From Entophlyctis helioformis (Eukaryota > Chytridiomycota > Chytridiomycetes > Chytridiales > Chytriomycetaceae), in NCBI GenBank assembly GCA_025526915.1, contig JAHLKH010000182.1, forward strand, positions 1-55,420: 55,420 nucleotides of DNA, given 5' to 3'. Position 1 is the first letter of the stretch; each line of letters starts with the position of its first letter. Positions 1 to 55,420 of the stretch are shown here, piece after piece. The position numbers and the translations under genes are program-made. Under the pieces are notes generated by a model. That model worked only from the letters and a program-made list of their open reading frames with translations, had not been told where the DNA came from and ran no database searches.

Positions 1-1412
1 CGGTGAGGAGCGGCGGACGAGCACGCATCGATGGTTCTAGGATGTCGGATGACGAGGAGCGCGGGGGCTGGTGATCGCTTGCGGATGGGGACGTGGCTGT
101 GGGTGACGCGCACATGGACGAGCCGCTGTGCAAAGGGACGACGCGGGCGAGGGACGCTGACGGTGGGGTGGAGGAGGACGAGCTGGCAGACGAGCAGTTG
201 TTGGAGGTGTTGAGGCTGCAGATGCCAACGGGCTGGTTGAGCTGGTGCAGCTGCTTTGCGATTCTGTCGGTCAGCGGCGGCGGCTGAGTCGGGTCATCTG
301 CGAGGGCCAGCAGGGCAGTCAGCGGGGAGGATGCCACGTCACAGGCGCCGACGGCGACGGCTGCTGGGGATGTGGCTGCTGGCGATGCTGTTGATGCAGC
401 GGCAGAGGCCGAGGGTGGTGCACCAAGGGCAGCCTTGAGGTGCCTGTCGAAGCGAGCAAGCAAGCGAGCAAGCGAGCAAGCGAGCAAGAGGGCGTCAGTC
501 GAGCTGGGGCGGCTGGTCTGTTCGGGCAGATCGATGAAGGGAGGATGGGATGTGGGGAGGGGAGGAGGGGAGAGGGGGAGGCCGATGCGGTGCACCCGAG
601 GGCGGGAAAGACGGAAAAGCGGGGCAAGCAGGAGGGCCGGTGGACAGTGAGGCGGCTTGGGAGGCGGGCGTGTGGGCGTGTGGGCGAGAGGGCAGGTAGA
701 CGGGCAGTATGGCAGTATGGAAGGCAGCAGGTAGGCAGGCAGGCGGGCGGGAGAGACTCGGTATGTAGGGCAGGAAGGGGGATTTGGGCGGCGTGGTGCA
801 CAGCGGCGCACAGCAGTGGGCAGGAAGAAGGGAGCGGCCGCTTTGACGGGAGGGGCGGGAGAAGCGGGAGGGGCGGGAGAAGCGGGAGAGGCCGCTGGCC
901 ACGAGCGTCGGCGGGGCAGCAGCACAGCGGGGCAGCACAGCGGGGCAGTGGCAGGACGATGAGCGCTGGTGCACCAGCGGGGCCGGGCTGGCTGGCTGGC
1001 TGGCTGGCTGAGCGGTACGGGACGGGGCGGTGCATTGGCAGTCCAAGGCAGCCGGGGGGCCAAGCAGGGCTGAGGGGAGCTGAACAGAGGGGACTCACGC
1101 AGTGTGCATCTGTCGCAGGTCCTGGATGGCGGCCGAGTGGGCATCGAGGCCGGCAGCGAGCGACGCCGTCAGGGCCTGCAGGTCGCCGACGGAGCCGCGC
1201 AGAGCAGCGACTTCGAGCCGGAGCAGCGCAATGTCATCGGCAGGGCTGAGTGTGGTGGTTGTGGTGGTTGTGTTGGTTGTGGTGGTTGTGTTGGTTGTGC
1301 TGGTGTTGGTGGTTGTGCTGCCGGTGCTGCCGGTGCGTGTGCAGATGGGAGGATCGCAGGCGGCCATTTGCTGCAAGAGGAGAAGCGAGGAAATTTTCTC
1401 GTGGCGGTTCAA
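1..1412 (-). CDS. Orphan protein, Thr/Asn-rich and coiled-coil N-terminus, 3' truncated by window edge
   Basis: I do not recognise this gene. Exon 1 (1412-1099) starts at an ATG and encodes a Leu-rich start, a Thr/Asn-rich tract made by GTT/ACC triplet repeats, then a likely coiled coil containing LLRLEVAALRGSVGDLQ. It ends at a GTGAGT donor with two bases of a codon left over. The first acceptor that restores phase is a CAG at 446-444. From there an open frame runs to the window edge with readable sequence such as LTDRIAKQLHQLNQPVG. That implies an intron of about 650 bp, much longer than its neighbours, so a missed exon is possible. The other long frames between 443 and 1098 are GC-rich low-complexity shadows. 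Function unknown; the gene continues beyond position 1. Confidence 0.45.
1252..1335. repeat. Imperfect GTT/GGT triplet repeat inside exon 1 of the first gene
   Basis: Trinucleotide-like GGT/GTT runs on the plus strand encode the Thr/Asn tract on the minus strand. They are probably unstable in length. Confidence 0.7.
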
Positions 1413-1795
1413 CCGATCCAGCGGGTCTTGCTGGTATCAGTCTGCGTGATCCTGCGTGATCATGGGGGAGGGTGTGCCGTATCTGCGTGTCTTGCTGGTG
1501 TCTGCGTGATCCTGCGTGATCCAGCGTGTCCGTGTGCGGCACTGCTGGGCTGCGTGGCTGCAGTCGCACAGCGTCGTGGCCGAGTGTGTCGCCGAGTGTG
1601 TCGCCGAGTGTGCCATGGAGTGTGTCGCCAAGTGTGCCATGGAGTGCCGTGCACAGCGGCGGCGATCACCACGGAAGCGTCGGTGCCTCGAGCGTGCCGA
1701 TGCCCAAACACTCACACACGCACAAAATTTCCACAACGGCGTTGAACGATTGCACAAATCATCGAATTCGCTGCACTGACACCGACTGACGCAAA
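1413..1795. other. Intergenic region with short local duplications
   Basis: This lies between the divergent orphan gene (-) and the desaturase (+). A segment containing TGCGTGATCCTGCGTGATC occurs near 1444 and again near 1504. A GAGTGTGTCGCC / GAGTGTGCCATG unit is repeated about five times between 1581 and 1648. It presumably holds both promoters; no convincing core element is visible. Confidence 0.5.
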
Positions 1796-1950
1796 GTGAG
1801 TTGCTGCTGTGGCTGCTGCTGCCCAGTCCTGTTGCCCAGTCTTGTTGTTGTTGTTGTCTGGTGGTGGTCTTGTTGCCTTGCCCCGTCTGACCCAACCAAC
1901 ACAACCCTCACACCACAACCACAACCAACCAATCCCCACCCACCGCACAG
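1796..1950 (+). other. Probable 5' UTR intron of the desaturase-like gene
   Basis: A GTGAGT donor at 1796 pairs with a CACAG acceptor ending at 1950. The predicted start codon follows 16 bases later. An in-frame GTG at 1796 extends the open frame but would give a cysteine-rich non-homologous leader, so a spliced leader fits better. Confidence 0.5.
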
Positions 1951-1966
1951 GCTCCGCACACCGCCC

Positions 1967-3232
1967 ATGGCCCCCATCCTCACCGACGCAGAGGTCCTGC
2001 CGACCTTGAACGCCGTGCTCGCCGCAAAGGCCCTGCAGGCAAAGAGTGGCGCAAAGAGTGCCCCCGCACCTGCCGCATCCAATGCTCCCGATGCTCCCGC
2101 GCCCGCTCCCGCCGCCTCCAAGCGCATTGCCAAGCAAGACGTGGCCCTCGACGACGACCTGCGCATCTTTGGCTGGTTCGCCACCGCAGACATCCCCGCC
2201 GCCCTCATGCCGCTGGTGCGCGCATACCGCTCCTGGGCCGCCACGCTGGTCGCCGATCCGCGCGACATCATCTTCGTGACCTACATGCTCTTCTACTTTG
2301 TCACCATCGTGCCCTCGACCATCGGCCTGCTCATCCGCTTCTCGTGGATCCACGCCATCGCCCACACCATCGCCCTGGCCGTCTTCACCGCCCCCTTCAT
2401 CCTGATGCTGCACTGTCTGTGCCACCGCAAGATCGCCTCGCCCAACCACCCGTGGCTCGACCACGTTGTCCACGTCGTGCTCTCGCCCTTCTTTGGCGAG
2501 ACCTGGAACACCTTCTACTACCACCACGTCAAGCACCACCACGTCGAGGACAACAACCCCGACGATCTGTCCTCGACCATCTGGTACGACCGCGACAACG
2601 CCCTCCACTTCCTCATCTACTACCTCCGCTTCTTCCTGCTCATCGTCGTCGAGCTGCCCCTCTACTTTGTCCGCAAGGGCAAGTACGTCTGGGCCTTCAA
2701 CGCCTTCTTTGGCGAGATTGGCACCCTTGTCTTTTACGCTTCATTCTTCTGGCTGTGCCCCAACAACGCCGCCGGTGTCATTGCCGCCTGGTTCGTGCCC
2801 TTCAACCTGGCCCGCTACGGCATGATGTCCGGCAACTGGGCCCAGCACGCCTTTGTCGAGCCCACCGACCCCACCAACGACTACAAGACTGCAATCACCT
2901 GTCTGCAGTCGTTCTACAACACAAACTGCTTCAACGACGGCTACCACACCTCGCACCACCTCAACCCGCTCCGTCGCTGGGAAGAGCACCCCCAGCACTT
3001 TGTCGACTCGGCGGAAAAGTACCGCGAGCAGACCGTCATTGTCTTCAAGGACATTGACTTCCATGGCATCTGGTGCCTGCTCATGATCAAGGACTACAAG
3101 ACCATGGCCCGCCACTTTGTCCAGATTGGCGAGCCCAAGATGTCCGAGGAGGAGGTCATGGACTTCCTCAAGGCCCGCACCAAGCGCATGACCCCCGAAG
3201 CCATCGCCAAGCACTTTAAGAAGCAGGTCTAA
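1967..3232 (+). CDS. Fatty acid desaturase-superfamily membrane enzyme
   Basis: Single-exon CDS of 421 aa, started at the ATG just after the predicted 5' UTR intron. The three histidine clusters of membrane di-iron desaturases and hydroxylases are present: HCLCH near residue 149, HHVKHHH near 186 and YHTSHH near 326. The hydrophobic helices between them include YMLFYFVTIVPS and FLIYYLRFFLLIVV. The first roughly 45 residues are Ala/Pro-rich and disordered. By family rule the protein sits in the ER membrane and uses O2 and reduced cytochrome b5 or a similar donor to modify an acyl chain. There is no fused cytochrome b5 domain. Substrate and regiospecificity cannot be read from the sequence; hydroxylase or sphingolipid-type activity is possible. 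The C-terminal tail is charged. Confidence 0.85.
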   Translation: MAPILTDAEVLPTLNAVLAAKALQAKSGAKSAPAPAASNAPDAPAPAPAASKRIAKQDVALDDDLRIFGWFATADIPAALMPLVRAYRSWAATLVADPRDIIFVTYMLFYFVTIVPSTIGLLIRFSWIHAIAHTIALAVFTAPFILMLHCLCHRKIASPNHPWLDHVVHVVLSPFFGETWNTFYYHHVKHHHVEDNNPDDLSSTIWYDRDNALHFLIYYLRFFLLIVVELPLYFVRKGKYVWAFNAFFGEIGTLVFYASFFWLCPNNAAGVIAAWFVPFNLARYGMMSGNWAQHAFVEPTDPTNDYKTAITCLQSFYNTNCFNDGYHTSHHLNPLRRWEEHPQHFVDSAEKYREQTVIVFKDIDFHGIWCLLMIKDYKTMARHFVQIGEPKMSEEEVMDFLKARTKRMTPEAIAKHFKKQV

Positions 3233-3471
3233 TCTGTCCATCCTAGATCTTTTCTCTCTCTTTATCGTTTTTCAGTAAACAGTTGTTCGTTCATGATCAT
3301 CTCATCCATGGCCTCTATTGGAGGTGCCTGTCGCCTGGCAGGCATCTCGACAAGCCAAGTCGGACTTTGTCAGCAGCCAGCGTGGCGGACCGCCAGAGGA
3401 CAACGCAACAACAACAACAATGCCAGAAATCGCTGGATCTGGGGTCTGGCATTGCGCGTCTGAGCCATCAA

Positions 3472-3548
3472 ATGCAAACAAAACGGACGCGATTGTCTGC
3501 CTTTACCACGCATCACATGAGCCAATATCAACCATCGAAACCCCCAGA

Positions 3549-3583
<35 letters not shown>

Positions 3584-6500
3584 GTGGCGCATCGTCCACG
3601 GACACAACGCATGGCCGTCATGGCATCCTGTCGCAATCCCAAAAGGCCCTACTGGCTCTGTCGGTCGATACGCTTGCCTCCGAGTCCCGTGTGCCGTCGT
3701 CGCCACCCGAAGTCGTTGCCAACACTGTCAAGGCCCGTCGGGGGTTTGGCCTTCTCAAAGACACGTCCAAGAAGCAGCAACAACCCCCGCCGCAACAACA
3801 GTCAACAGACCACCTCGAGGCGTTTCCATCCGCGACAAACAACGCCAACAGCGCCACCAACACCAACAGCGCCACGAATGCCGACCGCGACAGCCAGCAG
3901 CGGAAGGAGGACGAGCAAGACCAGCCGTTCCCTCACCAGCGCAAGTTCCTTGAACGCCGACACACGTACAAAGGCTTCACCGTTGCCAGCTCAAAGCCAC
4001 CCTTGTCGCCTGCCCCCCAACAGCCCGCGCCAGAGGGGACCCGCGCCACAAGCACAGGCGTCAAGCGCAATCTGTTCGAGTTTATGACCAAACCTGCTCA
4101 GCCGCCCAAGCCGTCCAAGCCGCCCGCGGTCGACTCGGGCGACGACACGGACGACGCGTTCCTCGAAGACGACGACCCTCCGTCGCCCGACCGGCCGCAA
4201 TTCACTGGCGCCACGACCACGAGTCCTGGCGGTGCTGGTGCTGGTGGTGGTGCTGGTGGTGGTGCTGGCGTTGTGGGATCGCCTGCCGGTGCCCAAGCCG
4301 GTGCCGACGACGCAGGGCCGGCCGACGACAACGAGGACCCGCGGATCATGTGCCTGTGGTTCCAGGTGCTGCCGCCGTGGCTCCGGCTGACGATGCTGCT
4401 CTTTGCGGGCTCGTCGGTGCTGTTCTGTCCGGCGGCTGTGTTTGTCGCGCTGGATCGCCGGTACCTGCCTGACCTGGTCACGTTCGAGTACGGCGACCTG
4501 CTGGCTGGCGGCCAGCTGTCCGTCTACCACCAACTAGTGCGATGGTAACCATACATGCGTGCATCTGGTTGCATCGTTTGTGGTGGGACGATACTGTGCA
4601 TGTGGATGTGGACGTGGACGGACTGATGCAATGGACGCGCACAGGTCGTTCTGGCTGACAGTCTCCTGGGATATCGCAGTGGTGGCGTGGTTCACGGTCG
4701 GTGCGGTGCCCATGACCATTGAAAAGTTCTGCAAGTGGTTCTACAGAGAGTTTCCCGAATCCGTCCGCACCAGGCTCGAGGTGAGCAGGCTGTTTCCTCT
4801 CTTGTTGTCGCCTCGCCTTGCAGCGGCATTGACTGGGGAATGCACCAGTTTATCACGGCCATCCGCGTGTGGATTGCGCAAGCCCTCTTTTTCATCTTCT
4901 CGGTCATTGCATTCGCCATCATCTTCCCGCAGATGGGCATTGTCGACATGTGGTACGGCGTGTTCCGTGTGCTGTGCATGCTGCTCGTCTTGAGCATCTG
5001 CCTGTTTATCCAGCGTCTGACGGTCCAGTACATCGGTAAGTGCACACATGCATTGCATCTCTATCCAGGCGGTACGCTCTGAATGACGCTCCTTGAACTG
5101 CGCCACCACGCATGGCCAGCCATCAACTTCCACCGAGTCGCGTATGAAGACCGCATCAAGGAGTCCAAGCGGGCCGTCCGCGCACTCGACCGTCTGAGCA
5201 AGTCCATCAAGACCAATCCCAGCACGGGCGACTCGCTCGAGATGGGCCGCGATCGCAAAGCAACGCCTAGCTGGCTGCGTGCCAGCAACCCGAACCTCGT
5301 CAATCTGGCAAACAGCAGCGGCACCGTGACCAACAACACGACCGCCAGCTTGGTGAGCAGCGGAACCACCAACGCGAGTGTTGGCAGCAGCCCGACCGAC
5401 ACCGATGCCGGCAAGAGCCTGTCGCCGTCCTCTGCCCGCTTGCCACCGCTGAGCGGATCTCCAACTCGGCTCACATCGCCTGGGCTGGACTTTCCATTGG
5501 TAGCATCCCCGCCTGTTCAGGTATGGGGCATCGGGCAGCTGGGGTTTACAGGGATCTTCTTACAGACTGACGTCGCTTTGTGCAGAGCCAAGCCCGCAGT
5601 TATGACGTCGTGGTGTCCGTCACGCATCCGTATGACGACACGCGATCAGACCCGTCGGCGACAGGCAACGCCGTTTCTGGCGTGGCGCTCAGTTCAAGCC
5701 CTGCAACGGCAACAACGGCAACGACGGCAACCACAGCCGGCAGCAAGCTCTCGCCCGACTCGGCAACGGGAATGGCGCAACGGCACGCATCACCCGACAG
5801 CCCAGCCACGCGGCCAGCAGCGCCTCCGACCCTTCGTGGGATGTCGGTCACCAGTCTCTTTCATCGCAAAAGCCGCGCTACTCCGACTGCTGGCACCGCG
5901 GCACCGAGTGCAGGGTCTGCTGATCAGGCCAGGGCGTCAGCGTCCTCGCCGCATTCGCCCGGTGGCGACACTGCCTCTATCGCAGCCGCGGCCAAGCGGC
6001 GAGCTGCATTGAGCGAACCAACACAGCCACCATCGCGTGTCATGATTGGCGGATCCAAGTACGCCAAGAAGATCAAAAAGCTGGATGTGAGCGAGAAGCA
6101 GGCCGTCAAGCTTGGCCGCAAGCTGTTTGCAGCACTGGGCGGCACACCACAGCAAGAGCTGAGCATCTCGTCATTTTCGCCGTACGTGGCCATGCCTCTC
6201 TTGCACGCCTGCATGCATGGCGACTGGTCGCGCCAACTGACGGCCATGTTCCGTGCGACACAGGTACTTTCAAGACGAGCAGACGGCCAAGGACGCGTTC
6301 GAGTTCTTTGACAAGGACGGCAACGGCACGCTCTCGGAAAAGGAAATGAAGCAGGCCGTCGTGCGCATCTACCGCGAGCGTCACAACCTCTTCTCGTCCC
6401 TGCGCGACCTCTCGCAAGCCCTCGGCTGTCTCAACCAAGTCCTCTACGGCGTGTCGATCGTCATCACGTGCTTCCTGTCGCTGCCCATCTACGGCATCCC

Positions 6501-7276
6501 CCTCACCGCCGTCCTGCCCTTTACGACCATTCTCGTTGCCCTCAGCTTTGTGTTTGGCGGCTCGGCCAAGACGGGCTTTGAGTGCATCGTGTTTCTGTTT
6601 GTGACGCACCCCTACGACACGGGCGACCGCATCATTGTCGATGGACAGGGCTACAAGGTGCTCGAAATCAATCTACTGACGACCGTGCTCGAACGCAACG
6701 ATGGCCAGAAGGTCTATGCACCCAACGGTACGGTGCTGCTCATCTTCCCGTCTCTCCATCACCCGTATCGCACAGCCGGCCCCCTGTCAGCATGACCCAA
6801 CCGAACCAAAAACGCGTGCTAACACACCGCCACCACCAGCCGCGCTCATCCAAAAGTTTATCCACAACATCCGACGCTCAGGCGACCAGAGCGAGAGCAT
6901 CGAAGTGCACATGGATTTCCACACGCCTGAGGAGACCATCCACGAGCTGCAGGCACGCATGCTCGCGTTTGTCAAGTCGCAGTCGCGCGACTACAACCCG
7001 GCGTGCGACCTGTCGATTGCCGAGTTTGACAACCTCAACCGCCTCAAGTGCAATATCGGCATCAAGTACAAGGGCAATTGGCAGGACGGCGGCAAGCGCT
7101 GGGCCAGGCGTAACGCGTTCATGTATGCGCTCAAACGCCATTTGGATGAGCTTGGTGTGCGGTATGAGGCGGTGACGTTGCCGGTGCGTGTGCTGAACGG
7201 CGGCGAGCTGCTCGGTGGTGCGGGAGGTGCGGGCGGTGCGGGTGGCCAGCCGACGTTTCGAGTCACTCCCGCGTGA
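3472..7276 (+). CDS. MscS-family mechanosensitive channel with EF-hand
   Basis: Seven-exon model (3472-4544, 4645-4780, 4849-5035, 5120-5520, 5586-6181, 6264-6727, 6840-7276) giving about 1097 aa. The order is: a disordered poly-Gln/Pro N-terminus (about 300 aa), four or more membrane segments in exons 1-3, a Ser/Thr-rich loop (exons 4-5), an EF-hand (DKDGNGTLSEKE, exon 6), a pore-domain pair of helices, and the MscS beta domain (FGGSAKTGFECIVF, then THPYDTGDRI). Loop plus EF-hand plus MscS domain is the architecture of fission yeast Msy1/Msy2, endomembrane channels for hypo-osmotic Ca2+ control. That would suit a wall-less zoospore, which is inference. The exon 3 start was chosen by phase; an alternative acceptor at 4823 breaks the frame. 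The ATG is the first in frame; the true start could lie in an undetected upstream exon. Confidence 0.85.
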
Positions 7277-7360
7277 CTGAGGCGACAAAGCAACAAAGGA
7301 TGGATTGAATGGTTGAATGGCTAAAGGTGTTCATACATAGCAGATGCTGGTTGGGCATGT

Positions 7361-7462
7361 GGATGGATGGATGGATGGATGGATGGATGGATGGATGGAT
7401 GGATGGATGGATGGATGGATGGATGGATGGATGGATGGATGGATGGATGGATGGATGGATGG
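7361..7462. repeat. Perfect (GGAT)n tetranucleotide microsatellite, about 25 copies
   Basis: A 102-bp uninterrupted GGAT array lies in the convergent space between the MscS gene and the following minus-strand gene. The long frames it produces in several phases are artefacts. Confidence 0.97.
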
Positions 7463-7567
7463 CTGGTTGAGTGACAAGTACAGGCAATGGATCAAAATAG
7501 ACAGTGGAAACAGAAAGAGGAGCGAGGGAGGGATGGCGGGCGAAGAGCACCACGCGAGACGCGGTAT

Positions 7568-9262
7568 TCAGCTCACGTACACGCGGCGCGAGTCCACGGC
7601 AGCGACGACCGGCTTGGCGGGCCGCACGGGCAGACTCGCCGGCGGCATGCCAGCAGAGAGCGACTGCGGCGCTGGCGATTCGTCGGGCAGGTGGCCGGGC
7701 GACACGGGGTATAGCGGCAGATCGAGCGGCGTGCGGTGCGGGGCCGAGCACGGCAGCGTGGGCGACAGCGAGACGCCCGAGTCTGCCGATGTCTTGCGCG
7801 CACCCTTGTGGCGCACTTCGAATGCGCCTGCCGTGCGGAGGAGCAGCTGCTTGAGCGCGGCCTTGGCTGCCTTGCGCTTGCTGGACTTGGCCGCCTTGGC
7901 GTGGCTGTCGGACGCGTTGGTGTCGGCGTTAGCGTTGGCGTTGTCGGCGGCGGCGGCGCGAGCGTGAGGAGCATGAGGCTTCTTGGCGCGGCGGCTTCTG
8001 TTGGACGACGGCCACGTGTTGTGGACGGCTGCCTCGGTGTCGGACAGCGACACGGGGTCGACATGCTGCGGCTGCGGTGCTGCGTGCGGGTCTGAGCCAG
8101 AGCGAGCGAGGATCGACATGGTCGCCGGGTCCTGTGCCTGCAGACTGTGGCGGCGTGGGCCATTTGGCGGTGCACTCGCGGCGGTAGCAGCAGTAGCAGC
8201 AGTAGCAGTAGACGAGACGCGCGGGAAAGTGCTCGGCTCGGTGCTTGCTGGTGGACGGCACATCTGCTGCTGCTGCTGCGTCTCGCCAGCGTCCTCGTCG
8301 TCGTCGGCATTCGCCATGAGATGCAGCGACACGCTCGACTCGGACGCCTCGAAGATGACCGACAGCCGCCTGCCCAGTCGATACACGGCCGGCCTGGGCG
8401 GTCTCGGCAGCGGTCGCCTCGGCTGCGGGTGTGCACCGCCGCCGGCGCCGGCGCTCGGATGCATCAGCACCTGCGTGATCAAGTCGCGATGCTCGGCAGA
8501 CGGCCCTGGCCGTGCAAACAGGTCCTGCACCACGGCCGCCTTGTCCGACGACAGCCCGGCATCCTCCAGCCGCCTGTACAGCGACAGCAGCGCGCCGGCG
8601 TCCGTCTCCACCCCCTGATCGTCGTAGCTGCCGTCCGTGCCGTACGCGCTGCCCGCCTGGCCCACCGTGTAGGTGTCCAGGATATCGCCAAAGTCCATGG
8701 CGCTGTCGTCGTCGTCGTCCTCGTCGCTGATGTCGTCGTCGTCGTCGCTCCAGCCGTATGCGTCCAGCTCAGCTTGAATGAATGCGCCGTCGAAATCACC
8801 GCCGTCAGGATCACCGCCATCATCGGCCGAGGCATCCAGCGCAGTCCAGGTGCTGGCAGACTTGAACGAGTCGAGGTCGGCGTCGCTGCCGCTGCCGCTG
8901 TCAAGCCCGCCGGGCGTGTCGGTGTGTGCGGTGAGGAGGTCGGCGTCTGTGCAGGCATCAGCAGGCGGTGCTTGGGCGACAGTCGCCAGCGAGCGTGGCA
9001 CAGCCATGCCGCGCGACGACGACATCGACAACGAGGGCGATGGCGAGGGCAGCGATGAGGGCAGCGACGACGAGGGCGAGGGCAGCGAGAGGGTGTGCAC
9101 GAGGTCGGCGAGCTGGTCGATGGACAGCGTCAGCAGGTGCTCGGTGCGTCGTGCGCTGCGTGCGGGGTTCTTGGACGGGCGGGCCCAGCGGTCTGCTGCG
9201 CCAGATGCGGTTGTGCACTGCTGTGCGACGGCGGTCGTTGCGGTAGTTGCTGTGCTGTGCAT
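7568..9262 (-). CDS. Acidic, disordered orphan protein
   Basis: One uninterrupted frame of 564 aa from the first ATG; five further codons upstream are open only from a TTG. I do not recognise a domain. A helical stretch near residue 40 ([16 protein letters not shown]) is followed by Ser/Pro tracts, an Asp-rich region ([14 protein letters not shown]), a helical segment with [20 protein letters not shown], an apparent beta segment ([18 protein letters not shown]), and a Lys-rich part ([18 protein letters not shown]) that could be a nuclear signal. Codon use matches that of neighbouring genes. The opposite-strand frames here are GC-driven shadows. A nuclear regulatory or scaffold role is only a guess. 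Confidence 0.55.
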
Positions 9263-9657
9263 GCCGATTGTTGCTGTGGCAAGAAGCAGAAGGGCCAAGA
9301 CACTTTTTTAAGGGATCGTGGCAAGGCGGAGCAGCCGAGACAGCAGGCGGCATCGCTGGCATCGCTGGCATCACATCATGCGAATCGCCGCCCGAGCCAA
9401 TGCTGCAAAGCACGCTGTCGGGCGGCTGTCGGGCGGCTGTCAGATGGCGGTCAGATGGCACCAACGTGCGGCAGCCGATCCGGCGGAGACTGCGCAGCTC
9501 TGACTCATGCACCGACCCCCAGCCGCGCTGCAGATCCGCGGAAATAAGACAGGGTCGCCCTGGCCAGCGTCACAGCAAGGGTCTCGCCACGCCCGATGCA
9601 AGTCCTTTATTCGATGTGCACGTCACGCCATCCAGCAGGCCATCCAGCAGACGGCGC
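9263..9657. other. Intergenic region, no gene seen
   Basis: This is upstream of the acidic orphan gene and downstream of METAP2, both on the minus strand. It holds short direct repeats: GCATCGCTG twice near 9350 and CGGGCGGCTGTC near 9420-9440. No supported coding exon. Confidence 0.5.
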
Positions 9658-11679
<2,022 letters not shown>

Positions 11680-11865
11680 GACTTCTGTCGCAGCGCCAGT
11701 TGGCCAGTCAGCCAGTCGGTCAGTCGGTCAGCCAACACCAAAGTGGACACTTTCTGACTGACTTGTAGTTGGTTTCGACAACAAAAGTAAGAGCAAGCCG
11801 CCTCCATCAAGACGACCACGCCGCACTGACACAGCTGCTGCAGGTCGCAGCGTGCCAGCCACAGG
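11680..11865. promoter_or_regulatory. Bidirectional promoter region METAP2 / J-protein
   Basis: Only 186 bp separate the two divergent start codons. A GTCAGTCGGTCAGCC-like short repeat lies near 11705-11735. No TATA-like element stands out. Confidence 0.5.
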
Positions 11866-12853
11866 ATGATACGGTGCGCAGCCTTGTTGCAGCCACAGCG
11901 CTGCATGTTTGCAGCAGCGCTGTCTGCCCACACGACACCGATAGCAGCCGCCCACCAGCGCTTCTTGTCAACGTCACGGCCGCTGCTCGCCGAAGCCCGC
12001 AACAAGACGCTGTACGATGTGCTGGGCGTGCGCACATCCTCTGACAAGAAAGAGGTCAAGGCCCGCTTCTACGATCTCTCGATGCAGTAAGCACCTCGCA
12101 CGACCGCACGCATGCCTGCATGCACCGCCGATCCCACACACTCACACAGCCCGTGACAGATACCATCCAGACAAGAACCCTGGTGACGAAGCCGCTCATG
12201 CCAAGTTCCTCGAGATCAACGAGGCCTACTCGGTGCTCGGCAACGACGTCAAACGCCGCGAGTACGACCGCGAGCTCAGCGACACGTCGCTGCATGGCGC
12301 GTCGCCGTACGGCCCGGCCGACGGCCCCGGCGGCGGCGCATCGCGCTCTGGCCCGCACTATGCCGGTGCACGCCGGCGCCGCGCGAATATCCGGCCAGAC
12401 GACTGGGTGCAGTACCGCCGCCCTGCGGGAGGCATGGGCATGGGCACGGCAGGCGGACCCGGTGGACCCGGCGGCGCTCGCCCCATCTTTGATTTCGAGG
12501 AGCACGAGAGCAGCCACTATGGCCCTGCCGAAGAGAAGCGACGCAACCGGCTGGAGCGCATCAGGTACTACCGCGAGGTGTTTGAGACGAACAAGCGCGA
12601 GCCCAAGATTATGAGCGTGATCTTGCTCGTTGGGATCGTGCTCGTGTTTGTCGAGTCGGGCGTCATCCAGATGATCTGGATGGACGACGAGGCGGCTCAT
12701 GGTGACGCGCTGGTGGATCGCGCTGCATCGCAGCGTATCTGTGTTGCACGGGATGCAGGCAAACCAGTCGTTGTTCTTGCACATGCACGCGTGCCGCAAC
12801 CGTCGGCGTCAACAGCAGCACCAGCAGTCGGGCCACCCGGCCCATTGCCATAG
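11866..12853 (+). CDS. J-domain (DnaJ/Hsp40) membrane protein, DNAJC4-like
   Basis: Two exons (11866-12086, 12160-12853), 304 aa. Residues 1-40 are Arg/Ala/Ser-rich and low in acids, like a mitochondrial presequence. The J domain starts at TLYDVLGV, and the junction puts the HPD motif at the start of exon 2 (YHPDKNPGD). A Gly-rich linker follows, with DDWVQYRR, and one C-terminal transmembrane helix ([17 protein letters not shown]) lies near residue 225. J domains stimulate Hsp70 ATPase. A short J protein with a single C-terminal membrane anchor matches animal DNAJC4 in layout. Location at a mitochondrial membrane is inferred. The tail after the helix is Ala/Val-rich and poorly conserved-looking, so the true stop is fairly certain but that extension may be lineage-specific. 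Confidence 0.87.
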
Positions 12854-12974
12854 AAGAAACAAGCAGGGATAAAATGAATTGGATTTGGGGAGAAAGAAGA
12901 AGGACGGGAGGTTGGCATCGCCGGCCGCAGAACAAAAGAAAAAAAGGCAAGCAGGCAGAGCAAGACACGGCCTT

Positions 12975-15900
12975 CTAGTCGTCAGAGCCACGCTGCTTCT
13001 TGCTGCGCGATCCGCCAGACGACCGCGACGCCGCCGCCTCGTCGCGCGCACGCTTCTTGCCCATCTCGCGGAAGAACTCCTTGGACCGCTCGGCACCCAT
13101 CTTCTTGTCCATCTCAGCCACCTTGGCCTTCTTCTTGTTGTACTCGGCACGCTTCTCCTTGGTCTTCTCCTTGCGCTTCTGGGCCTTGTCGTTCTTGATC
13201 GTGTTGATCGTCTGGATAAGCGTCGCAATCTTGCGCTCGTGCGGCTCCATGACCACGGCGCGGCGCTGCATGAGCGTGGGCTTCTTCTGCTTGCTGAGCA
13301 GCTTGGGCTTGGACGCGAACGGCAGGTTGGCCTGCAGGGACTTGGGCACCTTGAGACGGTTGAACCGGCGCTCCTGGCGCTCGATGGGCTTGTAGAACGA
13401 GTCCTGGTTCTGCTGCAGACGCACGCCCTCCTCCTTGCGGAGCATGCCCGTCGTGCGCATGCCGCGCCAGCCAATCTTGTTCGACAGCAGCAGCGACGTC
13501 ACCGGGTTGTAGAACTTTTTGGGCTTGACCGGGTACCAGGCACGCAAGAAGATAATGTCCGATGCAAGCACCTTGTCCTCGAACGTGGCACGGAACGCGC
13601 CCTCGGGTTTCTGCAGCGCCTTTTTGACCTGGCCACGGATGCCACTGACCGTGCGGATGCTCGCGCCTTCAAACTTGGCGACTTCGAGCGACGAGTTGAA
13701 CATGTCCTTGACAAAGGCCGTGTTCTTGAACACCTTCATGGGCGTGCCCGTCAGCTTGAGCTTCTTGACCACCTCGGTCGATCGGTCAATGTCAAGCACG
13801 ACGCCAGTCGCGCTGATGCGGAAATCGGCGCTCTTGTCTGCAACGCTCTGCAGACAGCAGAAGCCCGTGTTCTGCGGCGTGACGGGGCCGTAGAACGTCG
13901 CCAGACAGTGCATGTGCTCGGGCGTGTACTTGAGCATGCGGTTGCGCGTCGGGTCCGTGTTGATCGAGTACAGAGGAATCGTCTGGAAACGCCGCCAGCC
14001 GAGCGAGAAGATGAGCGGGTCGTTGGTCTTGAGAATGCGCTTGTACCAACGGTGTTTCTTGATGCGAACCTGCAGCAATCACCAAGCGAGCCGTGGCAGA
14101 GTAGGCTGTGAGCAGCCGGCATCTGCCACAACGATCAAAGCCAGTCCAGCCCATGCTTACCTGCACAAAGCCAAACGTCTGCTCCGTCGGCAGCAGGCCG
14201 CCCACAATGACTGGGTAGTCCGAGTTGAAGTTGACTGAGAACTCGCACGGCATGTTGTCGAGCACAATGCGCACGTACGTGCCAGCGCGGTATCCCTCAA
14301 TCTGAGCACGCATCTCGGGATCCTCGTCCTCAAACTCGGTCCGGTTGATCTGCTGCTGCCTCGCCATCTCCTCCTTGGCATTCTCGTAAAAGTTGCCGCC
14401 GTCCTCGCCCTCCTCCTCGTCGTACTCCTCGTCAAACTTTTTCCGGAGCTCCTCCTTCTTGCGTGCATTGGCATCGCGCTCCTTGGCAACGCCGTCGCCG
14501 CCCTCGTCGTCTTCGTCCTCTTCGTCACCGCCCTCCTCCTCGTCATCGTCACCAGCCGGCTTGCCCTTGCTCTTTGCACCAGCCTTGGCCGACTGCGACG
14601 CCTCGGGGTTCTCCAGATCCTCAAAGTCGCCATAGACTTCGTCGTCGCCGTCGTCAACCATCATGTCGGCATCGCCCTCCTCGCCTTCGCCGTCTCCGCC
14701 GTTGGCAGCCGCGTTCGACCGCTTGCCAGTCACAAAGCGGCTGCGCAGGCTCTCGAGGAACTCGTCGTCTGCCCACACATCAAGTGCAGACGGCTCAACC
14801 TCGACCTTGGCCGTGTCGACAAACAGAAGCGAGCGACGCGCAGCTGGCTCCACGCGACGCTTGATTGCAAACAAGCCGTCCTCGGTGAGCTCGGCTGCCT
14901 TGGGCCGGGACAGACCAGGTGCACCGTTGGCGCCAAACAGACTGTATGCCTCGTCGCCGTACTTTTCCGGGTTGTACACGTAGTCGGACAGAACAATGCG
15001 CTGCCGGCCGCTGAAATTGGCTGCCGCCTTGGCCTCCATGTTGCTCTTCCAGCGCAGTGATCCGTCGAGCTCCACGTCGATGCCGCCCTCATCACCATCC
15101 TCGCCTTCGTCGCCTTCGTCTTCGTCCTCTTCTTCGCCAAAGCCCTCGTCGTCATGGCCGCGATCAGCGCGGTCCTCGTTCTCGTCCTCGTCGCCAAGGT
15201 CGCTGTCACTCTCGGCGTAGGGAATGGATGCCGGCTGGCCATCATCATCGTCGTCGCCGCCCTTGGCCTGGTACAGACCGCGAGCAACGCGTCTCCGCCG
15301 ACGGTTAAAGGGATCAACAGCATCAGCATCCTCGTTGTCCTCGTCCTCATCCTCATCGTCGTCTTCATCGTCCTCGTCATCCTCATCGTCATCGACTTGG
15401 GCACCAGCCTCGTCGTCATCCTCATCGTCGTCGTCATCGTCCGACTCGGCCTGGGTTCTGAGAACGCCCTCGGCATCACTGGCCAAGACGAGCTTGGATG
15501 CATTAAAGATACGCATCTGACTGGCCTGGACCTGGTCGGCAATGGTCGACGAAGCGCCTTGCAGATGCATCACCATCTGCTCGCCCACACCGGCTGTGTT
15601 ATTGCACATCAAGCAGAGTCAGCCACCGCTTGGCACGGCAAAAACACACAACACAATGCCACAAACGCACCGTATTCGCCAGCCTCCTCGTCGTTGGGTC
15701 GGGAATAGTTTCCCGGCACGTTGATGTAGACGGCATCCTTGTCGTACAGAATGCCACCGACATCACTCATGGGTGCGTAGATGAGCTTGTGCTTGTCCGT
15801 TAGGCGCTTGCGCACCTTATCAGGGATCGGGCACGGATCTTCAAGGATGCTGATGGACGAGATGGACTGATCGCCAACACCGGGGATGTGGACCTGCACG

Positions 15901-17365
15901 CCAAGTTGTTGTATCTCGGGGTAAGCATACAGCAAAGCCGCGTTGAAGCAAAGACGGCCACAAACTACCTTGGAGCCCTTCTTGAGGTTCGTGCCACGCA
16001 GGAATCCGTAGAGTGTGATGGACCGATCACACTTTGGGTCCTGGCGCACCATCTCGGGATCGGTAATGTCTTCCATACGATCCGCCAGCATGTACGGATG
16101 CGTGTTTCTCCAAATGAGAGGGCGGAACTTCATGACCGAGATGAACCGCGACAGGTTGAGGATCTCCGTCTTGGGATAGCGGCCGTTGATGACACCGGAG
16201 AGGTAAAAGAGCTTGGCGCCTTGGTAGATCTCTGTCCAGAAACGCTGCTTCAGACGCTTCTTGACTTTGCGCATGCGCTTGTTGTCCTTGAACTTGTCCA
16301 GATGGGTCAGCACGCCCATGACACGCGGGAAACCGTGGACCTGGAGGACGTTGAGGAACTCAAAGGTCTCCTGCAAAGCGGGCTGGCGTGAGCATCGTGC
16401 CACCATGCAGCATCTGGCGAAGAAATGGCAGCAACAAGAAGACACGAGACGCACCATCTCAAAGCCGTAGCTTGCGTCGATCAGCAGCAGAACAAGGTCG
16501 GCAATCTTGCCAATGTCGATCATGGAGTTGAGGTCGTTGTTGCACTCGATGAATGTCAGACGACGAGCCTTTCCTGCAATGCAATGCGATGCCAGCAAGA
16601 CGCAAGTCAGTCCACTGGACCAATGCAGTGCATGGGATGGCATGACAACCATCAGCGGGCAGACGCACCACTGACAACAGTGACAGGGCCGTGGATCTCG
16701 CCCAGCGAATGCTTCGAGTACCGCTTGATGAGCGACTTGATGAGCGTCGTCTTGCCCGTCTGCAGGTTTCCAGCCAGCGCAGTGCGATCTGCGTCAGTCC
16801 ACAGATCGCTGCCAGCAAGCCCAAGGCCGCTTGGAGCACAGACGCACCTTTGGCGGGCCGACGACGGCAATGATGATGGGCGGTGCCTGCAGCGGGCTGC
16901 GATCGACGAGCGGCACATGCAGCTTCTTCTGCTCCTTGTCGAGGTTCCGGCGAGCGTTTTTCTCGGCATTGCGGCCAGACGTTGGAGCGAATGCCTGTTG
17001 GCGGTCGTTGGACAGCGTCAGCACCACTGGCCACGATGGGCATCACTGCACTGAGCAGCAGCAGGAGAGCACGGTACGGCACGGCACTGGCTCGGCTGCT
17101 GAAGCGTCTGCCGCGGACTGGGCCTGGCGTTGCTGTCGACGGCCGTTCGTGCAGGCGAATGGCTCCATCTCGCGGCGGCAGACACTCAGCGCAACGCAAC
17201 GCAACGCAGCGCAGCAGCCGGAACGGGACAAAGCGGCAGCGAGATGCGGGCGGCACTTGCCCGTGGGTTGTTGCGCTCGGCGTTCTTTGCAAACTTGTTC
17301 TTCTTCTCGGCCTTGGGGCCTGCCTGGCGGCCTCGATGCGCCTTGTTTGCAAGCGCTCCGTCCAT
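12975..17365 (-). CDS. BMS1: BMS1-type ribosome biogenesis GTPase
   Basis: Seven exons (17365-17261, 16994-16848, 16759-16669, 16573-16455, 16370-15671, 15593-14161, 14069-12975), all phase-consistent, 1229 aa. The P-loop GPPKTGKT is assembled across the exon 2/3 junction, followed by [18 protein letters not shown] and [11 protein letters not shown]. The middle holds the long Asp/Glu tracts expected in BMS1, and the C-terminus has the conserved block around [12 protein letters not shown] and a Lys/Arg tail. Bms1 is the essential GTPase of the SSU processome that delivers Rcl1 to U3-containing pre-40S particles in the nucleolus. Exon 1 (35 codons) ends at a GC donor (GCAAGT); no GT donor gives the family N-terminus RNNPRAFAP-like join. 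It is divergent from the LRR gene and convergent with the J-protein gene. Confidence 0.95.
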
Positions 17366-17448
17366 CGTGCGTGCCGATGTTCGGTGGGCAAAAAAAAAAA
17401 AATATTGAAAATCGCGACCTTGCCTATCCAACCTGCTCGGCTGCAAAG
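17366..17448. promoter_or_regulatory. 83-bp bidirectional promoter BMS1 / LRR gene
   Basis: The start codons are 83 bp apart on opposite strands. A run of 12 A followed by TATTG at about 17391-17407 is the only AT-rich element and may be nucleosome-excluding. Confidence 0.5.
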
Positions 17449-19085
17449 ATGGCGTCGGGGCCGATGGCGCTGGTCGACTTTCTCGACAAGTACGTGAACA
17501 TGTGCGAGAAGAAGCGGGTGCCTGTCCTGTCGACGGTCAAGAAGACGCTCGAGCAGGCCATTGACTCTGGGTGAGTGGCGTGCCTGCCGTGTGGCTGGCT
17601 GCGAGCAGCGCGTCGCGTTTCTGACGCTGTGGCGACCCAATCACGACCGTGTTGGCGTGCCAAGCGAGCTGCCCGACATGCTCAAGCTGTGTGGCACGAT
17701 TCCGGAGCTCAAGTTCCGTCGCATCGACGACGATACGCTCGAGTCCATCATCCAGCCCATGGCAGGTATGTCGCTCGTCCGGCAGCTCGACCTGAGCTAC
17801 AACGAGATTGGCAACAAGGGAGCCCACATTCTGGCAAAGATCCTCAAAGTGCGTAGGCATCCGCTCTGTGCGTGGCGATGCGACGGCATGCTAACAATGC
17901 GTTGCGTGCTGCTGCAGGACGATCAATCCATCGAGGTTCTGATCCTGCGATCCAACAGCATCACCGCAGACGGCGCTGTTGCCATTTCCAAGGCGCTGAC
18001 GTACAATGAGCACATCACCTATCTCGACTTTTCCGACAATGTCATTGGCGACGAGGGCGGCATGGCGATCGCATCGATGCTGCAGGTAGTCTAGTCTGAA
18101 TGGATAGCGGCAGACGAGTTGTCTGGCTTGGAGCCGCAGCAGCTGACTGCGGATGGGGACAGGTCAACAACAACATCACGCATTTGAGCCTGTCCAACTG
18201 CGGGCTTGCGGCAACCGCACTCATTGGATTCGCAACGGTGCTGCAGTCCAACAACTCTGTGCTGCAGCTGGACATTTCCAACAACATGCTCAGCACGGGC
18301 AACCTGTCGCAAACACTCGTCAATGACGTGATGACCCATTTTGCCCGGACCATGCAGCTCAACTACGGCATCAAGGATCTCAACTTTTCCAAGCTGGGCA
18401 TCACCGACTGGAGCATGTGCGATCTGCTTGCCAATGCACTGCAGACCAACAAAAACATTGAGACGCTCAACCTGAGCAGGCATGTCTTGGCAGTCAGGAT
18501 AGTTAAATGCTGGCTTGGTTGATGTAAACTGACACTGAAAATGGGCATGAGCAGCAACCGCATCAGCCGCGACGGAGGTGTCGCGCTCTGCCAGGCGATC
18601 TCGAAGCATTCGTCGCTCAACAATCTGATCCTGAGCTGCTGTGCCATCCAGGACGAGGGAGCATACGCCATTGCGCAGGTCCTGCGCGCCAACAGCAAGC
18701 TCAAAGAGTAAGGGCGTTTAGTGAAGCGCGTGGCTGAGTGGGGGATCTGACAGGTACTGCACTGGACAGGCTGTACCTTGACTACAACAAGATTTCGAGC
18801 ATGGGCCTCGTTGCCATATCAGAAGCTCTGCACGACAACTGGGGCCTCAAGTTTATTGCGCTCTGGGGTAATCTGTGGGGCGAGACAAGCTGCGAGGCGT
18901 TTGCGGCACTGATGGGCGGCTCGTCGTCCAGTGTGAGCATCGGCGATCCACCGCCCGGCCGGTCTACAGTCCAGCCACGCCGGATGCTGGCCACAACACG
19001 CCTGCATCCGTACATGACCGACGTGTCGTTTTATGTGGTGGAGACGACGATCCATGTTGCACATGTACCTCGCCAGCCCAAATGA
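17449..19085 (+). CDS. Leucine-rich-repeat protein of the RNase-inhibitor type
   Basis: Proposed exons 17449-17570, about 17665-17848, 17918-18085, 18163-18479, 18555-18707, 18770-19085. The LRRs follow the 28-residue ribonuclease-inhibitor pattern: LDLSYNEIGNKGAHIL, LILRSNSITADGAVAI, LDFSDNVIGDEGGMAI, LSLSNCGLAATAL, LNLSSNRISRDGGVAL, LYLDYNKISSMGLVAI. The layout resembles LRRC34/LRRC74 proteins; such scaffolds bind other proteins, and the partner is unknown. The exon 4 donor is GC (AG|GCATGT), the only choice restoring the LNLSSNRI repeat. The exon 2 acceptor (CCAAG at 17664) is weak and was chosen only by phase. The last 50 residues lie outside the repeats. Confidence 0.8.
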
Positions 19086-19146
19086 GCGGCACTGATGAAG
19101 GAATGAACAAAGGAACGGACGAATGAATGAATGAGTCGTATTGTTA

Positions 19147-19884
19147 TCAGATGTGCTTGGCAAACCACTTGGCTGTCTTGGTACAGGCATCGTCGCGGGC
19201 AGCAAGGTTGGCCTCGTCCTCAGGGCCGCGGACGGAAAAGCCGTGCTTCGTGCTCGGATAGTCGGCAACCTCAAGGTCGACGCCAGCAGCCTTGATGGCA
19301 GCAATGGCCGATGCCTTGCGCTCGCCCTCAAACATAGTGTCCGTGCCAGCCATCACAAGCAGCGTGGCTGCGTGAGTGGGAGTGACATCGGCGGCGGGAT
19401 CGACCAGAGACGGGTGTGCGGCAACGACCGCACGGACCAGCTCGTGCCTGCCGAGACGCAGCGAGTAGCGGCCGCCCCAGCAGTAGCCGACCGCTCCAAT
19501 CCGCTGGACGCCAGCGGCACGCAGTGCAGTCAGCGCTGCCTCGATGCGGGAACCCGCCGCCTCGATCCCATGGCGGCCAAGGAAGACCATGGCGTCCTCT
19601 TTCAGGTTGCCAGGGGTGCCGACGCACTCGCCGGCATAAAAGTCGGGCATGTACACCGAGTGGCCCGAGATGGCCGCCATGCGGTCGCACAGCAGTCTGG
19701 GGTTGACCGCCTTCCAGCCAAAGATGTCGTGGATGAACAGGACGGCGGTTGCCGTCGAAGCGCCGCTTGGCGGGTGCGCGACGTAGGTGGGCAGGCCGCC
19801 AAGCGTCGACTCTGTGCCGTGGGGAGTGCCCCTCCACAGGTATCCTTCGACGCAGCAGGGGCTGAGCACTTGAGGTTGGGCCAT
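19147..19884 (-). CDS. Dienelactone hydrolase-family protein
   Basis: Intronless, 245 aa, the usual size. The alpha/beta-hydrolase catalytic triad of this family is visible: nucleophile Cys in GAVGYCWGGRY, Asp in VMAGTDTMF, and His in STKHGFSVRG. FIHDIFGW near the N-terminus matches the oxyanion-hole region. The family hydrolyses dienelactones in bacterial aromatic catabolism; eukaryotic members act on poorly known esters or lactones in the cytosol. The ATG at 19884 is the first in frame; seven upstream codons are open but begin with TTG. It ends 61 bp from the convergent LRR gene. Confidence 0.9.
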   Translation of the reverse strand: MAQPQVLSPCCVEGYLWRGTPHGTESTLGGLPTYVAHPPSGASTATAVLFIHDIFGWKAVNPRLLCDRMAAISGHSVYMPDFYAGECVGTPGNLKEDAMVFLGRHGIEAAGSRIEAALTALRAAGVQRIGAVGYCWGGRYSLRLGRHELVRAVVAAHPSLVDPAADVTPTHAATLLVMAGTDTMFEGERKASAIAAIKAAGVDLEVADYPSTKHGFSVRGPEDEANLAARDDACTKTAKWFAKHI

Positions 19885-20015
19885 CGATCTTGGGTGCACA
19901 GGCAACCTGCGGACAAAATGTTATCGTGGCGTTATCGGCCGTGTCACTGCCTTAGCCTTTGACGCGTCATCGGCCTCAACGCGGTTGTACCTGCCAACAA
20001 CAACAACACACGCAC
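19885..20015. promoter_or_regulatory. 131-bp bidirectional promoter hydrolase / WD40 gene
   Basis: The short divergent spacer must hold both promoters. Short CAACAACAACAACAC runs precede the WD40 start codon. Confidence 0.45.
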
Positions 20016-23000
20016 ATGTCTGCAGCACCAGTTCGCTCAAAGCCAACGCCTCTCATGGCCGGCGGGCTTGTCGGCGGAGGCGGCATGGCAACAGGTGCAG
20101 GCGACAAGGCGTCGCCCATGAGGCCAGGCATGCAGCCAAACAGCCACGGCCTCACGTCGCTTTCCTCGCGGCTGCCTGCCCATCTGCCGTCCGTCGCAGC
20201 CAACACCATAACCCTCTCAGATGCATGGCGCAAGTCGTTTGTCCTGACATCCAAGCGGTAAGCATGTCCATGGCTCAACAGCGTGCTTGCTGGCTGCGTG
20301 GTGTCGCTGTCCAGGCCACGCTGCTCATGCTCGTGTCGACGCACACCATGAACGCATCACCAAACAAAACAGCCGGCACGAGCGCTTGCTGGACACTTAC
20401 ACGACAAGCGTGCCTGACACGTCCAAGTGGAGCACATGCATTGCTCCGATCGAGGCATGTCTACACAGCTGCTAGCCTCGGATCTCGCAGAAACTGACCC
20501 ATTCGCTCCAACAGGGCACCAACTTCCTGGCTATTGGCTCAGGTGCCAAAACAAACAACATGTTCATTGTCGAGAACACGGCTGTCAACAAGCTGGCTGC
20601 TCCAGACTACTCCTACCAGCCTCCGCCAGACTCGCTTGTCGTAAGTCTCCTCTGCATGGTCCTGCACCGTGCTTTGTCAAGCGTTTGTGCTGATGGTCGC
20701 GTGTCCCATCAAGGTGCGGTCTGCCTTCAGTCTGCCCAGCAACGTGTTCCATTTGTCCAGCATCGGCGACAAGCTGGTGACGGCTGGACCCGACGGTGTC
20801 GCGCACGTCTACAAGCTCGAGCCAGGAGAGCTCGGCCAAAAGGGCAAGGGTCTCACGCACGTGCACGAATGCATGATCGGCAACTCGAGCACTTTGACGG
20901 CCACTTCGGCACTCTCGCCGCCAGGGGTCATGATCCAAACTCACCGCATCAAGCACGTCGAGTTTGAGCCATCTCAGCCGGCTGCCCTCCCCGCGACCGC
21001 TGCGGGATCCACCACGGGTCGAGCAGGTGCTGCACCGACAGGCATGCGCACGGCAGATGGCGTCCGCCGGATCGCCGCTGTCCAGAGCAAGCACGTATAC
21101 ATTTACGATCTGCCCACATCGCAAGTCGTTGGCACCATCCAGCCAAGCTCCGACGTGCTCAACCGTGTGACGTTCAGCCCTCACGCGCCGTATGGCTCGC
21201 TGATGGCCACCGCAGGCTTGGACACGCACCTGTACCTGATGGACTCGCGGCTCATCCGCTCGACCGAGGCGTCGTCGCCGTCGGCCCAGTCTGGCGCGTC
21301 TGCCATCATCTGGCGAGCCTCCCATGCCCACGACTCGCCCATTCTGGACATCAAATTCAATCCGTTTGTCCCATACTGGGTCGCCACGAGCGGTGCGTCG
21401 TCAGCCAAGGGTTTCGGTGACGGGCTTTGACTGACTCTTGTCCAATATACTCGACAGGCGAGGATGGCGTTGTCAAGGTGTGGGACATTCGCCACATGGG
21501 CGGGCCGGCCGCACGAATCAATGGCCACTACGACGCCATCAATGCTGTGAGTGTTGGCCATGACACGATGCCAAACCTGTTCATGCGAGCTGACGACGGG
21601 TGCAACCGTGGCATCGCTGCCAGATCGCCTGGTCCAACACTCACTGCGACATTGTCGCGTCTGCGTCGTCAGACCGTGCCTGGCGCGCTTGGTCTCTCCA
21701 GCCCGACCAGCTCACAGCACGCGAGCCGTGGAAGGACATGTTCATCGGCTGTCCAGGCTCAGAGTACGCGGCACCGTCCGACAGCGTTCACGACGACAAC
21801 ATTGCCATTGGGAGCAAGATTGTGGGCGAGCACCAGGTCGACTACTCGGCTCCCGTCGTCGCCATGTGCGCCTCGCTCTCCCATGCCGACACGTTCATTG
21901 GCCTGTCGGCCGCTGGCGAAGTCATGGCACACACGATCCGCCGAGAGCTGTTTGAGCAGCTGGCTCCCCACCGCTACGATGATGTGTCGTGTCGCGATAT
22001 CGAGACCAAGGTGTACAGCCGCAACCTGAACGAGGCGTACGCGAGCCTGGTTCGATACACGCGCACTGAACGGCCCGCTGGCCAGATGGTGTCCCGCCAC
22101 GAGCGCGAGCTGATCGACTTGGTCAGTCTCAAGCCTGGCATCGAGCTGCCGTCCGACAGTCCCGTCGTCGATTCGTCCAGGAGCGACACTGCGGTGGTGC
22201 CTGATGCTACTGCTGCTGGATCCGCCCCACCGCGCTCCGACTCGACCAGCCTTGGTCTGGATCCGATTGGATGGACGGACGGGTCTGAGAAGCGCAAGGA
22301 CCAGCAGGACTTGATTGTTGCCTTCCGCGACGATCTCGAGAAGCATGGCTATGGCCTGCCGCCTGGCTTTGGAAAGTACCCGCAGTGGATGGACATGGTG
22401 AGTGGGGTTGCACAAACGCGTCCCATCCTGCCAACGACTCCTTCTCACAACCATGGGAAACACGCGACATATGCAACCATGTGCACAGATTGAAAACTGG
22501 ACACAAATGCAGTTCAATCTGGTCATTCTGCGCCATCAGATTGTGACGGATGTGCTGCAGGGCAACTGGCAGATCATTGTCGACAAGGAAAAGTAAGCAA
22601 TCCTTCACCCTAACCATTGAACTGCGCATGGCTGACACGACCACAGGAAGCTGTACACGGGCATGGAGGCAGACTCAGAGTTCCTGGACAAGGACATGAT
22701 ACAGTTCTTCACGGAAGAAGTCATTACCCACTCGTACATGAAGGGCCTGTCGATGGGACTCAAGTTTGGCGAGATTGTGGCCGACGATCCCAAGGGCCAT
22801 TTCGAGCAGCTCGCCGAAGTCACGAGCCTGCTGCTGTTCCCGACCGTGTACGACTCGGTCGAGTGGTTGCCGGACCTGCAGACCGTGTATTCTCGACAGC
22901 CACCAACGGGACGCCAGACCGTCTTGGCCGAATACGTCGCCAAAGTGCGCAAGCTGCGTGCAATGATGCTCGAAGACGCCAATTCGACCCTGTCGTCGCC

Positions 23001-24470
23001 TGTGAGTGCACAGACGCTCGGCAGAGCGCCGACTGGACCCGAGAGTGCTGGCCGGACATCCACGTTCAGCAGCGGCAGCGGTAGCGGCACGCGGTCGTCT
23101 CTGACATCATCGACTGCATCGCCCCTCAAGCGCGGCGACCAGCCGACCAAAAAGTCGGTCAAGGCCAGCGTCGGTCTTGCCGACGCGTTTGCAGAGTCCC
23201 TGGAAAAGAAGCGGCTGGCGATTGCCAAGATCACGTCCGAGTCCAAGGAGATCCTGCCCATGATATCGCTGGAAATGTAAGCGTGGCGCTCGTCTCGTGT
23301 TGGCGCTCTGCTGAGCCGACCATGGACACTCACCAGCCATCAACACGGCCAGCCGCCTCATGAAGCTTGTTGAAAAGCAGTCGGACAGCATTGACGAGGA
23401 GATTGTCACGGCCATGCAGCAGAATGTGCTGACCGACTCGGGGCTGTCTGGCGTGCGCGCGCGTGGCGGCACCGTGTCGTCGTCCATTGGCATGGCCGGC
23501 GGGCCCATGATTGCGCCATTCGAAAAGACGATATCGGCATCTGCCAATCGGATGTACCTGGATGCCCTCCTAGCCACAAAGCGGTTTGACGAGTTCTTTG
23601 GTGCCGGCTTCGACCTCATTGCCGTGAGCACCGCGACTGGATTCTGTTGGGCGGCGGTGATGCATGGACTGTCTGACTAACGGGCTGCTCGTGCATCAAT
23701 GCGACAGTCGGCAGCTGGCAACGACTTTAGTCGTATCGTGTTCCGTCTGATCGAAGGGGAGGGCATGGTGCGCATCAAGCAGCACATTGACAGTCTCTTT
23801 ACGACCGCGACGAACCACCTGCAAGCCATTTTCCAATCGCCGCCCACGCCTGGGTCGCCCGACGCGGCGCTGGCTTCCAAGGGTCTCGTGCAGGGATCCA
23901 AGCTCGCACGCGACGCCATCATTGTGCTGGTCAAGGTCGCCGCGCATGTCATGCAAGGCCAAGAGCTGCTGCGGGCCGACAAGAGCCAAGTCGACTCGCT
24001 CATGAAGTTTATGAGCCACCTGACGACCATCATGCTGTGAGTGGATATGCCCGTGCACTGTACGAATGCGAGTGCGGCCATGGGGTCTGACGATGGATCA
24101 ACCGCGGCTCAACCAACAGCCAGCTGTCGAGTAGCCTCTTGAAGGCATTCGAGTACTTTGACAAGGCGCTCGGCAAAGGCAACGCCACCACAAAGTACGT
24201 CATGCCACGCCCACAGTGTCCGTGTTGGATGTGATGGAACAACAGGACTGGCGGACTGATTGCGATGCCTGCACCAGGGAATGGGCCCAGACGGTGCACG
24301 ATTCTCTCAGGGACGCTGCACGCACGTTCCCGCTGTCGGCCAACAAGGCGCGTCCGACGCAGTCGAGCGAGAAGGCGGCCACGGGCCACACGATCCACGA
24401 AGAGATCTTTAGTATTCTCGACAAGCTGTACCGCGGGTTCATCAAGCCTGACGGCGGGTCGGCCAACTGA
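20016..24470 (+). CDS. Large WD40-propeller protein with helical C-terminus, function unknown
   Basis: Twelve exons (20016-20257, 20373-20454, 20515-20640, 20714-21392, 21458-21546, 21624-22397, 22489-22592, 22647-23276, 23353-23623, 23708-24036, 24120-24194, 24278-24470) keep one frame for 1197 aa. Residues 90-600 look like a beta-propeller: KLVTAGPDGVAHVYKL, PYWVATSGEDGVVKVWDIR, ASASSDRAWRAWSL. The second half is helical with Ser-rich linkers and has EEVITHSYMKGLSMGLKFGE and EIFSILDKLYRGFIKP. I do not recognise the family; a vesicle-coat or tethering-like scaffold would fit propeller-plus-helices but is a guess. Intron 2 uses a GC donor (GAG|GCATGT), the only one joining APIE to GTNFLAIGSG. 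The junctions into exons 2 and 12 were selected by phase. Confidence 0.8.
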
Positions 24471-24682
24471 AGCTGGCATCAATGAATGCGCCACCACGCT
24501 CAACGGCTTGCCTTGTGGTGTGATGGATCAGGAGGAGCTGCAGCAATGCATCGCGGGCGTCGTCCAGCAGACACACGTAGACATGCATAAGGGATTCATT
24601 GGCATAGACAGCAAGAGTGACAAGCCAGCGTGAGACATTCGTGACAACATGCGACAGCGTGCGACAGGCGACGCCGCGTCTT

Positions 24683-27219
24683 CTACTCCTGGTTGCCGGC
24701 CTCGTCCAGCTTCTTGACCTTGCCCTCGACCTTGAGGTCGTTGCCCGTCAGGCGCTTGTAAATGTCCTTGACATCGTTGCACGTCGTCTCAAAGTGCGAC
24801 GTGGCGTCGTACGAGCGCGAGACGTAGATGCCGTCGGCCTTGCCGTCGGACACGGGCTCGTAGAGGTCCTGGATGTCGACAAACTTCTCGAGGATCGGGC
24901 CGAGCAGAGCAAGGCCGGGCTCGCACTCCTTCTCGGGGCGGTCCGTCTCGACAATGGTCGACACAATGGCAACAAAGTAGTCCTTGGCGCACACCGAGTG
25001 GGCAGACGACACGGCCGCAACGTAAATGTCTGTTGTCGACAAGTGGCCGGCGGGGTCAGTGCATCATGCGCTCAACTAGCCCGGCGGCGGCGTGCATCGG
25101 CCAAGGCATAGATAGACTCACCGTGCTGGCGGTTGACCTGGTTCTGGGGGATGACGACCTGAACAGAGTCGGCGTCGCCGGTGTTGGGGATCGTGTGGTT
25201 GAGGATGCAGATGATGCGCACAACCGAGCCGACCTTCTTGACCTTGTCGCTAAAGTACGAGGGGTCGCCAATGACGGCCTTGGCACGGGCAGTCTCGCCG
25301 TCAGACTTGACACCGACAACCTTGCCGTTCTCCATGACGATCTCGTCAATCTTCTTCTGGAGCATGTAAGTGCCGCCGTAGATGGCGCTCAGTCTGGCCC
25401 ACGCCAACCATGTAGCAGATGGAGATGGAGGATAGCACGTCAGCATCGGGGTGATTGAAAGCGTAGACATTCCAGCAGACAGACGCACCTGGCAAAGCCC
25501 TGGGGAAGCTCGCCGAGACCGTAGACCGGGTAGATGTAGGGCGACTTGCCGTAACGCGCCATCGAGTTCATGTAGAGGCAGATGCGCTCGTACGTGTCGC
25601 GGGCGGGCTCGGTCATGTAGCTGTCGTCCAGGTGAAGGGCGAGCGAGTGGCCGATAAAGTCCTGCGTGCCGGCCGACAGAGAGAACTTCTTGTACACATC
25701 CGCCATGGTGTTGACGTTGAGGTCGAGGCCTAGCCATCGTGCGTGTGCACACCAGCACAGACACACAAAAACACAGACACGCGGGCAGATGCGATCGGTC
25801 ACGGAAATGCGAGATGCGTTAGATCTGCGGCACACAGACGCCACACCAAAGCACGGCGGACGCACCCTGGTTGACCGAGTCGGAGGGGGGCTTGGTGAAG
25901 TCGTAGGCCTGGATGAACTCAAAGAACGACTTGAGGTAGCGCTTCTCAAAGATGCCACTGAGCGACGAGGTGAGGGCCTCCTGGGTGCTGGACGGCACCT
26001 TGTAGATCTTGCCGTCGCGGTAGACAAACGAGCCGGCAATCTGGCGGAACTCGAGGTAGCGGGTCACGTCGGTGTGGTAGAGGATGTTGACAAACTCGCC
26101 CGAGGCCATGGCGAACTTGGGGATCAGGTCGACGTTGTAGTCGCGGTCACGGCCAAACTTCTCGGGGGGAGACATGCCGTTTCTAAACTTGCGGTACAGC
26201 TGTAGGCATGTGCACGAGCGAGCACGCGAGATTTGGGACGGAGTGGGGCAGTATGGGTGGGATGGACGGGTTGGGTGGCGTCAGTTGCATGTCATGCAGG
26301 GGTTTGCAGCGAGTGGCGCCATGTGCATGCACGGCAGCGCAGCAAGCCAGCGCAGGCCGCCGGCCAAGATATGATCTGGATGGTGGTGGGACGCCTTGCG
26401 GGCACAGGCGTCCCGACGCGGCAGGCGGCATGCGGCATGGCGTCGGCCGTCGCACGCACGCACACGCATCATCATCATCGACACGATCAAGATCAGCGGC
26501 CGGCGGCAAGCGCAAGCATGCAAGGGGGTGGCAAACACACGGCTGTGGCAATCGTTCGCTGTGGCATAGCACGGCGGGCAGACAACAAGACAGCCGGGCA
26601 GACGACAGACACACGCACCTGGGAGAGGTTCAGCGAGGCGCTCTCGCCACCGTAGTAGTCGTTGCGGTCCATGTGGAGGACCTTCTTGCCCTCGACGGAG
26701 AGCAGGCCCGAGAGAATGCACTCGGTGAGGCCGGTGCCGAGAACAATGACGTCGTACTCCTCGTCCTGGCGGGTGGTGGTGGTGGGATGGTGGTGGTGGT
26801 CAGCGAGGATGTGGGGCAGAGGGGCAGAGGGGCAGAAGTGCAGTGCACGGCCGTGGCGTGCCAGCCAGTGCCAGCCAGTGCCAGCCAGTGCCAGCCAGTG
26901 CCAGCCAGTGCCAGCCAGTGACTGCCTGTGCCTGTGTGCGCACACAGGGCGAGCAACCAAGTGGCGGCGGCATGCGAGGCTCAACGGGATCCCGCCAGAT
27001 TGCGGCACCTGCCAGCGACGCCAGCCAGCGACGGCGTGCAAGTATGCAAGTGCGAGTGCGAGAGGGAACAGGGCGAGGGCATGGGGAGGGGTTGTGGGTG
27101 CAGAGAGAAGGCAGAAGGCAGAAGGCAGAAGGACGGCAGAGAGAGGGCAGAGGGACGGCAGAGGGACGGCAGAGGGACGGCAGATGCGCATCTGCGGGCA
27201 CACGGCGCCTGCTCACCAT
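24683..27219 (-). CDS. GDI1: Rab GDP-dissociation inhibitor
   Basis: Six exons (27219-27217, 26765-26619, 26199-25866, 25729-25489, 25393-25122, 25029-24683), 447 aa, the normal length. GDI hallmarks are [20 protein letters not shown] (FAD-like fold), [41 protein letters not shown], and C-terminal [22 protein letters not shown] extracts prenylated GDP-Rabs from membranes and recycles them through the cytosol. The first exon is the ATG alone: a GTGAGC donor follows directly, and phase 0 joins it to DEEYDV as in other GDIs. That 451-bp intron carries two minisatellites. The second long frame around 26493-27203 is intron read-through, not coding. Confidence 0.95.
26861..26920. repeat. Minisatellite, six perfect copies of CCAGCCAGTG
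   Basis: A 10-bp unit repeated exactly six times inside GDI intron 1. There are no spacers, so it is not a CRISPR array. Confidence 0.97.
27105..27184. repeat. Purine-rich minisatellite (AGAAGGC / AGAGGGACGGC units)
   Basis: About four AGAAGGC units are followed by several AGAGGGACGGC units, close to the donor side of GDI intron 1 and in the shared 5' region with the SRA1-like gene. Confidence 0.85.
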
Positions 27220-27398
27220 GACTGCTGCGTGTGGTGCGTGTGGTGCGTGGTGAAAGTGAACGTTGCGGCGTCGAGCGTGCGATTTGAGTGTGGACGCAGA
27301 GTCACGTGACGCGCGACCTCACGTTCTGCTGGCTTCTGTGGCGGGCGATGGTGGTCTGTCCGTGGTCAGCCAGCCAGCCAGCTCGTCAGTTGCAAGAC
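27220..27398. promoter_or_regulatory. Bidirectional promoter GDI / SRA1-like gene
   Basis: 179 bp between divergent start codons. It contains GTGTGGTGCGTGTGGTGCG direct repeats next to the GDI start. Confidence 0.45.
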
Positions 27399-28454
27399 AT
27401 GTACAATCAGAGCGGCTACGGCCAGCAGCAGCAGCAGCAGCAGCAGCCATACCAGCAGCCATACCAGCAACAGCAGCAGCCATACCAGCAACAGCAGCAG
27501 CCATACCAGCAGCAGCAGCCCGCTTATGGCGCTGGCGGATATCCTCCATCCCAACAGCAACACACGCAGCAGCCATACCAGCCCATGCCGCAACAAGGCC
27601 AGCAGCCATATCCTCCTATGCCGCAACAGGGCCAGCATCAAGGCCAGCAGCCCATGCAGCAAGGCCAGCAGCCATACCAGCCACAGCAGATGATGCCGCC
27701 GCCAACCATGGGGCACGGCCAGCAGCCGGCTGGCGGCATGGGCCTCCCTCCTCCAACGAGGCTGCCGTACTCGGCCTATCCCGAGTACAACGTTGCCGCC
27801 AATAGCCACTCCTACCAAGGCGCCGTCTCGGGCCTGTCTGGGTGGAACGATCCGCCCAAGCTCAAGGCGCCCGGCGGCATCGACGTGGACAAGATCCTCT
27901 CGTCGGTCGAGTCGCCTGAGGGCGTGATCGTGGCGGCCTTTACCGAGGCGATCGACTCGGTCAAGGGCATCGTCGCGGTACGTGGACGGTGGCTGGCCTG
28001 ATGATCGGGGTGTGGATGCTGGATGCTGCATGCAAGGGAGGATCGTGAGGATGGAAGATGGCAGGGATCGGGACTGCCGTTGGCTGACTTCAATGGCACA
28101 CTTGCAGCACCAGCCGGCACAGCGCCAAAAGGTCGAAGACACGGAGCGCCGCATCGACGGCCTGTTTGACCGTCTTGCAAGCCACAAGATTGACAGGGTT
28201 GTCCTTGCGCAGCTGCTCGAGGTCGCCCAGGGTAGGCATTCCATGCACCTGCTTGCTCATTCGCTCATTCGCTCATTCGTGTTCCTGCTCGTCATGCATC
28301 TGACCTTTGGATGGCGTGCATTGCTGCAGATCTCAACAACAGAGACTTTGCCAACGGCCAGGCCCGCGTGCTCAAGATGATGACATCCAACTATTCCAAC
28401 GAGACGGCGTGGCTGCTGGGTGCGAAGCGGCTGATTGAGCTGCTGCGGATGTGA
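27399..28454 (+). CDS. SRA1: SRA1-domain (Sec31 C-terminus-like) protein with Gln/Pro-rich N-terminus
   Basis: Three exons (27399-27977, 28108-28231, 28330-28454), 275 aa. Residues 1-130 are QQPYQ and QGQQPY repeats from CAG/CCA-rich DNA. Then comes GWNDPPKLKAPGG, the signature shared by SRA1 proteins and the Pro-rich part of Sec31. A helical domain follows (VEDTERRIDGLFDRLASHK ... NETAWLLGAKRLIELLRM), matching the helical bundle of the SRA1/Sec31 C-terminus. There is no WD40 region, so this is not the COPII coat subunit itself. In animals SRA1 protein is a transcription co-regulator; its role in fungi is unclear. The last codons are duplicated downstream with the P450 genes. Confidence 0.82.
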
Positions 28455-30775
28455 GGACTTGGCATGCCACCACGACCGCGACCCCATACCACCTGTGCCA
28501 CGACTGTCCCACTACACACCTCCTACATCCCCGCCAATGAATGCTTGGCCGTCCAAGCATCGTTTTGCTTTTGTTGAAAGCACCACTCGTCATTGCCACA
28601 GCTCCTTCAAAATGCGGCCAGCGTGTGCCCTTGCCCCTTTCCATCAAACCATGGCAGTGATCTCGACCCTGGTGAACAGCATCTCGCCTCTGCAGCGCAT
28701 CCTCATCGCTGCTGCTGCTGCTGCCGTGCCGCTGCTCTGGATGGCTCTCAGTGCTGTGGCCAAAAACCCGCCCAAAGGCGTCCCTGGCCCGTTCGCTTGG
28801 CCGCTCTTTGGGCAGATGTTTTCTGTTGCCAAGTACGTCAACGCCACCTAACCACTCCTTGCCCCTCGCTTTGACTGGGATCTCAACTTGGTTCTCATGC
28901 CATGACTTACCGGTCCACAGGTATGCACAGGTTGGGCAGCTCCATACTTTCTTTACGGAGGGCTTCAGAAAGTATGGCTCCATCTTCGCCGTACCCCTCG
29001 CCGGCAGGTACTTTGTCACGACCTCGGACGCCGACGCCATCAAGGACATCCTGAACAACACGGGCAGCTTTGTTCGCGGCGAGAACCCCTGGAAAGCCAC
29101 AAAGTAAGCTGGCTTGCGTGCACCTTGAAAGTCGTCCACTCACAGGCGGTGCGTGCAGGGACTTTATCAAGTACTCGCTGGCCATCCTGCCGACCGGTCC
29201 AACGTGGCGCCGCCATCGCAAGCTGATGCAGCCTGCCTTCGGCCCGTCGCATCTGCGTCAGACGGTGGATGCTGCGACTAAAGTTGCTGACAAGATCACG
29301 GCCGACTGGACGTCGTCCATGGCTGCCACTGGCGAAAAGACAATCGTTGTCGACGCTTACAAGTACATGAGTGCGGCTGCTCTCGACGTCATTTCCAAGA
29401 TCGCCTTCTCCAAGGATGACGGTGCTGTCGGGTCCATTACCAAGAAAGAGTCCAGCAAGGTGTCGCATGCATCGCTTCCTGCAAGTGCCCGTTGTGTTCA
29501 TCTGCTAACCTGTCCCTGCGGCGACTTTGCGTGTTGACAGACTGCCGAGATGTTTGACGAAGTTTCGGCCTTGATGCAGCTTGTAAGTTGACGCCAATGT
29601 CGCATGCCTTGAAGACAGCCGCCTAATCGTTGTATCCTGCAGCGCCTCTTCTCTCCCCCATGGTTGTGGTCGTGGATGGGCATTTCCAGCAGCTCGCCGC
29701 GTGTGACTTCACTCCGCGACTCATCACAGGCGTTTGTCATGGACGTGATTGCCGAGCGTCGTGCTGCCACGAGCCTTGGCGAGCACCAGGCGAAGGGCAA
29801 GTGGGACATGGACGTGCTCGACCGTTTCCTGCAAAACAGTGCCGAGCTGAACCCCGACGGCGAGGGACTGAGCGAGGACGAGATCATTGGCGAAACCCTC
29901 ACGATGTTTGTGGCTGGTCACGAGTAAGCATGGAGCTGTGGTAGCGATGCCGTGTATGTTCACACAAGCTGACTCGTATTGTCCACAGAACAACCGCAAA
30001 CTCAATGACCTTTATCATCATGGTTCTCTGCCAGAACTCGGACGTCATGGCAAAGGTTGTCGCAGAGATCGACCGTGTGTATGCAGCTATTGACGGCAAA
30101 GTTACGACCGAGAACCTCTTTGAGTTCAAGTAAGTTGGCCCATCCCACTGATTCATGGATAGTCGGCATGGACTGATCCTCACATCGATACTGCTGGGCC
30201 AGGTACCTCGACTGGGTGATCAAGGAGACAATGCGTCTGTACCCAGTTGCTTCATTCATTGCACGCGAGTCTGCCATGCCCGTGACACTCTTGGGCCACG
30301 CCTTCCCGGCCAAAACCTCGGTGCTTTCCAACATCATGAACCTGCACCGCAACCCCAAGTACTGGACCGATCCCGACACCTTCAACCCCGACCGTTGGGC
30401 TCTGCCGCCTGTTCCCGGATCCTACCTTCCGTTTGGCGAAGGTCCAATGGTGTGCATCGGACAGAAGATGGCCAACATTGAGATGCGCGTCGTCATGATC
30501 AACCTCCTCCGTTGCTTCACGTTCGAGATGGTTCGCGACCAGAAACTCGAGTTTGTCACCATACTCTCGTACAGCCTCAAGAACGGCCTCAAGGTCAACG
30601 TGACTGAGCGCAAGATGTGATGCTTCTCAAGAAACCCGACGTCCATCTTGTGAATGAAATGCGATGAAGCCGCCTGCAAGCCGTGGCTGAAACAGCGAGC
30701 ACCGTGAATCAAGACCTGCTGATCGTGGCACATCCAGCAGCCCAGTCACTCAGCTTTAGCTGGATCGAGTATGGC
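28422..30775 (+). repeat. Tandem duplication unit A (SRA1 tail + P450 + flank)
   Basis: Aligns with 30776-33128 at an offset of about 2354 bp, with only a few single-base indels. Long stretches, introns included, are identical or nearly so. The left edge lies within the last codons of the SRA1-like gene. Confidence 0.9.
28651..30620 (+). CDS. Cytochrome P450, copy A (intact)
   Basis: Seven exons (28651-28832, 28921-29103, 29159-29459, 29541-29582, 29643-29923, 29989-30129, 30203-30620), 515 aa. An N-terminal ER anchor (RILIAAAAAAVPLLWMAL) is followed by the Pro-rich hinge PPKGVPGPF. The I-helix is AGHETTANS, the K-helix is KETMRL (ExxR), the PERF-like segment is FNPDRW, and the heme loop is PFGEGPMVCIGQ (FxxGxxxCxG). 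It is a monooxygenase needing NADPH-P450 reductase. The family resembles CYP3/CYP4-type or fungal fatty-acid/sterol hydroxylases, but the substrate cannot be assigned. An ATG 39 bases upstream (28612) is in frame; 28651 has the better context (ACCATGG). Exon 4 is a 42-nt microexon. Confidence 0.92.
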
Positions 30776-30808
30776 GCGAAGCGGCTGATCGAGCTGCTGC
30801 GGATGTGA
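30776..30808 (+). pseudogene. Detached copy of the SRA1 gene tail (T2)
   Basis: Encodes AKRLIELLRM and stop in the same spelling as the real SRA1 C-terminus, but has no SRA1 exon upstream. It sits directly after P450 copy A and marks the duplication junction. Confidence 0.8.
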
Positions 30809-31005
30809 TGGAGCGGCATGCCACCACGACCGCGACCCCATACCACCTGTGCCACGACTGTCCCACTACACACCTCCTACATCCCCGCCAATGAATGCTT
30901 GGCCGTCCAAGCATCGTTTTGCTTTTGTTGAAAGCCACCACTCGTCATTGCCACAGCTCCTTCAAAATGCGGCCAGCGTGTGCCCTTGCCCCTTTCCATC
31001 AAACC

Positions 31006-32973
31006 ATGGCAGTGATCTCGACTCTGGTGAACAGCATCTCGCCTCTGCAGCGCATCCTCATCGCTGCTGCTGCTGCTGCCGTGCCGCTGCTCTGGATGGC
31101 TCTCAGTGCTGTGGCCAAAAACCCGCCCAAAGGCGTCCCTGGCCCGTTCGCTTGGCCGCTCTTTGGGCAGATGTTTTCTGTTGCCAAGTACGTCAACGCC
31201 ACCTAACCACTCCTTGCCCCTCGCTTTGACTGGGATCTCAACTTGGTTCTCATGCCATGACTTACCGGTCCACAGGTATGCACAGGTTGGGCAGCTCCAT
31301 ACTTTCTTTACGGAGGGCTTCAGAAAGTATGGCTCCATCTTCGCCGTACCCCTCGCCGGCAGGTACTTTGTCACGACCTCGGACGCCGACGCCATCAAGG
31401 ACATCCTGAACAACACGGGCAGCTTTGTTCGCGGCGAGAACCCCTGGAAAGCCACAAAGTAAGCTGGCTTGCGTGCACCTTGAAAGTCGTCCACTCACAG
31501 GCGGTGCGTGCAGGGACTTTATCAAGTACTCGCTGGCCATCCTGCCGACCGGTCCAACGTGGCGCCGCCATCGCAAGCTGATGCAGCCTGCCTTCGGCCC
31601 GTCGCATCTGCGTCAGACGGTGGATGCTGCGACTGAAGTCGCCAACAAGATCAAGGCCGAGTGGACGTCGGTCATGGCTGCTACTGGCGAAAAGACAATC
31701 GTTGTCGACGCTTACAAGTACATGGGTGCGGCTGCTCTCGACGTCATTTCCAAGATCGCCTTCTCCAAGGATGACGGTGCTGTCGGGTCCATTACCAAGA
31801 AAGAGTCCAGCAAGGTGTCGCATGCATCGCTTCCTGCAAGTGCCCTTTGTGTTCATCTGCTAACCTGTCCCTGCGGCGGCTTCGCGTGCTGGCAGACCGC
31901 ATGGATGTTTGAAGAGATTGGACCCTGATGCAGCTTGTAAGTTGACGCCAATGTCGCATGCCTTGAAGACAGCCGCCTAATCGTTGTACCAACAGCGCCT
32001 CTTCTCTGCCCCTGCGATGTGGTCGTGGATGGGCATTTCCAGCAGCTCGCCGCGTGTGACTTCACTCCGCGACTCATCACAGGCGTTTGTCATGGACGTG
32101 ATTGCCGAGCGTCGTGCTGCCACGAGCCTTGGCGAGCACCAGGCGAAGGGCAAGTGGGACATGGACGTGCTCGACCGTTTCCTGCAAAACAGTGCCGAGC
32201 TGAACCCCGACGGCGAGAGACTGAGCGAGGACGAGATCATTGGCGAAACCCTCACGATGTTTGTGGCTGGTCACGAGTAAGCATGGAGCTGTGGTCGCGA
32301 TGCCGTGTATGTTCACACAAGCTGACTCGTATTGTCCACAGAACAACCGCAAACTCAATGACCTTTATCATCATGGTTCTCTGCCAGAACTCGGACGTCA
32401 TGGCAAAGGTTGTCGCAGAGATCGACCGTGTGTATGCAGCTATTGACGGCACAGTTACGACCGAGAACCTCTTTGAGTTCAAGTAAGTTGGCCCATCCCA
32501 CTGATTCATGGATAGTCGGCATGGACTGATCCTCACATCGATACTGCTGGGCCAGGTACCTCGACTGGGTGATCAAGGAGACAATGCGTCTGTACCCAGT
32601 TGTTCCTTTCATTGCACGCGAGTCTGCCAAGCCGGTGACACTCATGGGCCACACCTTCCCGGCCAAAACCTCGGTGCTTTCCAACATCATGAACCTGCAC
32701 CGCAACCCCAAGTACTGGACCGATCCCGACACCTTCAACCCCGACCGTTGGGCTCTGCCGCCTGTTCCCGGATCCTACCTTCCGTTTGGCGAAGGTCCAA
32801 TGGTGTGCATCGGACAGAAGATGGCCAACATTGAGATGCGCGTCGTCATGATCAACCTCCTCCGTTGCTTCACGTTCGAGATGGTTCGCGACCAGAAACT
32901 CGAGTTTGTCACGACCTCGACATATGGCCTCAAGAACGGCTTCAAAGTCAATGTGACTGAGCGCAAGATGTGA
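31006..32973 (+). CDS. Cytochrome P450, copy B, with a frameshifted microexon
   Basis: The same seven exons as copy A (31006-31187, 31276-31458, 31514-31814, 31896-31936, 31996-32276, 32342-32482, 32556-32973). Exon 4 is 41 nt instead of 42 and reads into TGA at 31926-31928, so the straight splice product is truncated before the I-helix. Exon 3 ends and exon 5 starts in phase 0, so skipping exon 4 would leave an open frame with all P450 motifs (AGHETTANS, KETMRL, PFGEGPMVCIGQ) and lose 14 residues. Amino-acid differences from copy A cluster near the substrate-recognition segments after the ExxR helix and near the C-terminus. It is either a recent pseudogene or an exon-skipping isoform. Confidence 0.75.
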
Positions 32974-33128
32974 TGCTTCTCAAGAAACTCGACGTCCATC
33001 TTGTGAATGAAGTGCGATGAAGCCGCCTGCAAGCCGTGACTGAAACAGCGAGCACCGTGAATCAAGACCTGCTGATTGTGGGACGTCCAGCAGCCCAGTC
33101 ACTCAGCTTTAGCTGGATCAAGTATGGT

Positions 33129-33161
33129 GCCAAGCAGCTGATCGAGCAGACGGAAACCTGA
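33129..33161 (+). pseudogene. Degenerate third copy of the SRA1 tail (T3)
   Basis: Reads AKQLIEQTET then a stop, preceded by the same flank as T2 (AGCTTTAGCTGGATC). It lies after P450 copy B and just before the next gene. Confidence 0.65.
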
Positions 33162-33185
33162 TCAATTCGTCATCGTTTTGCCCTC

Positions 33186-35662
33186 ATGATCCTGAATGTG
33201 AAATTGGCAGACGTCTCGCTTGTGGAGACCGAGACGCAATACGTGTCGCTGATGCTCGAGCAGCCCGGTGCCGATCCGCAGTCGTACTCAACAGAGACCT
33301 GCAGCCTCACGCGCAGTCCGGCATTCTCAAAGAACACGTTCCAGTTCCATGTGCTCGATGCTTCTTCGGCTGCGACAACGGCACCACCGCAAGCCCCGCA
33401 ACAGCCATCTGAGCCTGACGAGCAGCAATCGACGAGGAAGAAGAACAAGTCGCGGTCAGCTGCACCAGCCGATCATAATGGCACGGCCTCTGATATCCAC
33501 AGCGACACACAGCTGGTGTTCTCGGTTTGGCTCGCGTCCAGCCACGGCAAACCCCTTTCGACACCAGTCCTCCTGGGCAGCGTGCCTGTCTCGCTGTCAC
33601 CCATATGGAGCAAGCTCAAGTCCGCGTCATCGCCCGTTGGATACGAGATTGACGTGCCTGCCGCGGAAACGCGGCCAAAGACCGGCCTGTCGTCACTGTT
33701 TGGCTCCAAGCACGATGCTGCCAACGTTGCGACGCTCACATTCACACTCGGTGTCAAGCCGGATCCGCCACAGACCCTGCCCGCATTGCCGCATGCAGCA
33801 GCCCATCGCCAGCAAGACCGTTCCGGGGGCGACAGGAATGCGACCGTCACGTTTGCCGCGAGCCCGGATCTGCAGCCGGGCGAAACGCGATCGTCTGGAG
33901 CCGCCAAGCCGCCGCCGACATCAGCAGCCACCAATGCAGCAGCCTCGTCATCGCCAGCCAAAGCGTCGGTTGCATGGGACCGATCTGACATGAATGCATC
34001 GACATCGACATCGGCATCGGCATCCAACGCCAACGCCAACGCTGTGACGCTGCCGTCCATGTCCATGTCAAGGCCGGCCACCACACCGCCAGGGTCAAAA
34101 CACCGCACACAGCCACAGTCACAGCCACAGCCAGACGTGGCTTCATGGACGACGGCGCAGCGGGATATCGAGCAACGACAGCAGCTCATTGACCGACTGC
34201 TTGGAGAGCTGGACAGCCGCACCGAGGCGATCCGCAAAGTGGGCCAAGACCTTGTCCATCTGCGCCAGGTCAACGAGGAGCAGGAAGCAGAGATCGCGCG
34301 ACTGCGCGCCAGACTGGACCAGTCGGAGATGTGCACCAAACGACTCATGAACACTGCGGATGTCGACATGCTGTCACTGGGCGAGCTCCAACGCCGATAT
34401 GATATCCTTTTTCTCATCGCCTGCCTGCTTGTTTGCCTGCCTGCCTGCCTGCTTGCTTGTTCGCTTGTGGTCTTTGAATGATATGCCATGGCTCGGTGGG
34501 AGAGAGGCATCCGGTGCCTTGACAATCCTGTGCACTCTCTCTTGTCGACAGGCTGCAGGGTGCGCTGGATCTCAACAAGCAGATGTCGGGCGAGCTGGAA
34601 GACTACCGCGTGCAGGCATTCGAGGTATTGCTGGACAGCGCGACTGTTTTGTTACAGTACCATGCATGTCTGACTGCTGGCGTTCATACGATCGTGCGTT
34701 CATGCGATCGTGCTGGCGGGGGGTACGGGGGGTTTTGCTGATACAGAAAGGCGACATGGAACGACGGTACAATGAGATCCGGCACGCACACACGGCGCAG
34801 CAAGCGTACGTGCTCAAGCTGCAGGAAACGCTGCAGGCCAAGGTCGGGCAGTTTCCCAAGACTGTGCGCAAGCAGGAGCAGGTGATTGCCAAGATGGAAG
34901 GGCTGCTGCGAGTGGCGCTGGCAGCCACCGACGCGGGCGATGTCGACCAGCTGCTCGAGGCGACCAAGCGCGAGCCGCTGACGGGCGATCAGCGGATGTG
35001 CGAACTGATGGTGCGCGAGAACCGCGCGTTGAAAGGGCGGCTGGCTCTGTTCGAGACTGGCACGGGGGCGTCAGCGGATAGCGGCACCACCGACGCGCGT
35101 GTGCGCCAACTGGAAAAGCAGCTGGAGGATGCACAGCAACGGTATGCATTTCTGCTGATTGACGATTGCACTGCGCAGATGAGTGACATTGGTTGAGATA
35201 CCCAGCGTGGCAGAGCTTGAGCAGCGATCGTCGCCTGCCAAGCCAAGTGTCACACTACCAGGCACCAGCGATGGTGGGCGTGGCGATTTCCTCGAATACA
35301 TGCGTGCTGAGCGGGCCGAGGCACGGTGCAAGTCACTCGAAGACGAGGTAGCAGGGCACTGATGATGCTGCGTATGGCAGCCCGATGCTGACGCTGAATG
35401 GGCAAGCTTGTGAATTCTGCACGCACGTATGGCGGCCAGATTGCAGATCTCAAGAGACTGAATGCCGAGCTCAAGGCTCGCCTTTCGACCCCAACAGCTG
35501 GTGGCACGAATCTCTTGTCGCGGTCGTCGGTGGCACTTCCTGATATTGACCGCAAGGTACACCGTTCATGCCGTTGCTGCTGCGTTCATGACAGCAGACA
35601 TGCAACTGACATGGCGGTGGTCATGGGATGGGCAGACATCTATCCAGTCAGGCACGAGCTAG
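33186..35662 (+). CDS. Coiled-coil protein with C2-like N-terminus, CCDC33-like
   Basis: Proposed exons 33186-34401, 34536-34624, 34747-35141, 35206-35347, 35407-35556 and a short last exon near 35648-35662. The N-terminal 190 residues have alternating hydrophobic beta-like strands starting MILNVKLADVSLVETETQ, as in divergent C2 domains. A Ser/Ala/Asn-rich linker follows, and then a long coiled coil (QLIDRLLGELDSRTEAIRKV, LVNSARTYGGQIADLKRLN). The arrangement resembles CCDC33-type ciliary/sperm proteins, which would suit a flagellated zoospore. That assignment rests on layout and is tentative. The intron after exon 1 fits AT-AC minor-class signals (separate entry). The last exon is uncertain because several acceptors give a quick stop. 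Confidence 0.65.
34402..34535 (+). other. Candidate U12-type AT-AC intron
   Basis: The intron starts ATATCCTTTT, the minor-spliceosome donor consensus, and ends in CAC. TGCCTTGAC at 34515-34523 matches the U12 branch consensus TTCCTTRAC in 8 of 9 positions, with the branch A 13 nt before the 3' end. Splicing leaves phase 1 and joins ELQRRY to VSLVDRLQGALD, continuing the coiled coil. Within the last exon codons only one GT donor (GTCACT, about 34373) has the right phase for a conventional CAG, and it is weak. Confidence 0.7.
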
Positions 35663-35781
35663 CACACCTGATGGCAAGCAAAGAAAGTAGCACACAACAA
35701 AGACACATTTTGCAACCCCACAGCATTCATTTGGTTGCGCGTCTGTGCCAGAGTCCATGCCCGTCGTGCACCGTTAGCCAT

Positions 35782-38700
35782 TCAGCGCTTAGGCTCGCCA
35801 GTGATCCAGTCGAGCACCGTCCACTGCACGCGTCCAGCAGCACAGCCAGGTTGGCTGCATAGTCGGCGGGCACTCCAAACGGCATAAACGTCTTGCGCAG
35901 CTGGTCCGTAATGTGGACATCACGCAGATCCGTGGCTTCTCCCGTGTACTCGAGACGCGATGCGCCGGCCGTCATCCAGCACAATGCCCATACCCAGTCC
36001 GACCCAGACCGCTCAACAAACCGGAGCAGCAGGTTCAAGGCAGCCTGCTGGACATTGAGTGCATACAGCCGCGCATTGAGCAGTCCCATGAGCGACCCCG
36101 CGATCTTGTCTTGGTCAGACCGCTGGAGGGCAGGGATGGCGTCAATGATCGCGCCAAGCGTCTCCAGCGACCGCATAAACAGCCGGTTCTGTGTCGCATG
36201 GGTCGTGATGGCATGGCTCAGATGATGCCGGTGCGACACGGTTGTGAGTTTGCCAGTCGCCGTGGCTCCGGCCGGACTTGCCGCTGATGCCGTTTCCACA
36301 TCGCGCTGGAGCGACTTGAGCAGCTTGATGAACGGCGGCAGCACATCGTCAGCGACACGCTTGCGCACGAAATCAGGCGACGTGCTGGTGATGACGCCAA
36401 CCGTCTCGACCGCCTCCAGAACGACATAGTGCTGCTTGTCCTGGCACCGGCGCATGAGCTTTGGCCATAGCGTGTGGATGAGCGGGTTTAGATCTGTTGG
36501 TCGTGCAGCGAGCAGCGGGATGCCCATGCGGAACATGCGCAGAACCCGCGCACGGAGGAGGGGTGCGTCTGACGCCAGAAAGTGGAGCGCCTTGGACAGG
36601 ATCTGGAGTGCAACCTTTTCAAAGGGTGTCGGCTCTGGTGCAGACGGCTCGCGCTGCTCGCTTGCCTGCATCATGCGGTCGTTTGCATCCGTGTCTGCAT
36701 CGCCTGCTCCTGCCTCGTCCGTGTCCAGCGGCACTCCATCCTCGTCTGCTCGCGGCATGTTCTTCTTGGCCTCGTCTGCCGCCTTGATGCGTGCCTCAAA
36801 GTACTCCTTTGCCGTTTGATGCTGGTCTTCCGTCTCGGTTTCGCTGCTGCCAACATCCAGTGCCTGATTGCGACGCTCGACAAAGTACTCACGCAGCTCA
36901 GCCGAACACGAGGGAATGCCAAGCCGTGCATCCAGGTCCACATCCGAGCCAGCCGTGACTGCAAGGGTCGTCGATCTGGTCGGCACGGGTGTTGCATTGT
37001 CAAGCAGCGAAGGCCGAGTGGAAGAGGCAGAGGCAGTTGGCGGCTTGGATTGGCGTGCAGATGCCATGACCTCGATGAGCGCATACAGAACCGATAGCAC
37101 TTCGCCAGGCAGACCAGGATCGTCGGGATGCAAAGACGACACTGTGACGGCCAGCGGCACATGTTTCCCGGCATCTCCCGCCACGTCCAGCAGCTGCAAA
37201 CCATTGCCGGCCGTGCCCAAGTCGTCCAGGATGTCAACGAGCAGCTCGACACAGTCTGTCATGAGCGGCCCGACGATCTCCGGTCCAGTAACCCGTATCG
37301 CGGCAGTCAGCACCTTGGGTGCAAGCGGGTTCTGTGTCACAAACCGCAGTCGCCGCGACACCGAGTCAATCAGGTAGTCGACGTGCGCGAGAACAAGGCT
37401 CGAGATCGTCGGTGCGGCAGGCTCGAGAGGCACAAGCGCGTGCTGGTGGATGGCGTGTCCAGACGACGGCGATGCGCACTTGAGTGCAAACTGCTGGAGT
37501 GCCCATGTGGCCGCAGTGTTGACGGCGTGGTTGCGGTCGCCCAGTTTCTCAAGAATGGGGTAAAGGCCATCCATGAGCACCAGAGTCGCGTCTTCAGGAG
37601 ACAGCACAGACGCCATCATGCCGAGTCCCTCGAGAATGAGCGAATTGGCCAGAATGCACTCGCTCGTGTCTTGGATTGTTGCCGATGGCCCAATGAAAGA
37701 CGCATCTTGTTGCGCAGTAGCGGTTTCGGGTGATTGGACGCGAGAAACAGTCTGCGGTCGATGGCGTTTGTGGGCTGCGCAAGGACCGGCAGACTGAGAT
37801 AGTCTGAAATAACCGACTGCAGCAGTGCGGATGCTTCCTGCTGGCGCCAGTATGCGTCGTCTGGATCGGGTCTGGCGCATCTGCAGTTGCCCCATCGAGT
37901 CCAGCTCCAAAAACGCCTAGACAGACCTCGTTGATGACAAACAATGCAGCGGCGCGAGTGGCTGCATCATGAAGCAGCGGCGTCATGTCCTGGATAAACA
38001 TTGCGCGTCGCCATAGAAACCGACCAGACGGCAGAGACAACGAGCTTGGGCTAGGATGCGTGCATCTCTAAATGTCTTGAACCGGCGCTCAGGTGCCGCA
38101 GTCAATGCCAGGCTGCTGCCGTCCGATAACCGCGACTCGACCGTGTCCATCTGAACGAGCTCGGCACCTGCAAACGCGTGCCGCTGCTCAACAATGCGAA
38201 CGCCATCCAGGTCAAACACGAGCAGTGACGTCAGAGCTCGAACCAGGGGCTGCGAGCCACCCTGGAGTGCTGCTGCTGACTGGTGCTGGAGCAGACGGAT
38301 ATAGCCGTTGACGAGCAACAGTGCCTCGAACTGTGCAGGCTCGCTTGTTGAAGCCAGAGAGGTCGGGAGTGTCTCAGACAGAATGGACGACAAACAATCA
38401 CGGATGCGCGAGACCGTCTCGGGTGATGTCGCCACGGCTTGCCGGATACGTGACATGGCGGACTGTGCATCAGGGTCGTCTGGATCGGAATCGGCTGCAT
38501 GCAGCAGGATGACCGTGTCAACAAGAAATCCAGTCGACGCTGCGAGCGAAACAGCACACGAGTCCAGCAGCTGAGCGGCCAGATCCATCATGGCACGACG
38601 GACAGCCTGGTGTTGGTGCAGACGCAGCTTGCCGAGTTTCGGCAGGACAATCGACACCTTGCTGACTGTGTCGTCGAACCACTCCCTTGACCGCTCAAAT

Positions 38701-39836
38701 GCTCCTGGCGTGGCTTGCTGCTGGTGTCTGGCATCAGGGGTGCCTTTGGCGGAGGGGAGAACAGAGACTGCTGGTGTGCAAGGGCAACAGCCGAGTCGGG
38801 CTCTTCTGGACTGGATGCATCGGGAACATGCTGGCTCGGTGCAGCAAGCGACTGGATCTGGAGAAGCAGGTCTCGGGTCGATCCAGTGTCTGGCGTGAAT
38901 GCCGCTGAAACCGTATCGCCAAGAGTGCGCTTGAAGGTGTCGCACAGCAGATCCAGACACGACACGACGAGCTTGTGATTGTGCTTCTCGTCTGCGAGCA
39001 GCACCTTGGTCAGGCCCGACACGATGCCAGGGAAGAACTGAGCGAGCCGGTCTGGATGAGCCAGGATGCCGACCAAGACGCGCAGAGCGTCAAGGGACGA
39101 CAGACGCAAGTCCAGCGATCGCTCGAGGGCGACATTGTCGAGCAGCATAGTGATGATGTGTGCAAGGACGGGCTGCAGCTGTGGGGCTGTCCAGTCCAGT
39201 GACAGCCCGCTGCCTCTGGATTGTAGCAACTGCTCTGCGTTGAAGAGCGCCAGCAGACAGTCTGTGACGGCGGCTTTGAGATCCTCGCTTGGACGGTCGG
39301 ACGAGACGGAAGCCGACGCTGGCGCTGACGCCGATGTGGGCTGCTGCTGGCTGGGCGGACGGATGCGGGCCGATCCAGCCAGCGGCAGTTCCATGAGCAG
39401 ATGCAGCAGCAGCGACGGCGGCATGCGGTACAGCGACGATCGCGAGCAGGTTGCGACGAGGAACCGCAGGCAGTTGGCGATGAGCTCGATGGTTGTGGGC
39501 GAGGCCTTGCGGGACTTGAGAGCCTCGACGAGCGGAAACGCAACGTACTCGAGGAGCGGGGCCAGCACGTCTGCCGCACCGGCTGGCGCAGAGGGATCGG
39601 CGGGTGTCCGAGCGAGGGCGGCGGCCAGTGCACGCAGCTCGAGCGACAGGCGGGCGACCGGGTGCGTGCTGCTGTCGCGGCGGCCGAGTGCCCAGACGCT
39701 CGGGTCCAGGCAGGCGACGCAGGCCGGCTTGAGCTGGAGCATGCGGGCAGGTCAGTAGGCTGGCAGGCGGCTGCGTCTTTGCGGCAACACGGCGCCGACG
39801 CACCCGCACAAACGCAGACTGGCGGGCCGTGTCCAT
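35782..39836 (-). CDS. TTI1: TTI1-like HEAT-repeat protein, frame interrupted as sequenced
   Basis: Exon 1 (39836-39804, MDTARQSAFVR) splices by a GTGCGT donor to 39733 (LKPACVACLDPSVW), the family start. The HEAT-like region carries FFPGIVSGLTKVLL, FERSREWFDDTVSKVSIVLP, ANSLILEGLGMMASVL, and LIHTLWPKLMRRC. Tti1 forms the TTT complex with Tel2 and Tti2, an Hsp90 co-chaperone that stabilises PIKKs such as TOR, ATM and ATR. As written, the frame slips by one missing base at about 38690-38790, 37996, 37868, 37729 and 35830, most next to CCC or TTT runs in the coding strand. Atypical introns could explain some slips. Identity is fairly sure; intactness is not. The last in-frame end after the final slip is the TGA at 35784-35782 (LDWITGEPKR). 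Confidence 0.75.
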
Positions 39837-39895
39837 GCCGAGATCGTCGCCGGCTTTGCGGGGATCTCGCAACGACCAACAAACTTCACCTTGAA
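39837..39895. promoter_or_regulatory. 59-bp divergent spacer TTI1 / SDR
   Basis: The start codons face away from each other with only 59 bp between them, the tightest in the window, so at least one core promoter probably extends into a 5' UTR or exon. Confidence 0.45.
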
Positions 39896-41315
39896 ATGAC
39901 ACACGGACGGCTCACTGGCAAGGTTGCGTTTGTGACTGGCGCGGGAAGGTGAGCCTGCTGCCTGTGCACCTGCCTGGGGGCCTGCCTGCCTGTGCACCTT
40001 GCAGCGTGTCTAGCTGCGTGTCTGCCCCTCTGTGCACCTGCCCGTCTGCCTGTGCACCTGCCCAGAGCCACCCTGGCCGGCTCCCGCCCAGATCTGGCAG
40101 CCGCGTCGGAGCCCGCCACCACGTGCGAAATGGCCATCGCTCACGCTGCCTGTGCACACCTGAACCAGCGGCATCGGCCTCGAGACCAGCATCCTGTTTG
40201 CCAAGGAAGGCGCCAAGGTCGTGCTGGCCGACGTCAACGTCGCTGCCGGCACCGCTGCCCTCGCCAAGCTGTTCCAGGTCATTGGCTTCGACCCTGCCGC
40301 CGGCGCTGCTCCGCCTGCCACGTTTGTGCAGGTCGATGTGTCCAAGGAGGACCAGGTGAGCAACGGCATCCAAGTCGCTGAGCAGACCTATGGTAAGCAT
40401 CACTCCCATCCCACTCCCCCATATCTCTCACTTTCGGCTGCTGTGTCTGGCGTGGCCCGCTGCTTACAACACGGCGTGCGTCTGGCGATGCTGATATCGC
40501 TGCACAGGCAAGCTCAACATCGTTTTCAACAACGCGGGCGTGATGCTCGGTGCCGATGACAACGCCATGACGACCGACGAGTCGGTGTGGGACCTTACCA
40601 TGCAGATCAACGTCAAGGGCGTGTGGTGGGGATGCAAGTACGGCATCCCGGCTCTCCGTCGTGCCGGCGGCGGCTCCATCATCAACACGGCGAGCTTTGT
40701 TGCTCTTCTCGGTGCTGCCACTCCCCAGATTGCGTGTAAGCCGACTGTGCATGCATGCTGTGTGTGAGTGCACGAGGGTGTTGCTGGACACGGTGCTGAC
40801 ATGGCTGTGAACAGACACGGCTTCCAAGGGTGCTGTCCTGTCCATGACGTGAGTGGCGCTGTGTGCGACGCGGTTGGACTGCGCTGCACGTTCGTGCCAC
40901 TGACTTTTACAACCAGCCGCGAGCTGGCGGCGATCCATGCCCGCGAGAACATCCGCGTGAATGCGCTGTGCCCTGGACCCCTTCGCACGCCGCTGCTGAT
41001 GGAGTTCCTCAACACCGAGGAGAAGAAGCAGCGCCGTCTGGTGCACGTGCCCATGGGCCGGTTTGGTAAGTCTGCAGCCTGCCGCTGTCAGCCAACAATG
41101 GATCTGTATCTGATGGCCACATGCACGCATGTATACACGCACACTCAGGCGAGGCTATCGAGCAGGCATACTCGGTGCTGTTCCTTGCGTCCGACGAGTC
41201 GACGTACATCACTGGAACCGAGTTCATGGTCGATGGCGGTCTGACGGCCACGTATGTGACACCCGAAGGCCCCACCACATCCAACAGCGTGCATGCCAAC
41301 TTTTCTGGCGTCTAA
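39896..41315 (+). CDS. Short-chain dehydrogenase/reductase
   Basis: Six exons (39896-39948, 40169-40392, 40508-40735, 40815-40848, 40917-41065, 41149-41315), 284 aa. Classical SDR motifs are present: the TGxxxGIG cofactor loop is rebuilt across the first intron (VTGAGSGIGLE), followed by VVLADVN (acidic residue, favouring NAD), NNAGV, INTAS, catalytic YTASK, and NALCPGPLRTPL. The YxxxK pair is on a 34-nt microexon. The C-terminus YITGTEFMVDGGLTA is typical of the family. The enzyme oxidises or reduces an alcohol/carbonyl substrate in the cytosol; the substrate is not predictable. Intron 1 (220 bp) is rich in TGCCTGTGCACC repeats. Confidence 0.93.
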
Positions 41316-41428
41316 AGACCCACCACCATCGAGGATGTAAACACTGGCGGCGGCAGACGTGCGAATGAAGCCAGCCCGAATGAAGCGAGTCTGGTTCATT
41401 TTAAGCCAGGACAGCAGGCACTTGTCCA

Positions 41429-44400
41429 TCATACAAAGCGATTCGGATTGTACGCCTGGTATCCATGGCCGCCAGATCCAACGTACGCCTGCCCACTGCG
41501 GCCGTAGGTTGGCTGTGCATTGCCGCCTGGACGGACACGGTTGCCCGCACCCACCGAGCTGGCAGCCGGCTGAGGCGACGAGAAGAACATGTATCCGAGA
41601 ATCTTGAAAACGAGCCAGACAATGGCAAGCACGATAAACGCCACGAGCAAGAGGATGAGCGATCGAAGAAGACGCTGCCATGACGACATGGATTCGCGCC
41701 AGAACGGTTCACTGCGGACAAGTGGAATCCATGTCGTGAAGCCGTGCAGGAACCGGGCCTGTCAGGGAGCATGGCGCATTGATGTGAGTAACACGGCACG
41801 ACGTGTGGTGCGAGATGGCACGCTGACTTACAGAGGCATCGGTCGCATACGCAAGCAGGAGAGCAATCGAGACCAGCAGAGGCGAGTCTTCCGAGGAGAT
41901 GACGCGGCGTGCGCGCGACGATGGGATCACGTTGACATCCTCAGCCGTGCTCTTGCGCCATCCCTTGCGGATCTGCAAGCACACAAACGGCGGTGGATGA
42001 AGGTCAGATGCACAGACTGGCGCGCACGATCTAGCCCACGCATGGCACGAACCTGTTCACGTCCGCGACGTGTGAGCAGATTCGCAGAGTCGCCGAGCGT
42101 CTCGGGTGCGTAGACACCAGGAGCCACGGGAACACGCTCGGCCTCGTCCTGGTTGAGGGCAGTGTCGCTGCCTGACCGGCGGAATGGATCAATCTTGGCA
42201 TGCACGTCCGTGTCCAGATCCAGGTTCCACGTGCGGGCAATCAGGTCCAGGATCTTGGCAATGCGCGCCATGTCCGCATCGCACTTGGCAAGCTGCTCGC
42301 GAGTCAGGGGCGGCTCAGTCGCGGCTTGCGTGCTCACTGACGAGTCAAACATGCCAATGATGAACGAGAGCACCGTTCCAAGAAGACTGCCCTGCTGAAG
42401 AGATGGCGTCTCGTCTGGTCCAGCAAACGTCGTTCTGGTGGCCGTTCTGGGTGTGCCTGGACCGCCCATCAATGGTGTCGATGACGAGATGCTGCGCGTT
42501 CTGCCGCGGAGGGAAGGTGTTGGCGGCAAGAGCAGACCCTGCTCGGCCCTCTCCTTCTTGTATGCAATGCGGTCTGCGGCGACAGCCAGAGCAATGGCAA
42601 GCTTCTGCACCTGCAATCGCGCCAAAGGGTTAGCATGGCATCAGCAAAAGGCAGCCAAAATCGAGCGCACTTGCATTGGCTGTGCTCGACGGCTGCGGCT
42701 TGGCCTGGCTCTGACCAAATCCTTGATACTGCTGCTGCTGTTGTTGTTGAAGCTGCCATTGCGCTTCTGCCGAGTCCAGCCGGTCGCGGATAAAGATGGG
42801 GCGGTACGTGCCACCGCTTGGGTCAAACGATAGAATGTGGCTACGAAGCGTCGGTCCGCTGTTTTGGTACGTGTAGAGCCGGTCCGTGGCCGCATCGTGG
42901 CCAGCAGCTTGGTTGCGCGATCCAGACAATAGCTGGTTGCGCATGCGAGGCGATCGGTTCACGGGTGTGTTGAAGCCCGAAAACGTGCCACTGACAGCAG
43001 TCGTCGCGCTGGCAGCGGGTCTTGGCGTCATTGGATCTGACACGCCGCCGCCCAGGCTGAACGTGTCGAGAGTTGAAAGGGCCGTTTCCATGACACGCAG
43101 CAGCTCCAGCAGGCCGGGGTCTGAGAAGACCTTGACAACCATCTCGATGATGTCGATGGAGCGACGCTGCGAAGTCGTACTCTGTAACAGCGGTGTGGTT
43201 GAGGGCGACTGTGCAGACATTGTGGAGGAGCGCGACGATGGCGGCTGCGTTGACCGAGTAGCAGAGCGAAGGTCGACAGTGAACGACAGCGTGTGTGCCT
43301 TGTTGAGGAACGTCTGCAGCAGGATGGTGTAGTAGACAAAGTTGTCCTTGACAAACGGCCCCCTGGATTTGGTTGTCTGGCGCGTCAGTGGCAGTCTTGA
43401 GAGCCACGGATGTGGGTCATCAAAAGGGCATGGTTTCACTTGCCATTCATCCGAGAATGCTCCGCCAGTTCCTGTCCATGGCGTGATGTATGCCAGCCAG
43501 ATATTGATGACATCTTCGATGCTGTCATCCAGCGGCCACTGCTCCAGCGCAGCCTTGAGGAATGGAAACAGCCGCACACGCAGTGATCGGTAGGAGACTC
43601 TGTCCAGCCAAGCGCGGCATTGTGTCAGTGTCACCAAACGTCTGATGCCTGATCGTTGCCCGACTCACGCTTTAGCGACGTCGTAGGCCTCTTCTTTGCG
43701 GAACTCGCTCATCTCGGCCTTGAACTGTGAGACTTGGTTCTCTGTCAAGATCCTTCGCAGATCAAGCGACTTGAGATGGTCGATGAGCAGTCCAATGCAG
43801 CGAATCTGTGCAACCTTGGGTTTCTCAAATGCCTGCCGTGCAACCGTTAGTCTAGCAATGTCCGCAGATGGAACGCACGGCATGTGCATGACTGCATACC
43901 CATCGCTGACCGGCGGGCTGCGAGACGTCCGTCACAGTCGCCTTTTCCGAGCTCTCGCAGGGACACAGCCACAGCTCCACGAAGATGGAAAACACAAATT
44001 CCGAGGCAAGCAAGGCTCTGCCGACCGAGTCGACATCGCGACTGGAAAACACATCCTTGCTGGCGCTGCCATTGCCAGCGTCGGCTCCAGCAGCAACTGG
44101 CGAGGCGCCGTTGTTCTGCAAGTCCATGGTGCGGCGAACAGCATTGCCACTGCGCGAGACGCCGTCCTGGCCAGCATCGAACATGCGTCGCTGGCTGGCA
44201 CTGGTCTTGCGCGGCGTCACAAACGACGATGGGCCAAACTCGACAACGAGCGGCTTCTTGGGCACAAAGAACGCCAGTAACTCTTTGATGATGTCATAGT
44301 AGGCCAGGTCCAGCGATGGCGGATAGTTGTACGCCGGAGCCTTTGCTACCGGTGCGGCGACAGATACAGGGAACCGTGACACTGCGCCATGCTGTGTGCT

Positions 44401-45401
44401 TGGGTATGTCTGCAATATGAATGTCAGCTTTGATCGCACAGCACCGCACCAGCACTCGACAGTACCTTGATATTCACGCTATCCACTTGAACAAGGCGGA
44501 CGGTGAATGCAAGGCAGAACATGTAGTACTCGAACATGTCTGTGAGGGTAGAGAGCACGCGTCAGCTTATGCTGGGGAGGCTGGCTCCAGCAACTCGAGA
44601 GACATACTGAAGAGCATGTTGGGTAAGACGCGCTTGGGCTGGTCGGCAGCAGATCGGACCAAGCCGCCAGATCCAGAGGCCATGGCAGACGAGACGCCTA
44701 ACGCAGCGGCAGCCAGCGACTCTGTGCCATACGCAGGCCCGTGATCGGCAATACGGTCGCGGTAGATGGCAGCAATGCCGGACCAGTCGGATGACGCAAG
44801 TGCACGCCGCGTTGATGCCTGCCAGTCGCATGAGCGATGTGCAGAAAATGCGTCAGATCTCTAGGGCTGGATGAAGGGACAGCATGGCGTGGCAAGTCAT
44901 GGCGTGGCTTGGCAGCGGCATACAGGCAGGTTGTCGATAGAGATGCGGTACTGCAGCTTTGTGTCGCCGTGTAAGCGCAGCAGCCGGGCAACGAGCGGGG
45001 CAGATGGAGCCAAGAAGGCTTGCCACAGTCTGCGTTCGTGTGGATGCAACACACGCTGCAGGATTCCGCTGAGGACGGCGACGCCGAGCGGTCCAAGCAG
45101 GCAAGGCATGCACGGCAGGCAGGCAAGGTGAGCGAGTGCAGACAGACGGAGAGCAGCCAGCAAGCAGGCAGCAGACGACAGACAGCAGGCAGCAGACGGC
45201 CACCTACGTCTTGAGGCCGCCACTAGCGCCAAAGAGCGACGAGCACAGCGACGGAAGGGCCTCGAGCAGCGGCCGGTCGACGGTCGAGTCGTTGGAGTCG
45301 AGCAGCCACTGCTGGCACGCCTCGAGGATGCTCTGCTTGGCTCGCACGTCGGCGACATTGGCAATCTCTTCGAGCTGCTTGAGCAGCTGCGTTGGGTCCA
45401 T
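41429..45401 (-). CDS. SMPD4: SMPD4-like (neutral sphingomyelinase 3 family) membrane protein
   Basis: Ten exons (45401-45208, 45068-44924, 44818-44608, 44539-44466, 44409-43900, 43832-43669, 43599-42671, 42573-42053, 41972-41832, 41758-41429), about 1072 aa. Recognisable pieces are the N-terminal helical region, NMFEYYMFCLAFTV, PLDDSIEDVINIWLAYITPW followed later by DNFVYYTILLQTFLNKAH, and a single C-terminal transmembrane helix (LILLLVAFIVLAIVWLVFKI). This is the SMPD4 pattern. SMPD4 sits at ER/nuclear envelope membranes; its sphingomyelinase activity is debated and it is linked to nuclear pore function. Q-rich and Ser-rich inserts lie in exon 7. The junction between exons 7 and 8 is chosen by phase; 42574-42610 may be coding if that join is wrong. 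Confidence 0.78.
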
Positions 45402-45497
45402 GCTGCTGTCGTGGTGTCGCTGCAGTTGCTGTAGTTGTTGCGGTTGTCGACGACGATCTTGAGGAAAACGCGAACCAACACAAGGACGAACACGTTG

Positions 45498-48400
45498 TCA
45501 TTCAAGATGCTCCATGTGCTGCATGACGAGCCGCGGCCCCCACAGCTCGCGATACACGCTCACAAACCGCGCAATCCCGCTGTGCCCACCCAGTGCTGCA
45601 GACGGAGCCGTGGACGATGTGGCCGACAATGTCGCGGAGCTTGACATGCCCATCCCATGCGGGACCATGTTCAGATCCAGCATGTTGGGCGACGGTATCA
45701 GTCCATGCTCTTCCAGTGCACGGTACACATTGAGGAACGTCGTTGGATGGCTGCTCGACGATCCGTATGCAGCCTCGAGAAAGGCGACCGGCGATATGCG
45801 GTGGATGCACCCTCGGTCCACAGCAAACTGGATGGCTCGAAGCACCTGTTTGGCCAAAAACGGTCAGCATGGCGCCTGCCAACCCAAGTACGCACATGCA
45901 ACTCCACAAACACACCATGCTGTGAGACACCATGCACTGCAGCGCATCGCTCTCCTCTCCTAGCTCCATGTAGATCCCCAGTCCCATCTCAAGGAACGCC
46001 GGATACGTGCTCGAGTGCAGCACCAGCAGCTTGGCCAGCGAGCGCGATCGTGACAACACGCCCATCTGAACAAGCTGATACAGCTGCGGACACTCGCGTT
46101 CCTGAATCAGCAGCTCTGCCAGCAGTTCTTGGATGCTTCCATCGACTGACGGCTGCTGATGGGCCGACAGCGACTCCATGTACTCCAGCATGTATGTGAT
46201 TAAACACCGTCGTGGAAAGTCCTGGCAAGGCGTGTCAGTCACAGACCTGGACAAGGCAGACGACGGCACGTGTACTCACAGACGAGTTGGACAGTGGCGC
46301 AAAGACATGCAAGTACATATCAGACTGGCTGGTGCCAGAGAAGGCAGAGTCGGCATTGTATCGCCGGCTGTGAGCGTTGATGGCCCTTGGACCGACATGC
46401 GGCTGACAGACTTGCGGTCAAGTGAGGAGCCAAAGGGCCCGACGGTGACAGGTGCAAGGGACGAGCCGGCGGCCCGCTGGTCATTCAAGCCAGAAGCAAC
46501 GGCATTGCCAGTATCAATTCGGACAATCGTGCCAGTCACCAACGGATCTGCATCTACCGCTGCACGTGACTCGCCGAGGAAGCCCAGCCCAGACTCTGAC
46601 GACGCCGATGTCATGGACGCCAGCGACGCTTGCCGGCTCAACAGAGACGCACGGCCAAACGCAGACGCCGGTGGATCCAGAGCAGTCTGGTTGATGACGT
46701 CCAGCGCTGTGCGGACATATAACGCATCCATCTGCATGCGCATGATGCTGTGGATAGCATCTAGTTTGAGAATGTACGCATCTGGCCCAGTGCGCCTTGC
46801 AAGCATCTCCAGAACGTCAATGGTCGTGTATCCGTCAGCGAATCTCTCCATTTCCTCGCGAAGATCGGCCAGCTGCAGCGAGACTCGGGCAAGGACGCCT
46901 TTGATGGGCGATAGCACCAAGTCTGGCAGATGGCTGGACCAGTTGGTCTGCTCTCCCTCTGTCCATGCATCAATCGCAGCAGCAGATCAGCAACAACTCG
47001 GGCCACGGGTGTAAACGCTTTGCAAGCCAGTTTACCGTAGACGGTTGATGGTGATTCGAGCATTCTAAAGAGCGCCGTCTGAGGACCGACGATCATGTTG
47101 GACGGCTGGCGGCCATGGACGTCAAAGATGAGAGAATACTGGCAAAGATGCTTGTCAGCAGAGGCGGGAGCGAGCCGGCAACAGGACAGCGCCACTGACA
47201 TTTGCAAAGAGATTATGAACAATGACCAGATTATCCCAGATGCAGAGTGCAAACGATCCACGCTCGATGAGGTCAAGCTCAAATTCAAGGTAGTACCGGC
47301 TGCTGCTGCCGGTGTTGCTGCTTTTGGACTTTGGCGACAGCCGATACAGTGCCAGCGTGGGCACAGGCTTCCATGTGTTGAAAAAGGCAATGTAATGGTG
47401 GCCATACAGACTGACGGCGGCCACGTTCTTGCGCGTGACAATGGCAGGTTGTGCTGTCTGTGCCTGAGATGGCGACGGCATATCGAGCCTCAGCGTGCCC
47501 AGCGACGTGTACTGCCCTGACTTTGACTGCTTGATGTGGTAGGTGGCAAGCGCAGGTGCTCCAGCCGAGATGATCAGCATCCTTGTGTCTGGCGAGTAAA
47601 TGTACCAGCTGATCCGCGTTGATACAGCGTTCTTGCAAGAGAAGACGCGCTTCTTGTCGCTGTACTGTTCACGCCAACACAGCATCATCAGACAAAGTAG
47701 ACTGCGAGCATGGCCATCACCCATACGCTTACAGCATAGGTTTCAAAGCCAAAGCTTGTGATGCAGAGCAGTTCGCGATCGGATGTCCACTCGAAGCCAA
47801 GCACGGCGTCTGAAGACTTCCAGTCACGGACGACCTCGAGCACCGGCGGACGGTCGAGATGCGCAGACGCCAACCTGACTTCCTACGCGCTCATCAGATG
47901 GCGATGGGTGAGATCCAGGGACTGCAAGGCAGTGCGGCCATATGCAAGAGAACCCACAAACTCCTTGGCCGATCGCAATATTCCAAGAAAGCTGCGATCT
48001 GGCGACAGTTGGAGCTGCCGGAGGTGGCCCGTGTGCTTGATGCTGCAGCATGAGACATGCAAATGTCAGCAGTGCATCCCGCCAGTCTGTGTGTGATCGG
48101 CTGGATGCAACGGCCATCCGACCTGAGCTGATAGCTTGTGGTGCCGTTGGACGGCTCTGAGCGTTCAGGCGATGGAGCAGCAGCAGCATGGCCATCTGCA
48201 GGAGGCGATGCAGACAGAGGCAGCGAGAGTGCCTCTACCAGCTCTGCACGGTGCTGGTCTCGGAGCACAAGCAGGTGCGGCTGCTGAGCTTCGGTGGCTG
48301 TTGCCGCCGCCGACAGGAAGACGAGCGCAGCCTCAGGCACCGGCGCAAAGGTGCAGACATTCTGCAGCTGAAAGACCGGCGGGCGGTTGCGCGAGAGTCT

Positions 48401-48616
48401 GCGCACTGGCGAGTGGCCGGCGCTGGTTCCTGCGCCTGCGCCTGCGCCTGCGCCTGCACCCGCCGTTCTTGTCTGCTCTGGCACGGGGCTGACGCTCGGC
48501 TCGGTGCCAAACAGCAGCGGCATCACCTGAATCTCGCGTTTAAGGGTGAAGGGTGAACTGACGATGATATGATGATATGCCGGCCAATGCAAGGCACCAC
48601 CACCGACAAGCTTCAT
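45498..48616 (-). CDS. RMC1: RMC1/Mic1-family protein (MON1-CCZ1 regulator)
   Basis: Nine exons (48616-48123, 48042-47958, 47882-47733, 47664-47200, 47138-47036, 46958-46393, 46324-46280, 46221-45916, 45845-45498), 853 aa. The N-terminal half has beta-propeller-like strands (SIKHTGHLRQLQLSPDRSFL, VLGFEWTSDRELLCITS). The C-terminal half holds the helical Mic1 domain (CLITYMLEYMESL, LLAELLIQERECPQLYQLVQ, VLRAIQFAVDRG). RMC1 (Bulli in flies) is the third subunit of the Mon1-Ccz1 GEF that activates Rab7 on late endosomes and autophagosomes. Exons 6/7 join over a 68-nt intron with a weak GTCCAA donor. The predicted ATG overlaps the stop of the RGS gene by four bases; a downstream in-frame Met (MPLLFGTEP) is an alternative start. 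Confidence 0.8.
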
Positions 48617-49380
48617 TGCAACGACGACAGAGAAGATCGAGACGACGAGTGGGTGAGATTAGAAAGGGACGGCAATACAGGATTAGTGGCTGATGCAGCA
48701 GCCTTGGTGTACAGATCCGACTTTTTAAACTTGCGCAGCTGGTCTTGTGCTAGCATCTCTACAATATGCTCGTACGAATGGTCAAAGACGTCGGCCGGCA
48801 CGGCCTTGCCGCTTTGGAGAGCCGCGCGGATGGCGGCCACGGCCACATTGCGCTGCTTGGACGGCAGGTTGATCTCGTTGGCCGACCCCGCTTCGAGGAA
48901 CTGGAGGAGAATGTACTGAGCGCGACTGTGCGATGTGGCTGCCAGCACATGGGCGGGCACGGCCGACAGCGACTCGGGCGAGAAGGACTCGTGGAAGCAG
49001 TCGACTGCACGCAGAAACAGCAGATTCTCGGAGCAGTGTTCGCGGGCGAGGAAGCGGGAAAAGGCGCGCCTCCAAACGGGCGAGGCAAGGACTGCGTCGA
49101 GCTCGTGGCGGAGAGTCACGGTTGCACCAGCGCTCGAGACGCTGCTCCTTGAGGAGTCGACGCTGCAGATGGAGGCCTGCGATGACGCAAACTGCGGTCT
49201 CAGGCGTGGTGGAAGTGCCGGCGACGCCATCATCAGCGACGGCGATGAGGCGAGCGAGGGGGGGTAATTGATTTCGTTCCCATAGAAAACCTTGCGCCGG
49301 CACCTGATTGGCCGGCTGGTTTGCCTCGAATTTTGTTCAATTTGGCATCCAATTTTCAGACTTTTTGAATCCAATTTCAT
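48613..49380 (-). CDS. RGS-domain protein
   Basis: Intronless frame, 255 aa from the first ATG (49380) or 206 aa from tandem ATGs at 49233/49230. The core is an RGS fold: LRHELDAVLASPVWRRAFSR, REHCSENLLFLRAVDCF, a middle helix pair, then ADVFDHSYEHIVEMLAQD. RGS proteins accelerate GTP hydrolysis on G-alpha subunits and act at the plasma membrane. There is no DEP, PX or membrane segment. The stretch 49234-49380 is noticeably more AT-rich than the rest and may be 5' UTR, favouring the later start. The C-terminus is Ser/Leu-rich. Confidence 0.85.
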   Translation of the reverse strand: MKLDSKSLKIGCQIEQNSRQTSRPIRCRRKVFYGNEINYPPSLASSPSLMMASPALPPRLRPQFASSQASICSVDSSRSSVSSAGATVTLRHELDAVLASPVWRRAFSRFLAREHCSENLLFLRAVDCFHESFSPESLSAVPAHVLAATSHSRAQYILLQFLEAGSANEINLPSKQRNVAVAAIRAALQSGKAVPADVFDHSYEHIVEMLAQDQLRKFKKSDLYTKAAASATNPVLPSLSNLTHSSSRSSLSSLQ

Positions 49381-49400
49381 ATTCTTGTCCGGATTCCCAG

Positions 49401-49937
49401 TCACTCTGAGCAGCCTACAGTCGATGCCTTCTCAGGCCGTAGTCGCTTTGGCGCTGGCTTGTGGACTGCTGAGCCTGCCCCAGGGGCAGCAGTTGGTTGC
49501 GTGTTGGTAGTGTCACGAAGAACTCTCGTGCGACTGCCTGTTGCAGCTGTTGGCCTTCTGCGTCCAGTCGGCGCACTTGTGTGTGCTGCTGGGGCTGCCT
49601 GCTGCAATGTCCGAACGGGCGATGTCACAGCCGACACAGACGCACTGGCATCTGCTGCTGCTCTCTTCCGCTTGCTTGTCGCTCTTTGGCGGCTGGCTGT
49701 TGGCGTGGCAGCTGCAGCAACGGTTGGCTCTCCAGGCTCATCCGCAAGGTCCTTGTCGTCGTCGAGATTGTCAAGGCACACAGTGTCAACAGAGTCGCAA
49801 CTGTTGACAGCCATCGCACAAGAGGCAGACGAGCTCACCAACGAGGACATGGATGGATCACTCGGCGGATCGTTGAGCTGCCGCGTATCATCGAGCTGCT
49901 GTAAGGCATCGCGCTTGGATTGGTCTGACTTTGAGAA
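49401..49937 (-). CDS. Low-complexity basic/acidic protein, C-terminal exon or short gene
   Basis: Open frame of 178 codons ending in TGA at 49401. It may start as an exon after a CGACAG acceptor at 49937 or at an internal ATG (49850). It has an Asp-rich patch (CLDNLDDDKDLADE) and two putative nuclear signals (ATSKRKRAAAD and PAPKRLRPEK). No domain is recognised and no confident upstream exon was found. Confidence 0.35.
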   Translation of the reverse strand, partial: FSKSDQSKRDALQQLDDTRQLNDPPSDPSMSSLVSSSASCAMAVNSCDSVDTVCLDNLDDDKDLADEPGEPTVAAAATPTASRQRATSKRKRAAADASASVSAVTSPVRTLQQAAPAAHTSAPTGRRRPTAATGSRTRVLRDTTNTQPTAAPGAGSAVHKPAPKRLRPEKASTVGCSE

Positions 49938-51285
49938 CTGTCGAGGCGATACACACAGCAATCCTGCTCACACATGCCAACCTGTCCTGGCTGCCTTTGT
50001 GTAGACAGCAAGGTCACAGCGACGAGTGTCTTTGCAACAGCCAGCAGCGCAGGTGACCAGCAAGTCTTGCATTCAAGGCACGATGCCGTCGCACCCCGTC
50101 ATCCACAGCCAACAGCCACGCCCACCTGACTTGTCAGCATGCCCGCGAATGCAATGACGAGCAGCATGCACAGTCTCGGTCAACAACAAAGGGCTGATCG
50201 ACTGCAGGCTGCAAAGAACAAGTCGTCTCAGACCTGCTGGCGACTGAAGTCAACAGCATCCAAAGTCGGCAATGAAGACACTGTGCCCAAGGAGAAACTC
50301 GCCTTGCACCATCATCACAAGAAAGTGCGACACATTTGTGAGATCTGGGATGACTACTCGGTCAAAGATTGGAGGATTGTCATGGTGTTGGTTGGCAACT
50401 CTGTTCCAAGGAGCCAGATAGCGATACGGCGCATCTCAGTACTGCTCGGAGCACAAAGGAGGGCTGGGCATCAGGTTGGAGGTATTCACACGGATGAGAT
50501 CTAGCAATTCCATGCGCACTTGGTGATTCCAACTGCGGCATGGACCCTATGAACAAGGCTGGATGGGCAACCAGTGCTGTGGCTGCCATGCCAGCATCCA
50601 ACCGCCGTTGAGCATCAAGCAAGCCTTTGGTTGCAGATTCAACCTATGAGCATCGTGGAATCGAGGCGATCTGGGTTGATGATCTCAGAAGCCACTTCAA
50701 CTTGACAATGGGCGTGGCGCTCTGGGTGCCACCAACCCTTAGATCACTGCCTGTTTCAAGAGGGGTGGCGCTTCTACCGACGCGTGCGCCATTGTGCGCG
50801 CCATCGCACTCCAGCATCAACCAAGACGTCAAGGTCTGCTGTGACGCGGTTGTCTCTGCAGAAGAATGCCGGCTGTCACCAGTCGAGACTGCCACAAGCA
50901 GGATGGCCCTTGGTATGCTGCCCAGTGGCCATCAAGCCATACCCTTCAAGATGGGCTGTAAGCCAGCCTCAAAGCAGAGACGATCCGCATCAATGCCATC
51001 TGTTCGCTGCTCAGAGTGACTGGCCAAGAACAATGAAAATGATATTAAATTTGGCGACCAGTGGCGTCCAATCATTGTGCTCGGCCAAAGGGAACAAATG
51101 CCTTGTGCCGAGCCCAGCTTGCCATCCACGGCCATGCTCATGGAGGACGAGGCGTGGATGTAAAGCGAGCCCTTTGTCCATTGTTCCATCGGGCTGCTCG
51201 CCTCAAGGAATGGAGAAGCGATTTCGAGCTTTCCGCGACACTCTGCAACTGTCTGATTGAGCTTTCAGTGCCGAGGAGTTCTGCA
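49938..51285. other. No confident gene; possibly degenerate coding DNA
   Basis: Base composition is less GC-skewed than the rest. Short protein-like stretches occur on the plus strand (ICEIWDDYSVKDWRIVMVL near 50330-50390; KFGDQWRPIIVLGQREQ near 51045-51100), but they are in different frames with stops between them and no clear splice signals. It could be a decayed relative of the downstream family or an unannotatable UTR. I see no transposase, reverse transcriptase or terminal repeats. Confidence 0.4.
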
Positions 51286-51368
51286 CGATCAGCAACCGCA
51301 CACGCACTCGCACACACACGCGCACAATCAGCAGCCGCGCACGCACGATCAGCAACTGCGCACACACA

Positions 51369-51414
<46 letters not shown>

Positions 51415-51490
51415 ACGCACACGCACGATCAGCAACTGCGCATACACGCACGCACGCACGATCAGCAACCGCACACGCACACACGCACAA
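51286..51490. repeat. CA-rich minisatellite with an embedded CGATCAGCAA motif
   Basis: Alternating CACACA/GCACGC tracts include a perfect CA run near 51380-51402. They are interrupted about five times by (C/A)GATCAGCAAC/T or AATCAGCAGCC at uneven spacing. The array ends one base before the next gene's ATG, so it is its promoter or 5' UTR. Confidence 0.85.
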
Positions 51491-51491
51491 C

Positions 51492-53609
51492 ATGGGCATC
51501 ATCGGCCAGTCTGCACATTCCAGGAAGGCAAAGGCCGTCGTCGTACACAAGGACGTGCCTTGGTCCTCGGCGTTGACATTTGTGTTGGACAATGCACAAC
51601 CGCCACGAGATCCGAGCGACACCAACACGGCCACACCCAGCACTTGCGGCATCGTCCACGTCGATGTGATGAGCGTCTTCTTTGCGTACTTTATCGGGCA
51701 AGGAAGGCCTGATCTACAACCATCCATGGCCGAACGAAAGTCAGTCCTCGAGCCAGTACTCGAGTCGTTCATTGGCAAGTTCGGCGACAAGCACACATAC
51801 GTCTTTCATGTTGACGGTCAGCACGGCGACTCTGGGCTTAAGATCGAGCACAGGCACCGTGCCGTTAAGGTCCTGAATGGGGTGGCCACTGTTCTGCGGT
51901 GCATTCGCAAACGCGGCAAGTGCAAGAGATCGAAACACTTGACCAGGTGCGTCCACTTCTTCATGCCACATCGAGGCGATTCTAACTAACCATCAATGAT
52001 CCAGGAAAGACAGACAGGCGCTGCGACGTTCGTTCACGCTCACGCACGACGACAAGCAGCGTATTTACGAGGCGATCGCGGAGATCCTCGAGACCAAGCC
52101 ACAGCATACGGCTCATTGGTGTGACCACGAGGCGGACGTTTGCATCGCCCGGTGCGCAGCCGAGTATGCAAGAAATCCAAGGTATTGACCGCCATCGCAA
52201 CTGTATGTTTTGATTGACGGCTAACAGTCTTCATCTTGCAACAGCGACACACCAATGGTGGTTATCGCCAACGACTCGGACTTGGTGATGCACTGCGACG
52301 GCCGCTGCCCTGTCATCACGATGAGCATGCGCAAGGGACATGACAGCGAGATCCGGTCTTATAACCATGCAGGTATCCCGTCCACTGCGTCAGCCATGGG
52401 AGTGTACGAGTTCGATGGCTCTTGCCAAACTCTAGCTGCATTCGCCAAGAATGACTTTTTCGATTGCTACGGGCGTGGTGCGTGCGATTCCTGGCTTCAT
52501 GCTCTGTATTGTCATCCATGCTGCGATGCCGACTAACATGCGTTGCCACTCACATCATCTTGCAGGCATTGGTTTTGGTGCCAAGTTCATTAACGAGTAC
52601 GTTGATGGCGTGATAAGCAAGGAAAACACGGATCTGGCCGGCTTCCGTGATCGCCTCCGCAACCGCAAGTTTTCCGACGACTTCCTGACGGGCCTCAGGG
52701 ACGCGTACGTCAAGGACTTGTTGCCAATCGGAGGCGAGGACCTCGCCAAGGCATTTCTCAACGCCTTTGACGTTTTCGTTTACCTCGACGAGTCAGGAGC
52801 TTCCGCTGCGGCGTTCAAAGCCCCAAGCAGAAGCAGCGGTCAATCTCGCGATGCGCAAGGGCAGAGGCAAGTCATTGCGCGATCGGTCAAGCACGCGGCA
52901 CTGTTGATGCATTTGCATGCAGAGCACTGTACTGACCATCTATCACCACATGGAATGACAGCGGCAAGGCTGCCGTCAAGACCGCCGCAGCTCAACCAAG
53001 GTACTCATGCATGCGATCTCTGCAGGTTCTCGCATTGCTGACTCTGTTCTCCTGTCCTTGATGCAACTTTTGGATCGTGATGCAGTTGCCAGCGACATGA
53101 CGGCTGCCTCCTGACCCACTCCAACTGGCAAGAACGACACCCAGACTCCAACGTCGTGCATCTGACGCAGAGCGACATCAACCGGCACCTCGAGACCATT
53201 GTCAGCAGCGAGCAAATGGACACCGCGTTTGAGCAGGTCAACGGCTGCCCGATCGCATTTGACTGCATTGTCAAGCACGCGGCGGGCCGTCTCTCTGGCA
53301 ATCATGGCGGAGTCGCGGGCCGCGACATTCTGGCGAGGATCAGCCGGGCGGCAAGCGCGCGACTTGTAGCGCTTGCCTGCAAGAAGCCTCCTGTACGGGA
53401 AGCGCGCACGTTGCTCAACAAACCAGCTTGGGCCATTCAGCATGCAACCGTAAGTTTCTGCATGACTTGGACTCATGTGCATTTCTTGCCTGGAAGTGTC
53501 TAACCCAATCCACTGTCCATCGAACAGACTGTCGCTTTGGTGATGCAGAACCAGCTGAACAAGATCGTGTATCCTCCATGCGTACCCTTTGAGCATTCAT
53601 CAACTCCAA
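51492..53609 (+). CDS. FEN1/XPG-superfamily (PIN-like) nuclease-like protein, 5' part
   Basis: Seven clean exons (51492-51946, 52005-52181, 52245-52477, 52566-52866, 52962-53000, 53086-53449, 53528-53609). The start MGIIG recalls the MGI-G N-terminus of flap nucleases. The acidic metal ligands appear in order: HVDVMSVFFAYF, FHVDGQHG with basic residues after it, DHEADVCIARCAAEY, and VVIANDSDLVMH. GIGFGAKFINEY then resembles the helix-hairpin region. This implies structure-specific nuclease ancestry, though spacing is unusual and Glu/Asp use differs, so activity is unproven. Intron 4 has a GC donor (AG|GCAAGT). Beyond 53609 the frame becomes uncertain. I do not recognise the specific subfamily. 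Confidence 0.65.
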
Positions 53610-53690
53610 GTACGTGCTGCTTGCATCAGAATGACTTGACACCATCCACTCACAGTGCTGCCTTTGTCGAATGTGCTACTTTAGTACCAG

Positions 53691-55420
53691 AAACGCAGAA
53701 AAACAAGCAGAAACCCAAGTATCAAGGCAAGATCAACACCCGCCGCGTTTCCTCAAAGACCTTTGCCGAAATCCGCGACAGGGCATAAAACAGCTGAAAG
53801 ACCTGAAAGCTCAAACGAAGGGCCAACCAGTGACACTTGTCGAGCAGCGAGCCGAGCTATTGCTCTGCTAAAGTCGATCATCGAGCAGGCATCGGTGCGT
53901 CTCTGTCTACACTGGCCGTGTGTGCATGTGATGACTTGGTGCAGTCGCTCATTTTTCCCAATTGACAGGGGCTTCAACCGCCAACGCCGCCCAAGCGTAA
54001 ATGGTCATCTACCAACTGTTGGCCTGGACAAGCACAGCGGGTTGTCTTTTCTCTCAATCGAGCTGCAGACACCCAGACGACGGTTAGTTCTGATGTACCA
54101 TTGATGCTTGCATATGTATTTTGTGCACTCGGAATGCATTGCTCATGTTGCCATCCAACCTCTGCAGGCACACGCCCTCTCACGCCAGCCATGCTCGCCA
54201 AGCTCAAAAAGAAGAGCGAAACGGAAGCTGTAGATACTGAGGCAAAGAAGGCCGCGAAGACCAACAGGCAAAGGTCAGGCCTGCAGCACCGCAGGTTTCC
54301 TTCTGGCACAACGCGAGTGTAAGTGATGTATGCTGTGCGATGTGCCGTGAGAGCACTTGCTGACATGCGTGTTTTGGTAGAGTCGTCATTCGCTCACGAC
54401 GGGCACTACAGTGAAGCTCAGAAAGATGAGCCAGATCGTTACCGCGCGATTCATAACACTCCTTGCGGCCATCGGCGACAAGGTGCGGCAATCAAAGGAG
54501 GCGCACCAATCTACCCGCTGTGGACGCGGACCGATCGACCCGCTGTGGACGCGGCTGATCGTTGTGGCATGAGAGTGCTATACGAGGTACGATTTAGGAT
54601 CGCCATTCTGCTGCATGCATGGCGTTGCATGTACTGACTGGCAGCTTGGGTGGTGTGCAGGACCTTACCTCGAGTGATCCATTGCGCGTCAGATTCCATG
54701 GCCTTCATGGCAGGAAGACGCCAGAGACATGGACGCGGGATCTGATGTGAGGACAAGTTTACCCGTGTGTACTCGTTCACCGTCGGTACTCGGCAGGCCG
54801 GCCTTATCGTCATTGGTGCCGTCCTTGAAGAGCTCCTCGAGATCGTTCAAGACGCGCCCCTCCCGCCAAAATACCACGTTTACCAGTGGTTCCAAGAAAA
54901 GCAGACCGGGTTCTGCTTCTTGAGCAACGATGATATCAGAGCCCTCGACGATCCCAGCAACTCAGACGCACCAACCGCCCCGGCGGCGTGTCAAGGGAGG
55001 ATTTCCTGTCCGGCCGATTTACGCTCAGAAAGGGCATCGACGCGCGGATCATGTATGGCTCAAGTTTGTACAACCCAGAGAGCAGCGATCCTCGCTTTGG
55101 CGATCCGGTGCCACTCGCCACGGGCACGAGACTCGAGATATGTCTGCACGAGAGGGTCAAGAAGTCAAAGGACAGCGAGGACGCCGACGAGTATGAGGAC
55201 ATTGAGGACATCGAGGACGCCGACGAGTCTGAGGACGCCGACGAGTCTGAGGACGCGAGGACGCCGAAGTCTGAGCAGCCAGGAGCAGCACCGGCGGTGC
55301 CAACAGCGAACCAACTGCTCACGGAGATCATCAGCAGCGCTTCTGGCGGCGAGACGTCCATGGCCTGTATGCTGCGCCACCTGTCGTACATTTTCAGTGG
55401 CAGATGGCCCAGCCGGGTCT
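53691..55420 (+). CDS. Probable 3' continuation of the nuclease-like gene, frames interrupted, runs off window
   Basis: Protein-like exons on the same strand follow without a promoter-like gap. They include QKNKQKPKYQGKINTRR, then KQLKDLKAQTKGQPVTLVEQ, AIALLKSIIEQAS (donor at 53894), RPLTPAMLAKLKKKSETEAV, ARFITLLAAIGDK, TRVYSFTVGTRQAGLIVIGA, and GRFTLRKGIDARIMYGSSLY. An acidic ED-rich tract follows, then an open frame to the window end. Consecutive pieces lie in different frames; at about 53778, 53866 and 54954 one inserted base would reconnect them. It is either a decaying gene, sequence error, or more than one gene. No known domain is recognised. Confidence 0.4.
55167..55265. repeat. GAGGAC-type repeat coding an Asp/Glu tract
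   Basis: Imperfect GAGGACGCCGACGAGTCT units encode an acidic region (EDADESEDADESEDA) in the last open frame. Confidence 0.8.

Follow-up and report, generated by a model that had tools for sequence, protein, structure and literature searches.

A probable U12-type AT–AC intron, and a genome-wide set of its kind, in the chytrid fungus Entophlyctis helioformis

Introduction

Is a stretch of 134 nucleotides in a chytrid gene an intron of the minor class, one that begins with AT, ends with AC, and is removed by the U12-dependent spliceosome? The stretch in question, positions 34402–34535, lies within 55,420 nt of Entophlyctis helioformis DNA that were analysed in full and that we refer to as ‘the window’ (contig JAHLKH010000182.1 of assembly GCA_025526915.1, forward strand). 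An earlier note on this DNA had put forward a candidate U12-type AT–AC intron here, unusual for a fungal gene, and had predicted from it a working minor spliceosome. The candidate has held up, in a fungus whose phylum diverged early. Its splicing signals, its reading frame, its agreement with a deposited protein and the presence of 17 further introns like it elsewhere in the genome lead us to conclude that 34402–34535 is almost certainly a minor-class AT–AC intron removed by the U12-dependent spliceosome. In what follows, we describe the intron and its gene, the class of introns to which it belongs, the components that might splice them, and the ways in which the class resembles, and differs from, minor introns known in other organisms.

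The intron and its gene

The gene occupies the forward strand. In the deposited model the first exon of the coding sequence runs from 33252 to 34401, and there is a further in-frame ATG at 33186. The second coding exon, 34536–34624, continues a coiled-coil frame, both by our reading of the frame and in the deposited protein. It is followed by a conventional intron (GTATTG..CAG, 34625–34746), which is used in the deposited protein, and by a third exon deposited as 34747–35196. The segment 35142–35205 looks like an ordinary GTATGC..CAG intron; the deposited model runs into it and stops inside. We considered the product to be a C2-plus-coiled-coil, CCDC33-like ciliary protein, an identity that no Pfam family above the cut-off backs and that we have dropped.

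Between the first and second exons the earlier note had seen the full donor consensus of the minor class, a branch site matching at eight of nine positions and 13 nt from a terminal CAC, and a splice that restores the coiled-coil frame. All three readings stand. The minor-class donor is ATATCCTT, and the intron opens with ATATCCTTTT (34402–34411). The consensus for minor-class branch sites resembles TTCCTTRAC and lies a short distance before the 3′ end of the intron; here, TGCCTTGAC (34515–34523) matches it at eight of nine positions, and the branch adenosine, A34522, lies 13 nt from the last base of the 3′ splice site, CAC (34533–34535). The upstream frame (33162+3k) is left in phase 1 and taken up again in phase 1 at 34536, with the AC terminus in frame.

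Phase alone did not decide between this splice and a conventional one, because an intron of the GT–AG kind, from GTCACT (34373) to CAG (34551) and removed by the major spliceosome, is in phase too. It has phase 2 on both sides, keeps the frame open, ends at a normal acceptor, and gives a product that reads VDMLLQGALD. The earlier note had set nearby GT–AG options aside as weak or out of phase; for this one, ‘weak’ seems apt, since the other donors in the gene are GTATTG, GTATGC and GTAGCA, and ‘out of phase’ is not. The deposited protein of the gene, E. helioformis BC831DRAFT_97556 (P0001), reads LGELQRRYVSLVDRLQGALDLNKQ. The conventional splice would remove SLGELQRRYVSLVDR, which is present in that protein; its product is not the one deposited. 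Holding the other deposited exons fixed, we tried introns of at least 30 nt with starts from 34341 to 34482 and ends from 34401 to 34598. A single one, 34402–34535 (AT..AC), gives P0001 letter for letter, and no intron with a GT donor in this range yields the deposited product. The conventional splice also leaves the ATATCCTTTT introns found across the genome, described below, unexplained, and we regard it as very unlikely.

Gene finders do not normally predict AT–AC introns, and so the deposited gene model was probably built on transcripts. When residues 325–530 of the AT–AC-spliced product were used to search for homologues at E 0.01, the sole match was the protein's own record; since the coiled-coil part matches nothing else, the window junction is without cross-species support. 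If removal of the intron follows the known minor-splicing pathway, U11 and then U6atac would pair with the donor ATATCCTTTT, U12 would pair with the CCTTGAC branch site, A34522 would attack A34402, and the exons would be joined past the AC at 34535.

A genome-wide class of AT–AC introns

The donor ATATCCTTTT occurs at 49 sites in the 29.57-Mb genome, versus one site for the reversed pattern; compared over the first 120 nt, the 49 comprise 42 different sequences. CTTGAC is present within 200 nt of 21 of the 49, one of which belongs to a second, near-identical VPS11 locus. A candidate was accepted when it combined the donor ATATCCTTTT with the branch site CTTGAC and an AC end in frame. Eighteen of 21 candidates qualified, and these are AT–AC by construction of the search. 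The other three (L003, L010 and L040) were dropped, either for want of a convincing exon frame or because they lie antisense to a P450-like frame.

The 18 accepted introns are 98–188 nt long. Two are in phase 0, 11 in phase 1 and five in phase 2, the same order (1>2>0) that has been reported for minor introns (PMC10639083). Branch adenosine and intron end are 11–27 nt apart; TGCCTTGAC is the most frequent branch 9-mer (6 of 18), and the 3′ splice site is CAC in 10 introns and TAC in eight. Keeping the intron would introduce an in-frame stop in 13 of the 18, and a stop or a frameshift in 16; the remaining two, L032 and an intron on L009, could be retained without either. On L009 (G000:C9, minus strand) two accepted AT–AC introns, whose donors are at 15594 and 14473, are 1.1 kb apart and may belong to the same exportin-like gene.

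A search with the donor ATATCCTT followed by CCTTRAC after a gap of 40–100 gave 11 matches, versus one in the control. Six of these are among the 18 accepted introns, two (L010 and L013) are undecided, and three look coding. L011 and L016 are identical in sequence around the match, and L011 and L017 lie within open frames. Neither L010 nor L013 has an open frame from −150 to +210; L013 has none from −60 to +180 either, and by eye is open from the donor onward. With L010 and L013 undecided, donors other than ATATCCTTTT may also be in use. At position 1501 of L013 stands ATATCCTTCTT, then, 95 nt on, TGTCCTTGAC, with no open frame across the interval; this may be a minor intron that uses another donor.

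Could this set of motifs mark a spreading mobile element, an introner, rather than old minor introns? The donor, the branch site and two further motifs (discussed later) are stereotyped, and 16 of the 49 donor 10-mers fall in one dispersed repeat, as might be expected of such an element. That repeat, however, lacks CTTGAC within 200 nt, and no copy of it is among the accepted introns. No two of the 18 have more than short stretches in common (at most 38 nt, at 76% identity); they are not copies of one another, and they vary in length, in phase and in the genes that they interrupt. An introner origin is extremely improbable on these grounds, and we continue to treat the 18 as minor introns.

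Two features of the genome were noticed along the way. The dispersed repeat carries ATATCCTTTTGTAGC and is devoid of minor-intron signals; its 16 sites are L004, L005, L025, L026, L028, L034, L039, L042, L043, L047, L051, L054–L057 and L059. In addition, G000:C61 3248/46287 (the locus of a 65K-type RNA-recognition motif, or RRM) and G000:C209 1925/32107 are inverted copies on the same contig, 98–99% identical, and equal scores at C117/C226 and at C250/C323 suggest further near-identical pairs. Pairs of this kind suggest joined haplotypes or true palindromes.

Support for the individual junctions

Eight of the 18 junctions have outside support: that of the window gene through its deposited protein, and seven others through homology. 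For the other 10, the acceptor comes from the frame and from reading by eye. Several of the genes that host accepted introns are essential in well-studied eukaryotes. Five Pfam domains extend across junctions: IBN_N (importin; E 2.2e-6), in a gene that by our reading is IPO9-like; VPS11_N (VPS11; E 3.6e-15); VPS51_Exo84_N (VPS51/EXO84; E 1.9e-12); Prefoldin (E 2.6e-17); and EAP30 (VPS36; E 1.7e-14). Among the remaining accepted products, Pfam shows no domain above the cut-off that crosses the junction; an Sds3 domain ends before it. Alignments add detail. In PFDN5, five prefoldin relatives align gap-free at the junction, VPLTSS/LYVPG. For eIF2B-beta (best E 2.3e-6) and POLD1 (E 2.7e-11), PDB chains likewise show no gap at the junction, and the PDB match to VPS36 (E 7.4e-10) has one gap near it. 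The exportin-like, importin and VPS11 products matched nothing in the PDB.

For 13 of the 18, no AC or AG other than the chosen AC offers an open end of the required phase and frame. Another open AC or AG end of the same phase and frame is present in L018, L020, L044, L048 and L050. Homology rules out the alternative in L048 (PFDN5). In L050 (POLD1) the alternative is an AG 3 nt further on, which would cost one residue and is possible.

Three genes were tested for a deposited AT–AC product, and one, the window gene, has it. For PFDN5, no Entophlyctis protein is among the matches listed (120 of 565; proteins of up to about 154 amino acids). For VPS36 there is likewise none among the matches listed; the search returned one protein, from B. 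salamandrivorans. This EAP30-family protein (P0122) lacks five residues beside the place of the Entophlyctis AT–AC junction, and another 25 further on. With these residues absent, P0122 neither confirms nor refutes the junction. The P0122 gene model may itself have mishandled an intron of the AT–AC minor class.

Minor-spliceosome components

The predicted working minor spliceosome is supported by the 17 further accepted introns (for seven, homology spans the junction) and by a homologue of the minor-spliceosome protein 65K, for which the earlier note had proposed a search. Its U12 and U6atac RNAs were not found, in searches that had no positive control. A probe for the C-terminal RRM of U11/U12-65K, searched against the genome, revealed a 65K-type C-terminal RRM encoded at C61:3248–3490 (E 3.1e-13; next distinct locus, E 4.8e-5). 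The best PDB relatives of this RRM are structures of RNA-binding protein 40 (3egn and 5obn; E about 7e-13), which we take to be U11/U12-65K, ahead of RNA-binding protein 41. U11/U12-65K and RNA-binding protein 41 are unique minor-spliceosome proteins (PMC11039992). A crude motif scan saw no N-terminal RRM nearby.

For the RNAs, the Rfam U6atac and U12 models were run over the genome and scored at 46 of 752 and 42 of 234 initial candidates, respectively. There was no match at E 0.001, and the controls gave no signal anywhere; with the controls silent, non-detection of U12 and U6atac shows neither absence nor divergence. Core patterns of U12 and U6atac, allowed three mismatches, occurred at 0, 0 and 0 sites in the genome, again with no positive control. 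A looser U12 core occurred at eight sites versus 10 in the control, and cmscan of the eight loci returned no snRNA, only four sub-threshold miRNA models. The window contains no Rfam family at gathering score. The CHHC zinc finger of U11-48K (PF05253) was found in none of three candidates at E 0.001, using a 25-position model whose only working control was an archaeon.

These results bear on another reading, in which the minor machinery has disappeared and the AT–AC introns, although genuine, are handled by the major spliceosome. The searches that returned no U12 or U6atac would fit it. The donor and branch site of the introns, however, are those of the minor class (major-class AT–AC introns carry ATAAG-like donors), and the genome encodes a 65K-type RRM. 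We give splicing by the major spliceosome scarcely any credence, and favor removal by the U12-dependent machinery.

Distinctive features of the introns

Minor introns with GT-type ends were not seen in this genome with the donors searched. The GT-type donor GTATCCTTTT occurs at seven sites (five of them distinct) versus four in the control, and CTTRAY (Y = C or T) follows none of the seven within 210 nt. GTATCCTT combined with CCTTRAC gave one match versus one in the control, compared with 11 versus one for the AT version. The minor introns of E. helioformis display a strong bias to AT–AC, and a bias is not proof of exclusivity, because GT introns with other donors would escape the search. The branch site is also stereotyped: CTTAAC occurs within 200 nt downstream of none of the 49 donors.

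Two motifs recur inside the introns. CCTC lies between +11 and +24 (its first base at +13 to +16) in 12 of the 18, and four times in the 1692 positions of the remaining interior. CCAGA falls 20–42 nt before the branch adenosine in 11 of the 18, and nowhere in the remaining interior of 972 positions. The binomial tails, about 1e-15 for CCTC and 2e-9 for CCAGA, must be discounted, because the motifs were picked after looking. Dinucleotide shuffles lead one to expect CCAGA in 1.5 introns, and it is not the commonest 5-mer. The window intron has neither motif.

The genome-wide features of the E. helioformis set may amount to a variant of the minor class. It is conceivable, although we consider it doubtful, that they reflect a minor spliceosome specialized for AT–AC introns. 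Such a machine would recognize the ten-base donor ATATCCTTTT and a branch site fixed as CTTGAC, would use CCTC (at +13 to +16) and CCAGA (upstream of the branch) as recognition elements, and would have snRNAs changed beyond the standard cores, perhaps with GCAAGG in place of GTAAGG in U12 to match the fixed G.

Comparison with known minor introns

The U12-type AT–AC introns of animals, plants and Mucoromycota have, like those described here, the donor ATATCCTT, a CCTTRAC branch site near the end, an AC terminus, and phases in the order 1>2>0. The minor introns of these groups are mostly GT–AG or mixed, whereas in E. helioformis GT-type signals are not above control. AT–AC introns make up about 26% of minor introns in humans (PMC10639083), 13–26% in four plants (PMC7367187) and, by the first of two methods, one of three in Rhizopus and nine of 17 in Phycomyces (PMC2846911). 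A bias to AT–AC is common to E. helioformis and Blastocystis, in which 77% of minor introns (196 of 253) are AT–AC (PMC10639083). Those of Blastocystis average just under 42 bp in length and 49% of them are in phase 0 (PMC10639083), whereas those here are 98–188 nt long and 11 of 18 are in phase 1.

Among fungi, minor introns have been reported in Spizellomyces punctatus, Neocallimastigomycetes, Rhizophagus, Basidiobolus, Rhizopus and Phycomyces (PMC10639083, PMC2846911), the first two of which are, like Entophlyctis, chytrids and their kin. For at least some of the groups named alongside Spizellomyces and Neocallimastigomycetes, many and perhaps all of the minor snRNAs are stated to be present (PMC10639083). 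Entophlyctis is absent from the main text of PMC10639083, and the literature searched held no paper linking it with minor introns. Because minor introns and minor snRNAs of chytrids are already in print (PMC10639083, PMC2846911), the E. helioformis set is not the first of its kind; it widens a distribution that was already known.

How might so biased a set have arisen? Probably, GT–AG minor introns were lost or turned into introns of the major class, and the AT–AC ones were left over. AT–AC introns are reported to be poorly recognized by the major spliceosome and so to be largely spared conversion (PMC7367187), which would explain such a residue.

Significance

The mechanism that we propose is ordinary; what is unusual is a strongly AT–AC-biased set in this host. 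The set is a strong sign that E. helioformis has kept the second, minor, splicing machine that most fungi lost. Fungi have mostly lost minor introns, and E. helioformis is a further chytrid with a sizeable set of them, strongly biased to AT–AC. This makes it testable whether minor introns persist because AT–AC ends resist conversion to the major class. In a genome of 29.6 Mb, a set this small and stereotyped is also a compact system for asking whether U12, U6atac and U11 have co-evolved with their sites.
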